A stretch of 64,000 bases of DNA from assembly GCF_009735625.1 (NCBI RefSeq), contig NZ_CP046244.1, positions 2,852,001-2,916,000 of the forward strand, written 5' to 3'. The translations under genes and the position numbers were made by a program. The notes beneath the pieces are model-generated. The model saw only the letters and a program-made list of their open reading frames with translations. It searched no databases and was not told the origin of the DNA. Of the stretch, positions 1 through 64,000 are shown piece by piece. The DNA is from Moorella glycerini (GTDB lineage Bacteria > Bacillota > DSM-521 > Neomoorellales > Neomoorellaceae). Position 1 is the first letter of the stretch; every line of letters starts with the position of its first letter.

Positions 1-998
1 CCCAGGCCCACCTAGACGATCTCACCAAACCACCGGGAAGCCTGGGGACTCTGGAAACAATTGCCCGGCAGCTGGCCGGGATTAAAGGGGAAGTGCCGCG
101 CCGGTTATCCCGCAAGACCCATATCCTCATGGCCGGGGACCATGGTGTAGTAGCTGAGGGAGTCAGCGCTTTCCCCCAGGAAGTTACACCCCAGATGGTG
201 CTGAACTTTGCCAGCGGCGGGGCGGCCATTAACGTCCTGGCTCGCCATGCCGGGGCAGAACTGGTCCTGGTGGATATTGGTGTGGCCGCGGAACTGCCGG
301 ACCTCCCGGGTTTACTGAAAAGAAAAGTAGCCCCCGGTACCGCCAACCTGGCCCGGGGCCCGGCCATGATCAGGGAGCAGGCCATTGCCGCCCTGGAAGT
401 CGGTATCGAGGTTGCCAATGAGAAAATTGCCGCCGGCAGCGAACTGCTGGGCATTGGTGAGATGGGCATCGGCAACACCACCCCCAGCACGGCCATTCTG
501 GCCGCCTTCAGCGGCCTGCCGGTAGAGAAAATTACCGGCCGGGGGACGGGAATTGATGATCAACGCCTGCAGCTAAAGATTAATGCCATTCGCCGGGGGC
601 TGGAAGTAAATCGCCCCAACCCTGCAGATCCCCTGGATGTCCTGGCCAAGGTAGGGGGGTTGGAGATTGCCGGTATGGCCGGGGTAATCCTGGCCGGGGC
701 AGCCGCCCGGGTACCGGTGCTTATCGACGGCTTTATTTCCGGGGCTGCCGCCCTGGTGGCCACCCGCCTGGCACCGGGGGCCAAAGAATACATCCTGGCC
801 TCCCATCTTTCCGAAGAACCCGGGCATGCTGCCGCCCTGGAACTCCTGGGCCTCAAGCCCATGCTGACCATGCAGATGCGCCTGGGCGAGGGTACCGGGG
901 CCGCCCTGGGGATGACCATGATCGAGGCAGCCATTAAGATCTACCACGAGATGGCTACCTTCAGCCAGGCCGGCGTTTCAGGGGCGCTCGACAGTTGA
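1..998 (+). CDS. cobT: Nicotinate-nucleotide--dimethylbenzimidazole phosphoribosyltransferase, 5' end outside window
   Basis: CobT transfers phosphoribose from nicotinate mononucleotide to 5,6-dimethylbenzimidazole, giving alpha-ribazole phosphate for the lower ligand of cobalamin. The reading frame is open from base 3, so the true start lies upstream; 331 residues are visible of a family length near 350. The frame opens with [12 protein letters not shown], typical of the CobT N-terminus, followed by [16 protein letters not shown]. The C-terminal [11 protein letters not shown] carries the Glu known as the catalytic base in the Salmonella enzyme. The TGA stop overlaps the TTG start of cobS by 4 bases (TTGA), so the two are probably translationally coupled. 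A GTG at 93 could be mistaken for a start but homologous sequence lies upstream of it. Confidence 0.95.
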
Positions 999-1762
999 AA
1001 GGCCAGCTCAATGCCTTCCTTGCCGCCCTCCAGTTTTTGACGCGTATCCGTTTAAGCAGCGGGGATAATTCTCCGGATGCCTGGCAAAGGAGTGTCGCTT
1101 ATTTTCCCCTGGTAGGGCTGCTTTTAGGGTTAATCCTTGCCGGGGTCTGGCAGGCCTTAAGTTACCTGCTCCCCGCTTCCGCCCGGGCCGGCCTGGTCCT
1201 GGCCCTGGCGGTTTTCTTAAGCGGCGGCCTGCACCTGGACGGCTTTATCGACAGCATGGACGGCCTTTTTTCCGGCCGGGAGCGGGAACGCATCCTGGCC
1301 ATCATGAAAGACAGCCATGTGGGTGCCCACGGCGTAACGGCAGTCGTTACCCTGCTGGTGGTAAAATACAGCCTGTTAACGGCCCTGCCGCCCGGGCACC
1401 TCTGGCTGGCCGGGCTGCCGCTACCGCCGCTGCTGTTGCTGATGCCTGTCTTGAGCCGCTGGGCCATGGTACCGGCCCTGACCTGTTTCCCCTATGCCCG
1501 TAAAGAAGGGCTGGGCACCCTTTTCAAGGCCGGCCGGGGCCGCCGGAGCTTGAGTATAGCCACCCTGATAACCGTCCTGCTGAGCTGGTTAATTATGGGG
1601 CTACCGGGTCTGGTTTACCTGTTGCTGGTGGGTCTGGTGTCCCTGGGCTGGTGCAACTGGGTCAGGCGGCTCCTGGGGGGCCTGACCGGCGATACCTACG
1701 GTGCCCTGGCCGAAATAGCCGAGGTCTTTGTCCTGGCAGCTTATTTTTTCTGGCCGTGGTAA
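995..1762 (+). CDS. cobS: Adenosylcobinamide-GDP ribazoletransferase (cobalamin synthase)
   Basis: CobS is the integral membrane enzyme that joins adenosylcobinamide-GDP to alpha-ribazole (or its phosphate) in the last steps of adenosylcobalamin synthesis. The 255-residue product has the usual family length, several hydrophobic segments, and the acidic signature [15 protein letters not shown] near residue 80, thought to bind metal. It begins with TTG inside the cobT stop codon. It is followed after 13 bases by the threonine-kinase gene, within one cobalamin nucleotide-loop operon. Confidence 0.95.
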
Positions 1763-1775
1763 GGGGGGGAAAGCC

Positions 1776-2687
1776 ATGCAGGGAGTAGCCCAGGCCCGTG
1801 GTGCCTGCGGCGAGTTGGTCCAGGGGATGGTTGACGGTAAATATTTCCTCATTACCTGCCCGATTAATATCAGTGCCGAAGCGACTGTAACTTTGATCCC
1901 AGGAGGCCGCTTTCAGGGTCCACCGGGAAAGAGCAAGGCCCTGGCGGCAGCACGCCTGACCATGGCCCGGCTGGGAGAGAAGCAGTGGGGCGCCCGGCTG
2001 GCCATAAACAACCCCCTGCCGCCCGGCAAGGGGCTGGCCAGCAGTACGGCCGATGTGGCGGCGGCAGCCGCAGCTACGGCCGGGGCCCTGGGGGCAGAAC
2101 TATCCCTGGAAGAGATTAAAAGGATAGCCCTGGCCATTGAACCGAGTGACGGTACCTTCCTGCCGGGCATTGTCCTCTTTGATCACCTCCGGGGCGAATT
2201 CTGGGAAAGTTTGGGGGAACCGCCGCCCCTGGCCATTTTAATCGTCGATCTGGGGGGTACGGTTGATACCGTCCTCTTTAACCAGCGCCGGGATCTAATG
2301 ACTTTAAACCAGGCCAGGGAAGGGGCTGTCCGCCAGGCGGTGGCCCTGGTGCGGGAGGGACTGGCCTGCGGGCGACCGGAATTAATTGCCCGGGGTGCCA
2401 CTTTAAGCGCCCTGGCCAACCAAAAGATTCTCTATAAACCGGAACTGGAAACCCTGGTGGAGCTGGCTACCGGCCTGGGAGCCCTGGGGGTAAATGCGGC
2501 CCACAGCGGCACGGTGGCGGGTATCCTCTATCGACCTGGAGAAGTAGACATCGACGAGCTGGAAAGACAAATCCGGGCAGTCTTTCCCTATGTACATTTT
2601 ATCCGGGCCACTATGACCGGTGGTGGAGTGGAAACCGGGGGTGAACCATGGCTTACGGGCAAGCAGGTAACGGCGGCAGGGAGCTAG
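1776..2687 (+). CDS. GHMP-family kinase, PduX-like L-threonine kinase
   Basis: This 303-residue protein is a GHMP-superfamily kinase: the ATP-binding glycine/serine loop PLPPGKGLASSTADV lies near residue 85, and a late glycine-rich TMTGGGVETGG occurs near the C-terminus. In this position, directly before cobD, it is best read as the PduX-type kinase that phosphorylates L-threonine to give the CobD substrate. An in-frame ATG at 1728 exists but lies inside cobS; the ATG at 1776 follows a strong AAGGGGGGAA site at good spacing and was chosen. Its 3' end overlaps cobD by 40 bases. The kinase substrate is inferred from the family and neighbours. Confidence 0.85.
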   Translation: MQGVAQARGACGELVQGMVDGKYFLITCPINISAEATVTLIPGGRFQGPPGKSKALAAARLTMARLGEKQWGARLAINNPLPPGKGLASSTADVAAAAAATAGALGAELSLEEIKRIALAIEPSDGTFLPGIVLFDHLRGEFWESLGEPPPLAILIVDLGGTVDTVLFNQRRDLMTLNQAREGAVRQAVALVREGLACGRPELIARGATLSALANQKILYKPELETLVELATGLGALGVNAAHSGTVAGILYRPGEVDIDELERQIRAVFPYVHFIRATMTGGGVETGGEPWLTGKQVTAAGS

Positions 2688-3772
2688 CCAGGCCGGTTCA
2701 TGGCGGCGACTGGCAGGGGGCGGTAGAAAAATATGGCTGGCAGCCGGAAGAAATACTGGACTTCAGCGCTAATGTCAACCCCCTGGGGCCGCCCGCCGGG
2801 GTCCTCAAAACCTTGCAACAAAACCTGCAGGCCATCCAGCGTTACCCCGATCCCCAGTGCCGGCAGTTAAAAAAAGCCCTGGCTACTTACCTGCAGGTAG
2901 ACCCGGACGCAGTTATAGCCGCCAATGGAGCGACAGAATTGATCTATCTCATCTGCCAGGCTTTAAAGCCTCGCCGCGTCCTTATCCCGGAGCCAACCTT
3001 TAGCGAATATCGCCGCGCCGCTTTAGTTGCCGGGGCCGAAGTGGTGACGATGGAACTTGACCCGGCTTCTTTCTTTGCCCTGGATATAGCCCGCTGGCGG
3101 CAAAACCTGGCGCGAGTAGATCTCGCCTTTTTATGCAACCCCAATAACCCTACGAGCCAGCTCTTGGAGAAAGCAGTTTTAAAAGAAATTGTTGAACTTT
3201 GCCGGCGGCGTGGCGTTTTTCTTGTTATCGACGAATCCTTCCTCGATTTCGTCCCCAACTGGCCGGAACTTTCCCTGGGCAGCCGGGCGGCTGCCAGGGA
3301 GGGATTATTGTCCTTACGCTCCCTGACCAAGATTTTTGCCCTGCCGGGGCTGCGCCTGGGCTGCGGGGTGGCCCATCCAGAACTGGTAGCCAGGCTGGAA
3401 GCCCGGCGGGACCCCTGGAGTGTCAATATCCTGGCCCAGATAGCCGGTGCTGTGGCCCTGGCCGACATGGAGTATTTAGAGGCGACCCGGGAATTAATCA
3501 GGCAGGAAAAAGAATATCTTTATCATGGGCTGGCGGGGCTGGCAGGATTCCGGCCCTATCATCCCGAAGTTAATTTTATCCTGACGGATATTACCGCCAG
3601 CGGCCTGACGGTTCCCCGGCTGGCAGCGCACCTGGCCCGGGAACGCATCTTAATTCGCGATTGTTCTTCTTTCCCCGGCCTGGGGCCGGCCTATTTTCGC
3701 GTGGCCGTACGTGAGCGGGGGGCCAACCAGAAGCTGCTGGCAGCTTTAGAGAAAGCGGTGGAGGAGAGTTAA
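2648..3772 (+). CDS. cobD: L-threonine-O-3-phosphate decarboxylase
   Basis: CobD is a PLP enzyme of the class I/II aminotransferase fold that decarboxylates threonine phosphate to (R)-1-amino-2-propanol phosphate, the aminopropanol linker of cobalamin. The 374-residue product shows YPDPQCRQLKKALA, the CNPNNPT motif near residue 165, DESFLDF, and SLTKIFALPGLRLG containing the PLP lysine. The histidinol-phosphate aminotransferase HisC is the close relative, but the cobT-cobS-kinase-cobD context favours CobD. The start ATG lies inside the preceding kinase gene, so coupling is likely. Confidence 0.92.
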   Translation: MAYGQAGNGGRELARPVHGGDWQGAVEKYGWQPEEILDFSANVNPLGPPAGVLKTLQQNLQAIQRYPDPQCRQLKKALATYLQVDPDAVIAANGATELIYLICQALKPRRVLIPEPTFSEYRRAALVAGAEVVTMELDPASFFALDIARWRQNLARVDLAFLCNPNNPTSQLLEKAVLKEIVELCRRRGVFLVIDESFLDFVPNWPELSLGSRAAAREGLLSLRSLTKIFALPGLRLGCGVAHPELVARLEARRDPWSVNILAQIAGAVALADMEYLEATRELIRQEKEYLYHGLAGLAGFRPYHPEVNFILTDITASGLTVPRLAAHLARERILIRDCSSFPGLGPAYFRVAVRERGANQKLLAALEKAVEES

Positions 3773-4417
3773 TTGCAGGGTACAAGGGTTTACCTGGTCC
3801 GCCATGGTGAAACGGAGTGGAACAACTCGGGGCGCTACCAGGGGCATTCGGATGTGGCTTTGAGCTCAAAAGGCCGGCTCCAGGCAGAATTGTTGCGCGA
3901 GCGTTTTCGCCATATTTCCCTGGATGGTGTTTACAGCAGCGATCTCAGCCGCGCCCGGGAAACAGCGGCTACTATTGCTGCTCCCCATGGCCTGGAAGTG
4001 AATACAGTTACGGGCTTACGGGAAATAAACTTTGGCGCCTGGGAAGGCCTGACCTACCAGGAGATAATCGCGGGTTTCCCCCGCGAGTGGGAAGAATGGC
4101 GGCAGGATCCGGGTAACAGGATTGTACCCGGCGGGGAAAGTTTCCAGCAGGTCAAGGCGCGGGTCTGGGAAGCCTTTAACGGGATCGTACAGCAGGAAAA
4201 GGGGTGCAGCATACTTTTGGTAGCCCACGGCGGCAGCCTCAGGACCCTTATTTGTGCCATCCTGGGACTGGATTTAACTGCTGTCTGGCGCTTTCGCCTG
4301 GACAATACCGGGGTCAGTATTGTCGATTGTTATGACGATAAGCACATCCTGGTGCTCTTAAACGATACCCACCACCTGGAAACCCTGGGCGGGCCCGACG
4401 GCAGTGGTGTTTTATAA
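3773..4417 (+). CDS. cobC: Histidine phosphatase, probable alpha-ribazole phosphatase
   Basis: The 214-residue protein starts with the histidine-phosphatase signature YLVRHGETEWN and has the second histidine in LLVAHGGSLRTL, so it is a phosphoglycerate-mutase-like phosphohydrolase. At the end of the cobalamin operon its likely job is removing phosphate from alpha-ribazole 5'-phosphate or from adenosylcobalamin phosphate. The TTG start immediately follows the cobD stop codon, with GGAGGAG 8 bases upstream. A general sugar-phosphate phosphatase cannot be excluded from sequence alone. Confidence 0.85.
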   Translation: MQGTRVYLVRHGETEWNNSGRYQGHSDVALSSKGRLQAELLRERFRHISLDGVYSSDLSRARETAATIAAPHGLEVNTVTGLREINFGAWEGLTYQEIIAGFPREWEEWRQDPGNRIVPGGESFQQVKARVWEAFNGIVQQEKGCSILLVAHGGSLRTLICAILGLDLTAVWRFRLDNTGVSIVDCYDDKHILVLLNDTHHLETLGGPDGSGVL

Positions 4418-4474
4418 TCAGTCCGGGGTAAAAGGATACCCTTTAAGGCAAACTACCTCCAGGAGGTGTTTGCC

Positions 4475-4702
4475 GTGGAACCTACCTTCAAGCCCTCGCG
4501 AGCGCCCTGGAGCACCCGGCCTGGCTTAAAGGAAATGGCTGCTGAGGTCGGGATAGATTTTGACCGCTTCCTGGCCGGCCTGGCTGCCAACCGCTCAGAT
4601 ACCGAACTGGCAGCCGAATTCGGGGTGGATTCCCAGGTTATTTTTCGCCTGCGGGACCATTTTGAACGTTACGGGCTTCATTCCATTATGGGGCAGGATT
4701 AG
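4475..4702 (+). CDS. Small helix-turn-helix-like protein
   Basis: A 75-residue protein of unknown function. The segment TELAAEFGVDSQVIFRLRDH (about residues 43-62) looks like a helix-turn-helix, suggesting DNA binding, but no family is recognised with certainty. GTG at 4475 was chosen because AGGAGGTG lies 7 bases upstream; a GTG at 4466 is itself part of that ribosome binding site. It follows the cobC-like gene by 57 bases and its stop codon is part of a terminator hairpin, so it is probably the last gene of the cobalamin operon. Confidence 0.7.
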   Translation: MEPTFKPSRAPWSTRPGLKEMAAEVGIDFDRFLAGLAANRSDTELAAEFGVDSQVIFRLRDHFERYGLHSIMGQD

Positions 4703-4727
4703 CCGGGTTTCCCGGCTATTTTTTATA
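4700..4727 (+). terminator. Rho-independent terminator of the cobalamin operon
   Basis: The inverted repeat AGCCGGG-TTT-CCCGGCT is followed by ATTTTTTAT. The first arm overlaps the TAG stop codon of the small HTH-like gene. Confidence 0.8.
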
Positions 4728-4825
4728 TTTCCCGGGGAACTAATTTCAGATATAATAGCCTGGAATCAGGAGTAACTTGACAACGATTTACCCTGACAGG
4801 AGGCTGGTACTGCCAGCCGGACTTA

Positions 4826-4834
4826 TGGTATAAT
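4826..4834 (+). promoter_or_regulatory. Extended -10 promoter of guaB
   Basis: TGGTATAAT is a perfect extended -10 element 38 bases upstream of the guaB start. No good -35 is seen; instead a hairpin-forming repeat GGCTGG-TACTG-CCAGCC (4802-4818) occupies the spacer side and could be an operator. Confidence 0.6.
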
Positions 4835-4860
4835 TAAGCAATAATTTGGTCCTGATTTAA

Positions 4861-6327
<1,467 letters not shown>

Positions 6328-6463
6328 GGTAGGGGCATTAAATTACTACTGCTGGTTCCCAGAGACCTCCCGGCCAGAATGTAAGTTAAATATGTCGAAC
6401 TGGTTCTCCTGGAAGGTTCAGAAAGAAAGCAAAAAATGCATAAATTGGGAAGAGGTGGAAGCA

Positions 6464-7561
6464 ATGGCGGCAGAAGTATTCTGGGCTGATATGCGGACAG
6501 AAAAAGGGAAGAATCTCGTGGACAAGGTAGCCGCTTTATGGCGTAAAGCCGGTTTTCAAAGGGCCATCGCCCCGGAGGACCTGGTAGCCATCAAAATCCA
6601 TTTTGGCGAAAGGGGGAATCTGGCCTATATTAACGCAGTTTTTGCCCGTCGGGTGGTGGAATTGGTGAAAGCCAGCCGGGGTAAACCTTTCCTTACGGAT
6701 TCCAATACCCTCTATGTAGGTTCCCGTTCCAACGCCGTCGACCATTTACAGACGGCCATTGAAAACGGTTTTGCCTATGCTGTGGCCGGTGCTCCCTTGA
6801 TCATAGCCGACGGCTTGAAAGGCAAGGATTATTATGAGGTACCGGTTAACGGCAGGCATTTCCAGCAGGTTAAAATCAGCAGCGCCATTTACCACGCCGA
6901 CAGCATGGTGGTCATGAGCCACTTTAAAGGCCATGAATTGACGAGTTTTGGCGGGACTATTAAGAACCTGGGCATGGGTTGCGGCAGCCCGAGCGGCAAG
7001 CAGATGATGCATAGCGATGTTCTACCCGAAGTCCAGGAAGAAAAATGTATCGGCTGCGGCAGGTGCCGCCGCTGGTGCCCGGCAGGAGCCATTACCGTAA
7101 ATGAAAAAGCCAGCATCAATGCTGAGCTGTGCATTGGCTGCGGTGAGTGTACCGTTACCTGCCCGGAAAGGGCTATTAAAGCGAGCTTTAAAAGCGACCC
7201 GGTAGTATTGCAGGAAAAGATTGTAGAATTTGCCCGGGGAGCCCTCAAGGATAAAGAGAACAAATGCGTCTTCTTTAACTTTGTGACCCACGTGGCTCCC
7301 GAATGCGATTGTAACTCCTGGAATGACGCCGCCATTATCCCCGATGTCGGCATCCTGGCTTCCTGGGACCCGGTGGCCCTGGACCAGGCTAGTTTCGACC
7401 TGGCCAATGCCCAGCCGGCCCTGCCGGGAACCCGCCTGGACGGTCACGAGGGCGTTAAAGATAAATTCCTGGCCATCAGTGGGTATGACGGTACCCCCCT
7501 CTTAAAATATGCTGAGGAGATGGGCCTGGGAACGCGAGAATATAACCTGATTAAGATTTAA
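6464..7561 (+). CDS. DUF362 domain protein with two 4Fe-4S clusters
   Basis: The 365-residue product is a DUF362 protein: an N-terminal iron-sulfur-protein-like domain followed by a two-cluster ferredoxin insert near residues 190-245 with CIGCGRCRRWCP and CIGCGECTVTCP. Members are thought to be electron carriers or to help assemble iron-sulfur enzymes, but no reaction is established. The start ATG at 6464 follows GAAGAGGTGG at good spacing and gives the normal family N-terminus (MAAEVFWADMR); an upstream in-frame ATG at 6392 has no clear ribosome binding site. The 136-base stretch before it holds no recognisable signal. Confidence 0.85.
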   Translation: MAAEVFWADMRTEKGKNLVDKVAALWRKAGFQRAIAPEDLVAIKIHFGERGNLAYINAVFARRVVELVKASRGKPFLTDSNTLYVGSRSNAVDHLQTAIENGFAYAVAGAPLIIADGLKGKDYYEVPVNGRHFQQVKISSAIYHADSMVVMSHFKGHELTSFGGTIKNLGMGCGSPSGKQMMHSDVLPEVQEEKCIGCGRCRRWCPAGAITVNEKASINAELCIGCGECTVTCPERAIKASFKSDPVVLQEKIVEFARGALKDKENKCVFFNFVTHVAPECDCNSWNDAAIIPDVGILASWDPVALDQASFDLANAQPALPGTRLDGHEGVKDKFLAISGYDGTPLLKYAEEMGLGTREYNLIKI

Positions 7562-7642
7562 AAGGTATAAATGGCAATGTGGTCTTTAAGTTGAAAAGAC
7601 ACATATATATCGACAACCTTTCCAGCAGGAGGATTGGAAAAA

Positions 7643-8086
7643 ATGGCGAACTTATATGTTAAGAAGCTGGAAGGCAGGTCCGGCCGGCAACTGGCCTATC
7701 GCCTGGCCTATGGCTGCGATCTCCTGGAAGCCCTGCAGGGTATAGTTGCGGAAGAGGATGTACGTTTCGGTTCCATTAACTTTTTGGGTAGCGTTCTAAA
7801 GGCCAAGATAGGATACTATTTAGTAGAGGAAAAGCGTTTTATAACCATGGAAATGGACCAGCTTATGGAAATTTTAAACGGCCTGGGCAATGTTTCCCTG
7901 AAAGATGGTAAACCCTTTGTCCATGCCCACGTCACTTTCCTCGACCGCGAAGGAAAAATTCACGGAGGGCATCTCTTGCCGGGAACCATTGTTTATGCCG
8001 GGGAAGTTTTCATTGAGGAAATTGAGCTCCCGGCACCGCCGGAGCGGGTCTATGACCCGGTGACCGGATTAAACCTGTGGGAATAG
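7643..8086 (+). CDS. PPC domain (DUF296) protein
   Basis: This 147-residue protein is a complete PPC domain (plant and prokaryote conserved, DUF296). It shows the conserved metal-site-like motif HAHVT near residue 95 and GGHLLPG shortly after. Bacterial PPC proteins form trimers and are suggested to bind DNA or metal, but their role is unknown. The ATG at 7643 follows AGGAGG by about 10 bases; a TTG at 7634 touches the ribosome binding site and is unlikely. Confidence 0.85.
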   Translation: MANLYVKKLEGRSGRQLAYRLAYGCDLLEALQGIVAEEDVRFGSINFLGSVLKAKIGYYLVEEKRFITMEMDQLMEILNGLGNVSLKDGKPFVHAHVTFLDREGKIHGGHLLPGTIVYAGEVFIEEIELPAPPERVYDPVTGLNLWE

Positions 8087-8134
8087 AATGGCTTGAAGGT
8101 TGGCCGAATAATAATCTTATTGGGGGTGGGGATA

Positions 8135-8617
8135 ATGCTCATACCGGTGAAGGTAAAACAGATAGTCCTGGATCAGAGCTTGAGCCCGGTAGTGTTACTG
8201 AGCGACCAGGAGGGAACTCAGGTTTTGCCCATCTGGGTGGGTCCCTTTGAAGCCCAGGCTATTGCCCTGGCCTTGCAGGGCATCCTGACACCGCGCCCCC
8301 TGACCCACGACCTGTTACGCTCCCTGTGTGAGAATCTGGGAGTGGAGGTCAAAAAGGTTCTGGTCCAGGATATACGCGACGGTACCTATTATGCTGAACT
8401 TTACCTCCGTCAGGGGGATAAAGAGATAGTAGTTGATGCCCGGCCCAGCGACGCCATTGCCCTGGCCCTCAGGACCAACGCACCCCTCTATATCACTGAA
8501 AAGGTGGCAGCCTATACCTTAAATATTGAAGACCTGGTCAGTGAAGACCAGGTTGAGGAGTTGCAGCAAATGCTGGCAGATAATAAACCAGAGGATGACA
8601 AAAAGCACCTGCATTAA
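8135..8617 (+). CDS. Bifunctional nuclease (BFN) domain protein
   Basis: A 160-residue protein with the BFN/DUF151 domain (about residues 5-130): LPIWVGPFEAQAIALAL near residue 35 and ARPSDAIALALR near residue 100 are family hallmarks. Some plant and bacterial members have DNase and RNase activity; the cellular role in Firmicutes is unknown. The ATG at 8135 was chosen because GGGGGTGGGG lies directly upstream; the upstream GTG-type starts at 8093 would add a short hydrophobic stretch not seen in the family. The C-terminus is acidic and ends in KHLH. Confidence 0.85.
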   Translation: MLIPVKVKQIVLDQSLSPVVLLSDQEGTQVLPIWVGPFEAQAIALALQGILTPRPLTHDLLRSLCENLGVEVKKVLVQDIRDGTYYAELYLRQGDKEIVVDARPSDAIALALRTNAPLYITEKVAAYTLNIEDLVSEDQVEELQQMLADNKPEDDKKHLH

Positions 8618-8627
8618 CAGGTCCTCC

Positions 8628-8660
8628 ATCCCGGCCAGGCAAAAAGGCCGGGATTATTTG
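8628..8660 (+). terminator. Probable terminator after BFN gene
   Basis: The perfect arms ATCCCGGCC and GGCCGGGAT (9 base pairs) are followed by TATTTG. The T-run is short, so termination may be partial and miaB could be reached by readthrough. Confidence 0.55.
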
Positions 8661-8677
8661 TAGCCAGGGCCAGGAAA

Positions 8678-10060
8678 ATGTATAATAAAAAGGAGTTACA
8701 TTCTATACTTCCGGAGGGTTCAAGTTTGGCGGGTCAAGGGAAAACCTTTAAGATTATCACCTACGGTTGCCAGATGAATCAAAGGGACAGCGAAATGATG
8801 GCCGACCTCCTCCAGGCTGCAGGTTATGAACCAGTTGCTGACGAGGCAGATGCTGATGTCATTGTCCTTGATACCTGCTGCGTGCGGGAAAAGGCTGAGA
8901 ATAAAGTCTACGGTAAACTGGGCCAGATAGAAAGACTGAAAAATGCCAATCCAGACCTGGTAATTGCCGTAGCCGGTTGTATGGTCCAGCAGCCCGGAGC
9001 GGCCGCAAAGATCCGCCAGCAGGCACCTTATGTCGACTTGCTCCTGGGGACCCATAACCTGGCTGAATTGCCCCGGCTGATTGAGGAAATCAGAGAACTG
9101 CACCAGCCCCGGGTAGCTGTCCGGGAAGAGGAAGGCGCGATAGGAGAAGATTTGCCCCGGCGCCGGGCCCGCGGCGCCCAGGCCTTTGTAACCATTACCT
9201 ATGGCTGCAATAATTTTTGTACCTACTGCATTGTGCCCTATGTCCGCGGCCGGGAGAGGAGCCGCCGGCCAGAAGATATATTAAAAGAAATCAAAGACCT
9301 GGTTGACCAGGGGGTTATTGAGGTAACCCTGCTGGGCCAGAATGTCAATTCCTACGGGCGTGATTTAGAGGAGAAAATTGGTTTTGCCGACCTGTTAACC
9401 AGGGTTAACGCCATTGAAGGATTAAAACGTATTCGCTATGTGACTTCCCACCCCCGGGATTTTACTCCCCGGCTGGTGGAGACCATCAGCCGCCTGGACA
9501 AGGTGTGCGAGCATGTGCACCTGCCCGTCCAGGCCGGCAGCAACCGTATCCTGGAACTCATGCACCGGGGCTATACGAGGGAGCATTACCTGGAGCTGGT
9601 CGCCTCTTTACGCCGGCATATGCCAGGAATTAGCCTGACTACCGACCTTATTGTCGGTTTTCCCGGCGAAACGGAAGAGGATTTTAGGGAGACCCTGGAC
9701 CTGGTGGCCAGGGTACAGTTTGATAATGCCTTTACCTTTATGTACTCGCCACGTAAAGGTACGGTGGCGGCTACCCTGCCCGGACAACTGCCCCTGGAAG
9801 TAAAGAAAGAACGCTTAAAGCGTTTAATGGAACTCCAGAACCAGATCAGCCTGGCCAAAAACGAAGCCCTGGTGGGGCAGGAAATAGAGGTGCTGGTGGA
9901 AGGGCCGAGTAAAACGGATCCTTCCCGGTTAAGCGGGCGCACCCGGACCAACAAGCTGGTTATCTTCCCTGGCGACCAGAACTTAACCGGCAAGCTGGTC
10001 AATGTCCGGCTAACCCAAGCCCAGACGTGGTTATTAAAAGGGGAAATCAGCTGTGACTAA
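8678..10060 (+). CDS. miaB: tRNA-2-methylthio-N6-dimethylallyladenosine synthase
   Basis: MiaB is a radical-SAM methylthiotransferase that converts i6A37 to ms2i6A37 in tRNAs reading UNN codons; the same window encodes MiaA, which makes the substrate. The 460-residue protein has the N-terminal UPF0004 cysteines ([29 protein letters not shown]), the radical-SAM triad CNNFCTYC near residue 180, and a C-terminal TRAM domain. The ATG at 8678 follows a weak AGGAAA; a TTG at 8724 after GGAGGG is an alternative start that would remove 15 residues. The end overlaps mutS by 8 bases. Confidence 0.95.
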
Positions 10061-12647
10061 AGGACAGGCCCTGACACCCATGATGGAACAATACCGCCAG
10101 ATCAAATCCCAGTATCCCGACAGCATCCTTTTTTTCCGCCTGGGCGATTTCTATGAGATGTTTTACGAGGATGCCGAAGTGGTATCCCGGGAACTGGACC
10201 TGGTGTTAACCTCCCGGGGCGGCAAGGAAGCGGCTCCCATGTGCGGGGTTCCTTACCACGCTGCCGATAGCTATTTAGCCCGCCTGATAGCTAAAGGCTA
10301 TAAAGTAGCCATCTGTGAACAAATGGAAGATCCCCGCCAGGCCAAAGGCCTGGTCCGGCGCGAGGTTACCCGGGTGGTTACGCCAGGGACTATAATTGAC
10401 GAAAAAGCCCTGCCGGCCAGGGGCAACAATTACCTGGCGGCCATCGTGGGTGAGGGCGGTAATTTAGGCCTGGCCTGGGCCGATGCCTCCACCGGTGAAT
10501 TTCAATTTACCCTTTGCCCGGGCCTGGAAGAATTGCTTGACGAACTGGTACGCCTGATGCCTGCGGAGTATTTACTGCCACCTGAACTGGCCACCGATGC
10601 TTCTTTTTGCCGGCGCCTGCAGCTCTATACCCGGGGCGTAATTACCAGCTGGGCCCCGGCAGCTGACCCCGCAGATGCCCGGCAGGCGCTCTCCGACCAC
10701 TTTGGTAAGGATAAAGTGGACCAGGTGGAATTACCGCCGGCAGCCGGCCTGGCCGCAGCCATGGTCCTATCCTTCCTGCAGGCTACCCAGCATAGCTCCC
10801 TGGCCCACCTGGATGCCCCGGCACCGGCAGCTTCCACCAGCCGTATGGTCCTCGACCAGGCCACCCGGCGCAACCTGGAGCTGGTAGCCTGCGGTCGGGA
10901 GCAAAAGCGAGAGGGTTCTTTACTCTGGGTCCTGGATAAAACGGTCACCGCCATGGGAGCCCGCACCCTCAGGCGCTGGCTGGACCAGCCCCTGGTGGAT
11001 GTCAAGGCCATTAAGGCTCGCCAGGAGGCCGTGGCGGAACTGGTGGACGGTTTTATCCTGCGCCAGGAGTTACGGGAAGCCTTACAGGCCGTACGGGACC
11101 TGGAGCGCCTGGCTGGCCGGGTGGCTTATGGTACGGCCGGCGGGCGGGACCTCCAATCCTTAAGGGGGTCCCTGGCGGTGGTGCCGGAAGTTATGGAGTT
11201 ACTGGTAGGTGTCCGGGCCAGGTTTTTACTTAAAATTAGGGAACAGATGGATCCCCTGGCGGATCTGGTGGACCTCCTGGGCCGGGCCATCGTCGATGAC
11301 CCGCCGGTTGGTATCCATGAGGGAGGGATTATCCGGCCCGGTTATAACGCCGAGGTTGATCATTTGCGCCAGGCGGCAGAGCATGGCCGGGAATGGATAG
11401 CCAGCCTGGAAGCTGAAGAAAGGGAACGGACGGGGATCAAGTCGCTAAAGGTAGGCTATAACCGGGTTTTTGGTTATTACATAGAGGTTACCCGGCCGAA
11501 TCTACCCCAGGTACCGGCCGATTATGAGCGCAAACAGACCCTGGCCAACGCTGAGCGCTTTGTTACCAGCCGCCTCCAGGAACTGGAACGCCAGGTGCTG
11601 GGAGCCGAAGAGAGACTGGTCCAGCTGGAGTATGAGCTTTTTCAAGCCCTCCGGGAAGAAGTGCTGAAAGTGCTGCCCCGCATCCAGCGCACGGCCCGGG
11701 CCCTGGGGGTCCTGGATGCCCTCCTTTCCCTGGCTACTGTGGCCGTGGATCATAACTATACCTGCCCCCAGGTAGATACCGGCATGGTTATCCAGATCGA
11801 GCAGGGGCGGCACCCGGTCGTGGAACTGGTGGGGGCCCACGGTAGCTTCGTACCCAACGACACTTACCTGGACCAGGAACAGCGGGTGCATATTATTACC
11901 GGCCCCAACATGGCCGGCAAATCCACCTATATCCGCCAGGTGGCTTTAATCGTCCTTATGGCCCAGATCGGCAGCTTTGTGCCGGCCTGCAGGGCAAGGA
12001 TTGGGGTGGTAGACAGGATCTTTACCCGGGTGGGCGCCGCCGATGACCTCTTTGCCGGCCAGAGCACCTTTATGGTCGAGATGCAGGAAGTGGCCAACAT
12101 ATTGCGCCATGCTACCCGGCGGAGCCTCGTCATCCTGGATGAAGTAGGGCGGGGGACAAGTACTACCGACGGTTTAAGTATTGCCAGGGCGGTCACGGAG
12201 TATTTACATGATGTCACCGGCGCCCGCACCCTCTTTGCCACCCACTATCACGAACTGGTAACCCTGGCAGGGCAGCTGGCCGGGGTAAAAAATTACTGCG
12301 TAGCCGTCCGGGAAGAGGGGGAAGAGATTACCTTCCTGCGCACCATTGTTCCCGGCAGTACCGATAAAAGCTATGGTATCCATGTGGCCCGCCTGGCCGG
12401 TTTACCCCCTGCGGTGCTCAAGCGTGCCCAGGAGCTTTTAGAACAGCAACCCGGTGGTGAAGTCCGGGCTGCCGTGAAAACGGTAAAGAGCATAACACTG
12501 ACCAGCATTGAAAAACAGGTTTTACATGAGCTGGCGAGTTTCGCCCTGATGGCCGCCACGCCCCTGGAAGCCATGGAACAGATTTTCCGCTGGCAGCGGC
12601 AGCTCCACCAGCAGGGGACGGAAATAGCAAAAATAAGCAGGGGATGA
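10053..12647 (+). CDS. mutS: DNA mismatch repair protein MutS
   Basis: MutS recognises mismatches and recruits MutL. The 864-residue protein begins with the mismatch-binding domain (the Phe-x-Glu motif lies in [11 protein letters not shown] near residue 40), and the C-terminal ABC ATPase has Walker [10 protein letters not shown] near residue 615 and [15 protein letters not shown] as Walker B and signature. The GTG start overlaps the miaB end with AAAGGGGAAA upstream. mutL begins 4 bases after its stop, so they are coupled. Confidence 0.97.
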
Positions 12648-12651
12648 TCCT

Positions 12652-14472
12652 TTGACAGGTGAACTTTATCCCAGGATAGCCATCCTGGATGCCGACACAG
12701 CCAACCAGATCGCCGCCGGGGAAGTAGTCGAAAGGCCGGCCTCGGTGGTCAAAGAGCTGGTGGAAAATTCTTTAGATGCCGCTGCCCGGCATATTACCAT
12801 TGAAGTTAAAGGGGGCGGCCTCACCTTAATCCGTGTCCGGGATGACGGCTGGGGGATTAACCGGGAGGATGCTGCCCTGGCCTTTGCCCGCCATGCTACC
12901 AGTAAGATTCGCCGGGCCACCGACCTGACGGGGATTACCACCCTGGGCTTCCGGGGTGAAGCTTTACCCAGTATTGCCGCCGTGGCCCGGGTAGAAATGG
13001 ATACCAGGCCCCCGGGAGAGACTGCCGGTACCAGGGTAAGGATTGCCGGCGGCGGGGAGCCGGAGGTTACTGCAACCGGCTGCCCCCCCGGTACCACGGT
13101 GACGGTGACCGATTTATTTTTTAATACTCCGGCGCGGCGGCAGTACTTAAAGAAACCGGCTAACGAGGCCCGCGCCATTGTTGCTGCTGTAGAAAAGCTG
13201 GCCCTGGCCCACCCGGAAGTAGCCTTTAGTCTCCACCTGGAGGGCAGGCGCTTGCTGTCTACCCCGGGTAATAGTGATTTACAGGCGGTGGTGGCGGCCC
13301 TTTACGGCCTGGAAACAGGCCGGGAATTACTGCCCCTGGCAGGAGAGGGTGCAGGCTGGACCATGAAGGGTTTCATCTCGCCGCCCTGGTTACACCGGGC
13401 CGGCCGCAGCCAGCAGGTGTTAACTGTTAACGGCCGCTATATTTTTAACCGCGTCCTAACCCGGGCCGTGGAGGAGTGTTACCAGGCCGTTATTCCCAGC
13501 GGCCGCCATCCCCTTTTTATCCTGCAACTGGCTATAGACCCCCGCCTGGTGGATGTCAATGTCCACCCGGCCAAACTGGAGGTACGCTTCCAGCAGGAAT
13601 ACGAGCTGGCCCGGCAGGTAGCCGCCCTGGTAAACAGGGCCCTGCATACTCCCCGGGCCGTCACGCCAGTAACCGCGGGCCGGCTGGAGGGAAGAAAGGC
13701 AACCGGGCCGGTCGCCCTCCAGCAAGATTTTAGTTTCCAGAGAAAGGAAGAAGAAGCCCGGTTTTGGGGAGAATATATATTAAGGGAAAGGCCCCTGGCA
13801 GAGGAAAAAAGGGTAGATAAGGTTGAAGAAGTACAGGAGGTAAAACCTGATAAGGAAATTGATGCCCGGAGCGACTTAAAAACGGAACCAGTGGCAGCCG
13901 GCGGCCAGGTCCTGCCAACCTTAAGGGCCATAGGCCAGCTACTTAATACCTACATCCTGGCTGAAGGCAAGGATGGCCTTTATATCATTGACCAGCACGC
14001 GGCCCATGAACGCTGTCGCTTTGAAAGCCTGCAAAAACGGGTTAACTCCGGCAGGTGGCCGGCGCAGATGCTGGAGCCCCCCCTGACCTTACACCTGGCC
14101 CCGGCCATGACGGTGAAACTCATTGACCAGATTGTGACCTTGCGGGAGCTAGGGTTTATAGTTGAAACCTTTGGCGCCAATTCCTTTTTGCTGCGGTCGG
14201 TGCCCTTAGGTGTACCGCCGGGCAAAGAAAGGGAAGTCCTGGAGGACTTCCTGGCCGGCGATCATCTACTGGCAGGGGAAAGGCTCCTGAAGCTCATCGC
14301 CTGTCATGGGGCTATTAAAGCCGGGGACCCCCTCAGTGGGGCAGAGATGCAAAAGCTTTTGGAAGAACTGCAGGGCCTTAGCCAGCCTTATACCTGCCCC
14401 CATGGCCGGCCGGCAGTGGTCCGCCTGGACCAGGCCACCATCGCCCGTTATTTTCACCGGCCTTTAGCGTAA
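12652..14472 (+). CDS. mutL: DNA mismatch repair protein MutL
   Basis: MutL links mismatch recognition to strand incision. The 606-residue protein has the GHKL ATPase motifs ELVENSLDA, RDDGWGI, TLGFRGEALPSI near its N-terminus and a charged linker around residues 345-420. The C-terminal endonuclease motif DQHAAHERCRFE is present, so this is expected to be a nicking MutL, as in bacteria without MutH. It starts with TTG after GCAGGGGATG. miaA follows after 17 bases. Confidence 0.97.
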   Translation: MTGELYPRIAILDADTANQIAAGEVVERPASVVKELVENSLDAAARHITIEVKGGGLTLIRVRDDGWGINREDAALAFARHATSKIRRATDLTGITTLGFRGEALPSIAAVARVEMDTRPPGETAGTRVRIAGGGEPEVTATGCPPGTTVTVTDLFFNTPARRQYLKKPANEARAIVAAVEKLALAHPEVAFSLHLEGRRLLSTPGNSDLQAVVAALYGLETGRELLPLAGEGAGWTMKGFISPPWLHRAGRSQQVLTVNGRYIFNRVLTRAVEECYQAVIPSGRHPLFILQLAIDPRLVDVNVHPAKLEVRFQQEYELARQVAALVNRALHTPRAVTPVTAGRLEGRKATGPVALQQDFSFQRKEEEARFWGEYILRERPLAEEKRVDKVEEVQEVKPDKEIDARSDLKTEPVAAGGQVLPTLRAIGQLLNTYILAEGKDGLYIIDQHAAHERCRFESLQKRVNSGRWPAQMLEPPLTLHLAPAMTVKLIDQIVTLRELGFIVETFGANSFLLRSVPLGVPPGKEREVLEDFLAGDHLLAGERLLKLIACHGAIKAGDPLSGAEMQKLLEELQGLSQPYTCPHGRPAVVRLDQATIARYFHRPLA

Positions 14473-14489
14473 ATGGAGGATGTAAAAAC

Positions 14490-15455
14490 TTGACTGCCAA
14501 GGAACCTCTGGCGGCCATCGTCGGGCCCACGGCTACCGGTAAATCGGCCATAGCCCTGCAGGTAGCTGCCAGGCTGAAGGCGGAAATAATCTCCGTCGAT
14601 TCCGCCCAGGTTTACCGGGGTATGGATATTGGCACAGCCAAATTAACGCCGGCAGAACGGGTGGGCCCTGACGGAGTACCCGTACCCCATCATTTAATTG
14701 ACATTGTTAATCCGGACGAGCCCTTTAGTGTAGCTAATTTTCAAAGGCTGGCCCGGGAAACGGTAACGTCCATTCTCCAACGAGGGCGACTGCCCCTGCT
14801 GGTAGGGGGAACGGGCCTTTATTACCAGGCGGTAGTCGATCCCTACCTTTTTACTCCCATGCCCGGGGACAAAAAAATCCGGCAACATCTGGAGGAACAG
14901 GCGCGGCGCCGCGGTAATGAATACCTTTATGAACAGTTAAAAAGAGTTGACCCGGAAGCGGCGCGGCGGATTCACCTCCATGACCGGCGCCGGCTGGTTA
15001 GAGCTTTGGAAGTTTATATCATGACAGGCAAGCCCATTTCGGCGGCCTTAGAATGGCGGCGACGGCAAGAAACGCCTTACCACCTGGCGGCAGTTGCCCT
15101 GACTATGCCCAGGCCGCAACTTTACCGCCGGATAGAAAACCGGATCGATGCCATGATAGCCAGGGGGCTGGTAGAGGAAGTCCGAGGCTTACTGGCCAGA
15201 TATGATTACCGCCTGCCAGCCCTCCAGGCCGTGGGCTATAAGGAAATTGGCGCTTACGTCCGCGGTGAGATGAAACTGGAGGAAGCTGTAGCCCTCTTGA
15301 AACGTAATACCAGGCGCCTGGCCAAAAGGCAGCTGACATGGTTTAAGCGGGATACACGCCTGCGCTGGTGGGAAGTTGACCCCGGGAGGATAGAGGAAAT
15401 ATCTGCAGAGATTGCTAATTATATTGCAGGACACCTTGATATTAATGTAGAATAG
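14490..15455 (+). CDS. miaA: tRNA dimethylallyltransferase
   Basis: MiaA adds a dimethylallyl group from DMAPP to N6 of A37 in tRNAs that read codons starting with U. The 321-residue product has the P-loop [14 protein letters not shown], the [17 protein letters not shown] motif, GGTGLYYQA, and a C-terminal [17 protein letters not shown] start after ATGGAGGATG. It lies between mutL and hfq, an arrangement common in Firmicutes, and MiaB from the same block acts on its product. Confidence 0.97.
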
Positions 15456-15495
15456 GGTTATACTAAACAAAAAATACCAACCTGGAGGGTACAAA

Positions 15496-15741
15496 ATGAA
15501 TAAAACACAAGGGAACCTGCAGGACTTGTTTTTAAATGTGTTGCGCAGGGACAATACCCCCGTCACTATTTACCTGGTTAACGGTTTTCAACTGAAAGGG
15601 GTAGTACGGGGCTTTGACAATTTTACCGTGGTCCTGGATGCCGATGGCAAGCAACAAATGATCTACAAGCATGCCATTTCTACCATCATGCCCTTCCGGC
15701 CGGTTAATCTCATGGCCGAGAGCAAGGCGGAAGCCAAATAA
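15496..15741 (+). CDS. hfq: RNA chaperone Hfq
   Basis: An 81-residue Sm-like RNA chaperone that forms hexamers and helps small RNAs act on mRNAs. Sm1 ([20 protein letters not shown]) and Sm2 with the YKHAIST motif are both complete. The ATG follows GGAGGG by 6 bases. It is the last gene of the miaB-hfq block and is followed by a strong terminator. Confidence 0.97.
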
Positions 15742-15757
15742 TACTTACCACCCCCGG

Positions 15758-15788
15758 AACTCCCCGGCCTGGACCGGGGAGTTTTTTC
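15758..15788 (+). terminator. Rho-independent terminator after hfq
   Basis: Perfect 10-base-pair arms AACTCCCCGG and CCGGGGAGTT separated by six bases, followed by a T-run. Confidence 0.92.
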
Positions 15789-15790
15789 TA

Positions 15791-15819
15791 TGGGTTAGGA
15801 GCCAGGGGACGGGTATAAT
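15791..15819 (+). promoter_or_regulatory. Candidate promoter of the DUF1540 gene
   Basis: A perfect -10 TATAAT lies at 15814-15819, 17 bases after a weak -35 TGGGTT. It sits between the hfq terminator and the next gene. Confidence 0.45.
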
Positions 15820-15862
15820 CTGCGGTTCCAGGTTAAAAAATAGGACCAGGGAGGAATCTTAT

Positions 15863-16249
15863 ATGCCCGGACCCAAAGTAAAGTGCAAAGTAAATACCTG
15901 TAACCACTGGATGAACGGCGACCTCTGTACGGCAGGCAATATTGATATTATGCATGAAGAAGAGGGCAAGATGGCCCAGAATCCCGAACAGACCCAGTGC
16001 AAGACCTTTTATGCCCGCCGGGGGCTGGCCAACCTGCTGGGCTCCCTGGATAATGTCAACTGGGGCGGCCTCTTGAGCAATACCTTCCTGCCCGGGGGAG
16101 AACTTTATCCCTCTGTTACCTGTATCGTCAATACCTGTACTTACTGGGCGGAAGGAAACCACTGTAAGGCCGAAAAGATTGATGTGGTCGGCGTTAATGC
16201 CGACGAAAGCCAGGATACCAACTGTTTTACCTTTAAGCGCAAAAGTTAA
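15863..16249 (+). CDS. Protein with two DUF1540 cysteine-rich domains
   Basis: A 128-residue soluble protein made of two DUF1540 repeats: CKVNTCNHWMNGDLCTAGNI near the N-terminus and CIVNTCTYWAEGNHCKAEKI near residue 90, each closed by a later cysteine (TQCKTFY, TNCFTF). The spacing of cysteines suggests metal (probably zinc) binding; function is unknown, although members are frequent in spore formers. The ATG at 15863 follows AGGGAGGA; the longer open frame upstream runs through the hfq terminator and is rejected. Confidence 0.85.
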   Translation: MPGPKVKCKVNTCNHWMNGDLCTAGNIDIMHEEEGKMAQNPEQTQCKTFYARRGLANLLGSLDNVNWGGLLSNTFLPGGELYPSVTCIVNTCTYWAEGNHCKAEKIDVVGVNADESQDTNCFTFKRKS

Positions 16250-16267
16250 GCAGGAAAGAAATAGCAG

Positions 16268-16292
16268 GGCCGGTTCCTACCGGCCTTTTTTC
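16268..16292 (+). terminator. Rho-independent terminator after DUF1540 gene
   Basis: GGCCGG-TTCCTA-CCGGCC followed by seven T. Confidence 0.88.
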
Positions 16293-16345
16293 TTACCCGG
16301 CCCGGTGGCGCGTATAAATAAAATAAAGAGAGCAGGGGAGGGCGG

Positions 16346-17344
16346 GTGAGAAAATTGCAGGTTAAATTTGGCACCAGTAACACTAAAGGAAGTAGCAGGG
16401 CCCTGATTCGCCCCCTCCAGCGTGACCGGGGCAGCGGGGATAATGAATTAAACAGCCGGCGGCGGGTGGATGCTGTTATGGCCGAGCTGGAAAAAATGAT
16501 CGGCCTGGACAATGTCAAGGGTTTAATCAAGGAATTAAGGGCCTTTGTCGAGATTCAACGCCGGCGCCAGCGGGAAGGGCTGGTGAGCAGCGCCAATACC
16601 CTGCACATGATTTTTAAAGGCAACCCGGGTACGGGGAAAAGTACCGTCGCCAGGCTGATGGGGCGGTTATTCAAAGAACTCGGCGTCTTGTCCCAGGGGC
16701 ACCTGATTGAGGTAGAACGGGCCGACCTGGTGGGGGAGTACATCGGCCACACGGCCCACAAAGCCCGGGAACAGCTAAAAAAGGCCATTGGGGGTATACT
16801 CTTTATTGATGAGGCCTATTCCCTGGCCCGGGGCGGGGAGAAGGATTTTGGCCGCGAAGCCATTGACGTCCTGGTCAAGGGTATGGAGGATTACCGCGAG
16901 AACCTGATTCTCATCCTGGCCGGTTATAAAGACGAAATGGACTATTTCCTGGAGACAAACCCGGGCCTGCGTTCCCGTTTTCCTATCCAGCTGGAATTTC
17001 CCGATTATACCGTGCCGGAATTGCTGGCCATTGCCCAGGTGATGCTGGCTGAAAAACAATATATCCTTACGCCAGCGGCTGCCGGGGAGCTAGAAAAGAT
17101 TTTACGCCGGGAAGTCCTTTTGGGCCACCGCTATAACGGTAATGCCCGCATGGTGCGCAATATTATCGAAAGGGCCATGCGCCGCCAGGCCTTGCGGCTG
17201 GTAAATAAGAAAAACCTTACCCGGCAGGAATTGATGAGTATTGAAAGGGAAGACCTGTTGCGACCGGCCCTGCCGGCCGGGGTAAAGGAAGGGGAAAGCA
17301 ATCTTCCCGGGGGACCGCCGATCTGCTATAATAACTCCCGGTAG
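16346..17344 (+). CDS. spoVK: SpoVK-like AAA+ ATPase
   Basis: A 332-residue AAA+ ATPase of the CbxX/CfqX/SpoVK family, named for a stage V sporulation protein. It has Walker A GNPGTGKST near residue 92, Walker B ILFIDEAYSL near residue 150, sensor-type NPGLRSRF, and the C-terminal GNARMVRNIIERAM arginine-rich helix. The substrate is unknown; relatives remodel proteins such as Rubisco. The GTG start follows AGGGGAGG. The same gene follows hfq, with a YnbB-like gene nearby, in Bacillus, which supports the name. Confidence 0.88.
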   Translation: MRKLQVKFGTSNTKGSSRALIRPLQRDRGSGDNELNSRRRVDAVMAELEKMIGLDNVKGLIKELRAFVEIQRRRQREGLVSSANTLHMIFKGNPGTGKSTVARLMGRLFKELGVLSQGHLIEVERADLVGEYIGHTAHKAREQLKKAIGGILFIDEAYSLARGGEKDFGREAIDVLVKGMEDYRENLILILAGYKDEMDYFLETNPGLRSRFPIQLEFPDYTVPELLAIAQVMLAEKQYILTPAAAGELEKILRREVLLGHRYNGNARMVRNIIERAMRRQALRLVNKKNLTRQELMSIEREDLLRPALPAGVKEGESNLPGGPPICYNNSR

Positions 17345-17366
17345 TTTGAGGTGCGGGGGTTAAGAA

Positions 17367-18662
17367 TTGGATTGGCACAAAGATATAACCAGGTTTTTTC
17401 CCATTGCCCCCTGGCTGGTAGCGAAGCTAGAGGCAGCCGAAAATGACAGCCGGGAAGCAATCGCGGCCGTAAATGCCGTCAGCGCCTATAATCACTTAAA
17501 GGTACTCCAGGCCTTTCAAAGGCAGGGGATAAACGAGTACCATTTCCAGGATTCCACGGGCTATGGCTATGGTGACCTGGGGCGTTCCACCCTGGAGCGG
17601 CTTTTTGCCAGCCTTTTTGGCGGCAATGCTGCCCTGGTTCGCCCGCAGATTGTTTCCGGTACCCACGCCCTGACCCTGGCTTTAAGTGCCCTTTTGCGGC
17701 CAGGCGACACCCTGCTGTCCGCCTGCGGCCGCCCCTACGACACCCTGGCTACGGTCATCGGCCTGGGCCCGCGGGTAGCGGGAAGCTTAAGGGAATGGGG
17801 GATAAAATACGCCGAAGTAGCCTTAGATACCCAAGGCCGTCCGGACCTGGCAAAGCTGGCCGAGGCTGTAGATGATATACGGCCCCGTTTGTGCCTTATC
17901 CAGCGTTCCCGGGGCTATAGCTTACGGCCTTCCCTGGGTATCCAGGAACTGGACCGGATAATCAGCACCATTAAAGAGGTCAACCGGGAAACCGTCTGCC
18001 TGGTCGATAACTGTTACGGGGAGCTGGTAGAGGAGCAGGAACCGGGTGAGATAGGGGCCGATCTGGTGGTGGGTTCTTTAATTAAAAACCCCGGCGGCGG
18101 TCTGGCACCGGGCGGTGGCTATATAGTGGGACGGGAGGACCTGGTAGAGGAGGTGGCGGCGCGCCTGACCGCACCCGGCCTGGGGGGCGAGCTGGGGGCC
18201 TTTACTGAGAAACGCCTTTATTACCAGGGCTTATACCTGGCTCCCCTGGTAGTCAGGGAGGCCCTTACGGGAGCCATCGTTGCGGCTGCCTTTTTCCAGG
18301 ACCTGGGCTTTGACGTTGACCCTTTGCCCGGGGAACGAAGGCGGGATATCGTCCAATGTATTATCCTGAGACAGCGGGAAGCACTGCTGGCCTTTTGCCA
18401 GGGGCTGCAAAAGGGTTGCCCGGTAGAGGCGACTACGGTACCGGAACCAGCCCTGCTGCCCGGTTATGAAGACCAGGTCATCATGGCCGGGGGGACCTTT
18501 ATCCAGGGCTCTTCCATTGAGCTCAGCGCCGATGGCCCCTTACGGCCGCCCTATGCCGTTTTCCTCCAGGGGGGACAGGCCTATCCCTATACCAGGGTCG
18601 CCCTCCTGATGGCGGTCCAGGAAATGGTAAACCGGGGTTTGCTTCAGGAGAAACGGCGGTAA
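17367..18662 (+). CDS. PLP-dependent methionine gamma-lyase-like protein (YnbB / aluminium-resistance family)
   Basis: A 431-residue fold-type I PLP enzyme related to cystathionine and methionine lyases. Visible features are STGYGYGDLGR near residue 54, SGTHALTLALSALLRPGD near residue 95, and LVVGSLIKNPGGGLAPGGGY with the probable PLP lysine near residue 235. Homologues are called aluminium-resistance protein or YnbB; their reaction is not established. It starts with TTG after GAGGTGCGGGGG. Its 3' end overlaps the convergent lexA gene by 19 bases. Confidence 0.85.
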   Translation: MDWHKDITRFFPIAPWLVAKLEAAENDSREAIAAVNAVSAYNHLKVLQAFQRQGINEYHFQDSTGYGYGDLGRSTLERLFASLFGGNAALVRPQIVSGTHALTLALSALLRPGDTLLSACGRPYDTLATVIGLGPRVAGSLREWGIKYAEVALDTQGRPDLAKLAEAVDDIRPRLCLIQRSRGYSLRPSLGIQELDRIISTIKEVNRETVCLVDNCYGELVEEQEPGEIGADLVVGSLIKNPGGGLAPGGGYIVGREDLVEEVAARLTAPGLGGELGAFTEKRLYYQGLYLAPLVVREALTGAIVAAAFFQDLGFDVDPLPGERRRDIVQCIILRQREALLAFCQGLQKGCPVEATTVPEPALLPGYEDQVIMAGGTFIQGSSIELSADGPLRPPYAVFLQGGQAYPYTRVALLMAVQEMVNRGLLQEKRR

Positions 18663-19264
18663 AGGCCGGTGACCTTACCCAGGATGGTTACTTCCCGGGT
18701 TTTAATGGGTTGCAGGCGGCTGTTGGCCGGGACCAGTTCTATATGGTCTTCATAGCGGTGGAAATATTTAACGGTAGCTTCGTCACCGAGGAGAGCAACG
18801 ACAATATCACCGTTTTCGGCCCTGTCCTGGGGCCGGACAATGAGGTAATCGCCATCCAGGATACCGGCTTCAATCATGCTGTCGCCCTGGACCTGGAGCA
18901 TAAAGGCGTCTTCACTCCCGGCCAGTTCGGAGGGGAGAGGGAAGACTTCTTCGATATTTTCCACGGCCAGGATGGGCTGACCCGCGGTAATTTTGCCCAG
19001 CAGAGGGACGGAAACCATGTTTCTAGTGGTATGGGAAGGGCCCGGGTAGGTGGTAAGGATTTCGATGGCCCGGGAGCGGGTGGGATCGCGGCGGATGTAA
19101 CCCTTTTTCTCCAGCCGGTTTAAATGGCCGTGAACGGTAGAACTTGAACGCAGGCCAGTAGCCTGGCAGATGTCCCGGACCGTAGGTGGGTAACCGTGCA
19201 CATCGATAAAATGGCGGATATAGTTAAGGACCATTTCTTGCCTGGGCGTTAAATCGGACGTCAA
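18644..19264 (-). CDS. lexA: SOS repressor LexA
   Basis: LexA represses SOS genes and cleaves itself when stimulated by RecA filaments. The 206-residue product has the winged helix-turn-helix (LTPRQEMVLNYIRHF, TVRDICQATGL), the Ala-Gly cleavage site in GKITAGQPIL, the catalytic serine in GDSMIEAGI and lysine in DEATVKYF. The TTG at 19264 follows GGAGGG at 7 bases and gives normal family length; a longer frame to 19432 would run through the LexA box. It converges on and overlaps the YnbB-like gene. Confidence 0.95.
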   Translation of the reverse strand: MTSDLTPRQEMVLNYIRHFIDVHGYPPTVRDICQATGLRSSSTVHGHLNRLEKKGYIRRDPTRSRAIEILTTYPGPSHTTRNMVSVPLLGKITAGQPILAVENIEEVFPLPSELAGSEDAFMLQVQGDSMIEAGILDGDYLIVRPQDRAENGDIVVALLGDEATVKYFHRYEDHIELVPANSRLQPIKTREVTILGKVTGLYRRFS

Positions 19265-19318
19265 CCTCAATCCCTCCCGGTTCATTCTATAACTTAATCC
19301 TAACATATTTTTACCCTG

Positions 19319-19332
19319 TAAACAACTGTTCG
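19319..19332 (-). promoter_or_regulatory. LexA box (SOS operator) and promoter of lexA
   Basis: On the minus strand the sequence CGAACAGTTGTTTA matches the Firmicute LexA box CGAAC-N4-GTTY with the core GAAC/GTTT. It overlaps a TTGTTT -35 that is followed after 17 bases by TAGGAT. A second larger repeat CTGTTC-N7-GAACAG (19326-19344) overlaps it. Autoregulation of lexA is expected. Confidence 0.75.
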
Positions 19333-19563
19333 TTACAAGAACAGATAATCCAGGCACGGGTCCTGCAATACCAGAAATTAAAATCCTGCTCACAAAGCCG
19401 GCAGAGGCAGTACCCGGTATTTTGCAGCTCAAAGATTAGCAGGTAAATGAAAGAGATTACTTAGCTGTAGAAACTACAACTTCCTATAATAATTATTATG
19501 TTAAGTAATAGAGAGGACAATATAAGTCAGGGCAAAATCCCCGGCGATATTTTTTCTGTGGGA

Positions 19564-19590
19564 ATAAAAATAAACCGGTGCCTGCACCGG
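19564..19590 (-). terminator. Terminator of the CopZ-like gene
   Basis: On the minus strand CCGGTG-CAGG-CACCGG is followed by TTTATTTTTATT. The stem begins one base after the TAA stop of the extended (selenocysteine) reading frame, but 62 bases after the TGA, which fits the longer frame better. Confidence 0.85.
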
Positions 19591-19591
19591 A

Positions 19592-20059
19592 TTATTTGTT
19601 AGCACGCATAGCTAATCCCTGGGCAATCACCGATTGCACCGCCGGGCTACATCAGGTTCCGGCCGGGTTTTTGGTAAGGCAGTCATGACCGGCATTAGCA
19701 CCCGTATGTTCCCGGATGTCCTTTAAATTGTGGCAGCATTGCCTGGTTACTATGTGGTCCAATATCTCACTATCCGTAACGTTATTACAGTAGCAGATTA
19801 TCCGGGGCGATTCTTCTTTAAACCAGACCGGCACGCGGACATTTTCCTTGGTAAATACGGTACCATTATCGCTATAGTAGACAACGTTACATGATGGTGA
19901 CAGGCATAAATTGTACCGGATATCGCTAAAAGAAGCCGCTACTGCCGTATTAAGTAAACTAGCTACCGTTATCCCCGGTACTTTTTGCCCCTTTGTACCA
20001 CAAACCGGGCAAGCCGTGGTAGCTTCCCTGCCTTTACCACCGCAGACTTCATGCGTCAT
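19592..20059 (-). CDS. CopZ-like iron-sulfur metallochaperone, probable selenoprotein (TGA at 19652-19654 read as Sec)
   Basis: A cysteine-rich protein related to the N-terminal part of Archaeoglobus CopZ: a zinc-type segment (CPVCGTKGQKVPG near residue 17, CLSPSC near 52) followed by a BFD-like [2Fe-2S] domain starting at IICYCNN. It should bind iron-sulfur and perhaps deliver copper or another metal in the cytoplasm. Conventional reading stops at TGA after KNPAGT (135 residues). The frame continues past TGA as CSPAVQSVIAQGLAMRANK to TAA, 155 residues with Sec at 136. In this family the expected C-terminal pattern is KNPxGxCC, so the TGA replaces the first of two cysteines. A hairpin resembling a bacterial SECIS follows the TGA, and the terminator sits right after the TAA. 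No copper ATPase or heavy-metal domain is adjacent. Start ATG after AGGGAG. The family assignment is fairly sure; Sec is inferred. Confidence 0.8.
19617..19654 (-). promoter_or_regulatory. Candidate bacterial SECIS element with its UGA codon
   Basis: Directly after the in-frame TGA (19652-19654) the minus strand folds as GG-T-GCAATC-GGT-GATTGC-CC: a perfect 6-base-pair upper stem (19632-19637 with 19623-19628), loop GGT (19629-19631), a bulged T (19638) and two further G-C pairs, extended by CCC/GGG. The GGT loop begins 20 bases after the TGA. A short stem with a GGU-type loop and a bulged U matches the layout of the E. coli fdhF SECIS. Confidence 0.75.
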
Positions 20060-20087
20060 TATGAGTACTCCCTTTCTTATTTAAGTA

Positions 20088-20134
20088 TTAAAAGAGCTGG
20101 CCCGTTAAACCCGGGTAAGGTTTTAGGACCAGCT
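20088..20134 (-). terminator. Possible terminator or attenuator before the CopZ-like gene
   Basis: On the minus strand arms AGCTGG and CCAGCT (20129-20134, 20095-20100) enclose an inner CCCG/CGGG hairpin, and the structure is followed by CTTTTAA. It lies between the 44-codon gene and the CopZ-like gene. Confidence 0.4.
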
Positions 20135-20146
20135 ATACTACTCTTA

Positions 20147-20281
20147 TTATTTATTTTCCGGGCCCCGTTCAGGGTCAATAATAACCTGGTTGCCGCGGAT
20201 ATGATGAAGCTCCCTGGCCCTTACCTTTGAACGACGGTACTGATTGGGGCCGTTACGGCTGAGTTTAAAACGCCTGGGCAT
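20147..20281 (-). CDS. Small basic protein, 44 residues, unknown
   Basis: The protein begins MPRRFKLSRNGPNQYRRSKV and ends RGPENK; it is strongly basic with many Arg and Lys and no hydrophobic segment. The ATG follows AAGGGGGGGAAGAG, one of the strongest ribosome binding sites in the window, which is the main evidence that it is real. No family is recognised. It lies 87 bases upstream of the CopZ-like gene on the same strand and may share its transcript if the intervening hairpin is read through. Confidence 0.6.
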   Translation of the reverse strand: MPRRFKLSRNGPNQYRRSKVRARELHHIRGNQVIIDPERGPENK

Positions 20282-20455
20282 CTCTTCCCCCCCTTGCAAA
20301 AAGTTTTATCGGTTTTTGGTCATGCTAATTATTGAGTAAAAGTTGAGCCTCGGAGCTCTAAATAATTCATATCGCTAGTTTATGTACCTTACCTTACCTC
20401 TACGCAGGCAATTCCCGGTATTATGTTAATAAAATAGAGAATAGACGCCGCCCTC

Positions 20456-20464
20456 TGGTATGAT
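20456..20464 (+). promoter_or_regulatory. Extended -10 promoter of the 50-codon gene
   Basis: TGGTATGAT matches an extended -10 (TGn-TATGAT) 27 bases upstream of the small membrane-protein start; no clear -35. Confidence 0.5.
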
Positions 20465-20491
20465 AATAAGTTTTAAAGGGGGGATGTGCAG

Positions 20492-20644
20492 GTGTTTCGA
20501 GGCCGTTATACCATGGGCATGCGCCCGCAGCGGCGCGGCTGGCCCTGGTGGCTCACCGTACTGGCTTACCCCATGGGCTTGCTGGATGGTTACTTGTTAA
20601 GTATATGGTTGCGACGCCGCCAGCAACAAGAACCAGCCGGTTAG
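20492..20644 (+). CDS. Small membrane protein, 50 residues, unknown
   Basis: The product starts MFRGRYTMGMRPQRRGWPWW, then has one hydrophobic segment (LTVLAYPMGLLDGYLLSIWL, residues 21-40) and an Arg/Gln-rich tail. It is probably a single-span membrane protein with the basic N-terminus inside. The GTG start follows GGGGGG at about 8 bases; an ATG at 20484 lies in another frame. A GGGGGC-TAA-GCCCCC hairpin (20647-20661) follows the stop. No family recognised. Confidence 0.55.
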   Translation: MFRGRYTMGMRPQRRGWPWWLTVLAYPMGLLDGYLLSIWLRRRQQQEPAG

Positions 20645-20682
20645 CCGGGGGCTAAGCCCCCTCCTTTATAATCTATTGAAAT

Positions 20683-20718
20683 TAAAAGAACCAGGTTTCC
20701 TTACAGGAACCTGGTTCT
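20683..20718 (-). terminator. Terminator downstream of tRNA-Glu
   Basis: On the minus strand perfect 11-base-pair arms AGAACCAGGTT and AACCTGGTTCT are followed by TTTTAATTTC. Confidence 0.85.
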
Positions 20719-20727
20719 GCAATTATC

Positions 20728-20803
20728 TGGTAGCCCTACGGGGATTCGAACCCCGGTTACCGCCGTGAGAGGGCGGCGTCCTAGGCCACTAGACGATAGG
20801 GCC
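20728..20803 (-). tRNA. tRNA-Glu (CTC)
   Basis: Read on the minus strand, the acceptor arms GGCCCTA and TAGGGCT, T arm GGTTCGAATCC, and the anticodon arm CCGCC-CTCTCAC-GGCGG with anticodon CTC identify tRNA-Glu. The 3' CCA (20728-20730) is encoded. It lies 14 bases downstream of nfo on the same strand and has its own promoter. Confidence 0.95.
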
Positions 20804-20816
20804 TCAACCGGGGATT

Positions 20817-20846
20817 ATTATAGCACAGGTTCCCGGGAGCCGTCAA
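20817..20846 (-). promoter_or_regulatory. Promoter of tRNA-Glu
   Basis: On the minus strand TTGACG (20841-20846) and TATAAT (20817-20822) are 18 bases apart, inside the last codons of nfo. Transcription would begin a few bases before the tRNA. Confidence 0.65.
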
Positions 20847-21717
20847 GACGTAGTTTCTGCACCAGGGCAATTTCAGCCCCGTATTCTTCATAGGTGCTTA
20901 CCGGTGTTTCTAAAAGCAAGGTCAACTCACCAAGAAAAGGATCGTTGACAATAGCAGCTATCCCCTCCTCCCCCAGTTCTCCCCTGCCGATACCGGCATG
21001 GCGGTCCCGGTGACTGCCCAGGGGCGCCAGGGAATCATTTAAATGCATGACCTTAACCCGCTCCAGGCCAATCTTTGCTTCTAACTCTTTGACCAGTTGC
21101 CAGCAGCCGGATGGGGTCCGCAGGTCCCAGCCGGCGGCGAATAGATGGGCCGAGTCCAGGCAAACACCCACCCTTTCCGGCCACTCCAGACCTGCCAGGA
21201 TGTAACGCAAATCATCAAGGGAACCTACTTCTTTTCCCTGCCCGGCCATGGTTTCCAGTAAAAGCATTGGGCCTGGTTCAGGGATACTTAAATAGGACTC
21301 TTTAATCACCTGGATAATTCTCTCTAAACCGGCCTCGTGGTCGCCTTCGTGGTGGCCGGGGTGAGTGATCAGGTATTCGCCCCCAATAGCAGCTACCCTC
21401 AAGGTGTCATCATGGAGGACCATACGGGCAAATTCCTGCTGCCTGCCTGGTACAGCTCCCAGGTTGACGGTATAGGGCAGGTGGCCGGCAATGGGATAGA
21501 GGCCGGCCCTTTGCCTGGCCTCCTGCCAGGCGGCTATTTCTGAAGGCGGGATTTCCCTGGCCGCGCCGCCGCGGGGGTTACGGGTGAAATACTGGAAGGT
21601 ATTGGCCTTTATTTCTGTGGCCATAGTTACGGTTTTCGGTAATCCCTTCGCTATGGAAAGGTGGGCTCCCAGGCGCAGCATTTTCATGCCTTCACCGTTA
21701 TAAGCACCAGGCTTCAT
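20818..21717 (-). CDS. nfo: Endonuclease IV (AP endonuclease)
   Basis: Nfo cleaves DNA 5' to abasic sites in base-excision repair. The 299-residue TIM-barrel protein has zinc-ligand motifs typical of the family: GAHLSIAKGLPK near residue 18, LLLETMAGQGKEVGS near 150, VGVCLDSAHLFAAG near 185, VMHLNDS near 223 and HRDRHAGIGRGELG near 236. The ATG at 21717 follows CGGAGG at 7 bases; two internal ATG codons just before LRLGAHLS are alternatives. It has a good promoter and a small hairpin in its leader. Confidence 0.95.
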   Translation of the reverse strand: MKPGAYNGEGMKMLRLGAHLSIAKGLPKTVTMATEIKANTFQYFTRNPRGGAAREIPPSEIAAWQEARQRAGLYPIAGHLPYTVNLGAVPGRQQEFARMVLHDDTLRVAAIGGEYLITHPGHHEGDHEAGLERIIQVIKESYLSIPEPGPMLLLETMAGQGKEVGSLDDLRYILAGLEWPERVGVCLDSAHLFAAGWDLRTPSGCWQLVKELEAKIGLERVKVMHLNDSLAPLGSHRDRHAGIGRGELGEEGIAAIVNDPFLGELTLLLETPVSTYEEYGAEIALVQKLRLDGSREPVL

Positions 21718-21731
21718 GGGGGAATCCTCCG

Positions 21732-21753
21732 TAAAAACCGGCTTAATACCGGT
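21732..21753 (-). promoter_or_regulatory. Leader hairpin with T-run upstream of nfo
   Basis: On the minus strand ACCGG-TATTAAG-CCGGT is followed by TTTTAC and then the nfo ribosome binding site. It could be a weak attenuator or a mimic of a terminator; the stem is only five pairs. Confidence 0.35.
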
Positions 21754-21805
21754 ATCTATTCAAAACTTGTTCTTTTGCGTCCGGGTTGTGGTATGTATTT
21801 TCTCT

Positions 21806-21834
21806 AACCTATCACTTGGTAAAATATCTGTCAA
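21806..21834 (-). promoter_or_regulatory. Promoter of nfo
   Basis: On the minus strand a perfect TTGACA (21829-21834) and TAGGTT (21806-21811) are separated by exactly 17 bases. Confidence 0.75.
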
Positions 21835-21846
21835 CCCTTTACCAAA

Positions 21847-21869
21847 GAAAAAAACCGGCATAATGCCGG
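21847..21869 (-). terminator. Terminator of the molybdoenzyme operon
   Basis: On the minus strand CCGGCAT-T-ATGCCGG is followed by eight bases of mostly T, 9 bases after the stop of the molybdopterin oxidoreductase. Confidence 0.88.
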
Positions 21870-21878
21870 ACTGGTCAT

Positions 21879-24800
21879 TTAAGAGAGTTTGGTGACTTCT
21901 ACCCTGGTATCGAGCTGGCCTGGTGAACCGCCAATGATATCATTCACTGCGCCACCTGGAACAGCTGGGTCCAGCCGCAGGAGGGCATTATAGTTAAATC
22001 CTGTCCCCCGGCCGGGAGCATATGACGCTTCCGGCTGCCCGGCCAGCCATGGCGTGTGGCCGTATGGTTTCACGGCCGGTACCATTTTACCATCAATGGT
22101 TACGGGCCGGGAACCGTAGGCGGTATGGCCGTAATTATAACAGGTGCCGACAACGCCGGGACGGATTCTGGCAGTGACCAGTACCTGGCCTTTCATCTCA
22201 AAGCTGGCGGAACGGATTTTGACGCGGTCACCGGTTTTCAGTCCCCGGGCCGCGGCGTCATCAGGATGCATCCAGAGGACGTTTTCGGATGCAATTTCCC
22301 GCAACCAGGCAGAGGAAATATTCCGGTGGGTGCCAATATGCCTGGCCTTCCAGTTGATCAGGATAAGGGGTAGACCGTCTTTGTCCAGGGTTTCGCCGTT
22401 ATAGAAAGAAGGTATCAGAATCCGCGGCAGGCCATCCAGGAGACTGCCATCATAAGGATTCTTCCCCCTGGCCACAGGCTCATGGTAGAAATCTGCCTGC
22501 TGGGCCAGCTTATATTTGAGCAGGCCGCCTTCATACTCGTGGCCTGGAGCCTCAAAGCGACCGCCACGGTTCAGGACGTAGACCACCTTGCGCCAGTGCT
22601 CTGGCTGGACGGCCTGGCGCCAGGCTGCTTCATTAAAGGCTGATCCCAGAGTTTTTTGGCGCACAGCAGTAAAAAGGGCTACTTCCTGGTCACTGGCATC
22701 GGGTACCGGCTCGGGTCCATCCAGGGCTACATTGGCCACCACCTTCAAGAAGAAGTCTTCACTTCTGTGCAGGGCGCTCCCGTCGGCAAAGGCCTTCTCG
22801 CCTACACCGGGTAGTCCCAGGGCTTTAAACAGGTCAATATAGACATCCTCCACAGGCCTTGGTTCCGGGAAGACCCGGACTACAGGCTGTATGATGTGAC
22901 TTGATTTTAATGGCTGGTTGGGGTAAATGGTTTCCAGGCCCCAGCGCTCCAGGTAGGTCAGGTCCGGCAACACGTAATCAGCGCACATGGCCGTTTCGCT
23001 TAAGACCACGTCGGAAACTACCAGCAGGGGTACTGCTTTCTGGTCCAGAAGAACATCCCGCTGCCATTCACCACCGGGGAGGGATAATACCGGTGATATG
23101 CGGTGAATGAACAGGGCCTGGATGGGGTAAGGATACCTTTCCTTGGCGCTGGGGAGCACCTCCTGGATGACGTGGGCCGTAAAGGGAAACCACGGCCTCC
23201 TGGCCGGGTAGCCATCTCGCTGGAAAAGGCTGGTCTTTTCATAGGCTATCCCGGTACGGGCCAGGGGAATGCCCCATGCCTTCCTCGCCTTGGGTACCGT
23301 CATCAGATCGTAGGCACCTTCCAATTCCTTAAAGCGGGCTCCGGAACTAAGACTCCCCCCCTGCCAGTCGTAATTGCCGAGGAGATGGTTCAGGCAATTA
23401 ATGGCACGGATGTTATCATAGCCGTTGACGTGCATGGCCGGGCCGCGGTAGGAGATGATGGCTGCCTTCTTGCCGTGGGAGGTAAATTCCCGGGCCAGTT
23501 CCTCAATCACTCGAGGCTCAATGCCGCAGATGGCGGCATACTCCGCCAGGGTCTTTTCCATAACCCGCTCCCGGAAAAGGGTAAAGACCGACTTAACGCG
23601 GATGCCGTTGATTTCCCTGTCAACTTCCAGGTCGCCGGCTGTTGCCCGGTCATGGGGGGTCGGGACACCATCCTGCATAACCACGTACTGTTCGGGGGTC
23701 CCCAGACCAAGGTCGGCGGCTCGTAGTTTGGGACGGCCCGGTGCGGAGACATTAACCAGGTGGGTGGCATCGCTCCAGGTCGGTTCGCCATCGGCCCGGG
23801 CCGCGGCCTGGTTGGGGTTTTCCAAATACTTCCTATCAAAACGTTCTTTTTCAATAATCCACCTGGCCATACCCAGAGCCAGGGCGGCATCAGTACCAGG
23901 TATAATTGGTACCCAGCGATGGGCCTTTTCAGCAATGCGGCTTAAACGGGGATCGATTACTACCAGTTTCATACCGCGCTGGAGGGCATTGATGATCCTG
24001 GGTGCCAGCCAGGTCGGGCCCTTGTTGGCTACCAGGGGATCGGTACCCCAGATGATGAGGTACTCGGTGTAATCTATATCAGCGTACATTCTATCTTTCT
24101 TCTTGGGGCCGCTGAAGGAACGTATATTCCCCTGGACGCCGCTCTGGCCACAAACGCCGCCGTGATGGTAAAAGTTGATACTGCCCAGGCAAAGTTTCCA
24201 GAGCCTATCCTGGATGAGATCCCGCCGGTCCCCGGCCATATTTACCACCTGGTTTACCCTGGGCCCCAGGTCTGGATGCCTGGTGTCAATGAGGACATCT
24301 TTATAACGCCGGTCAAATTCCTCCCAGGGCATCTGGCCTTTTTCGACTTTATCCCAGTCAGCCATGACGGGCTCCTGGGGCACATAGGCCACCAGGGAGC
24401 GGAGGCCGGGGGTTCCCAGGTCGGGGCTTCCTTCCAGGATCTCTTGCAGGGCCTGTTCCCAGGTAATGGTCTGGAACTGGCCGCTACCGCGCGGCCCTAC
24501 CCGTTTCAGGGGTTGGCGCAGGCGGTAACGGTCATAGGCTATCTGGATACCGGCCTGCCCTTTCAGGCAGGTACGACCGCCTCTGAAACTACGTCCTCGA
24601 GTAGCCACATCGCCGTTACCCTTGGCGGCTTTCTCGGGCGGTGTGTTATAAGGGATAGGTCCGAAGGGAACGGTATTCAGCTGGCTATAGGGGTTACCCG
24701 TAATTTTGCGGACCATTACCCCTTCCGACGTTTCCTGCACCACGGCCTTGATGGTGCAGTGGGTATTACATTGTTCGCAGACGGTGTAAATAATACTGTC

Positions 24801-24989
24801 GGCCCCATAATCACCGGTGGCTTTACCTGTACCGTGGTTTTGCGGCGGGATCCACAAATGGTCCAGGCCTGCGGCCAGGGTGTCCGAACTGCCCCCGGCC
24901 AGCAGGGCCATAGCCGCGCCGCCCGCCGCCAGGCTGCCGGCCAGGAAGTGGCGGCGGGTTATTTTTTTACCCCCCTTTTTTTTACTCAT
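21879..24989 (-). CDS. Tat-exported molybdopterin oxidoreductase, tetrathionate/polysulfide reductase type catalytic subunit
   Basis: A 1036-residue Mo/W-bisPGD enzyme of the DMSO-reductase superfamily acting outside the membrane. The N-terminus is a Tat signal (TRRHFLAGSLAAGG) followed by the [4Fe-4S] motif CEQCNTHC with a last cysteine in GGRTCLKGQAG. GGVCGQSGVQGN near residue 300 is a candidate for the metal-ligand region, and the C-terminal molybdopterin domain ends near residue 1000. Length and the Fe-S plus NrfD partners fit TtrA; thiosulfate, polysulfide or selenate reductases are related alternatives. The ATG at 24989 overlaps the NrfD stop by 8 bases; an upstream frame inside NrfD lacks the signal peptide at its start and is rejected. 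Last gene of the operon. The substrate is not shown by the sequence. Confidence 0.88.
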   Translation of the reverse strand: MSKKKGGKKITRRHFLAGSLAAGGAAMALLAGGSSDTLAAGLDHLWIPPQNHGTGKATGDYGADSIIYTVCEQCNTHCTIKAVVQETSEGVMVRKITGNPYSQLNTVPFGPIPYNTPPEKAAKGNGDVATRGRSFRGGRTCLKGQAGIQIAYDRYRLRQPLKRVGPRGSGQFQTITWEQALQEILEGSPDLGTPGLRSLVAYVPQEPVMADWDKVEKGQMPWEEFDRRYKDVLIDTRHPDLGPRVNQVVNMAGDRRDLIQDRLWKLCLGSINFYHHGGVCGQSGVQGNIRSFSGPKKKDRMYADIDYTEYLIIWGTDPLVANKGPTWLAPRIINALQRGMKLVVIDPRLSRIAEKAHRWVPIIPGTDAALALGMARWIIEKERFDRKYLENPNQAAARADGEPTWSDATHLVNVSAPGRPKLRAADLGLGTPEQYVVMQDGVPTPHDRATAGDLEVDREINGIRVKSVFTLFRERVMEKTLAEYAAICGIEPRVIEELAREFTSHGKKAAIISYRGPAMHVNGYDNIRAINCLNHLLGNYDWQGGSLSSGARFKELEGAYDLMTVPKARKAWGIPLARTGIAYEKTSLFQRDGYPARRPWFPFTAHVIQEVLPSAKERYPYPIQALFIHRISPVLSLPGGEWQRDVLLDQKAVPLLVVSDVVLSETAMCADYVLPDLTYLERWGLETIYPNQPLKSSHIIQPVVRVFPEPRPVEDVYIDLFKALGLPGVGEKAFADGSALHRSEDFFLKVVANVALDGPEPVPDASDQEVALFTAVRQKTLGSAFNEAAWRQAVQPEHWRKVVYVLNRGGRFEAPGHEYEGGLLKYKLAQQADFYHEPVARGKNPYDGSLLDGLPRILIPSFYNGETLDKDGLPLILINWKARHIGTHRNISSAWLREIASENVLWMHPDDAAARGLKTGDRVKIRSASFEMKGQVLVTARIRPGVVGTCYNYGHTAYGSRPVTIDGKMVPAVKPYGHTPWLAGQPEASYAPGRGTGFNYNALLRLDPAVPGGAVNDIIGGSPGQLDTRVEVTKLS

Positions 24990-26244
24990 GGGATACCACG
25001 CTCCTTTCATCCACTGGCTCCATGGGGAACCAGTTAATGAGAAGGGTATATAAAAGGGCACCCAGGCTGATAATACCGGTGGCAACCAGCCATTCGGCCA
25101 GGTTGGGGACATAGTAACCAGCGGGCAAGCCGGGTAACAGCGGCGGTATAAGCGCCGGTACAACGATATTGAACCGTACGGCCAGGATTCCCACATCTAC
25201 CAAGGCCGCAGCTAGAACCTGAGCCCATACGGACCGTGCTGTGACCGGATAAAAATAGAGAAAAAGAGGAACAACCGCCCCCAGGCCCAGCTGGACACCC
25301 CAGTAAGTCCAGGCAAAGGGGCCGCCGGTCATAACCTTTAATGTGGCCAGTTCAGCTTCTTCCAGGCTGTAAAGCCCGATAAGGATTTCAAAGAACTGTA
25401 AGCCCAGGTCCACCAGCAAAAAGGCGATCATGAGCCCGGCAAGATTTCTTACCAGGGCGGGGTCGCTACCTGGCTTCCCCTGCCGGTGGCGCAGGGCGTA
25501 GATAATAGTAAGGAGCGCGGTACCCGAAACCAGGGCCGAAATGACGAACACGACGGGAAAGATGGCCGTATTCCAGTAAGCCCGGGCCTTGACCACGCCA
25601 AAAAGGGCTCCTGTACCTCCGTGGACGCCAAAGATGGCAATGGGGATACCGAGGATGCCCAGGATCTTCAGCCAGGCGGCGTCACGCCCGGCGCTTCGTG
25701 GGGAGAGATCCCTGTATCCCAGGGTAAGGAAACCGGCCAGGACCCCTCTGAAACCTTTTTCCTGGCTCCTGTACACCAGGTCGCGGCGCAGGGAAAAATA
25801 GAGTTCAGCCATTAAGAGGAGGACATAAAGTACATAAAACCGGATTTCCCACCCCAGGATGCTGGTCCAGTTCCAGTATATCAGGGCATGCCAGAACCGT
25901 TCCCAGTGTCCCAGGTCGAAAAGGATGAAGGTCATGGCCACGGCCATACTGAGTATGGCCACCAGCAACGCATCCCGGGCCACCTTTTCGAATTGTTTGA
26001 AACCGAAGACGGAATTCAGGGTTGAAAGCAGGAAGGCGCCCGCGCTCATGCCGACGAAATAAATGTAAAAGGCAACCCAGGCTCCCCACGGGGTGGTGCT
26101 GGTGAGATAGGTAGCAGCCAGGCCATGGACACCACGCTGGACGGTGCCGTAAAGACCTAACAGGATCCCGACCCCAAGTAAACTGTACCAGAGGGTCTTG
26201 CCGGGGTTTGGGGACACAGAGGGGGAAACCGATGGTACTGCCAT
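24982..26244 (-). CDS. NrfD/PsrC-type membrane quinol-oxidising subunit
   Basis: A 420-residue integral membrane protein with about nine to ten hydrophobic segments, of the NrfD/PsrC/TtrC family. It anchors the reductase and passes electrons from the quinone pool to the Fe-S subunit. WGAWVAFYIYFVGMSAGAFL near residue 50 and GPFAWTYWGVQLG near residue 310 are typical. The ATG follows AAAGGAGG. It lies between the Fe-S subunit (19 bases upstream) and the catalytic subunit, which it overlaps. Confidence 0.9.
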   Translation of the reverse strand: MAVPSVSPSVSPNPGKTLWYSLLGVGILLGLYGTVQRGVHGLAATYLTSTTPWGAWVAFYIYFVGMSAGAFLLSTLNSVFGFKQFEKVARDALLVAILSMAVAMTFILFDLGHWERFWHALIYWNWTSILGWEIRFYVLYVLLLMAELYFSLRRDLVYRSQEKGFRGVLAGFLTLGYRDLSPRSAGRDAAWLKILGILGIPIAIFGVHGGTGALFGVVKARAYWNTAIFPVVFVISALVSGTALLTIIYALRHRQGKPGSDPALVRNLAGLMIAFLLVDLGLQFFEILIGLYSLEEAELATLKVMTGGPFAWTYWGVQLGLGAVVPLFLYFYPVTARSVWAQVLAAALVDVGILAVRFNIVVPALIPPLLPGLPAGYYVPNLAEWLVATGIISLGALLYTLLINWFPMEPVDERSVVSHE

Positions 26245-26263
26245 CCGGAAAACCTCCTTTCAA

Positions 26264-26920
26264 TTATCTGAGATAAAAAACTCGCGGTTCTGTACCCAGC
26301 TCCTCCTTCAGGCGAAAGGCCCGCGGACTGGTTACCAGCCTGGCGACGATACTTTCCGGGTCATTTAAGTTTCCGAAGTAGCGGGCATCTCCCAGGCAGG
26401 TTTCCACACACGCCGGTTCCTCACCCCGTTCGAGGCGGTGGAAACAGAAATGGCACTTGCGTGTTACCCCTACCGGGACCTTTTTCTTCCGCCGTGGCCC
26501 GCGTTCAATACCATACTCGGGAGCCTGGATCGCCAGGGCTCCTATCATTTCTTGCCCGTAATCTTCACCAAAGTCAAAGGAGCGGGCCCCGTAGGGGCAG
26601 GCTGTAATGCAGTAACGGCAACCGATGCACCGGTCGTAATCGATGGCTGTGATACCGTTGGCCATCTTATAAGTGGCGCCTACAGGACAAACCTGGGCGC
26701 ATGCCGGCCGGTCGCACTGCATGCAGGGCCGCGGCAGGTGAGTAACTGTTACCCGGGGAAAACTCCCCCGCTCTTCTTCCAGGACAACATTGTAGCTGAC
26801 TCCCGGTGGTGTCCTGTTTTCAGCCTTGCAGGATACCGTACAGGTGTCACAACCCAGGCATTTTTGCAGGTCGATGACCATGGCCCAGCGGGGGCTCTGG
26901 TCGGTAGTTCGTTCTGACAT
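26264..26920 (-). CDS. Four-cluster ferredoxin-type electron-transfer subunit (PsrB/TtrB-like)
   Basis: A 218-residue protein with four 4Fe-4S cysteine groups: CLGCDTCTVSC near residue 20, CMQCDRPACAQVC, CIGCRYCITACPYGA, and a last set in CHFCFHR with CVETCLGD. It carries electrons between the NrfD anchor and the molybdoenzyme. No signal peptide is seen, so it is probably exported together with the Tat-borne catalytic subunit. The ATG at 26920 follows GAGGTGG; a longer frame to 26968 would begin at or above the expected sigma-54 transcription start and is rejected. First gene of the operon. Confidence 0.9.
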   Translation of the reverse strand: MSERTTDQSPRWAMVIDLQKCLGCDTCTVSCKAENRTPPGVSYNVVLEEERGSFPRVTVTHLPRPCMQCDRPACAQVCPVGATYKMANGITAIDYDRCIGCRYCITACPYGARSFDFGEDYGQEMIGALAIQAPEYGIERGPRRKKKVPVGVTRKCHFCFHRLERGEEPACVETCLGDARYFGNLNDPESIVARLVTSPRAFRLKEELGTEPRVFYLR

Positions 26921-26973
26921 TCTTTTCCACCTCTTGCTCCTTATTTGTGCTAACCAGTACATACCCATGGTTA

Positions 26974-26989
26974 TGCAAATTTCATGCCA
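26974..26989 (-). promoter_or_regulatory. Sigma-54 promoter of the reductase operon
   Basis: On the minus strand TGGCATGAAATTTGCA matches the -24/-12 consensus TGGCAC-N5-TTGCA with GG and GC at the correct spacing, 54 bases upstream of the Fe-S subunit start. An NtrC-type activator with a GAFTGA loop is encoded immediately upstream. Confidence 0.85.
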
Positions 26990-27020
26990 CCCTTCGCCAA
27001 CTACCGTGACGAACTACCGG

Positions 27021-27068
27021 GGCATTATTAAAAGGCCTGCCCAAAAGGGCAAGCCTTTTAATAATGCC
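27021..27068 (-). terminator. Long palindrome, terminator of the sensor-regulator operon
   Basis: GGCATTATTAAAAGGC and its complement flank TGCCC-AAAA-GGGCA in a nearly perfect 48-base inverted repeat. On the minus strand the inner stem AAGGC..TGCCC is followed by CTTTTAAT, as expected of a terminator for the regulator gene ending at 27103. Confidence 0.7.
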
Positions 27069-27072
27069 ATTA

Positions 27073-27097
27073 TGTCATGGTCCGTGACAATTTGTCA
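27073..27097. promoter_or_regulatory. Candidate upstream activator sites for the NtrC-type regulator
   Basis: TGACAA-T-TTGTCA (27085-27097) is a perfect 13-base palindrome; TGTCA-N7-TGACA (27073-27089) overlaps it. They lie about 95 bases upstream of the -24 element, a normal distance for enhancer sites. Confidence 0.65.
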
Positions 27098-27102
27098 GGG
27101 GA

Positions 27103-28437
27103 TTAATGGTGCGAAGGCTGCCACCCATATTGTTCCAGTTTACGATAGAGGTTGCGCACGCTGATGCCCAGTACCCTGGCAGCCTCCGTACGATTCCAGC
27201 CGGTAGCCTCCAGCACCCGGCGGATGTGCCTCTTCTCCACTTCTGCCAGGGGCAAAAGGGTGGGGTCGCTGGCCTTAAACAGCTGCTCTACCAAAATATC
27301 CTCCGGTTCCACCGGCCGGTTGCCGCTGAGAAGAAGGCCGCGTTCCAGCAGGTTGAAGAGTTCCCGCACATTCCCCGGGAAAGAATAAGCCATGAGGGTT
27401 GCCATGGCCCTGGGTGTCAGGGCATCTGGCGCTGCGCCTTTAAGGCGCAGGAAATGCTCTACCAGGAGGGGAATATCTTCTCGCCTTTCCCTCAGTGGAG
27501 GGACAAGAACCTGGACCACGTTTAGCCTGTAGTATAGATCCCGGCGGAAACGCCCGGCTTCCACTTCTTGAAGCAGGTTCCGGTTAGTAGCGGCTACCAC
27601 GCGTACATCGGCCACTCGCTGGCGGTTATCTCCTACCCGGCGGTATTCGCCCGTTTCCAGAAACCGCAGCAACTTGGCCTGGAGGGCTAGATCCATCTCA
27701 CCAATTTCATCGAGGAAGAGGGTTCCCCCTTCGGCGGCTTCTACCAGCCCGGCTCGGGCTGTGGTGGCGCCGGTGAAGGCCCCGCGGACGTGACCGAAGA
27801 GCTCGCTTTCCATGAGGTTTTCAGGAATGGCCGCAGAATTCACGGCAATAAAGGGCCCGTCCTGACGCCTACTTTCCCGGTGAATAGTCCGGGCAACCAG
27901 TTCCTTCCCGGTCCCACTTTCCCCCAGAATGAGGACCGGGACCTCGGTAGGAGCAACCCGGTGCACCACATCCAGCATCCGCCTGATGGCTTCACTACGA
28001 CCGACGATAGTAGCGGTGGCCGTACCGCGTGAAGCCAGGCGCAGGCCTTCATTATGAACTACCAGGGCGCGTCTATCGGCGGCTTTTTCCAGGACTACTT
28101 CCAGTTCGGCCAGGTTGACTGGCTTGGTCAGGTAATCATAGGCCCCCCTTCTCATAGCCTCAATGGCTGTTGCAATGGTGCCGTGGCCAGTAAGAATCAC
28201 TACTTCCAGATCTGGTTGCCTTTCGCGTGCCTGGTGCAAAAGCTCAAGTCCGTCCCCGTCCGGGAGCTTCAGGTCAAAAATGGCCACAGAATAAATGGCA
28301 GTTCCCAGGCGGGCCAAGGCTTCCCCAGCAGTACCGACACCATCAGCTTTCCACCCCTTACGGTTTAGACGGGCTACGATGAGCTCTCGCAGAGCTTCTT
28401 CGTCATCAACGACGAGAACACGGGGTAAATCTTTCAT
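27103..28437 (-). CDS. NtrC-family sigma-54-dependent response regulator
   Basis: A 444-residue activator with an N-terminal receiver domain (VVDDEEALR, phospho-acceptor Asp in [10 protein letters not shown], Lys in LTKPVN), a central AAA+ domain with GESGTGKE and the sigma-54 contact loop [10 protein letters not shown], and a C-terminal Fis-type HTH ([20 protein letters not shown]). It should be phosphorylated by the adjacent kinase and activate the reductase promoter directly downstream. The stop of the gene lies only about 5 bases from the candidate enhancer palindromes. It overlaps the kinase gene by 4 bases. Confidence 0.93.
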
Positions 28438-30293
28438 CGCTTCTCCTCCTTACCCTCACCTGCCGCTGTGTTCTCTCCCGTACTGGCCAGGGGTAGAGTC
28501 ACCAATACGGTGGTCCCGTGCCCTGTTTCACTGCTTATAGTGAGGTTGCCTCCGGCCTTGGTAACAATATGGTGGCAAATGGTCAGCCCCAGACCAGTTC
28601 CCTGACCCGGTGGCTTGGTAGTAAAGAAAGGCTCGGTCGCCCGGGACAAATATTCTGCCGGCATGCCTTTGCCGGTATCAGCGATACGGATAATTATCAT
28701 TCCGGCTTCTTGGAAAAGATCAATGGTCACCCTACCACCGGCCGGGGTAGCGTCCAGGGCGTTTTGTAACAGGTTAAAGAGCACTTGCTGGAGTTCAGAG
28801 GTATCGATCTTTACCCTGGGGAAAGGCTTAATAGATGGGGCCTCCCAGTTAAGGGCCACCCCCTTTTTGTGAAAGGCATAGCTTACCAGGGCTACTGTTT
28901 CCTTCACCGCCGTTAGTACATCTGCCGGGCCGGTTTCACCAAGGGGGGGCCTGGCAAAATCCAGGAGGCGCCGCGTAATTGTTTTACATCGTTCTACCTG
29001 AACCCGGACTACCCCCAGGTATTGCTCCAAGGTGCCGCTTTTTACCAGGTAATCCCAACCTTCCTCGTGCCCACGATCGGCCAGGTCTTCTGCATAGGCC
29101 GCTAATGTGGCCAGGGGGTTGTTGATTTCGTGGGCTACGTTTGCCGCCAGCTGACCCACTGCGGCCATTTTTTCTGCCCGGCGGATGGCTTCTTCTATAC
29201 GGGCCTTTTCGGCTAGTTGCCGTACCATGGTGTTAAAGGAGCGTTCCAGATGGCCTATTTCTGTTGTTGATCTTTCCGGTACTGTGATATCCAGCCTGCC
29301 ACGGCCAACCTCGGCTGCGGCCTTACTGAGGCGAGTAATGGGGGCTGTAAACGCCTCTGCGGCTTTATATCCACATACAGAAACCAGAGTTACTACTATC
29401 AATAAAAATAGCAAGAGTTGGCGGGTATGCTGTTGAAGGCGGAGCAGGGCCTCTTCCATTGGGACCTCTACCAGGGTTACCCAACCCAGACCCTCTACCA
29501 CTTTTCCGGCCCCCAACATTTCCCCGCCGTTCGTTAAGTTGTACTGCAGAGGGATTGCCTGCTTACTTGTGTTATTGGCAAGAATTTGTTGCACACCTGG
29601 GTAGTTACTTAGGTCCTCTCTAAGAAGTACTGAGCTGAAGTCAGGGTGGCCAATGAGCTTTCCCTGCCTGTCAACTACATAAAAGGTCGCTCTCTGCAGA
29701 GAAATAAGGGTTGTGACATGATCCATGACACCGCGCAGGCTGACCTCGCCCCAGAGCACTCCGACCGGGCCCCCGTCCTTAAGACCCGGAACAGGAACGG
29801 CCAAGGATAGAAGTGGTCGCCCATCAACACCCGGTGCAGGCGTACCAAAGGCTGTCTGGCCTGTAATGGCCGTATTCCACACCGGTTGCCCGCGCATATT
29901 TACCAGGTCGGCGGGGGTAATAACCCTCCGCCGGGAAACCCGCGTTAACTCGCGACCTTCCCGGTTAGTCACGCTGACTTCTTCCAGGACAGGTACCTGC
30001 TGTAAGAGGGAATATAAAATTCGTTCTTGTTCTTCTGGCTTTGATGTAAGCAATGTCTCACGATAGGTAGTGGCCACCAGTTTCATCTGATCGGTCACGC
30101 TGACGGTGGCCAACCATACCGAGGAAGCAACTTCTTCTACAGCCTTGAGGTTTTGGTTTTTAGTTGTTTCAACCAAGTCTGCGCGCAGGGTGCGTAAATG
30201 GTAAACGCCAAGAAGATAGAGTGGTAGAATCGTTAGCACTAATCCGGCCAGCAATACTCGAAATCGGATTCTATTCCACCATGAGAACGACAT
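28434..30293 (-). CDS. Membrane sensor histidine kinase with extracellular Cache-type domain
   Basis: A 619-residue kinase: transmembrane segment near residues 8-30 ([20 protein letters not shown]), an extracellular region of about 250 residues resembling a double Cache sensor, a second transmembrane segment ([17 protein letters not shown]), a HAMP linker, HisKA with phospho-acceptor His in [14 protein letters not shown], and HATPase with ADTGKGMP and GTGLGLTI. The ATG at 30293 lies 9 bases after AGAGGTG; a GTG at 30305 is too close to it. The gene overlaps both the binding-protein gene (23 bases) and the regulator gene, so all three are coupled. Confidence 0.9.
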
Positions 30294-31290
30294 TGTTATT
30301 GACACCTCTGTCCAGGATTTGACTCGCCAAACCCAGCACGGTAGGTGAAATTTCTATTCCCAACTGCCGGGCCACCCCCAGGTTAACAACCAGTTCCAAC
30401 CTATCCGGAGTTTCAATCGGGATGGCAGCCACGTCCTTACCAGCTAGAACCTTAGCCACCAGCCTGGCTGCCTGCCGGCCTTGCTCAACAAAAGGGCATC
30501 CGTAAGCCGCCAGGGCACCGGCTTCGGCATCGGCGATATTCAGGCCCATTACCGGCCAACCTTTAGCAATGGCCGCTTTCCCGATACTTCCCATACCCTC
30601 TTCAAGTAAAAAGCCAGACATAACCAGGACAGCATCAGCTGCTTCTGGTGGAATCATTTCCAGATTTGCTTTGAGTTCCTTCAGGGAAGTTACGGCCACC
30701 ACGTGTAAGAGGATGTTAAGTTTCCGGGCAGCTTCCTGCACTACCGCCAGGCTGGCCGGTCCAGGTACTACCCGGGGATCGTAAAGAACCAGGACCCGCT
30801 GAATACCAGGCACCAGTTTGACCAGGAGCTCCAGCCTTTTCCCGGCCAGGTCTACGTGATAATTATCGATGCCGGTAATGGCACCGCGGGCTCCCAGGTC
30901 GCTCTGCTGGACATTCCAGGTAGCAGCTGCCCCCATAAAAATCAAAGGGATGTTTACTTTTTGGGCCTGGGGAGCCAGCACTTCAGCTTCCACCCTCCCG
31001 CCGGCTACCAGGACGTCTGGTTTTTGGGCCACAAGTTCTGTGGCCAGGTGTTCCAGGTCGTCCCGCTGACTCCTGGCGTTGGCTGTTATAAAGGTTATAT
31101 TCTTTCCTTCGGTATAACCCATTTGGGCCAGGCCGTCTCGCAGGCCGGTAAGTTTTTCCTGCCGGGCGTCATTCATCAAGAGCACAGCCACCAAGGGTTG
31201 GTGATCCGTCTTGCGAAAAGCGTGGGGTAAAAAGAAGATGGTAGTTACGACTAAAACAACTATTATCCAGCTCCGTACATATTTCTTCAT
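30271..31290 (-). CDS. Membrane-anchored ABC-type substrate-binding protein, likely sensory
   Basis: A 339-residue periplasmic-binding-fold protein of the ABC_sub_bind type (PF04392 family by pattern, e.g. GLAQMGYTEGKNITF near residue 54). The N-terminus is an uncleaved-looking hydrophobic anchor (SWIIVVLVVTTIFFL) without a lipobox. No permease or ATPase gene is nearby; instead the gene overlaps a sensor kinase gene. This suggests it presents a ligand to the kinase, as in three-component sensing systems. The ATG follows GAGAGGAGGGG. Confidence 0.82.
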   Translation of the reverse strand: MKKYVRSWIIVVLVVTTIFFLPHAFRKTDHQPLVAVLLMNDARQEKLTGLRDGLAQMGYTEGKNITFITANARSQRDDLEHLATELVAQKPDVLVAGGRVEAEVLAPQAQKVNIPLIFMGAAATWNVQQSDLGARGAITGIDNYHVDLAGKRLELLVKLVPGIQRVLVLYDPRVVPGPASLAVVQEAARKLNILLHVVAVTSLKELKANLEMIPPEAADAVLVMSGFLLEEGMGSIGKAAIAKGWPVMGLNIADAEAGALAAYGCPFVEQGRQAARLVAKVLAGKDVAAIPIETPDRLELVVNLGVARQLGIEISPTVLGLASQILDRGVNNNVVLMVE

Positions 31291-31378
31291 TCAGGAACCC
31301 CTCCTCTCTAAATTACTAAATATAGTTCGGTTTCCTAATATGTTTTTTTCAGTTTTCCAGTCTACACTTTTATAGTTT

Positions 31379-31401
31379 AGCAAATTTCGTGTCACGTGTC
31401 A
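31379..31401 (-). promoter_or_regulatory. Sigma-54-like element and TGACACG repeat upstream of sensor operon
   Basis: On the minus strand TGACACGTGACACGAAATTTGCT contains a tandem TGACACG and then TGACAC-GAAAT-TTGCT, which resembles the reductase promoter (TGGCAT-GAAAT-TTGCA) but has GA in place of the usual GG. A TATAAA follows closely, so a sigma-A promoter is also possible. Confidence 0.4.
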
Positions 31402-31409
31402 GGGAACAG

Positions 31410-31434
31410 AAAAACCCCTCAATTCATGAGGGGT
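31410..31434 (-). terminator. Terminator after EamA remnant
   Basis: On the minus strand ACCCCTC-ATGAATT-GAGGGGT followed by TTTTC. It insulates the sensor operon from upstream transcription. Confidence 0.85.
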
Positions 31435-31467
31435 CATCAAGGAAGTAACTCTTAGAATACGTCCAGG

Positions 31468-31701
31468 CTAATCATTAAGAAACTTGTCGAGTTGGAGATT
31501 GGTATTATCCTTAATCTCTGCCAGGATCATCCCGGCCAGCAAGCAACCGGCCCCCTGGCGCCAGGTCAGGGTCTCCTGGCCCCAGAGATAGGCTGCCAGG
31601 GCGGCAAAGACGGGTTCCATGGTAAAGATAATCACTGTATGGGTAGCAGTGGTAAACTGCTGGACTTTGTTTTGAATCAGGTAGGCCAGGGAGGTGGTAC
31701 A
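31468..31701 (-). pseudogene. C-terminal fragment of an EamA/DMT-family transporter
   Basis: The frame encodes 77 residues: TSLAYLIQNKVQQFTTATHT, then VIIFTMEPVFAALAAYLWGQ and TLTWRQGAGCLLAGMILAE, the last transmembrane repeats of a drug/metabolite (EamA) transporter. The N-terminal three quarters are missing: immediately upstream lies the terminator of the DUF2680 gene. There is no start codon or ribosome binding site. It is therefore a deletion remnant that kept its own terminator (31410-31434). An overlapping open frame in another phase is not coding. Confidence 0.75.
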
Positions 31702-31733
31702 AAAAAGCCACCGCGGGTAAACCGTGGTGGCTT
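31701..31733 (-). terminator. Terminator of the two-component/DUF2680 operon
   Basis: On the minus strand AAGCCACCACGG-TTTAC-CCGCGGTGGCTT (one mismatch pair) is followed by TTTTT. Confidence 0.85.
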
Positions 31734-31772
31734 AAAAAATAATCTATGGCTAGAGGAGGTATGAGGGGAGCG

Positions 31773-32378
31773 CTAACGGGGCTGCTTGTGCTGGAAAAAT
31801 TTGCTCAGGTCTAGTTGCTCCAGGCGACTTAAAATCTTGTCGGCTTTATCCTGGGTTAGCTTGCCACTGGCGACTTCCTGATCCAGTTTGGTTTTAGCCT
31901 CATTAATTAGCTTTTCTTTGAGCTGTGCCAGGGTCAGGCCCTTTTCAGTAGCTATCTGCTCCAGGGTTTTACCACTCTGGAGTTCCTGGCGCAACTCCTG
32001 CGGCGTCATTCCCAGGGCGGTGGCAATGGCGTTACCCGGGAATTGCTGCCGTCCGTGAGGTCCGGGTTTGTACCCTGCGAACCATGGCCAGTCTCCAGCA
32101 GCAATGGCCTTTTGCAGCTTCTCTGCCCTGGCGCTGTCCATTAAACCGGCAGATACAGCGGCGTCAAGGGCCTGCTGCCCGGCATTTTTCATAGCATCCT
32201 GGAGCTTGTCTACTCCTATTCCCAGGTTGGCGGCCAGTTTTTCCAGGTAAAGCTGCTTCAAGCTGGTCCGGGGCTGGGAAGAGGAATTGTCCTGGGCCAT
32301 AGCTATTCCCGCGGCAGCCAGGCTCAGGACCACTACCAGGATTAAAACCGGGCTGAGGTACTTTTTGATTTTAGCCAA
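31773..32378 (-). CDS. Exported DUF2680-type protein
   Basis: A 201-residue protein with an N-terminal signal peptide or anchor (YLSPVLILVVVLSLAAAGIAMAQ). The rest is helical; the C-terminal LTLAQLKEKLINEAKTKLDQ followed by SGKLTQDKADKIL is the DUF2680 pattern, and a similar repeat lies near residue 60. Function unknown; such proteins are often next to two-component systems. TTG at 32378 lies 8 bases after AGGAGG; an ATG at 32384 sits inside the ribosome binding site spacing and is the alternative. Third gene after the OmpR-type regulator and kinase. Confidence 0.72.
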   Translation of the reverse strand: MAKIKKYLSPVLILVVVLSLAAAGIAMAQDNSSSQPRTSLKQLYLEKLAANLGIGVDKLQDAMKNAGQQALDAAVSAGLMDSARAEKLQKAIAAGDWPWFAGYKPGPHGRQQFPGNAIATALGMTPQELRQELQSGKTLEQIATEKGLTLAQLKEKLINEAKTKLDQEVASGKLTQDKADKILSRLEQLDLSKFFQHKQPR

Positions 32379-32460
32379 GTTCATCACCTCCTCTCTGGAG
32401 GTTATTTTATCCACCTATGTTGAAAAAAAGATGAAATTAACCTGAGAAAATCATAAGAAA

Positions 32461-33873
32461 TTATGCGCTCCTCAACAACGGCAGGATAACCCTGAAGGTC
32501 GTACCCTCCCCTACCCTGCTTTCTACCTTAATCTCTCCCTGATGTTGCTCGACAATCCAGCGGGCAATGGCCAGCCCCAGGCCGGTACCGCCGCTGCTGC
32601 GGGTGGTGTCGGCCCGGTAAAAACGTTCAAAAATGTGTTCCAGATCTGCGGGAGCAATGCCAGGCCCGGTATCCTTCACCTCGATAACCAGTCCTTCAGG
32701 TTTAACAGATGCCGCCAGCTCGATCTCACCCCCGGCAGGAGTGTATTTAAAGGCATTATCCAGTAAGATAAAAAGTAATTGCTTTAAATAATCCCGGTTG
32801 CCCATGATCTGCCTTCCCGCCAGGTTTTCAAGTCCGGTGGCCGTAAAGGTGGCCTCGCCCAGCAAGGGAGCCTGGCGGGCGACTTCCTGCATAAGCCCGG
32901 CTATCTCCATAGGCTCGCGTTTAATTTCCTGGCCGGCGTCCGCCCTGGCCAGGGTAAGGAGGTCATTCACCAGCCGGCTCATCCGTTCGGCCTCGCTGGC
33001 TATATCAGCCAGGGCTTCTTCCTGGGTTGCCATGTCCGCGCCCTTCATTTTGCGCAGTAAATCCACATTACCGCGGATGGTGGTCAGGGGGGTACGCAAT
33101 TCATGGGAGGCATCGGCAACAAAGCGGCGCTGGGCGCTGTAGGCTTCCTCCAAACGGGTGTAGGCCCTTTGCAGGCGGCCCAGCATGGCATTAAAAGTGG
33201 CCGCCAGCCGGCCGATCTCGTCCATGGGGCCATGGTAGGGAACGCGCTGGGCCAGATCCCTCCCCTCCCCTATCTGTGCCGCCACCTGGGTCAGGCGCTC
33301 GATGGGCCTGAGGGCTGCCCGGGCGAGGATATAGCCCAGGATGGTAGCCATTAAAACAGCAACCAGTCCCAGGAAGATAAGTACCCGGCGCAGGTTGCCC
33401 AGGGTTTTTTCCACGGTACTCAAAATGGTAGCTACCTGGAGCAAGCCCACCGGCTGGCCCCTGAGCAGGAGGGGTACATTGTAAACCCTTAAGGAGTAAT
33501 TATCGATGGCCTCTGTCGTAAAGAAAGCAATACCCTGGCGGGCCTGGATTAACGTTTGGGGTCCCACCGGCAGGGTCTGGCGACCTAAATTGTACGACCT
33601 GGTAACCACAAAGCCTTCGCTGTCGACTATTTGCAAAAAGATATCGGGAGCAGCAAAAACGTTAACATCGGGCAGGGTGATACGCTGCTGGCGCAGGAAA
33701 TTGCTTTCAACTTTTATGGAGCTGACGACCTCCTGGGCGCGGAAAGCCAGGGAACGATCAACGGCACTGGTCAGGTAGCGCCCCATAAAGAGGTAGACCA
33801 GGCTTCCCAGGACGAGAAAGGTGAGGGTCAGGATAACAGTAACTAAAAGGGTAAGGCGCCAGCGCAGGGTCAT
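32461..33873 (-). CDS. Sensor histidine kinase (HAMP, HisKA, HATPase)
   Basis: A 470-residue membrane kinase: transmembrane segments near residues 8-30 and 160-183, an extracellular sensor loop of about 130 residues, HAMP, HisKA with His in DASHELRTPLTTI, and HATPase with VKDTGPGIAP and GGTGLGLAIARWIV. It overlaps the regulator gene by 4 bases (ATGA). The DUF2680 protein encoded just downstream may be a target or part of the sensed envelope function; the stimulus is unknown. Confidence 0.93.
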   Translation of the reverse strand: MTLRWRLTLLVTVILTLTFLVLGSLVYLFMGRYLTSAVDRSLAFRAQEVVSSIKVESNFLRQQRITLPDVNVFAAPDIFLQIVDSEGFVVTRSYNLGRQTLPVGPQTLIQARQGIAFFTTEAIDNYSLRVYNVPLLLRGQPVGLLQVATILSTVEKTLGNLRRVLIFLGLVAVLMATILGYILARAALRPIERLTQVAAQIGEGRDLAQRVPYHGPMDEIGRLAATFNAMLGRLQRAYTRLEEAYSAQRRFVADASHELRTPLTTIRGNVDLLRKMKGADMATQEEALADIASEAERMSRLVNDLLTLARADAGQEIKREPMEIAGLMQEVARQAPLLGEATFTATGLENLAGRQIMGNRDYLKQLLFILLDNAFKYTPAGGEIELAASVKPEGLVIEVKDTGPGIAPADLEHIFERFYRADTTRSSGGTGLGLAIARWIVEQHQGEIKVESRVGEGTTFRVILPLLRSA

Positions 33874-34550
33874 GGCTGTTGCTCCTTGAGGACGTAGCCC
33901 ACCCCGCGGACCGTCTGGATAAGGCGCGGCTCGCCCCCCGCTTCCAGCTTGGAGCGTAAATAGCCAATGTAAACTTCCAGGACATTGGATTCGCCGCTGA
34001 AATCATAACCCCAGATGCGGGTCATGAGCTCGTCGCGGGTAAGGACCCGGAGGGGATTTTGCAGGAAATAAGCCAGCAGTTCATACTCCTTGGCCGTGAG
34101 GGTGAAGGTTCGCGCGCCTCTTTTTCCTTCCCTTGTGGCTGTATTTAAAGTTAAATCGCTGTACTGGAGGATTTTTGGCTCTTTTCCCCGGGACCGGCGC
34201 CGCAGGAGGGCGCGGATGCGAGCCAGCAGTTCTTCCAGGGCAAAGGGTTTAACCAGGTAGTCGTCGGCCCCGGTATCCAGTCCCAGGACCCGGTCGGCGG
34301 TATCATCCCGGGCCGTCAGCATGAGGATGGGAATATCACTGTGGGCCCGCAACTGCCGGCATACGGCCAGGCCGTCAATACCGGGCAGCATGATATCGAG
34401 GACAATAAGGTCGGGCTGGCTGGCGGCCAGAGCCAGGGCCTGATGGCCGTTGCTGGCCACTTCCACCTCATACCCTTCGTAGGTCAGGGCCCTTTTTAGC
34501 ATGGAGGTAATCTTGGCATCGTCATCGACAACGAGGATGCGGGTCCGCAA
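33870..34550 (-). CDS. OmpR-family response regulator
   Basis: A 226-residue regulator with a receiver domain (VVDDDAKI, phospho-acceptor Asp in LDIMLPGIDG, Lys in DDYLVKPFALEELL) and a C-terminal winged helix (LTAKEYELLAYFLQNP, VRGVGYVLK). TTG at 34550 follows GAGGGG by 8 bases; a GTG at 34559 overlaps that site. Promoter directly upstream. It controls the kinase and DUF2680 genes, probably by autoregulation. Confidence 0.93.
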   Translation of the reverse strand: MRTRILVVDDDAKITSMLKRALTYEGYEVEVASNGHQALALAASQPDLIVLDIMLPGIDGLAVCRQLRAHSDIPILMLTARDDTADRVLGLDTGADDYLVKPFALEELLARIRALLRRRSRGKEPKILQYSDLTLNTATREGKRGARTFTLTAKEYELLAYFLQNPLRVLTRDELMTRIWGYDFSGESNVLEVYIGYLRSKLEAGGEPRLIQTVRGVGYVLKEQQP

Positions 34551-34575
34551 AAATATCACCCCTCAAGTTGCTTAA

Positions 34576-34604
34576 AATATAACGCGGGGTTAAAATGCTG
34601 TCAA
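34576..34604 (-). promoter_or_regulatory. Promoter of the OmpR-type two-component operon
   Basis: On the minus strand TTGACA (34599-34604) and TATATT (34576-34581) are 17 bases apart. A second TTGACA (34627-34632) lies 6 bases from the end of the insertion sequence. Confidence 0.8.
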
Positions 34605-34680
34605 GGGTAGCGGCCCGTGTTGTACGTGTCAAGATGTAGTAGGCAAAAAGAGACCTCACATAAAAATCCCATATATATCC

Positions 34681-34814
34681 AACACCTTTTCCGGCTCCGG
34701 AGTATTGTGCAGTAATTCTCTGCGCCTGTCAAGGTTAAAGCCTGCGGCCGCCTACGGCGACCTTGACAGGCTTCGCGAATTACTGCCTGCTCTAATTAAG
34801 CCGGAAAAGGGGTT
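34681..34814. repeat. Triple nested inverted repeat inside the insertion sequence
   Basis: Three successive pairs of arms are nested: AACACCTTTTCCGGC with GCCGGAAAAGGGGTT (one mismatch), GCAGTAATTC with GAATTACTGC, and CCTGTCAAGGT with ACCTTGACAGG, around a 24-base GC-rich centre. The outer arm reaches into the transposase stop codon. It could fold as a long RNA hairpin or cruciform and may stop readthrough. Confidence 0.8.
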
Positions 34815-36243
34815 AGAATATAGCTCCACTAATTCTTGTTAGTTGCCTCAAGGTATATTTAACCCAATCTGTTCCCGCCTCAGGGCCAACAAGGGCTGGT
34901 ACTCTCTTCCTTAACCATGCTTCTACGTCTTCTTTAACTATCTTCTTTTCTTTTATTACTTTAACGGGATTCTTTTCTACTTGTGGCATCTTCTTTTCTA
35001 GCCATGCGGCTAATTCTCCATTGGCTTTGAGCATAAGTAATGCTACCATGGCCGTTGCTCCTGCTTCGCTCCAGCTCATTCCCCTCTTTTTCATGCGAAT
35101 GGCTATTTTTTTGTCTACTGTTGTTTCGGCTACGCCCATCCCGTATAACTTTAGCCCTTCCAGTTGTCGTGGTAACCGCAAGCGGTAATCTAACAGGTTA
35201 TCGCGATATCTTTGACAGTAGTCATATACTTTTTGGCGTTGTTGCTTGTTTTTGCGGTTCGGTGCTTCTTCTATGAGTGCTTCCATGGTGTCCAAAAAGA
35301 CCTGCTCTTGACCTTTGGCTAAAATCTCCATTAATCCTCGCGCTGTTTCGTTCCCATAAGCCTGCCTTATATCCCGGTGGAGGTGGTAGCGGTCCAATTG
35401 TACAATGGCTCCTGGTAACTGTTCTTTGGCTGTCTTCTGGATCCAGCTGGCTCCGTCGCCATTGACCACATATATTGTTTTTTCGTCTATCTCGTAGTAC
35501 CTGGCTATTTCCGTGGTGAGGGCTTCCCAAAATTGTTCTCCATCTTCATAGATGCCCATTACTACCCGCGGGTTCTTGAGATGCCGGGCATTCCCTTTTT
35601 CTATCCACCCTTCGTATACTATTCCTACTTTTACTTCTATCCGCTCTTGCTTGCTCCTTTGCAGGGGAATCATTATGCCATCGGCTTCGATAAATAGTGC
35701 CGGTACTTTTTTCTTTTTGCCTTGGGGCTCTTCCCCGCTCACGAATAGCTTGTTGCGCAGGGCTTCTTGCAGTCCTTTTTGTTCCAGTCCATTTCGTTTT
35801 ACTTCGCTATGGATGGTCATATGGCTTAATTGGCCCATCCCTGCTTCGGCCATTATTTCCGCTGCCTGCCTGAAGGGTAACCGGGTTGCCAGCGATACGG
35901 CTAATTTGAGCAGTCTTCCTGTCAGGCGCTTTCCTTGGCGTAAGTTCAGGGCTTCGTCTAACAGAAACCTTCCCTCGCCTCTTTTCTTTTTGCGCGTCGC
36001 TTTGACATATAGTCGGCGCTTAAAGGTTATATCCCCGTACAGGCAGGTGATTGTGCGGTAGCGGAAGCCAGCTATCCTATATCTCTTGGGTTTTGCTGGC
36101 ATAAGGGCATCATCCAGGGCTTCCAGTACGGCTACCAATAATCGCCTGGCTATTTGCAGGATAACTTCTTCTAGAGTGTTGAAATTCTCGATACCATCTA
36201 ATAAACTAAAGATGGTAGCGGTACTGGTATTACCGTTTACCAT
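34813..36243 (-). CDS. ISLre2-family (UPF0236) transposase
   Basis: A 476-residue, uninterrupted transposase of the ISLre2/UPF0236 family. Recognisable parts are FRYRTITCLYGDITFKRRLY near residue 60, LFIEADGIMIPLQ near 185, VVNGDGASWI and LDRYHLHRDIRQA near 270-290, probably the catalytic core. It looks intact and may be active. The ATG follows GAGTGAGG. Its codon use is less GC-rich than the neighbours, consistent with transfer. Confidence 0.9.
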   Translation of the reverse strand: MVNGNTSTATIFSLLDGIENFNTLEEVILQIARRLLVAVLEALDDALMPAKPKRYRIAGFRYRTITCLYGDITFKRRLYVKATRKKKRGEGRFLLDEALNLRQGKRLTGRLLKLAVSLATRLPFRQAAEIMAEAGMGQLSHMTIHSEVKRNGLEQKGLQEALRNKLFVSGEEPQGKKKKVPALFIEADGIMIPLQRSKQERIEVKVGIVYEGWIEKGNARHLKNPRVVMGIYEDGEQFWEALTTEIARYYEIDEKTIYVVNGDGASWIQKTAKEQLPGAIVQLDRYHLHRDIRQAYGNETARGLMEILAKGQEQVFLDTMEALIEEAPNRKNKQQRQKVYDYCQRYRDNLLDYRLRLPRQLEGLKLYGMGVAETTVDKKIAIRMKKRGMSWSEAGATAMVALLMLKANGELAAWLEKKMPQVEKNPVKVIKEKKIVKEDVEAWLRKRVPALVGPEAGTDWVKYTLRQLTRISGAIF

Positions 36244-36503
36244 AAAGAGACCTCACTCCTTTTACGGTGTTTTTCTTCTTGTGAGGTCTCTTTTCTCTTT
36301 TTTGCTCCTTTTTCCTCCTGCCTACTGTAATTTTACACTAACGCCCGTGTTTTATGTCGTGCTCCCGGTAACCTCATGTAAAAAGCCGGCCATGAGGGCG
36401 CCTTGCCCTTTGTCGAAGGGGCCAGTAACTAAGCTGGGTATAGAGTTTTAGATTGCTGTAACTTCCAGGTTAGCCTGAGTCCCAAAATGAAACCGGGTAC
36501 GCC

Positions 36504-36532
36504 TTGACTTTAACATGGTTTTGTGCTAATAT
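36504..36532 (+). promoter_or_regulatory. Promoter of tRNA-Gln
   Basis: TTGACT and TAATAT are exactly 17 bases apart; the tRNA begins 21 bases downstream. The 177 bases between the insertion sequence and this promoter hold no gene I can support. Confidence 0.75.
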
Positions 36533-36553
36533 ACTTTTTGCGCGGAAAAACAA

Positions 36554-36627
36554 TGCGGGATGGTGTAGCGGTAGCACCCATGACTCTGGATCATGTTGCC
36601 CTGGTTCGAATCCAGGTCCCGCAGCCA
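36554..36627 (+). tRNA. tRNA-Gln (CTG)
   Basis: Acceptor arms TGCGGGA and TCCCGCA, T arm with GGTTCGAATCC, and anticodon arm CATGA-CTCTGGA-TCATG with anticodon CTG. The 3' CCA is encoded. Own promoter and terminator. Confidence 0.95.
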
Positions 36628-36638
36628 GAAATTACCCT

Positions 36639-36670
36639 CCCCTTCCGGTTGGAAGGGGGTTTTTGCTTTT
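36639..36670 (+). terminator. Terminator after tRNA-Gln
   Basis: CCCCTTCC-GGTT-GGAAGGGG followed by GTTTTTGCTTTT. Confidence 0.88.
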
Positions 36671-36703
36671 TATAACGCCTGCAAGTCTATACCAATATTA
36701 CTA

Positions 36704-36731
36704 AGGGGCCAGTATGCTGCTACTGGCCCCT
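36704..36731. terminator. Hairpin terminator near the gltX 3' end
   Basis: Perfect 11-base-pair arms AGGGGCCAGTA and TACTGGCCCCT with a six-base loop lie 9 bases past the gltX stop. T-rich bases occur on both sides, so it may stop transcription from both directions. Confidence 0.65.
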
Positions 36732-36739
36732 CCCTTTTC

Positions 36740-38212
36740 CTAAGCCAGGTTTTCCCGGATCCACCTGGAGGCCCGGGACAGGCGCTCAAGGACGGTTTCC
36801 CTACCCAGGAGTTCCAGGATCTCAAAGAGGCCGGGGCCCATGGTGCGGCCGGTGACTGCCAGGCGGGTGGGATGAAAAAGCTGCCCCGTACTTATCCCTT
36901 TCCTTTCAGCCAGGGTCCGGTAGGCCTCTTCAGCTGCCGCGGCAGTAAATTGGGGTAAAGCTGCCAGCTCTTCCCTGGCTTCATCCAGCAGGGCGGCGGC
37001 CCCGGGTTTGTTGAAGTACTTGCGGACACCCTTTTCCTCATAGGAGGTTACCTCGCTAAAGAAATAGCTGGCGGCATCGGCCACTTCGGCCAGGGTCTTG
37101 ACCCGGTCGCGGACGGCAGCAATGATGGCCCGGACATGGTCATAGTCCTGCTCCGGTAACGGGTCGGGCAGGAGCCCTTTAGCCTGTAAAAAGGGCACGG
37201 CCAGGCGGGTGATCCGGTCGAGGTCACCCTCCCGCAGGTAGTGGCCATTAATCCAGGTTAGCTTTTTGGTGTCGTAAATAGCGGCATTTTTAGAAACTCG
37301 CTCCAGGGAAAAACTGTTAATTATCTCCTCCAAAGGTATAATTTCTTCCTCCCCTTCAGGTGACCACCCCAGGAGGGCCAGGTAATTGATAATGGCTTCC
37401 GGCAGGTAACCTTCATCCCGGTATTCTTCTACCGAAGTAGCACCATGGCGTTTACTTAACTTGCTGCGGTCGGGGGCCAGGATCATGGGCACATGGGCAA
37501 AGGCCGGTAACTCATACCCCAGGGCCTGGTAAACCAGGATCTGTTTAGGAGTATTGGAGAGGTGCTCCTCGGCCCGGATGATATGACTGATCTGCATTAA
37601 GTGATCGTCAACCACGGTGGCAAAATTATAGGTTGGCATGCCATTGGATTTAACAATGATAAAATCATCGATGGTATCATTATCAAAGGAGACATCACCG
37701 CGAACAATATCCTTTACGGTCGTTGTACCCTGGTCGGGAACTGCCAGCCGGATAACCGGCTGCCGCCCCTCCTTTTCCAGGCGGGTACGATCTTCCGGCG
37801 TAAGATAACGGCAGCGGCGGTCGTACATGGGGGGGCGACCTTCGGCCTGGGCAATCTTACGCCGGGCGGCCAGTTCTTCCACGGTACAGTAGCAGAGGTA
37901 GGCTTTACCTTCATTTAACAGCCGGGCTGCCGCCTGGCGGTAAAACTCCAGGCGCTGGGACTGGAGATATGGTCCATAAGGGCCGCTCTTTTCCGGTCCT
38001 TCGTCCCAATCAAGGCCCAGCCAGCGCATGGCGGCCAGGATTTCCCGGTAGGAAATATCCGTCGAACGTTCGGTATCGGTATCGTCAATACGCAGGACAA
38101 AGGCACCTCCATGGTGCCGGGCAAAGAGCCAGTTAAACAAAGCTGTACGGGCCCCGCCGATATGTAAGCTGCCGGTAGGGCTGGGGGCAAAACGGACACG
38201 AACCGTGGACAA
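36740..38212 (-). CDS. gltX: Glutamyl-tRNA synthetase
   Basis: A 490-residue class I synthetase that charges tRNA-Glu, and in organisms without GlnRS also tRNA-Gln. It has the HIGH-type motif [16 protein letters not shown] at the N-terminus, the KMSKS-type motif [10 protein letters not shown] near residue 250, and the helical anticodon-binding C-terminus. TTG start after AGGAGTG. A tRNA-Gln gene converges on it just downstream. Whether this is a discriminating or non-discriminating enzyme is not decidable here. Confidence 0.97.
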
Positions 38213-38224
38213 ACGACAACACTC

Positions 38225-39358
38225 CTATCTTAATAACACTTGATACTGGGCTTCCAGGCGGCGGGCCATGGCCGCTGCCGCAAGGCCGGCAGCATTATGA
38301 CGGGCCTGTTCACCCAGCCGCCGCCTGAGGCTTAAATCCTTAACTAATTGCAACACACAAACGCTGAAGGCATTTATATCTAGTGGGGTTAAAAAACCAT
38401 CTTTTCCATTGACAACCATTTCCTCGACACCGTAGGCCTTGACGGCAACTACCGGCAGGCCGGCAGCCTTGGCTTCCGCGATTACCAGTCCCTGGGTTTC
38501 GGTGACGGAAGCAAAAATAAACAAGTCGGCCCCCGCATAGACGGCCGGCATTTGTTCAAAGGGAAAAGACCCGGCAAAGGTAACGGCCTGGTTGATTCCT
38601 AAAGAACGGGCCTGGCTTTGCAGGGTTTCCTTTAAGGGGCCGCTGCCCACCAGGACCAGGCGGGTATGCGGTACCTGCTGGTGTACAAGAGCAAAGGCCT
38701 GCAGGATAAAGGTGATGTTTTTTTCCTTACCCAGGCGTCCTACATGGAGGAGCATGACCTCCTCCGGTGGTAGTTGCAGGTAGCGGCGCAACCAGGTGGG
38801 ATCGAGGTTTTGAAAGCGGTCCAGTTCAATACCAGTGGGGATACTAACCACCGGTACCTTGACGCCGTTTTCCTGTAAGTAAGCGGTAATGACCTCTGTC
38901 GGTGTAATTACCAGCTGGCAACGGTTACAAAAAGATACGGTATAATGGCGGACTGCTTTGCGCATCAGCCTGGGTGCCAGGGGAAAATAGTGCACATATT
39001 CTTCATAAAGGGTGTGATAAGTGGCCACCAGCGGTAACCCCAGCTGCCTGGCCATCCGTGCCCCCAGCTGCCCCATTAAAAAAGGGGAATGTACATGGAT
39101 GAGGTCAATCCTTAACTCCCGCAAGGCCCTGGGCAAAGCCGGCGCCACCGGGATGGCCAGGGCAAATTCTTTAAAGGTAGGTGCCTTTAGCGAACGGAAA
39201 CGGTAGATGTCTTTTTCGGGCCGGCATTTACCATAACTGGGAGCAAAAATAGATACCCGGTGACCCAGGTTACGCAGTTCATTAGTAAAGGTGACAATGG
39301 ATCTGACTACCCCGCTGGTATATGGTAAATAGCTGTCAGTGAAAATGCCAATATGCAA
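38225..39358 (-). CDS. GT4-family glycosyltransferase
   Basis: A 377-residue GT-B glycosyltransferase of family 4. The N-terminal domain has FTDSYLPYTSGVVRS and HVHSPFLMGQLGARMA; the C-terminal nucleotide-sugar domain has LLHVGRLGKEKN and the EX7E-type ETQGLVIAEAKAAG near residue 280. Relatives transfer glucose, galactose or mannose to diacylglycerol or glycolipids; acceptor unknown here. TTG start after AAAGGCGG. It lies 12 bases before gltX on the same strand. Confidence 0.85.
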   Translation of the reverse strand: MHIGIFTDSYLPYTSGVVRSIVTFTNELRNLGHRVSIFAPSYGKCRPEKDIYRFRSLKAPTFKEFALAIPVAPALPRALRELRIDLIHVHSPFLMGQLGARMARQLGLPLVATYHTLYEEYVHYFPLAPRLMRKAVRHYTVSFCNRCQLVITPTEVITAYLQENGVKVPVVSIPTGIELDRFQNLDPTWLRRYLQLPPEEVMLLHVGRLGKEKNITFILQAFALVHQQVPHTRLVLVGSGPLKETLQSQARSLGINQAVTFAGSFPFEQMPAVYAGADLFIFASVTETQGLVIAEAKAAGLPVVAVKAYGVEEMVVNGKDGFLTPLDINAFSVCVLQLVKDLSLRRRLGEQARHNAAGLAAAAMARRLEAQYQVLLR

Positions 39359-39376
39359 TTTTAGAGCCGCCTTTCT

Positions 39377-39832
39377 TCAGGTGGCATTCCGGGCAACAGC
39401 CTGGACAATATCGTGGCGCCGGACGAGCCCTATTAGCTGGCCTTCGCGGACAACTGGCACCTGCTTGATTTTATGGTCTGTCATTAAACCGGCGATTTCA
39501 GCGATACTGGCGTCTTCCCCGACGGCAATAACTCTGCGCGTCATGATGTCTTTAACAGGTCTTGGGGTGAGGAATTGGACCTTAGTGGTTAAATCATTAT
39601 TGTCTTCCAGGACAAAGAGCGAATTAAAAAGATCGACAAAAACCGGGCGCCGCTGGCGAACGGCAGCCATGATATCGCCATCGGTAATTATGCCCTTGAT
39701 CTTACCCTCCTTATCAATAACAACAGCGCTGGTAACGCCCTCCTGGACAAAAAGCTGGACTACATCACCAACCCTATCATCCGGGTGGACGACAACCACA
39801 TCGGTAGTCATAATATCCCTGGCCAGGATCAC
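39377..39832 (-). CDS. Two-CBS-domain protein
   Basis: A 151-residue protein made of a CBS pair: MTTDVVVVHPDDRVGDVV at the start and DIMTRRVIAVGEDASIAEIA near residue 93, each followed by a GIITDGDIM / GLVRRHDIV strand. CBS pairs usually bind adenine nucleotides and regulate partners, but no partner domain is fused. GTG start after GGGGGG. Possibly co-transcribed with the glycosyltransferase 18 bases downstream. Confidence 0.88.
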   Translation of the reverse strand: MILARDIMTTDVVVVHPDDRVGDVVQLFVQEGVTSAVVIDKEGKIKGIITDGDIMAAVRQRRPVFVDLFNSLFVLEDNNDLTTKVQFLTPRPVKDIMTRRVIAVGEDASIAEIAGLMTDHKIKQVPVVREGQLIGLVRRHDIVQAVARNAT

Positions 39833-39864
39833 GGTTTATTCCCCCCATTAAACTTATTATATCA

Positions 39865-40332
39865 CTACGGTCGCAGGGTAGCTACTACCCGCTGGGGTTT
39901 TAAGAGGAAATCAAGGGCGGCCAGGATACTGGTAAAAACCACGTCCGCCTGTTGCAGGGCCTGGACGGAGGCTCCTTCTGGTCCTAGAACCAGCAAACCC
40001 AGGGCGGCCTGGCCGAGCATCTGCGCATCATTGACCCCGTTGCCAACAGCGGCTGTATGTTGGGCTCCCAGCTCGGTAATTATCCGTTCCTTATCCGGCC
40101 CGCCGGCCCAGCTGTCGACTTTAGTTAAAACCACCGGCAGGTGCCGGCAGGCAGCGGCAGCTGTACCGAAGGTATCGGCCGTCAGGATATAAACCTTAAG
40201 CCTGTTTGCCAGGGCCTGCAGGCGCTCTGCCACCCCCGGGAGGAGCTGGCCGTCGCAGGCAATGGTACCGTTAAAGTCCAGGACTACCTGGTGAATTTCT
40301 ATCCTGCGCCCGGGTACTTCATAAATTAGCAT
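39865..40332 (-). CDS. HAD-superfamily soluble P-type-ATPase-like phosphatase
   Basis: A 155-residue HAD protein related to the phosphorylation domain of P-type ATPases (soluble P-type ATPase group). Motif I reads DFNGTIACDG, so the nucleophile Asp is kept but the usual second Asp is Asn; motif II is in YILTADTFG and motif IV in AVGNGVNDAQML. The Asn resembles the DKTGT motif of P-type ATPases in lacking the general acid, so turnover may be slow. Substrate unknown. ATG start behind AGGGAAAAG. Confidence 0.82.
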   Translation of the reverse strand: MLIYEVPGRRIEIHQVVLDFNGTIACDGQLLPGVAERLQALANRLKVYILTADTFGTAAAACRHLPVVLTKVDSWAGGPDKERIITELGAQHTAAVGNGVNDAQMLGQAALGLLVLGPEGASVQALQQADVVFTSILAALDFLLKPQRVVATLRP

Positions 40333-40362
40333 TTGCTTTTCCCTGCCAAAAATATTTATAAT
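40333..40362 (+). promoter_or_regulatory. Promoter of the CBS-ACT gene
   Basis: TTGCTT and a perfect TATAAT are 18 bases apart. A leader hairpin CCTGC-TTGCCG-GCAGG (40369-40384) follows. Confidence 0.55.
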
Positions 40363-40444
40363 GTTCTTCCTGCTTGCCGGCAGGATTTATAAAAGGGTAA
40401 ACGAAATAAAATTAATTAGACATTAACAAAGGAGGTTGGCCAGG

Positions 40445-41089
40445 ATGTTTGTCCGCGACCATATGAGCCCCAATCCCATTACAGTTACCAGGGAGACTTC
40501 CGTCCTGGATGCCCTCGAGCTAATGAAGAAGCATAAAATCCGGCGCTTACCTGTGGTCCAGGATGGACGGCTGGTAGGGTTGGTTACTGAACGGGATATC
40601 TTAAGGGTTTCTCCTTCCCCGGCTTCAACCCTCAGCGCCTTTGAAGTCAATTACCTGGTAGCCAAGATGACGGTTAAAGATGCCATGATTAAACGCCCCA
40701 TTACCGTTCCTCCAGATATGACCATTGAAGAAGCGGCCCTTTTGATGCGGGAGCATAAAATTGACAACCTCCTGGTCATGGAAAAGGAAAAGCTCGTCGG
40801 TATTATTACCCAGACCGACCTCTTTGAGGCTTTGATTAAACTCTTTGGCCTGCGGCGCCCGGGTGTGAGGGTTACCCTGGAAGTAGAAGACCGCATCGGC
40901 GTCCTGGCTAACATTGCCCGGCGGGTAGCAGACGCCGGCATCAATATTATTAACGTTGCCAACCGCCATAAAGACGATGTCCATACCTATGTCGTCCTGC
41001 GGCTGGCAACAGGTGATGTCAGCGCTCTCCTCCCCGCCCTGGAAGCAGAAGGCTACCGGGTAATTCACGTAAGTTCTTATAACGGCTAA
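40445..41089 (+). CDS. CBS-CBS-ACT protein (AcuB-like)
   Basis: A 214-residue protein with two CBS domains (MSPNPITVTRETSVLDALEL; MIKRPITVPPDMTIEEAALL) and a C-terminal ACT domain (VTLEVEDRIGVLANIARRVA). This is the layout of Bacillus AcuB, a protein of the acetoin-utilisation locus of unclear function, and it suggests binding of a nucleotide and an amino acid or similar ligand. The ATG at 40445 lies 9 bases after GGAGG. Its stop is 3 bases from the end of the convergent RNR gene, with no terminator between. Confidence 0.85.
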   Translation: MFVRDHMSPNPITVTRETSVLDALELMKKHKIRRLPVVQDGRLVGLVTERDILRVSPSPASTLSAFEVNYLVAKMTVKDAMIKRPITVPPDMTIEEAALLMREHKIDNLLVMEKEKLVGIITQTDLFEALIKLFGLRRPGVRVTLEVEDRIGVLANIARRVADAGINIINVANRHKDDVHTYVVLRLATGDVSALLPALEAEGYRVIHVSSYNG

Positions 41090-41092
41090 AAC

Positions 41093-44000
41093 TTAACCGC
41101 ATTTACTGAAGCCGCAGCTGCAGGTGACGCAGCCTTCCTGGAAATGGAGGTTGGAACCGCACTCCGGGCAGATACCCTTCTGGATGAGTTCGGCTTCGGC
41201 AGCCGGGCTCAAAGGCTGGAAACCGGCCGGCTGGTTTTCAATGGTAGCGCTAATTTCGGCCAGGGCGCGGGCGCTGAAATCAGATGGTAGCTGGTAAGAA
41301 CCGTGGTCGTGCCAGTTTTTCAGCTCCTGGGCCAGGACGCGGCCGATGATGTCCGGGCAGGATTTACCGACTATACTTTTATCGGTGGCCCGGCGCCGTA
41401 AGAAATTGGGGCAGCTTACCGAGGTGAGCTGGTCAATAATGGCCTCCGGGGCAATATTGGCCCGCAGGGCCAGGGAAATCAGCCGGCTGACACCTTCGGT
41501 AAATCCGCTGCAGCCACCGGAAGAGCCGGTGGTGATAAAGGTTTCGATTAAACCCTCCTGGTCATAATTGACGGTGATATACATTTTACCGCAACCCGTC
41601 TTAACCTGCTCGGTAACGCCGCAGGTACGTTTCGGCCGCGGCCGGGGATGGGTTTTCTGGCCGGAGGGCGTCTTGACAGCAGTATTTTTGGTGCCGCTGA
41701 CCAGCACTTCCTGTTCCCGGCTGCCGGAACGGTAGACTGTCACCCCTTTACAACCCAGCTGGTAGGCCAGTTCATAGACCCGGCGGACGTCTTCCCTGGT
41801 GGCACCGGGCGGGAAGTTAACCGTTTTGGAGACGGCATTATCGGTACTGGCCTGGAAGGCGGCCTGCATGCGGATGTGCCACTCCGGGGCGATTTCCAGG
41901 GCCGTGACAAAAACCCGGCGCATATCCGGCGGGATCTGCTTGATATCATGGATACTTGTCCCGGCGGCAATTTGCTGGAAAATTAACCTGGCCTCATCCG
42001 GCGCAAAATTTTCCTCTATGTAGGCCCGGAAAACAGGGTTGACCTCAATAAGGCTTTCGCCATCCAGGACGTTTTTAGTGTAGGCCAGGGCGAAAACCGG
42101 TTCTATCCCTGAGCTGGTACCGGCAATCATACTGATGGTACCGGTAGGGGCAATGGTGGTGCAGGTGGCATTGCGGAGTTCCTGCCCCCGGTAAATGCTC
42201 CTGTCGATATTGGGAAAGCTGCCCCGCTCTTCCGCCAGCCTCCGGGAAGCCTGGCGGGCTTCTTTTTGAATAAAGGCCATCACCCGGCGGCCCAGCTCCA
42301 CTGCTTCTTCTGTATCATAAGGAATCCGGAGCAAGAAAAGCATATCGGCCCAGCCCATGACTCCCAGGCCGATTTTCCGGTTACCCATGACCATGGCCTT
42401 TATCTTTTCCAGGGGGAATTCATTGATCTCAATAACGTTATCCAGGAAGCGTACCGACCAGTAAACTGTTTCCGCTAACTTGTCCCAGTCTACGCCGCCC
42501 TCCCGGACCATATTGGCCAGGTTCAGGGAGCCAAGGTTACAGGCTTCATAAGGTAAAAGGGGCTGTTCCCCGCAGTTATGGGCGTAGATGCCGTTGGCGT
42601 CGAAGGCGTTGATGCCGGGAACCTGGACGTCATATACGTCTTCGACCCCGTCATCTTCGATGGCAAGGACCGTGGCTGTAAAGCGCTCACGATTCATTCC
42701 TCGCCGGTAAGACGCAAGGAGTGAATTTAATTTCCTCGCCTTGTCGACATCGCCAAAGCCGATCCGCCCGGCGAAAAAGGCCAGGTTATCCCCGCTGATG
42801 ACCAGCTCATGCTGGGCCTTGATCTCATACTCCCGGGTACCTCCTTTACCATCGGGCAAGGGCCGGCTACCGGCCGGACGCCGTTCTGCATAAATGGTAC
42901 TGGCAATGCCCAGGCGAAGGAGCATGCGCTGTACCGTGCGCAGGAGATCAAGGTTGCTCTGGGCCAGGCGGATGCTAACGCCCTTTTGCTGGCTCCCCTG
43001 GACCGAGGCATCGCAGTCAAACAGGCCCCGCAGGAAGCCCCGGTAGCCGTCTGACGAAGCACGTTCGATTGCCGGGGTAACGGTCTTAACGCCGGGCCCC
43101 ATACCCATCCGCCCGGCCAGCATTTTCAGACTGGCTGACTTGAGGCGGAATTCGTCGCGCCCTTTAACGGCCATCCAGCCGGTAAAGTCGGAACGATGGG
43201 GTAATGCTCCGGCGTAGCTTAAAGCCAGCTTCATGACTGAGGCTGTACCGTCTTCTGCCTGCAGGTCGCCAACTGCCTTCTCCCTGGCCCAGACGGAAAG
43301 AATAGCGCTGTCCTTCTTGAGGACACCGTCACCGACCAGGAGACCAAGGAGGTAACCCTCACCTTCCGTCAGTTCGCCAGGCCACCCTGCCAGGGGGCGG
43401 TGATTATGCAGGAGAATCTGGTCGCCGGGCTTCAGCTCTTTGACCGGGACCCATTCGGAAGCAATACGGTAGCGCGTCCGGTCAACCATGCGCAGCACCC
43501 GGTGGTCAGCGGTGAGCCGGACACTGTATCCTTCCCGGGTGCGCAGGCTGACGACCGGCTTTGTCGCCGTCTTGAAGAAGCCTTCTTTACCTGTGGCGTA
43601 GGGCCGGCCGTTGACTACTGCTGTAAAGGGGCGGCCCAACAGTTCCCATACCTGGCGCGGGCCTTCACTTGTAGTCACCCAGGTATCGCCGGTCACGCAA
43701 GGGTTGGTGGCCTCGATGTCTCCCAGTTCAGGGGTGGGATTATCTTCATTTAAACGGTCCAGGAAGATGATGCCCGGCTCGCCGTTGGCCCAGGCATGGT
43801 TTACGATTTCCTCGAATACCTGCTGCGCTTTCAGCTTCTGGTATACTTTGCCGCCAAATTTTAGCTCATAGTAATCGTCCCGGGCCAGGGCTTCCATGAA
43901 TTCCTTTGTCAGGCCCACGGAGATGTTGAAGTTGGTCAATTCATTGTTATTTTCCTTGCAGCTGATAAATTCCAGGATATCAGGGTGATCCACCCGTAAA

Positions 44001-44509
44001 ATCCCCATATTGGCCCCCCGCCTGGTCCCTCCCTGCTTGATGGCCTCGGTGGCGGCATTGAAAACCTTCATAAAGGATACGGGGCCGGAGGCTACCCCGC
44101 CGGTAGAGCGTACGGGGCTGTTTTTCGGCCGCAGGCGGGAAAAGGAAAAGCCTGTCCCCCCACCACTTTTATGAATCAGGGCCGCGTCTTTAACCGCGGT
44201 AAAGATGGCCTCCATACTGTCTTCCACCGGCAGGACAAAGCAGGCCGACAGCTGGCCCAGCTCCCGGCCGGCGTTCATCAGGGTGGGGCTGTTGGGTAAA
44301 AAGTCCCAGCTGGTCATGAGCTGGTAAAAGCGCAGGCTTATGTCTTCTAGCTGCTCTTCTGTCCAGGCGGGGTTGAAAATTTTTTCCGCCCCGGCTACGG
44401 CCCTGGCCACCCGGTGGAACATCTCCTCCGGTGTTTCCACCGGGACACCATTTTCTTTCTTCAAGTAACGTTTTTCGATAATCAAGCGGGCATTGTCTGT
44501 TAATTTCAT
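41093..44509 (-). CDS. nrdJ: Adenosylcobalamin-dependent (class II) ribonucleotide reductase with intein
   Basis: The enzyme reduces ribonucleotides to deoxyribonucleotides with a radical generated from adenosylcobalamin, without oxygen. The extein has [20 protein letters not shown] near residue 75, [36 protein letters not shown] interrupted by the intein after NP, and [13 protein letters not shown]. The C-terminus has a TSCPD-type domain and a zinc-like tail [10 protein letters not shown] with CSCGFSKCG. The whole precursor is 1138 residues, 763 after splicing. I chose the ATG at 44509 ([16 protein letters not shown]); frames to 44572 run into a repeat region and would overlap probable control sites. 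The cob operon of this window supplies its cofactor. Confidence 0.93.
   Translation of the reverse strand: [1138 protein letters not shown]
42575..43699 (-). other. Intein (375 residues) with LAGLIDADG homing endonuclease
   Basis: The insert begins with Cys in [13 protein letters not shown], has the TADHRVLR block B motif, two DOD endonuclease motifs ([13 protein letters not shown] and [13 protein letters not shown]), and ends AHN followed by the extein Cys of CGEQPL. Terminal Cys, penultimate His, Asn and the +1 Cys are all present, so splicing should work. Acidic residues of both endonuclease motifs are kept. It splits the conserved NPCGEQPL segment of the reductase. Confidence 0.93.
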
Positions 44510-44543
44510 TCTGTCACCATCCATATATTGACATAAAAGAAAG

Positions 44544-44573
44544 TTATCTACATAGTTATCCACTTTATCCACT
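44544..44573 (+). promoter_or_regulatory. Three DnaA-box-like repeats upstream of nrdJ
   Basis: TTATCTACA (44544-44552), TTATCCACT (44556-44564) and TTATCCACT (44565-44573) each differ from the DnaA box TTATCCACA at one position; the last two are directly adjacent. They lie between the kinase stop and the nrdJ start. An NrdR box is not evident. Confidence 0.6.
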
Positions 44574-44582
44574 GGTTCCAGT

Positions 44583-45287
44583 TTAAGTTACAGGCAGGTA
44601 AATACTGAAACAACTTCCCTCCCCTACTTTGCTTTTAACTTCTATTTTACCACCATGACCGGCAACGATACGGTTGCTCAAGGTTAAGCCCAGGCCGGTA
44701 CCGTTTTCCTTGGTGGTATAAAAGGGCTCGAAGATTAATTTTAGCTGTTCCGGGGGAATCCCCGGGCCATTATCTTCAACGGTGGTGACGACCTGGCCGG
44801 TAGTCGTATCCAGGTAAGAAGTTACAATTACCTGGCCTCCTGGACCGGCCGCCTGGATGGCATTGGAAGTCAGGTTGAGAATGACCTGTTTAATCTGGCC
44901 GGGATCCAGGCATAAAAGGGGTAAATCTGGTGCCAGGTACTGGACCAGTTTTACCTCATGCATTATAGCTTCCTGCTCGGCCAGGAGCAGGGCTTCGGCC
45001 ACCAGCTGGCCGAAAGGCGTTATTTGCAGCTGGGGCTGGGAAGGCTTGGCAAGGGACAGGAACTCCTTGATAATATTATTGATGCGATCGAGTTCGTCAA
45101 ACATAATGGTGAAATATTCCTGCTCGAGGGCCTGGGGGTCAAATTTAGTTTGTAAGAGTTGTAAAAAACCGCGAATGGAAGTTAGAGGATTGCGGATTTC
45201 GTGGGCCATACCGGCAGCCAGTTCACCGACAATGGCCAGTTTTTCTGTTAAATATTCCCGGTCCTCTTCAGGAAAAGAATAAGCCAC
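44583..45287 (-). CDS. Soluble orphan histidine kinase (sporulation-kinase-like core)
   Basis: A 234-residue kinase with only HisKA (AAGMAHEIRNPLTSIRGFLQ, phospho-acceptor His near residue 29) and HATPase (VEDNGPGIPPE, ENGTGLGLTLSNRI). It has no membrane segment or PAS domain. The core resembles the Kin kinases feeding Spo0A, but no regulator gene is adjacent, so the partner is unknown. GTG start with GGAGGTGA upstream. It is preceded by, and overlaps by one base, a 16-codon ORF with its own strong ribosome binding site. Confidence 0.85.
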   Translation of the reverse strand: MAYSFPEEDREYLTEKLAIVGELAAGMAHEIRNPLTSIRGFLQLLQTKFDPQALEQEYFTIMFDELDRINNIIKEFLSLAKPSQPQLQITPFGQLVAEALLLAEQEAIMHEVKLVQYLAPDLPLLCLDPGQIKQVILNLTSNAIQAAGPGGQVIVTSYLDTTTGQVVTTVEDNGPGIPPEQLKLIFEPFYTTKENGTGLGLTLSNRIVAGHGGKIEVKSKVGEGSCFSIYLPVT

Positions 45288-45337
45288 TACCCTCTCACCT
45301 CCGGCCCATAACTAATACATTTCCACAAGATGGCCAT
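45287..45337 (-). CDS. Possible 16-residue leader peptide of the kinase gene
   Basis: ATG 5 bases after AGGAGG opens a frame encoding MAILWKCISYGPEVRG and ending at TAG, which shares one base with the GTG start of the kinase (TAGTG). Strong ribosome binding site and stop-start overlap suggest translational coupling; no family is recognised and the frame may be fortuitous. Confidence 0.4.
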   Translation of the reverse strand: MAILWKCISYGPEVRG

Positions 45338-45356
45338 TTTTCCTCCTGGCAGGAGA

Positions 45357-48089
45357 TTACTGGCGATAATTTTGTTGCATCTCCTGGAGAAGCTGGCCCA
45401 GTTTCTTCATATTTTCGCCATAACCAGCCCAGTCGCCCAGTTTTAGTTTTTCCTGGGCCTCACTGTAAAGGCGGTTGGCTTCCTGGATGGAAGTTGCTAA
45501 ATTGCTAGTTGTAAGCGGGCCGGAAGGAGGTGCCGTTGTTGCCGGTGGCGGGGTAACAGGTGCCCGGTCACCGAAAATGGCCTTCAGGGCGCCGGCCAGG
45601 GTATCGGCCATGACTATTTTCTCCCCGTAAGCTACTACCACCTGGCGGAGTTCCGGCAACTTGCTCTCCTGGGCCTGGAGGAAAATTGGTTCCACATAGA
45701 GCAATGCTTCCTTAATGGGTAGGACCAGGAGATTGCCGCGGATAACCCGGGAACCGTGCTGGTCCCAGAGGGTAAGTTGCTGGGAGATAGTGGGTTCCTG
45801 GTCAATGCGGGCTTCAATTTGCATGGGGCCATAAATGGAACGATTTTTAGGGAACGTATAAAGTAGGAGCTGGCCGTAGTGGGGGCCGTCGTTGCGGGCC
45901 GCCAGCCAGGCCACCATATTAACCTTGCGCGCCGGGGTGAAGGGCAGTATTAGTATATATTCCGCTTCCTGTTCGCCGGGCAAGGGCATTAAGGTATAGT
46001 AGGGCTCTATGGCCTGGCGCTGATCGCCCACCATTTCCTCGGCAATACTCCAGGCGTCTTCTTTATTATAGAAGAGCATGGTGTTTTCCATGTGGTAGCT
46101 GGCCAGCATCCTGGCCTGGATGGCCAGCAGTTCCGCAGGATAACGCAGGTGCTGCCGCAGTTCGGCCGGCATGGCCTCCAGGGGTTTAAACAGGCCAGGG
46201 AAAATCTTACCCAGGGTCTGGCTTAAGGGATCGCCGGGATCCACAATATAGTAATCGACCGTACCGTTATAGGCATCAATTACCACCTTGACGGCATTGC
46301 GGATGTAATTAAAACCCTCATTGACCGGTTCGGAATAGGGATACATACTGGTTAAAGTATAGGCGTCAAGTAACCAGTACAGCCGCCCGCCGGCGACCAC
46401 CAGGTAGGGGTCGGCGTCATAACGCAAGTAAGGCATAATCTTGCGGGCCCGTTCCTGGATGTTGCGGTAGTAGAGGATTTTGCTCTGGGGAGTCAGTTCC
46501 TTGCTCATCAATAACCGGTAATCATTAAAGCGGAAGGCAAAGATGAGGCGCCGCCAGTAGTTATTGAGGGCTACTCCTCCCCTGCCCTCATACCTGGTTT
46601 CCACGAAGTTATCGCCAGCGCTGGCGGGATAATCGAATTCAGCCGCCTTGCCGCCGGTAATAACGTAATCGCCGGTTAACTCACCGTAATAGATGCGGGG
46701 TTCGTTAAGCTGGAGACCGGCAGTACTGCGGAAGGGCAAATCGCCGGCAATAAATTCGGGCTGGCCACCGGGGGTAACGGTGCTGGCCAGATTCATGGCC
46801 AGGCCGTAGCCATGGGTATAGCGCATTTTTTCATTAATCCAGGTCCTGGCCCGGTCAGGCAGCTTATCCTGGTCCAGTTCGCGGGCTGAAAGCATGACCT
46901 GGCGCTGGCTGCTTCCGAAGGTATAACGGTCGACATCAATATCCTTAAAGCTATAATAGGAGCGGATTTCCTGGAGCTGGCTGTAGGTTTGCTGCAGGGG
47001 CCGGTAATCCCACAGGCGGATATTATCCAGGGTAATCTTCTCCTGTTCCAGGTCGGCCGGGGTAAGATTATCACGGGCCGGGAATTCCCGGACGGTTATT
47101 TTATCTAAACCAAAGGCGCGGCGGGTAAAGTCAATATTAAAACGCAGGTAGGGCTCTTCCCGGACAAACTCATTGGGCTCGACCTGGAACTTCTGTATTG
47201 CCAGGGGTAGAATAACTACCAGCAAGGCATAAGCAGCAATGAAAGTCAAGATCCCCAGGCCTACCAGCTTGAGGTTGCGGCGGAAGGCATTGAGGAAGAT
47301 AAGCAAGGCACAGGCCACGGCTACACCAGCCAGGATGTTATACCCCGGTAGCAGGGCGTGAATATCCGTATAACTGGCGCCAAAGGCTACACCCCGGGGC
47401 GAACGGACCAGATCAAAGGCCCGCAGGCGGAAACCCCAGGCCTGGACCAGGAAGAAGAGGGCCACCAGGGTGGAAAAATGAACCTGGGGACGGGCAAAGC
47501 GACCCTTTCGTAAGCCCAGGAGTTCTCCCGGGTTAAAAAGCAGGTAGAAAAAGCCGGTAACCAGGGCGGCCCCTACCAGGGCCGTAACTAACAGGCCATA
47601 GAGAAAATGATAAAAAGGCAATTTAAAGACGTAAAAGCCAATATCTCTGGCAAATAAGGGATCAGTAAACCCAAAGTTAGTTGCCTGCAGGTATTGCTGG
47701 ACAACCAGCCATTTACCGGCTGCCAGGGGACTGAAGAGCAAGGCACCAATCAGGCTCACCAGGAGGTAAAGGATGGTTAACCGCTGCCGGGTAACAAAAC
47801 GGTCAACCAGGTACTCTTTTAAGGTCCAGCTTTCCCGGGTGGAGGAAGGAGTTAAATTTAGACCCCGGTAAGTAAAAAGCAGGTTGAGGTAAAAGAAAAG
47901 GAAGAAAAAGGATAGGACTGCCAGCCGCAGGCCCCAGTCGGATAAAAGCCTGGTAATGAGGACCTGGCGGTAGCCGGCTTCGCCAAACCAGTACCAGTCA
48001 GCCAGGAAATGGGAACCCAGGAAGGTAATACCCAGCCCGGCCAAGATGATGATTAACAGGATTATCCGTATGCGGTTCAGGATGCTCAT
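45357..48089 (-). CDS. UPF0182 family membrane protein
   Basis: A 910-residue UPF0182 protein, the usual family size. About seven transmembrane segments occupy residues 1-310 (for example IRIILLIIILAGLGITFLG, LAVLSFFFLFFYLNLLFTY); the rest is a large extracytoplasmic domain with TLWDQHGSRVIRGNLLVLPI near residue 755 and a proline-rich stretch near 860 before a charged helix. Function unknown. ATG after CAGGAGG. It lies upstream of the orphan kinase, with 69 bases between them, in the same direction. Confidence 0.92.
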   Translation of the reverse strand: MSILNRIRIILLIIILAGLGITFLGSHFLADWYWFGEAGYRQVLITRLLSDWGLRLAVLSFFFLFFYLNLLFTYRGLNLTPSSTRESWTLKEYLVDRFVTRQRLTILYLLVSLIGALLFSPLAAGKWLVVQQYLQATNFGFTDPLFARDIGFYVFKLPFYHFLYGLLVTALVGAALVTGFFYLLFNPGELLGLRKGRFARPQVHFSTLVALFFLVQAWGFRLRAFDLVRSPRGVAFGASYTDIHALLPGYNILAGVAVACALLIFLNAFRRNLKLVGLGILTFIAAYALLVVILPLAIQKFQVEPNEFVREEPYLRFNIDFTRRAFGLDKITVREFPARDNLTPADLEQEKITLDNIRLWDYRPLQQTYSQLQEIRSYYSFKDIDVDRYTFGSSQRQVMLSARELDQDKLPDRARTWINEKMRYTHGYGLAMNLASTVTPGGQPEFIAGDLPFRSTAGLQLNEPRIYYGELTGDYVITGGKAAEFDYPASAGDNFVETRYEGRGGVALNNYWRRLIFAFRFNDYRLLMSKELTPQSKILYYRNIQERARKIMPYLRYDADPYLVVAGGRLYWLLDAYTLTSMYPYSEPVNEGFNYIRNAVKVVIDAYNGTVDYYIVDPGDPLSQTLGKIFPGLFKPLEAMPAELRQHLRYPAELLAIQARMLASYHMENTMLFYNKEDAWSIAEEMVGDQRQAIEPYYTLMPLPGEQEAEYILILPFTPARKVNMVAWLAARNDGPHYGQLLLYTFPKNRSIYGPMQIEARIDQEPTISQQLTLWDQHGSRVIRGNLLVLPIKEALLYVEPIFLQAQESKLPELRQVVVAYGEKIVMADTLAGALKAIFGDRAPVTPPPATTAPPSGPLTTSNLATSIQEANRLYSEAQEKLKLGDWAGYGENMKKLGQLLQEMQQNYRQ

Positions 48090-48159
48090 ATTAAAAACCT
48101 CCTGCAGGGGGTTACAAGTAATACTTCGCCACCGGGGTGGCCTTTCCTCCTGGTTAAAA

Positions 48160-48184
48160 GAAAAAGCCCCGTGCTACCGGGGCT
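48160..48184 (-). terminator. Terminator after ddl
   Basis: On the minus strand AGCCCC-GGTAGCAC-GGGGCT followed by TTTTCTTTT. Confidence 0.88.
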
Positions 48185-48199
48185 GCTCCATGACACTTT

Positions 48200-49129
48200 T
48201 CAGGCTTCCAGGGCCAGGTCGACTATTTTTTGCACCAGGGCCGGGAAATCTAACCCGGCAGCCCGGGCAGCGTCGGGGACCAGGCTGGTGGCTGTCATGC
48301 CGGGAACACTGTTGACTTCAATAACCTGGGGAACCTGGCCCCGGGCCACAATCATATCCACCCGGGCAAAGCCACGGCAGCCCAGGAGGGTATAAGCCTG
48401 GCGGGCCAGGGAGGTGGCTGCGGCCAGGACGGCCTCCGGCAGCCGGGGTGGGATAATATGATCACTTAAACCGGGGGTATATTTAGCCGTATAATCATAA
48501 AACCCGGTATGGGAAACAATTTCAATTAGAGGTAAGACCCGGGGATCACTGTTGCCCAGGATGGCGGCCGTTATTTCCGGCCCGGGAAGAAAAGCCTCGG
48601 CCATAAAGCAGGGGTCATACTTTAAGGCGCCTTCAATGGCGGGAGTCAACTCTCCTTCCTCCCTGACGATGAAGGTGCCGATGGTGGAACCCTGGGTCGG
48701 GGCTTTTATGACCACCGGTAAACCCAGGTCCTTTAAAATGCGTTTCTTTACCTCTTCCCTGCCGGCAGCATACTGGCCGGCAGTCCAGCTCAAAAAATCA
48801 GGGGTGGGCAGGCCGGCCTGGCGTAAGATGCGCTTGGTCATGATTTTATCCATGGTAATGGCGCTGGCCAGGACGCGGCTGCCGGTATAGGGGATGCCCA
48901 GAATCTCCAGCAAGCCCTGGACCGAACCGTCTTCTCCCGGCCTGCCGTGCAGGGCGTTGAACACAACGTCAGGAGCAAAGGCCTTTAGTTTAGCAACAAC
49001 TTCCTCATCCAGGTCAATCTTCATTACCTCGTGCCCCAGGCCTGCCAGGGCGGCAGCAACAGCGGCCCCGCTCTTTAAGGAAATTTCCCTTTCAGAAGAA
49101 GGGCCACCCATTAAGACGGCTATTTTCAT
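48200..49129 (-). CDS. ddl: D-alanine--D-alanine ligase
   Basis: Ddl makes the D-Ala-D-Ala dipeptide for peptidoglycan. The 309-residue ATP-grasp protein has VLMGGPSSEREISLKSG at the N-terminus, HGRPGEDGSVQGLLEILGI near residue 60, PTQGSTIGTFIV near residue 145, and the catalytic end GFARVDMIVARGQ with EVNSVPGMTATSL. The ATG lies 13 bases from GGAGG, which belongs to the last codons of the PHP gene upstream. Followed by a terminator. Confidence 0.96.
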   Translation of the reverse strand: MKIAVLMGGPSSEREISLKSGAAVAAALAGLGHEVMKIDLDEEVVAKLKAFAPDVVFNALHGRPGEDGSVQGLLEILGIPYTGSRVLASAITMDKIMTKRILRQAGLPTPDFLSWTAGQYAAGREEVKKRILKDLGLPVVIKAPTQGSTIGTFIVREEGELTPAIEGALKYDPCFMAEAFLPGPEITAAILGNSDPRVLPLIEIVSHTGFYDYTAKYTPGLSDHIIPPRLPEAVLAAATSLARQAYTLLGCRGFARVDMIVARGQVPQVIEVNSVPGMTATSLVPDAARAAGLDFPALVQKIVDLALEA

Positions 49130-49131
49130 AT

Positions 49132-49974
49132 TTATACAGGTACCTCCTTATAATCCTTTAGCCTGGCAACCATCCTGGCGGAAATGCCCATAGCCCCCAT
49201 TTCCACCGGCGCGTAAATACCGTGAAAATCGGTGCCTCCGGTAATGAGGAACCCTCGATCCAGGGCCAGCCGGTAGAAATAACGGATAGCGTCTCTCCCT
49301 TTATCCCCTAGATAATAATAAAATACCTCCAGGCCGTCAATGCCCTCTTCCAGGATGAGCTTTAATAGCCCTTCATCCCTGATCAGGCCGGGATGGGCCA
49401 GGATGGCGATACCTTTAGCGGCGTGAATCAAGGATACCGCCCGGGGCAAGGGGTTACCATCATAAGGGATGTAGGCCAGGCCGCCGGGGGCTAAATAATA
49501 TCGTAAAAATTCAATTGTCTGGGCCGGTTCTTGCACATAACCGTTCTGCCGTAAAAGCTGCAGGATGTGGTTTTTACCCAGGACACCTCCGGGAGGGATA
49601 AGCTTTAAAGCCTGCTCCCAGCTAAGATTAAAACCCAGGGCCTGCAGGCGCCGGATGACCTGCCGGGCAAGGAAATTTCGTTCCCGGCAGATGGTTTGTA
49701 AAGCGGAGATTAATCCAGGAGAATAGGGATCAAAATTATAGCCCAGGAGATGGATTTCCTGGCCTTTAAAACTTGTAACCATTTCAATTCCAGGCAGGAG
49801 ATCCAGGTCGAATTCCCGGGCATACTTGTAAGCCTGGTAATAACCTGCTAGGCTTTCATGATCGGTAAAGCTAAGGGCCTTGAGGCCGATTTTTTTCGCC
49901 TGTTCCAGGGCTGCTGCCGGCGCCAGGCTGCCGTCCGAGGCCAGGGTGTGAATGTGGAGGTCGGCATATACCAA
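49132..49974 (-). CDS. PHP-domain phosphoesterase
   Basis: A 280-residue PHP protein related to RNase AM / nucleoside 3',5'-bisphosphate phosphatase (YciV/TrpH group). Metal-site motifs are ADLHIHTLASDGS at the N-terminus, SFTDHESLAGY near residue 37, LPGIEM near 62, ILAHPGL near 193 and GGTDFHG near 260. TTG at 49974 follows GAGGTG at 6 bases; a GTG at 49983 is part of that site. It lies 2 bases upstream of ddl and probably shares its transcript. Confidence 0.87.
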   Translation of the reverse strand: MVYADLHIHTLASDGSLAPAAALEQAKKIGLKALSFTDHESLAGYYQAYKYAREFDLDLLPGIEMVTSFKGQEIHLLGYNFDPYSPGLISALQTICRERNFLARQVIRRLQALGFNLSWEQALKLIPPGGVLGKNHILQLLRQNGYVQEPAQTIEFLRYYLAPGGLAYIPYDGNPLPRAVSLIHAAKGIAILAHPGLIRDEGLLKLILEEGIDGLEVFYYYLGDKGRDAIRYFYRLALDRGFLITGGTDFHGIYAPVEMGAMGISARMVARLKDYKEVPV

Positions 49975-49997
49975 GGGCAACACCTCGAAAAGCTGAC

Positions 49998-50026
49998 ATT
50001 ATATCTATATTCGGCTTTGAGAAAAA
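49998..50026 (-). promoter_or_regulatory. Possible promoter of the PHP-ddl pair
   Basis: On the minus strand a perfect TATAAT (49998-50003) is preceded after 17 bases by a poor -35 TTTTTC. Confidence 0.4.
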
Positions 50027-50057
50027 GAAACCTGCCGGGCGTTAAAAAAACGGCATC

Positions 50058-50086
50058 TTGACTGGCGGGCGGGAAGGGGGTATAAT
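50058..50086 (+). promoter_or_regulatory. Promoter of tRNA-Trp
   Basis: TTGACT and TATAAT are exactly 17 bases apart, with the tRNA starting 12 bases after the -10. Confidence 0.85.
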
Positions 50087-50097
50087 AAGGTTGCTGT

Positions 50098-50173
50098 AGG
50101 GGTGTAGCTCAACTGGTAGAGTAGCGGTCTCCAAAACCGTTGGTTGCGGGTTCGAGCCCTGCCACCCCTGCCA
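50098..50173 (+). tRNA. tRNA-Trp (CCA)
   Basis: Acceptor arms AGGGGTG and CACCCCT, anticodon arm GCGGT-CTCCAAA-ACCGT with anticodon CCA, and T arm GGGTTCGAGCCC. The 3' CCA is encoded. Confidence 0.95.
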
Positions 50174-50185
50174 TAAAAAATCTAG

Positions 50186-50217
50186 ACCCCGCAAGGCTTG
50201 CGGGGTTTTCGCTTTTT
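50186..50217 (+). terminator. Terminator after tRNA-Trp
   Basis: ACCCCGCAA-GGC-TTGCGGGGT followed by TTTCGCTTTTT. The 145 bases from here to the next gene show nothing I recognise. Confidence 0.88.
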
Positions 50218-50362
50218 AAGGAGATACGCAGGTTTTGGCGGCGGTATCTTCTGCCGCAAGGCATTTATTAGCCTTAATTTTAACTGGGCTGGCAGTCAAA
50301 AGGCGGCCCGGCATAACGGGAAAAAGCCGGGCTACTTGCCCATCAATGCTAGCCCTCAAACC

Positions 50363-50881
50363 TTATACCTTGAAGCGTGCTACCTGTTCCTCCAGCCGCT
50401 TGGCCACCGCCAGCACCTGCTGGGCATTGGCGGCTATCTCCTGGGTGGAGGCCGATAGTTCCTCGGCCGACGCGGAGATCTCCTCGGCCGAAGCCGAAGC
50501 TTCCTCCGACACCGCGCTGACGCTCTGGACCCGGTCCAGCACTACGTCCTTGGCCTTCACCGTGCTGTCTACTTCACGGTAAGTAGCTTCGATCATGGGC
50601 GCGATGGCGGCTACGGAATCGAGGATGTCGTCAAAGGATTGAACCGTTTTCTCCACGTTCTCTAGCTGCGCCACTACCTGCCTGCTGACCCCCTCCGAAG
50701 TGTGCACTACTTCACTGGTCTCCGTACCTATGGTGTTCAGGAGAGCCCTTATCTTATCCGATGAAGCCCTGGACTGCTCGGCGAGCTTTCTTACCTCGTC
50801 CGCCACTACCGCGAAGCCCCGGCACCTGGTAATATCTTGCCACATTTTGGTGAGTTTTGTCAATACGATCTCCTCAAACAT
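50363..50881 (-). pseudogene. C-terminal half of a methyl-accepting chemotaxis protein
   Basis: The frame encodes about 172 residues beginning MFEEIVLTKLTKMWQDI and entering the MCP signalling tip at CRGFAVVADEVRKLAEQS, followed by the descending helix with serine-rich SEEASASAEEISASAEELSA. The ascending helix, HAMP, sensor and membrane parts are missing, so it cannot fold as a normal MCP bundle. The possible ATG (50881) overlaps the TGA stop of the upstream GGDEF gene (ATGTTTGA). It is most likely a deletion product joining an MCP remnant to the cyclase gene. Confidence 0.72.
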
Positions 50882-52139
50882 CGGTTTCCGTCCGGTTGCG
50901 ACCGTGGGATTTGGCCGTGTAGAGGGCTTTATCAGCTCTGGCGATAACTTCCTCCAGCGTCTCATTATCCCTAGCCCGGGCAATACCTGAGCTTACGGTG
51001 GCGCGGATGACAATTTGGGAGGTGATAGGAAACGAATATGCCTCTACTTCTCGACGTAAGCGCTCGGCCACAGCTCTGGCTCGAACCTCGTCCGTATTCC
51101 ATAGGGCTACGATGAACTCTTCGCCTCCAAATCTACCGGCAACATCATAACTCGAGCGAACGGTCTTGAGGATTAATCCTGCTAGCTCCTTAAGCACCAT
51201 ATCTCCGGCCTGGTGGCCGTAGGTATCGTTTATTTTTTTAAAATGATCTATGTCGATCATTATGAGGCTAAGTGGGAGGGCCTGCTTACGACTTTCCTCC
51301 AGCATGGTTTCTATCAACAGGTTAGCGGCTCTCCGGTTAAGCAGACCGGTTAGAGGATCGGTTGTAGCCAAACGCTCCAGGCGCAGCTTATCTTGATAGA
51401 GGTGTAAGTAAAGGTTGGACAGCGGCTCGCGGATACACTTGTCCAATATACCGTAGAAGAGAAGAAAATAGCTCCATAGCTTAAATATGTGACCCAGAAA
51501 ATTGGCCAGGTCGTAAACATTTACATAAAGGGTGAAGCAAAACTCACTGATTATAGTCACAAGGATAGAGTAAGATAGGTATTGCACTATAACTCGGGGT
51601 AGTAAGGGTTGCCCCTTGCGTATGCGGTACAGTGCCGTAAGGAGTAGAGCGATTATCGCATATTCAGCGGCAACCTTAAAAGTTGTAAGGCCGCTTCCTT
51701 CCAGATAGCATACAGGGAAAACTTTCCACCAGAATATGGTGAGCAGAACGAAAACGCCATAAGAAGCAAAGAACAGTGATAGGACATGTCGAGTTTTGGC
51801 TGTGCGCACGAGGGGAGCAGTCAAAAGGACCGTCGCTTCCAGAAACCTTCCTGCTATCCATAACTGCGTGGCCAGATTGGCTCCGGTCTCCGCAAATATG
51901 CCCATACCCTTATAGGCGATAGTATGTATCAAATCCAATAACCCCACAAAGGCGTATCCTACACCTATAACGCTGGGAAACAAGTTATACTCCTGTTCCC
52001 TGGTGAGCCAGGAGAGGGCAAAGATAAGTCCTGCCACCACCACACTGAATAGCTCAACAAGGGCATGAAAAAGGAGGTAATTCGCGCAGGAGATTAAGTA
52101 TAGTCCAGCTGTTAGAACTATCATCGCTAACCAGAACAC
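50874..52139 (-). CDS. MASE3-like membrane diguanylate cyclase
   Basis: A 421-residue protein: seven or eight hydrophobic segments in residues 1-245 resembling the MASE3 sensor, then a GGDEF domain with ATTDPLTGLLNRRAA, MIDIDHFKKINDTYGH and the active-site GRFGGEEF near residue 350. It should make cyclic di-GMP in response to an unknown signal. The inhibitory I-site is not canonical: the Arg upstream of the active site is one residue too far (RSSYD). GTG start after GAGAGGA. Ends over a truncated MCP gene. Confidence 0.88.
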   Translation of the reverse strand: MFWLAMIVLTAGLYLISCANYLLFHALVELFSVVVAGLIFALSWLTREQEYNLFPSVIGVGYAFVGLLDLIHTIAYKGMGIFAETGANLATQLWIAGRFLEATVLLTAPLVRTAKTRHVLSLFFASYGVFVLLTIFWWKVFPVCYLEGSGLTTFKVAAEYAIIALLLTALYRIRKGQPLLPRVIVQYLSYSILVTIISEFCFTLYVNVYDLANFLGHIFKLWSYFLLFYGILDKCIREPLSNLYLHLYQDKLRLERLATTDPLTGLLNRRAANLLIETMLEESRKQALPLSLIMIDIDHFKKINDTYGHQAGDMVLKELAGLILKTVRSSYDVAGRFGGEEFIVALWNTDEVRARAVAERLRREVEAYSFPITSQIVIRATVSSGIARARDNETLEEVIARADKALYTAKSHGRNRTETDV

Positions 52140-52390
52140 TTGATCCTCTCCTCACCAGGCCGGGGCCAGAATCTACCAAGCCGGGTAATTACAGCTTCTT
52201 CTGGCCTCGCCCTGATGTTCAGGAACATATTTACTTACCTACCACCGCTTTGATTATACTTTATCATATTAGTGGTGGTCGTGCAGGATTAAATTATACT
52301 TAACCCGCGACCCCTCCCCATTTCTCCGCTTTTACTCCACATCCACTCCGCTTATGTGCCTATTTTCACAATTAAGTACAGTTAAACTCA
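52140..52390. other. Intergenic region upstream of the cyclase gene
   Basis: AT-rich sequence of about 250 bases between the cyclase gene and the EF-G terminator. On the minus strand two TATAAT-like boxes (near 52252-52262 and 52292-52298) are candidate -10 elements without convincing -35 partners. No coding frame or RNA gene is seen. Confidence 0.4.
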
Positions 52391-52417
52391 AGCCCCCTCC
52401 TGGCGAGGGGGCTTTTT
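52391..52417. terminator. Terminator near the EF-G-like gene 3' end
   Basis: AGCCCCCTC-CTGGC-GAGGGGGCT followed by TTTT on the plus strand; on the minus strand it lies 8 bases after the stop of the EF-G-like gene with a poorer T-run. Confidence 0.8.
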
Positions 52418-52424
52418 GAGATCC

Positions 52425-54470
52425 TTACTCATCCTTTTCCCTTCTGGCTTCCTGGATAATCTTTTCGGCAATGCTGGCCGGGACTTCTTCGTACTGGGCG
52501 AAGTCCATTTTAAAGTGGCCACGGCCCTGGGTGATGGACTTCAGGTCGATGGCGTAGCGGTACATTTCGGCCAGGGGTACCTGGGCGCGGATGATTTGAT
52601 TTTTACCCTGGGGTTCCATTCCCAGGATCCGTCCCCGGCGGCCGTTTAAATCGCCCATAATGTCGCCCATGAACTGTTCGGGTACGGTAATTTCTACGTT
52701 CATAATGGGCTCCAGCAGCACCGGCTTGGCCTGTTCTACGGCCTTGCGGAAGGCTATCCCGGCGGCAATCTTGAAGGCCATTTCTGAGGAGTCTACCGTA
52801 TGATAAGAACCGTCGGCCAGGTTAACCTTAATATTGGTTACCGGGTAGCCGGCCAGGATCCCTTCCTGCATGGCTTCCCGGATGCCCTTCTCCACGGCCG
52901 GAATATACTGCCGCGGGACGGCACCGCCGAAGATGGTTTCGGTAAACTCAAATTCCTTGTCCGGCAGGGGGGCCATGTCGATAAAGACATGACCGTACTG
53001 GCCGTGACCGCCGGTTTGTTTCTTGTGCTTGCCTTCCACCCGGTTAACACTGGCGCGAATGGTTTCCCGGTAGGGTACCCTGGGAGTACTCATTTCTACT
53101 TCCACGCCGAATTTCCGCTGCAGGCGCTCCAGGGTAATGTCCAGGTGGGACTCACCCATGCCGGTGAGAATGGTTTCCCTGGTCTCGGTATTTTTACTCA
53201 GGCGCAGGGTCGGGTCTTCTTCCAGTAGCCTTGCCAGGGCATTGCTGAGCTTATCTTCATCGCCTTTACTTTTAGGCCGGATGGCCACGGGAAGGGTCGG
53301 TTCGGGGAAGTTGATTCCTTCCAGTTTGACCGGGCTGGCCTTGCTGGTAAGGGTATCGCCGGTAGTGGTAACCTGCAATTTGGCAATGGCCCCCATGTCC
53401 CCCGGCCGCATTTCGGTAACGGCAACCTGAGTTTTACCCTGGAGGGCAAAAAGCTGGCCGATTTTTTCTTCACTTTCCCGGTTGGCGTTGTAAACACTGG
53501 AGTCCGATTTCAGAATGCCGCTGTAGACCCGGAACATGCTTAACCTGCCGACATAGGGATCGGCCAGGGTCTTGAATACCAGGACGGCCAGGCTTTCCTT
53601 TTCCAGTTCGGTGGCTGTTTTACCGGCCACATCCACAGGTGAGGGTAAATAATTAACAATATAATCCAGCAACGGTTTAACGGCCATATTTTTCAGGGCC
53701 GAACCGCAGAGGACAGGGACAACTTTGCCTTCGGCAATGGCTTTTTTGAGGCCAATTCGTACCTCTTCCGGGGTGAGTTCCTCGCCTTCCAGGTATTTCA
53801 TTAAAAGTTCATCATCGCCTTCGGCAGCAGCCTCGACCAGGGCTTCTCGTAAAGACGCAACTTCACCGGCGTATTCAGCCGGGACAGGGCCCTCCTTTTC
53901 ATTACCGTTACTGTCATAGGTGTAGGCCTTCTGATTGAGAATATCAATGACACCGGTAAAGGTTTCGGCAGCTCCTATGGGCAGCTGGACGGGGACAATA
54001 CGACCGCTCAAACGTTCCCGCATGGAGTCTACGGCCTTCTGGAAATTGGCGTTTTCCCGGTCCATTTTATTAACATAGGCCAGCCGCGGCAGGTGTCGGG
54101 CCTCGGCTTCTTCCCAGACAACCTCCGTCTGGACTTCCACCCCGGCCACGGCACTGACAACTACCAGCACACTATCAACTACCCGTAAGGCGCTTACCAC
54201 ATCACCAAAGAAATCGCTGTAACCCGGCGTATCAAGGATATTTATCTTATGATCCTGCCACTCGGCAAAGGCCAGGGAGGTATTAATGGTTACCTTGCGC
54301 TTAATTTCTTCCGGGTGGTAGTCGGTGACGGTGTTGCCCTCGTCAACCCGGCCCAAACGCTTGGTGGCCCCGGCATTATACAGCAGTGCTTCCGTGAGGC
54401 TCGTTTTGCCGGCACCGCCATGGGCTACAATGCCAACGTTACGGATATGGGTACTGGGGTAAACCTTCAT
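52425..54470 (-). CDS. Elongation factor G-like translational GTPase (EF-G paralogue)
   Basis: A 681-residue GTPase with EF-G layout: G1 IVAHGGAGKTSLTEAL, G3 LDTPGYSDF, G4 NKMD, then domains II-V including EVEMSTPRVPYRETIRASVN. The P-loop reads HGGAGKTS instead of the HIDAGKTT of classical EF-G, and no str-operon genes are nearby, so it is the EF-G-like paralogue found in many Firmicutes rather than main FusA. Some paralogues act in ribosome recycling or stress, but its task is unknown. ATG after GGAGGG. Confidence 0.9.
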   Translation of the reverse strand: MKVYPSTHIRNVGIVAHGGAGKTSLTEALLYNAGATKRLGRVDEGNTVTDYHPEEIKRKVTINTSLAFAEWQDHKINILDTPGYSDFFGDVVSALRVVDSVLVVVSAVAGVEVQTEVVWEEAEARHLPRLAYVNKMDRENANFQKAVDSMRERLSGRIVPVQLPIGAAETFTGVIDILNQKAYTYDSNGNEKEGPVPAEYAGEVASLREALVEAAAEGDDELLMKYLEGEELTPEEVRIGLKKAIAEGKVVPVLCGSALKNMAVKPLLDYIVNYLPSPVDVAGKTATELEKESLAVLVFKTLADPYVGRLSMFRVYSGILKSDSSVYNANRESEEKIGQLFALQGKTQVAVTEMRPGDMGAIAKLQVTTTGDTLTSKASPVKLEGINFPEPTLPVAIRPKSKGDEDKLSNALARLLEEDPTLRLSKNTETRETILTGMGESHLDITLERLQRKFGVEVEMSTPRVPYRETIRASVNRVEGKHKKQTGGHGQYGHVFIDMAPLPDKEFEFTETIFGGAVPRQYIPAVEKGIREAMQEGILAGYPVTNIKVNLADGSYHTVDSSEMAFKIAAGIAFRKAVEQAKPVLLEPIMNVEITVPEQFMGDIMGDLNGRRGRILGMEPQGKNQIIRAQVPLAEMYRYAIDLKSITQGRGHFKMDFAQYEEVPASIAEKIIQEARREKDE

Positions 54471-54654
54471 TAAATTAAGCCCTCCTCATCCTTCTGCTGT
54501 TAACGAAAACTTAACAGGGAATATATTAGCCTTCCCTTGGCGAAATTCCTCTTTTTCCGGTGAAATATTTTTAAGATAGGCCGTTTCTACTTTTCCCCAC
54601 TTCTGGTTCTTCTAAACATTTCCCGGCCGGCATAAGTTTAGATGGGGTGAAAGT

Positions 54655-56196
54655 ATGCGCGCATCTATCTGGCAGGGTGCTGCTATTCTCATGCTGGCCA
54701 GCCTGTTAAACCGGATTATCAGTTTTGCCTACCGCATCCTGGTGGTACGTTTCATTGGCGCCGAAGGCATGGGCCTCTATGAAATGGTTTTTCCCTTTTA
54801 TAGCCTGGTCTTAATGCTCGCTACTGCCGGTGTGCCGGTGGCCCTGGCCAAGTTAATAGCGGAAAGGGTGGCTCTCCAGGCCTGGGGAAAGGTACGCAGT
54901 GTTTTCCGCCTCTCCCTGCTCTTTTTAGCCGGTAGTGGGCTCCTAGCAGCCTTAATTCTATGGTTTCTGGCTCCTTATCTAACTGGCAGGATCTTCGCCG
55001 ATGCCCGGGTTTACCAGGCTTTTCTGGTTATGCTGCTGGCCCTTCCCGTGGTCTGCACCTGCTCGGCCTTCCGCGGCTATTTCCAGGGATTGCAACTGAT
55101 GCAACCCCTGGCCCTGGCCCAGGTAAGTGAACAGGTGGTACGGGTAGGCGCCGGCCTCTTCTTTGGCCTTCACTTCCTTCCCTATGGGGTGGCCATGGCC
55201 GCCGCCGGCCTGGCTATGGGGATGGTCCTGGGGGAACTGGCAGGGCTGGTGATAAGTATCGTTATTTTCTGGCAGGCACGTTCCTACTATGATGTGGCTA
55301 GCTACCAGGAAGGTTCAATGCAAGCCGATATTTTACCCCTGGCGCGCCTGTCCCTGCCGGTCATGCTGGCCCGGGCTGCCGGCGGGGTGATGTTGACCCT
55401 GGAAGCCCTGCTGATCCCTCGCCAGCTGCAGCGCTGGGGAGCAAGCGTAGCGGAAGCTACGGCTATCTATGGCCAGTATGCCGGCATCGCCCTGACCCTG
55501 GTTTACCTGCCCATGGTCATTACGGTGGCCGTCGCCATGGCTATGGTCCCGGCTATTGCTGAAGCCCAGGCCATGAAGGATTATGATCTGTTATCTAAAC
55601 GTTGCCGGCAGGCTTTAAAACTTACGGTTTTAAGCGGTTTACCCTTTGTGGTCATCTTTTATCTCCTGGCTACACCCCTTTGCGATCTTATTTTCTCCAC
55701 CCCGGCTGCCGGGGTAGCCTTGCAAATGCTTGCCTGGGGCAGCCTTTTTATCTACCTGGAACAAACTACCGTCGGCATTCTTAATGGCCTGGGGGCCATG
55801 CCCACCGTTCTCCGGACGACCGTTACCGGCGGGCTGGTAGATATTCTGGGGATTTATTTCTTTACTCCCCTGCTGGGGATTACCGGAGCTGCCCTGGGGG
55901 TGAACCTGGGTAGCGCTACGACGGCTGTTTTAAATCTCCTGGCCCTGGCCAGGTATACCCCTTTACGCCTGGATCTGCGGACTTTTGTTTGCTGGCCGGT
56001 GGTGGCCGCCGGGGGGCTGGCCCTGGCTACTTCCTTTTTCTGGACGGTTCTCGCGGCTGTACCGGCAACCTGGCGTCTTATCCAGACTATTGCCGGCGGC
56101 GGGTTAATCTATCTCTTCATCCTCTTCGGCGCCGGCGTGATTAACCCCAACCACCTTTACTTATTACCGTGGCCCGGCCAAAGATATGGCAGGTAG
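54655..56196 (+). CDS. spoVB: SpoVB-like polysaccharide flippase (MOP superfamily)
   Basis: A 513-residue integral membrane protein with about 14 hydrophobic segments, of the MATE/MOP group that includes SpoVB and MurJ. It starts MRASIWQGAAILMLASLLNR and has RFIGAEGMGLYEMVFPFYSL near residue 36. SpoVB is thought to move lipid-linked precursors for spore cortex; a vegetative flippase role is possible. ATG after GATGGGGTGA. Its 3' end overlaps the convergent surE gene by 40 bases. Confidence 0.85.
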   Translation: MRASIWQGAAILMLASLLNRIISFAYRILVVRFIGAEGMGLYEMVFPFYSLVLMLATAGVPVALAKLIAERVALQAWGKVRSVFRLSLLFLAGSGLLAALILWFLAPYLTGRIFADARVYQAFLVMLLALPVVCTCSAFRGYFQGLQLMQPLALAQVSEQVVRVGAGLFFGLHFLPYGVAMAAAGLAMGMVLGELAGLVISIVIFWQARSYYDVASYQEGSMQADILPLARLSLPVMLARAAGGVMLTLEALLIPRQLQRWGASVAEATAIYGQYAGIALTLVYLPMVITVAVAMAMVPAIAEAQAMKDYDLLSKRCRQALKLTVLSGLPFVVIFYLLATPLCDLIFSTPAAGVALQMLAWGSLFIYLEQTTVGILNGLGAMPTVLRTTVTGGLVDILGIYFFTPLLGITGAALGVNLGSATTAVLNLLALARYTPLRLDLRTFVCWPVVAAGGLALATSFFWTVLAAVPATWRLIQTIAGGGLIYLFILFGAGVINPNHLYLLPWPGQRYGR

Positions 56197-56939
56197 GTGC
56201 TTAATTCCTCCTGAAAGGCGTAATGGGTTAAATCTAGCTGCAGAGGCGTCAGGGAAATCAAGCCGCAATTCAAGGCGCCGATATCGGTATCGGGGCCCTG
56301 GTCAAGCTCCTCTTTCTCACCGGCCAACCAATAATAAGCTCGTCCCCGGGGGTCCTGCCGGCAGCTGACGGTATTGATGTAGCGCCGCCGGCCCAGGCGG
56401 GTGATAGCTATTCCTTTTATCTCAGCCTCAGGCAGGTGGGGAATATTCAGGTTTAACAAGGTACCATCCGGCAGACCCCGTTTGAGTATTTCCCGGGCCA
56501 GGCGGGCCGTGAAACTGGCGGCAAAGGTAAAATCAAACTCTTCTTCCCCCACCAGGGATACCGCCAGGGAAGGCCGGCCGTTGATACAGCCTTCAATAGC
56601 TCCCGAGACGGTTCCGGAATAAAGGACATCAGTGCCCAGGTTTTCACCGCGGTTAATACCGGAGACAACCAGGGCCGGTGGTTCCTCCAGGAGGGCGTCC
56701 AGGGCCAGTTTGACGCAATCGGCAGGGGTGCCGTTAATGGCCAGGCCCTTGCCGATGGGCTTTTCCCAGGGGACTTCGGTAATCCGTAACGGTTTATGCA
56801 TGGTTATGCCGTGGCCGATGGCGCTGCGTTCTCTTTCAGGGGCTACCACGACCACCTTGCCGATGGCCGTCAGGGCCAGGCTCAGGGCCTTGATACCCGG
56901 CGCGTGGATACCGTCGTCGTTAGTTACCAGGATTAGCAA
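56157..56939 (-). CDS. surE: 5'/3'-nucleotidase SurE
   Basis: A metal-dependent nucleoside monophosphate phosphatase of 260 residues, with the metal-binding start LVTNDDGIHAPGI, NGTPADCVKLAL near residue 90 and VSGINRGENLGTDVLYSGTV near residue 110, all typical of SurE. TTG start with GAGGTG in the last codons of the preceding small gene. It converges on spoVB and overlaps it. Confidence 0.96.
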   Translation of the reverse strand: MLILVTNDDGIHAPGIKALSLALTAIGKVVVVAPERERSAIGHGITMHKPLRITEVPWEKPIGKGLAINGTPADCVKLALDALLEEPPALVVSGINRGENLGTDVLYSGTVSGAIEGCINGRPSLAVSLVGEEEFDFTFAASFTARLAREILKRGLPDGTLLNLNIPHLPEAEIKGIAITRLGRRRYINTVSCRQDPRGRAYYWLAGEKEELDQGPDTDIGALNCGLISLTPLQLDLTHYAFQEELSTYLPYLWPGHGNK

Positions 56940-56941
56940 GG

Positions 56942-57097
56942 TTACACCTCGTAAATGGACAGGGTCATGGTTTGCCCGCCCGTATCCCTGGACAGGCCAA
57001 ACATGAGGTTATAATCCTTCAGGGTTTTATTTAATAAGTCGACGATTTTATATAATTCATCGTTACTGGTAAAACTCTTGCTGACCAGCAGGCGCAT
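56942..57097 (-). CDS. YpmA-like small protein (DUF4264 type)
   Basis: A 51-residue protein, MRLLVSKSFTSNDELYKIVD at the start and GGQTMTLSIYEV at the end. Length and pattern fit the YpmA/DUF4264 family of Firmicutes, function unknown. The ATG follows AAGGGATG by 7 bases. It lies 6 bases after the TPR gene and 2 bases before surE, and its last codons carry the surE ribosome binding site, so it is an operon member. Confidence 0.72.
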   Translation of the reverse strand: MRLLVSKSFTSNDELYKIVDLLNKTLKDYNLMFGLSRDTGGQTMTLSIYEV

Positions 57098-57103
57098 GCC
57101 AGG

Positions 57104-58009
57104 TCATCCCTTCCTTCCTTCTTCCCTGGTAGGGGTCAATCCCCAGGCCCGGTTGTAACAGCAGGCGGCAGTTTCAGGCTCACCCATGGTATCATACAAG
57201 ATTCCCAGTAGTTGCCAGCCATCGCCGTGCCGGGGCTCAAGGCGCAACAATTCTTCCAGGACTTCCCGGGCTTCCCCTAAACGACGTAATTTGATCAAGC
57301 AGGCGGCACAATTTAGTCTAACCTGCAGGTCAGCAGGCTGGAGAGCCAGGGCCCGGGCATAGAGGGGGGCAGCCAGGTAATATTTACCCAGGGCTTCCAG
57401 GCAGGTGGCGGCATTATTGAGTACGGAGACGTCCGCCGGTAACAGGCGCAGGGCCATTTCCAGGCATTCAATTGCTTCCAGCCAGCGCCGGCCCTGGATC
57501 AGGGCGGCCGCCAGGTTGGCGATAATTTCCCCCTGCCGGGGAGCCAGGGCCAGGGCCTGGTGGTAAAATTCGATGGCTTCTTCAATACGGTTGAGCTGGG
57601 CCAGGCAGACACCTATGTTATTCAGGAGATCGGCATCCCTGGCACCATACTGGCTGGCCCGCTGGAAACACCGGCAGGCTTCCTGCCATTGCCCCAGGCG
57701 CTGGTAACAGAGCCCGGTATTAATTAAAATGTCCGCATCCCTGGGGGCAAGTTTCAGGGCTTCCTGGTAACAGGCCAGGGCCTCCTTTGCCTCTCCCATC
57801 TTAAGAAGGCAATAACCCAGGTTGTTCCACCCGGCAGCATCACGTTTCCTGGTATGAAGGATTTCTTGATAAAGCGGAGCCGCCTCGTGAAAGCGACCCT
57901 GTTCCAGCAGCTGCCAGGCCTGCTCCTCTTTACTTAATGTTACCTTTTGGGAGAGGGCAACTGGCTGCTGCTCCCGGCTGTAAGCTGGATTTTGGACAGG
58001 ACTGGACAC
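57104..58009 (-). CDS. Tetratricopeptide-repeat protein
   Basis: A 301-residue soluble protein made of about seven TPR units from residue 27 on (for example AAGWNNLGYCLLKMGEAKEA and LLNNIGVCLAQLNRIEEAIE), expected to be a protein-protein interaction scaffold. No catalytic domain or signal peptide. Rather many cysteines occur at the same repeat position. GTG start after AAGGAG. It is followed by the YpmA-like and surE genes. Confidence 0.87.
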   Translation of the reverse strand: MSSPVQNPAYSREQQPVALSQKVTLSKEEQAWQLLEQGRFHEAAPLYQEILHTRKRDAAGWNNLGYCLLKMGEAKEALACYQEALKLAPRDADILINTGLCYQRLGQWQEACRCFQRASQYGARDADLLNNIGVCLAQLNRIEEAIEFYHQALALAPRQGEIIANLAAALIQGRRWLEAIECLEMALRLLPADVSVLNNAATCLEALGKYYLAAPLYARALALQPADLQVRLNCAACLIKLRRLGEAREVLEELLRLEPRHGDGWQLLGILYDTMGEPETAACCYNRAWGLTPTREEGRKG

Positions 58010-58122
58010 GGTGCATCGCTCCTTTTCATATCCATCCTGTCCTTAATTTTTCGTCCTCCTTTATACCATTTCCTCCCATATATACCAAAAATCGTACGTC
58101 AAATAGCGTCACCACCCGACTT

Positions 58123-58566
58123 TCACCGGTCTTTGGCGGCGCAATCGCGACAGTATCCGAAAAATTTTAGCTGGTGATCGGTAATGTGGAAACCGGTCTG
58201 CTGGGTTAAAAGTTTTTCCAGGGATTCCAGCAGGTCATCATCAAACTCCTGGACCCGGCCGCAGCCCAGGCAGATCATGTGATGATGGTAGTGGGTTTCG
58301 TGCTGGTCCAGTTCATAACGGGTGCGGCCATCACCAAAATTGATTTTCTGTAAAATATCAAGTTCGGCCAGGAGATCCAGGGTGCGGTAAACGGTAGCCA
58401 GGCCAATATCGGGGTACCGTGCCTTGACGATGTTATATACCTCTTCGGCACTCAAATGCTCGGCCGCATTCTCAAGGAAGGCCTTGAGGATCACCTGGCG
58501 CTGGGGGGTTACCTTATAATCCAGCTGGTGGAGCTTTTGGCAGATGGCGTTGAAGGTATTTTCCAT
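58123..58566 (-). CDS. Fur-family metal-dependent repressor
   Basis: A 147-residue Fur-family regulator with the winged helix (KVTPQRQVILKAFLE, DIGLATVYRTLDLLAEL) and metal sites HETHYHHHMICLGCGRVQEF plus C-terminal CRDC. Both CxxC pairs for structural zinc are present. Iron (Fur), zinc (Zur) or peroxide (PerR) response cannot be decided from this; the HHHMICLGCG pattern is closest to Fur/Zur. ATG after AGGTG. It lies 18 bases downstream of the lipocalin-like gene. Confidence 0.9.
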   Translation of the reverse strand: MENTFNAICQKLHQLDYKVTPQRQVILKAFLENAAEHLSAEEVYNIVKARYPDIGLATVYRTLDLLAELDILQKINFGDGRTRYELDQHETHYHHHMICLGCGRVQEFDDDLLESLEKLLTQQTGFHITDHQLKFFGYCRDCAAKDR

Positions 58567-58584
58567 AGTAACACCTGTGATCCT

Positions 58585-59550
58585 TTAATCCCTGGCCGTT
58601 AAGGTTTCCATAAACCCCTGCCCGGTAACTTCCTCTTCCGGCCGGGTGGCCAGCTTTAGCTGCCCGTTAAAGCGGCAGTAGAAACCTTGCGCACCCATGG
58701 TGGTAACTAATCGCGGGCTCAAAGCTGTTGTTTGTTTAATATCCAGCCTGATCAGGGGTGTAGTACCGGCCTGCAGGGACAGTTCGGCAGGATAGCTCAA
58801 GCCACCCTTGCTTTGCCGGTCGAAGACCTGCACTTCCAGGTTGCCGGTGGCAGCCAGCATTTCCTCCGCGCGAGCCAGGTAAAGGGCAGTTACGTGTTCA
58901 CCGCTGTAGAGGAGGTTGCCCCAGAAGTCGGCCCACAGGAGGGTATAGGCTTCGGTATAATAACGCCCCAGGATGGCGCCCCCTAAGGTCCGGGGTAAAG
59001 GGAAATTATAACGGCGGTGATCAATATAGCCCTGGCCATTAAAGCGCTGCTCCTGGCCCGCCACTAACAGGCTGCCGCTGACCCTGGCCCGCGGCACCGG
59101 TACGGACCAGAACAGGTATTTATCACCCTTCTCGCCGTAGTTAATCCGGCCGTGGCCCGGTTGCCACCCGGGCAGGTGGGGTTGAAACTCTAATTCCAGT
59201 ACCGGCTCCTCTGACCGCCATTCCAGGCGGAAAAGGTTTCCTTGCTGGTAGATACGATTACCGGCCATTTGGACTTCGAGGTGATCAGCAGCAGCCGTAA
59301 AAGGGGCAGTGACTTCCCGGGTAATTACTTCCTTACCTGGTTGGGCCAGGAAGAGCCGGGCTTTCCCTTCTTTCCCGTAGACGGCAAAAAAAACGTTCAG
59401 GTAGGTACCATCACTGCTGCTAACTTCCCAGAGCCAGCTCTCTTCCTCTCCGGCCCGGCCCTGGTAAGCGTTGTCAGCTGCCGCCAGGGGTTTACCTGGT
59501 AAAGCGTTAAACTCGGTATCCTCCCAGAAAGAAAAGGTACTTTCGCGCAT
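58585..59550 (-). CDS. Lipocalin-like (CrtC/AttH type) protein
   Basis: A 321-residue soluble protein, mostly beta-strand in pattern. FNGQGYIDHRRYNFPL near residue 172 resembles the GxGYxDH motif of AttH/CrtC-type tandem lipocalin proteins (carotenoid 1,2-hydratase group), but no carotenoid genes are near, so substrate and activity are unknown. The ATG at 59550 follows AAGGAGCGGAG; a longer frame to 59622 runs into the activase gene upstream. It lies 22 bases after the activase operon. Confidence 0.6.
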   Translation of the reverse strand: MRESTFSFWEDTEFNALPGKPLAAADNAYQGRAGEEESWLWEVSSSDGTYLNVFFAVYGKEGKARLFLAQPGKEVITREVTAPFTAAADHLEVQMAGNRIYQQGNLFRLEWRSEEPVLELEFQPHLPGWQPGHGRINYGEKGDKYLFWSVPVPRARVSGSLLVAGQEQRFNGQGYIDHRRYNFPLPRTLGGAILGRYYTEAYTLLWADFWGNLLYSGEHVTALYLARAEEMLAATGNLEVQVFDRQSKGGLSYPAELSLQAGTTPLIRLDIKQTTALSPRLVTTMGAQGFYCRFNGQLKLATRPEEEVTGQGFMETLTARD

Positions 59551-59572
59551 GCTTCTCCGCTCCTTACCTTTC

Positions 59573-60535
59573 TTATTCTCCAAGGGTATCCCATTTGCCA
59601 CAACGGCTGCCCCAGCGGGCAATTATCCTGCCTTCTTCCTCTATATTAACAATTTCACACAGGTTTGAACACCCCTGGCAGGTAAAACTGTGGGCCCGGA
59701 ATTCTTCTTCGGCTACTTCGAAACCTTTAAATTTAGTCTCCCGGTTATTGTTAACATAATCTCGGGCCAGGAGGGCGGCGCCCAGGGCTCCCATGACGGC
59801 AAAGTGGCGGGGCACGATAATTTCCTGTTGCAAGGCTTTACTGAAGGCGGCCCGGATACCGGCGTTGGCCGCCACCCCCCCCTGGAAGACGATGGGGGTG
59901 AGTATCTCTTTGCCCTTGGCGACGTTATTTAAGTAGTTGCGGACCAGGGCCTCACAGAGGCCGCCAATAATATCTTCTATATTGTGCCCCATTTGCTGTT
60001 TATGAATCATATCGGATTCGGCAAACACGGTGCAGCGGCCGGCAATGCGTACGGGATGCCGGGCCTTTAAAGCCAGTTCGCCGAAGTTTTCGATGGGGAC
60101 ACCTAAGCGGGCGGCCTGTTGATCCAGGAAAGAACCCGTCCCGGCGGCACAGACGGTGTTCATGGCAAAATCGATAACAACCCCCTGGCGGAGAATGATA
60201 ATCTTGGAGTCCTGGCCGCCGATTTCCAGGATGGTCTGGACCTCCGGTACTTCCAGGCGGGCGGCCACGGCATGGGCCGTGATCTCATTTTTAACAATAT
60301 CAGCGCCGATAATGGCCCCGGCCAGATAGCGGCCGCTGCCGGTGGTACCGGCCCCGGCGATGATCACGTCTTCCGGCAGGGTGGCCTTCACCCGGCTGAG
60401 GCCTTCTTTCACGGCCTGGATGGGCTGGCCGTGGGTACGTATGTACAGGCTGCTTAATACTTCTCCTGCAGCGGTAATGACAACAACGTTGGTACTGACG
60501 GAACCGACATCAATACCCAGGTAACAGGGCTGCAT
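59573..60535 (-). CDS. HgdC-like acyl-CoA dehydratase activase (BadF/HgdC ATPase)
   Basis: A 320-residue ASKHA-fold ATPase of the HgdC family, which drives ATP-dependent one-electron transfer to 2-hydroxyacyl-CoA dehydratases. It has GIDVGSVSTNVVVI at the start, ILEIGGQDSKI near residue 107, and the two cluster cysteines in TVCAAGTGSFL and GRCTVFAESDMIHK. An extra C-terminal cysteine group CQGCSNLC with a later Cys occurs. The real start is ATG 60535 after GGAGGCCAGGAG. The two upstream DUF2229 proteins are its likely partners; no dehydratase with known substrate is present. Confidence 0.88.
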   Translation of the reverse strand: MQPCYLGIDVGSVSTNVVVITAAGEVLSSLYIRTHGQPIQAVKEGLSRVKATLPEDVIIAGAGTTGSGRYLAGAIIGADIVKNEITAHAVAARLEVPEVQTILEIGGQDSKIIILRQGVVIDFAMNTVCAAGTGSFLDQQAARLGVPIENFGELALKARHPVRIAGRCTVFAESDMIHKQQMGHNIEDIIGGLCEALVRNYLNNVAKGKEILTPIVFQGGVAANAGIRAAFSKALQQEIIVPRHFAVMGALGAALLARDYVNNNRETKFKGFEVAEEEFRAHSFTCQGCSNLCEIVNIEEEGRIIARWGSRCGKWDTLGE

Positions 60536-61622
60536 TACTCCTGGCCTCCATTTGCTCGCGCCGCTGGCGCAAAAGATCGACAAAGGCTTCCAGCCTGGTT
60601 TCCACCCCGGCCCGGCCGGTCTGTTCGTCAATGGTCAGGCTTAAGATGGGGATGCCCAGGTCCCGGCTGACTCGCGGCAAAATACTTTTGGCTACTATTT
60701 CCGGAATACAGGTAAAGGGAGCCAGCTGGATGACACCGTCAAAACCGTTCCGGGCGTAAAGGATGGTTTCGCCGACGCTATTCTGGCCATGGCCGCCGAC
60801 AAATTGATTTAAATAAGGGTGGGCCAGCTGGCGTACGTCCTGGGCACCGTGGGCCAGAACGTCGGTGGCCGTGTACTGGGTCAGGTAAATAGAACGGTGG
60901 GTAACAACCCCCATCTCCCCCAGGGTTTTTTCTATTTCCAGGTTCATAAAAGGCTCCAGCAGGACGTAAATTTCCCCGACAATACCCACCTTGAGGGGGC
61001 GGCGGCCGGCATCCCGGGGAATATTTTGTAGAAGCTGCCGGCATTCTTCCCGGGCGGCGGCTATTTCCTTCTGGCTCCGGGCTTGATCAATTATTTTAAG
61101 GCAGCTGCGGAAGGTACGGGTAGTTTCCCCGCGTTTTAATTCATAGGGGCGGATGCTGGTAGCCAGCTGTTCCAGTTCATCCAGGAGCTTTAACTTGGCC
61201 CAGGCGCGGCGGACGACATCGACAAAGGCCAGCCAGGAAAGGCCGGCTGCCTTGAGTACGCGCCTTAATTTAATAAAGAAGGGCCAGAGCCCCGTCAGGG
61301 GAGGGTCAAAAATAAAGATTTCCAAGTTAAATCCCAGGTTGCGTAAAATCCTTTCATGCATCATGCCGTACAGGCCGGCCCGGCAGGGTCCTACTCCCCC
61401 GGAGGTAATGATCATCTCCGCCCCCCGTTCCAGGACTTCCAGGTAGGTGCCCAGGACCATTTTAAAGGGGATACAGGCATATTCCGGGGCATAGGTGACG
61501 CCCCGGTCCAGGGTGGCGGGGCTGGGGCTGGCCGGGACGACGGCTTCGAAACCCATATCTTCCACCAGCTGTTTGAAACCCAGGTAGGAATACCCCATAT
61601 GGGCAAAGGAAACCTTTTTCAC
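60510..61622 (-). CDS. DUF2229-type CoA protein activase, C-terminal partner
   Basis: A 370-residue protein related to the part of large activases that resembles dehydratase subunits (DUF2229/HgdB-like). Motifs are YAPEYACIPFKMVLGTYLEV near residue 48, TSGGVGPCRAGLYGMMHERI, LAPFTCIPEIVAKSILPRV and DEQTGRAGVETRLEAFVDLL. Several cysteines (CIPFK, GPCRAG, FTCIPE) are candidate cluster ligands. It overlaps both the activase (26 bases) and the upstream gene (4 bases). Confidence 0.78.
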   Translation of the reverse strand: MKKVSFAHMGYSYLGFKQLVEDMGFEAVVPASPSPATLDRGVTYAPEYACIPFKMVLGTYLEVLERGAEMIITSGGVGPCRAGLYGMMHERILRNLGFNLEIFIFDPPLTGLWPFFIKLRRVLKAAGLSWLAFVDVVRRAWAKLKLLDELEQLATSIRPYELKRGETTRTFRSCLKIIDQARSQKEIAAAREECRQLLQNIPRDAGRRPLKVGIVGEIYVLLEPFMNLEIEKTLGEMGVVTHRSIYLTQYTATDVLAHGAQDVRQLAHPYLNQFVGGHGQNSVGETILYARNGFDGVIQLAPFTCIPEIVAKSILPRVSRDLGIPILSLTIDEQTGRAGVETRLEAFVDLLRQRREQMEARSNAALLPGY

Positions 61623-62605
61623 CTGTTACCCCTCCTCTGGTGCAGCATATCGACGAAGGCTTCCAGGCGGGTGGTTATGCCGGCATCACCCGTTTGCTCA
61701 TCGATGCTCACCGACATAAAGGGTAATTGCCCCTGGCTTAACTTACGGATGTCCAGTTCCATAATCTTATCCACCATGGCATCGGGGCCACAACCGAAGG
61801 CCGTGACGTGAATAATGCCGTCCATATTTCCTTGCTGGAGATAATGATAGGTGGCTCCCAGAACCAGGTTGGAGAAATGCCAGAAAAGGCGTTTGGGAAG
61901 GCGGCTGCTCAACCGGTAAAGCCGGGCCGGGTGGACCATTTCCATGGTCCACACATTCACGCCCATCTTTTTTAACTTGCCAATGAGATCCAGGCTGATA
62001 TATTGATCATAAACCTGGTAGGGATAGCCCAGGACGGCCAGGTTCAGGGCTCCCGGTTCCCTGGCTGGAGCTTCTACTGTCTCGCCCCGTAGTTTGGCCA
62101 TGGCCTGGAGGGGCAGGTAACCTGCCAGGAGCAATTTCTGGTAGGCATCCTGGTGGTGCCTTCCTTCCCGGTAGGCGGACCAGGCCAGCCGCAGGCTAAA
62201 ACCCAGCAGTTCGGCCAGGCCCCGGCAGGTGGGCCAAAAGCCCCATAAGCCCCGGCCCGCATCGACCTGGAGATCGATGATGGGGGGCAGGTGGGCCAGG
62301 GTAGCCCGCACCATATCCGGTAAACCCAAAAATTTGGGACAAAAAGTGGCGCGCTTATTTGTCCTTACCATGCGCGGGATAAAGATGGCCTCAACTTTAT
62401 CTTTAAGGGTCAGGACGTGACCGTGGTAGAGCTTAATAGGAATACAGGCATCGGCGACTGCTTCGCGGGCGCCGTCGTCCAGGATAGCCTTGGTAGTCAG
62501 GGGTGAGGTAACAATTTCGATTCCCAAACGGTTAAAAAAGGCCAGCCAGAAGGGAAAATGGCTGTAATAAATCAAGGCTGTCGGGAAGCCAATATGTAAC
62601 GCCAA
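61619..62605 (-). CDS. DUF2229-type CoA protein activase, N-terminal partner
   Basis: A 328-residue paralogue of the next gene: GFPTALIYYSHFPFWLAFFN at the start, ADACIPIKLYHGHVL near residue 50, HVTAFGCGPDAMVDKIMEL and DEQTGDAGITTRLEAFVDML at the end. In many Firmicutes homologous segments and the activase are fused into one protein of about 1400 residues; here they are separate. TTG start after GGAGGAAG. First gene of the operon, behind a long hairpin. Confidence 0.75.
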   Translation of the reverse strand: MALHIGFPTALIYYSHFPFWLAFFNRLGIEIVTSPLTTKAILDDGAREAVADACIPIKLYHGHVLTLKDKVEAIFIPRMVRTNKRATFCPKFLGLPDMVRATLAHLPPIIDLQVDAGRGLWGFWPTCRGLAELLGFSLRLAWSAYREGRHHQDAYQKLLLAGYLPLQAMAKLRGETVEAPAREPGALNLAVLGYPYQVYDQYISLDLIGKLKKMGVNVWTMEMVHPARLYRLSSRLPKRLFWHFSNLVLGATYHYLQQGNMDGIIHVTAFGCGPDAMVDKIMELDIRKLSQGQLPFMSVSIDEQTGDAGITTRLEAFVDMLHQRRGNR

Positions 62606-62656
62606 AGATTTCTTCCTCCTGCTGAACTATCCTTCCTAGATTTCGACGTCCATTAA

Positions 62657-62693
62657 AAAATACCTGCCAGGTTCATCAAGAAGCAGGTATTTT
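62657..62693. repeat. Inverted repeat between divergent genes
   Basis: Perfect 11-base arms AAAATACCTGC and GCAGGTATTTT separated by 15 bases. On the minus strand it is followed by TTTTTTAA-like bases and lies before the DUF2229 operon, so it could be an attenuator; it could also be an operator. Confidence 0.6.
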
Positions 62694-62743
62694 ATCTAGC
62701 GGGCCGGCATAGGGTTTAGGTGAGACAAGAATGGGGTTCGGGG

Positions 62744-63103
62744 GTGGAAAATTTGCTGCGGGCTGTTTTGACAGGGTTACTTTATGCCATGTTAGCTGGC
62801 CTGGGTATGGCCACCTTGCTGGGGTTGCTGCTGTATTTTACCCCCCTTTCCGAGGGCCTGCTTCCCCTGCTGGCCAGTATTATCGTGGCCCTGGCCGTCT
62901 TTTTGGGGGGCCTGCAGGCGGCAAGGATGGCTACGGCCAGGGGACTTGTCCAGGGCTTAACTGTAGGCCTGCTCTTTTTCGCAGTCACCCTGGCCATGGG
63001 CTGGACCGCCGGGCCCCTGGCCCTGGGAGCTACCGGCCAGAAGGTGGGGCTCTGTCTCCTGGCCGGGGCCATGGGCGGGGTGGCCGGCATGACCGGCCGT
63101 TAA
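62744..63103 (+). CDS. TIGR04086-type small membrane protein
   Basis: A 119-residue protein with four hydrophobic segments (AVLTGLLYAMLAGLGMATLL; LPLLASIIVALAVFLGG; LVQGLTVGLLFFAVTLAMG; GLCLLAGAMGGVAGM), matching the TIGR04086 group of Firmicute membrane proteins, function unknown. Start is uncertain: GTG at 62720 or 62744 or TTG at 62753 (after GGGGGTGG) are possible. It converges on the small gene at 63105 with one base between. Confidence 0.7.
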   Translation: MENLLRAVLTGLLYAMLAGLGMATLLGLLLYFTPLSEGLLPLLASIIVALAVFLGGLQAARMATARGLVQGLTVGLLFFAVTLAMGWTAGPLALGATGQKVGLCLLAGAMGGVAGMTGR

Positions 63104-63104
63104 T

Positions 63105-63251
63105 TTAATGCCTTAAAGCTACCAGTAACCAGCAGAGGAACCCTCCTGCCAGGAGGAAAAGGCCAAAGATCAGGCGAAAACGCAGGCCCCCACGGGAAGT
63201 AAAACTGCCAGGCCACCGGGCCTGTTTTTCTTTGGATTCTTTAATGCTCAT
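63105..63251 (-). CDS. Small single-span membrane protein
   Basis: A 48-residue protein: basic hydrophilic N-terminus (MSIKESKEKQARW) and one C-terminal transmembrane segment (RLIFGLFLLAGGFLCWLLVA), tail-anchor-like. The ATG lies 5 bases after CAGGGG. It follows the DUF4878-like gene by 2 bases. No family recognised; a longer frame upstream runs inside that gene. Confidence 0.55.
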   Translation of the reverse strand: MSIKESKEKQARWPGSFTSRGGLRFRLIFGLFLLAGGFLCWLLVALRH

Positions 63252-63253
63252 TT

Positions 63254-63721
63254 TTACCCCTGCTCTTTGATATCCTTTATTTTCCATGTACCGCGCTCGT
63301 TGAAAATAGTAATGGTCTGGGGAACGGAAAGGGTACCCTGCCGGGCTGAAACCCACTCGGCGCTTCCCCGGGCCCGGGCAGTCCCGGTTTTAAGATCAAC
63401 CTCCTGTTCTTTAATCAGGAAAAAAACGAACCGCAGGGAAGGATCCTGCTGGCGGCGTTGCTGCCACTTTTGTAGAAATTGATTTTTTTGCAGGGTTATT
63501 AGCAATTCCGGGGTTACCAGGAAGGGAAGCTGGTCCTCCCTTCCTGTGGCCAGGGCCTGGTAAAAGTTAAAAATAACAGCAAAGGGTGCTTGCTGTTGAC
63601 CAGCCGGAGCCAGGGCCGGCAGGACAGGCTCTGCTTTGTTTTTTTCGCTAAAGGAAAACCACCCCCAGGTCAGCCCTATTCCCAGAATTAAACCCCAGGC
63701 GAAATATTTACAAGGCCGCAT
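63254..63721 (-). CDS. Membrane-anchored NTF2-like (DUF4878-type) protein
   Basis: A 155-residue protein with an N-terminal signal anchor (YFAWGLILGIGLTWGWF) and an external domain in which AVIFNFYQALATGRED and the final FNERGTWKIKDIKEQ look like a small alpha+beta NTF2/DUF4878 fold. Function unknown. ATG at 63721 was chosen because GGGGGTGGG lies about 8 bases upstream. Confidence 0.6.
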   Translation of the reverse strand: MRPCKYFAWGLILGIGLTWGWFSFSEKNKAEPVLPALAPAGQQQAPFAVIFNFYQALATGREDQLPFLVTPELLITLQKNQFLQKWQQRRQQDPSLRFVFFLIKEQEVDLKTGTARARGSAEWVSARQGTLSVPQTITIFNERGTWKIKDIKEQG

Positions 63722-63797
63722 TCTCAATCCCACCCCCATGGTTAATTGTAATGGTGGGACCGGCCTTTTATGCTAAAAAAGAAGAGAGGTTGCCCCC
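63722..63797 (-). terminator. Possible weak terminator after spoVM
   Basis: On the minus strand GAGG-GGGCAA-CCTC followed by TCTTCTTTTTT (about 63774-63799) lies just after the spoVM stop. The stem is short. Confidence 0.4.
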
Positions 63798-63869
63798 TCA
63801 TTCCTGGTGCAAAATTTTTTTTAACAGGCGTTTTAAGAAGGACGGCAAGGGAATAAAGTAAACCCGCAT
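63798..63869 (-). CDS. spoVM: Stage V sporulation protein M
   Basis: A 23-residue amphipathic peptide, MRVYFIPLPSFLKRLLKKIL plus HQE. It aligns with Bacillus SpoVM (MKFYTIKLPKFL...) at Met1, Tyr4, Ile6, Leu8, Pro9, Phe11 and Leu12; Pro9 is the residue known to matter for membrane insertion. SpoVM sits on the curved forespore membrane and anchors SpoIVA for coat assembly. GAGGTGA lies 5 bases before the ATG. It is too short for normal ORF finding. Confidence 0.85.
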   Translation of the reverse strand: MRVYFIPLPSFLKRLLKKILHQE

Positions 63870-63979
63870 GCTATTCACCTCACTCTGGTCTGGCCTCCGT
63901 AAATGGATGTGGGAAGCGGGAGGTTAGAGGTGGGAAACCGGTTCCTCTTTAATTATAGTATTAAGGAGGCGACTAAAAA

Positions 63980-64000
63980 GTGCATCTCAGGTGGAGGCAG
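63980..64000 (+). CDS. Start of an unidentified gene, cut by window end
   Basis: GTG 10 bases after AAGGAGG opens a frame MHLRWRQ that continues beyond the window. Divergent from spoVM. Only seven codons are visible, so no function can be given. Confidence 0.45.

Follow-up and report, generated by a model that had tools for sequence, protein, structure and literature searches.

The question raised by this locus is whether a TGA within a CopZ-like gene of Moorella glycerini ends the protein or encodes selenocysteine (Sec). In the window (the whole stretch of DNA that was analyzed, 64,000 nucleotides), the candidate selenoprotein gene runs from 20059 to 19592 on the minus strand, as do all the other window features given below. 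Translation gave 135 codons, the TGA (codon 136, 19654-19652), 19 more codons, and a TAA (19594-19592), confirming the claim of an earlier sequence-only reading that the frame stays open beyond the TGA. The encoded product reads MTHEVCGG...KNPAGT-UGA-CSPAVQSVIAQGLAMRANK-TAA, with the post-UGA coding extension occupying 19595..19651, and the peptide across the UGA reads NPAGT-U-CSPAVQSVIAQGLAMR. The full-length protein would have 155 residues, with Sec at position 136. Direct reading also gave a Shine-Dalgarno-like GAAAGGGAG (20068..20076) 8 bases before the ATG, and the terminator that had been placed right after the TAA is indeed there, as a terminator-like hairpin (19590-19575) with a T-rich tail (19565..19590 in all). 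Upstream of the gene lies a small ORF of 44 codons (MPRRFKLSRNGPNQYRRSKVRARELHHIRG..., 20150-20281) that had no Pfam match. Elsewhere in the window (21879-26244), a large molybdopterin-oxidoreductase-like ORF precedes one for an NrfD-like membrane protein, with an apparent overlap; both were named by eye.

We looked for selA, selB, selC, and selD in the genome, and all four were found. The selC gene scored 73.6 bits as tRNA-Sec and was called tRNA-SeC with anticodon tca by ARAGORN, selB matched at 388.6 bits, and a selA-like gene, named by its sequence and position and not by a profile, directly adjoins selB. The selD gene (405 bits) carries an in-frame UGA of its own, in the context CSSG-U-AAKMG (L119, 1915-2960, minus strand; G000 C1, about 34.0 kb). 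Judging from this codon, the SelD of this genome is probably itself a selenoprotein.

Both the TGA and the frame downstream were kept in all 11 of the 11 genomes of the genus, at protein identities of 68 to 97% (97% for M. mulderi and 89% for M. stamsii among the named relatives). In G007, a copy from a metagenome-assembled genome (MAG), the frame is shifted upstream of the TGA. Beyond the stem described below, the frame varies mainly at synonymous sites (GGA/GGT/GGG, TTA/TTG/CTG, and GCT/GCC), which argues that the post-UGA extension is selected as a protein. To collect wider homologues, 398 genomes of the phylum were searched with a profile. This gave 14 further TGA proteins, which belong to nine other families and all share the column of the TGA. 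In the Cys homologues, CC stands precisely at the place of UGA-Cys, as expected from the earlier suggestion that the TGA falls on the first cysteine of a CC ending. Across the alignment, this column is TGA throughout the Sec clade and Cys in all other homologues. In the maximum likelihood tree, one branch (support, 96/88) parts 24 Sec proteins from 27 Cys proteins, a split that fits a single Cys/Sec switch.

A hairpin behind the UGA had also been proposed, GG-U-GCAAUC-GGU-GAUUGC-CC, and it was found as described at 19640-19621 (GUGCAAUC-GGU-GAUUGC; columns 15-34 counted from the UGA). The stem has 6 bp plus 2 bp, and the 3-nt GGU loop begins after 20 intervening bases. Taken from one sequence, this hairpin is weak evidence and would prove nothing, because its fold energy is ordinary, Rfam gave no match, and not all relatives have the bulged U. 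The fold of the 60 bases after the UGA is no more stable than those of their shuffles (-16.8 versus -16.7 kcal/mol; z, -0.02). As an isolated 24-mer, the Moorella hairpin has -8.8 kcal/mol, and those of some relatives have -5.4 to -7.3 kcal/mol, short of the published limit of -7.5, although that limit may concern a longer stretch. Scanned against the SECIS families of Rfam, the locus returned no match up to an E value of 5. As for the bulged U that had been likened to that of the Escherichia coli fdhF SECIS, it is present in Moorella but is paired with A in four relatives (G012, G288, G252, and G319b) and is no strict feature.

It is conservation that raises the hairpin above chance and, together with covariation, marks it as a bacterial SECIS (bSECIS) stem-loop. 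The distance from the UGA to the loop is constant in all 27 sequences that have the UGA plus the stem, and the stem codons are frozen, even at synonymous sites (Ser TCG, 27/27; Ile ATT, 27/27; Val GTG, 26/27), across lineages with about 46 to 54% protein identity to Moorella. A conserved Leu just outside the stem (four codons on) uses six codons. Stem pairs covary from GC to UA at columns 18-32 (G319b) and 15-34 (G024 and G172), and pair 21-29 changes from AU to GU. The observed pairing or covariation score was reached by none of 500 shuffles, and sliding the partner strand abolished the signal.

The 17-nt core of the element, GTGCARTCGGTGATTGC, occurs 23 times, once per genome in 23 of the 398 genomes, while the reversed control gave no occurrence. 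Twenty of these lie at the UGA of the CopZ-like gene and three in gene remnants. In the G265 remnant (L118, about 1660, minus strand), the middle of the gene is deleted, UGA included; in G048 and G306 (L116 and L117, about 2100), only the UGA-SECIS-3' end is left, after unrelated sequence. We considered a second selenoprotein at the last two matches and rejected it, since upstream homology is absent and both are best read as 3' remnants. A second Sec paralogue was seen in G319 (L096, about 1122, minus strand), with the compensated stem GUUCAAUC-GGU-GAUUGAAC.

Two domains were recognized in the protein. The zf_CopZ zinc-binding domain (residues 15-75, 19835..20017; Pfam PF18423; E value, 5.9e-19) contains the invariant C17, C20, C52, and C57, which would form a four-Cys zinc site. 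The Fer2_BFD [2Fe-2S] domain (residues 87-146, 19622..19801) was assigned from PF04324 (1.3e-5; 25.9 bits, just below the gathering score of 26), the alignment to 2hu9, and the fold, and its BFD-type site would consist of C89, C91, C127, and one of residues 136 and 137. The AlphaFold model (mean pLDDT, 90.7) has a confident C-terminal helix at residues 138-153 (pLDDT of about 90 or more), all of it post-UGA, and its sole strong fold match was the N-terminal domain of Archaeoglobus fulgidus CopZ (CopZ-NT, 2hu9; E value, 2.9e-10; TM, 0.72/0.85). In the alignment to this domain, U136 corresponds to C118 and C137 to C119. The fourth [2Fe-2S] ligand is predicted to be U136 or C137, Sec being either the ligand or its neighbor, so that Sec136 would lie within the cluster site or immediately next to it. 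A pair of cysteines, Cys108-Cys109 (window positions 19738-19733), was found in 20 of 20 Sec rows versus 0 of 12 Cys rows of alignment A3 and is a possible partner of Sec136; the MAG copy G010 reads CR at these positions.

The label of a CopZ-like metallochaperone, given in the sequence-only reading, holds in part. The homology extends only to the A. fulgidus CopZ N-terminal domain, with which the Moorella protein shares the fold and the Zn and [2Fe-2S] cysteines, although the archaeal protein has Cys where Moorella has Sec. A. fulgidus CopZ carries a C-terminal HMA copper chaperone domain. In contrast, the Moorella protein ends after the BFD-like domain, and the Pfam search found in it no HMA domain with CXXC, the copper domain that defines CopZ sensu stricto.

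Reviews already list selenoproteins of the "(2Fe-2S)-binding, copper chaperone CopZ family" in two forms, form 1 with GxUC (for example, WP_245779778.1) and form 2, the Csac_0668 family, with CU (PMC13188914, PMC9312934). Given that the Moorella protein reads AGTUC, it fits form 1, a selenoprotein class already listed and not new in kind. Along the same lines, it has the PF18423 domain, the PF04324 match just under its gathering score, the CopZ-like fold, and the same domain type (cd10141, CopZ-like Fer2_BFD), and no difference was noted from WP_245779778.1, against which it was set by description only. In the papers that we searched, neither a SECIS nor a structure or genomic context had been published for form 1, and the main text of the 2008 GOS paper cited for this form does not mention copper or 2Fe-2S. 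The all-Cys family NF047645 (CopZ_Nterm_CC, putative iron-sulfur cluster-binding metallochaperone) is also homologous and gave 85.8 bits against a cutoff of 100. Since the Moorella protein scores under the NCBIfam cutoffs, it may be annotated 20 residues too short.

Could the TGA still be an ordinary stop, with a 135-residue protein ending at KNPAGT and the downstream bases conserved otherwise, e.g., as transcript structure? The 135-residue ORF is complete under table 11 and the hairpin energy is unremarkable, but the frame after the TGA is conserved at the protein level and varies synonymously outside the stem, the Cys homologues continue past this column, where they have CC, the genome encodes the complete Sec machinery, and a shortened form would lose the invariant C137 and the C-terminal helix. 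We consider an ordinary stop very improbable. Another identity is suggested by the best NCBIfam match, NF045877 (E value, 1.3e-39), by which the protein would be a form 2 selenoprotein of the Csac_0668 family. This family is homologous and has the same domains; however, the Moorella protein reached 130.7 to 135.7 bits against a cutoff of 190, the tree puts the two groups in separate clades, and the Sec of the Csac_0668 family is in an N-terminal CU, with CC as the C-terminal pair, where Moorella has VCGG and UC, respectively. Six relatives at or near the NF045877 cutoff have the N-terminal UGA (PCU, SCU, NCU, RCU, and GCU). With the score under the cutoff, the Sec at the other end, and the separate position in the tree, membership in NF045877 was rejected, and it is the least probable of all the readings weighed here. 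The N-terminal in-frame TGA of the Csac_0668 group was seen around position 1500 in L126, L129, L131, L136, L137, and L138.

A genuine selenoprotein gene, on the other hand, is highly probable, a confidence that applies to the selenoprotein claim and not to function. The proposal of Sec at position 136 is supported by the TGA/Cys column of the homologues, the conservation of frame and hairpin, and the sel genes, and on such sequence evidence we infer that selenium is incorporated at UGA 136. SelB would bring Sec-tRNA(Sec) to this codon, directed by the stem-loop just downstream, and translation would continue to the TAA, yielding a protein of 155 residues that has the fold of the CopZ N domain.

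With regard to genomic context, the Moorella gene is flanked by lexA on one side and by an AP endonuclease or citrate-synthase-like gene on the other, and no arsenic gene adjoins it. Among relatives, the Sec gene is beside ArsD, ArsA, and ArsR in G143; in G252, it has a thioredoxin/DsbD-like pair on one side and ACR3 with ArsC on the other, the thioredoxin being of the ArsE type, and G180 is similar. ArsP-like permeases are found near it in G352 and an ArsR-type gene in G137. Arsenic-resistance operons of this kind (ArsD/ArsA/ArsR; ACR3/ArsC/ArsE-type thioredoxin/DsbD-like) hold the Sec-clade loci L080, L085, and L086. Other clade members (G288, G318, G319, and G172) have unrelated neighbors. 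No copper ATPase was recognized among the neighbors examined, in the window or in relatives, and the titles and abstracts returned by the literature search included no paper about a CopZ-arsenic-selenoprotein link.

In the selenoprotein, the selenol/thiol site beside the cluster, probably with the clade-specific Cys108-Cys109, would reduce or bind a soft metal or metalloid, and arsenic is our best guess as the target because of the operons of relatives. The protein might then be a redox or binding partner in arsenic or organoarsenical resistance, a selenol/thiol-iron-sulfur protein from which Ars proteins would receive reducing equivalents or As(III). The ars neighbors of relatives (G143, G252, G180, and G352), taken as raw occurrences, and the extra Cys pair of the Sec rows point to such a role, but the Moorella copies lie outside such operons, which makes it an extrapolation from relatives, and the members with unrelated neighbors also argue against it. 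We regard it as plausible, if somewhat short of probable. A copper chaperone resembling that of A. fulgidus, which would reduce and deliver copper, Sec serving as an improved copper or redox ligand, is in keeping with the fold and sequence match to 2hu9 and with the zf_CopZ match. However, the copper label comes from homology to a single domain of a single archaeal protein, the absence of the HMA domain makes copper less likely, and no copper ATPase was recognized nearby, so we hold copper delivery to be unlikely. Because several relatives sit in arsenic-resistance operons, a metalloid role is no less likely than copper delivery, and the rest of the likelihood falls to a general redox or cluster function. 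Only tentatively, and with more doubt than for the metalloid role by itself, we propose that a CopZ-NT-like clade turned into a Sec-dependent metalloid (arsenic) redox/chaperone component, with Sec in or beside the [2Fe-2S] site and an added Cys pair, while its sister clade has Sec at the other end.

The locus adds, for an acetogen genus, a well-supported Sec at or next to the site of an iron-sulfur cluster, and the conservation of its SECIS is documented with unusual clarity. Since the UGA of form 2 is N-terminal and the UC of the Moorella protein is C-terminal, the two listed forms, which belong to separate clades, have their Sec toward opposite termini. The presence of part of the form 1 clade in arsenic operons gives this uncharacterized family a testable role.
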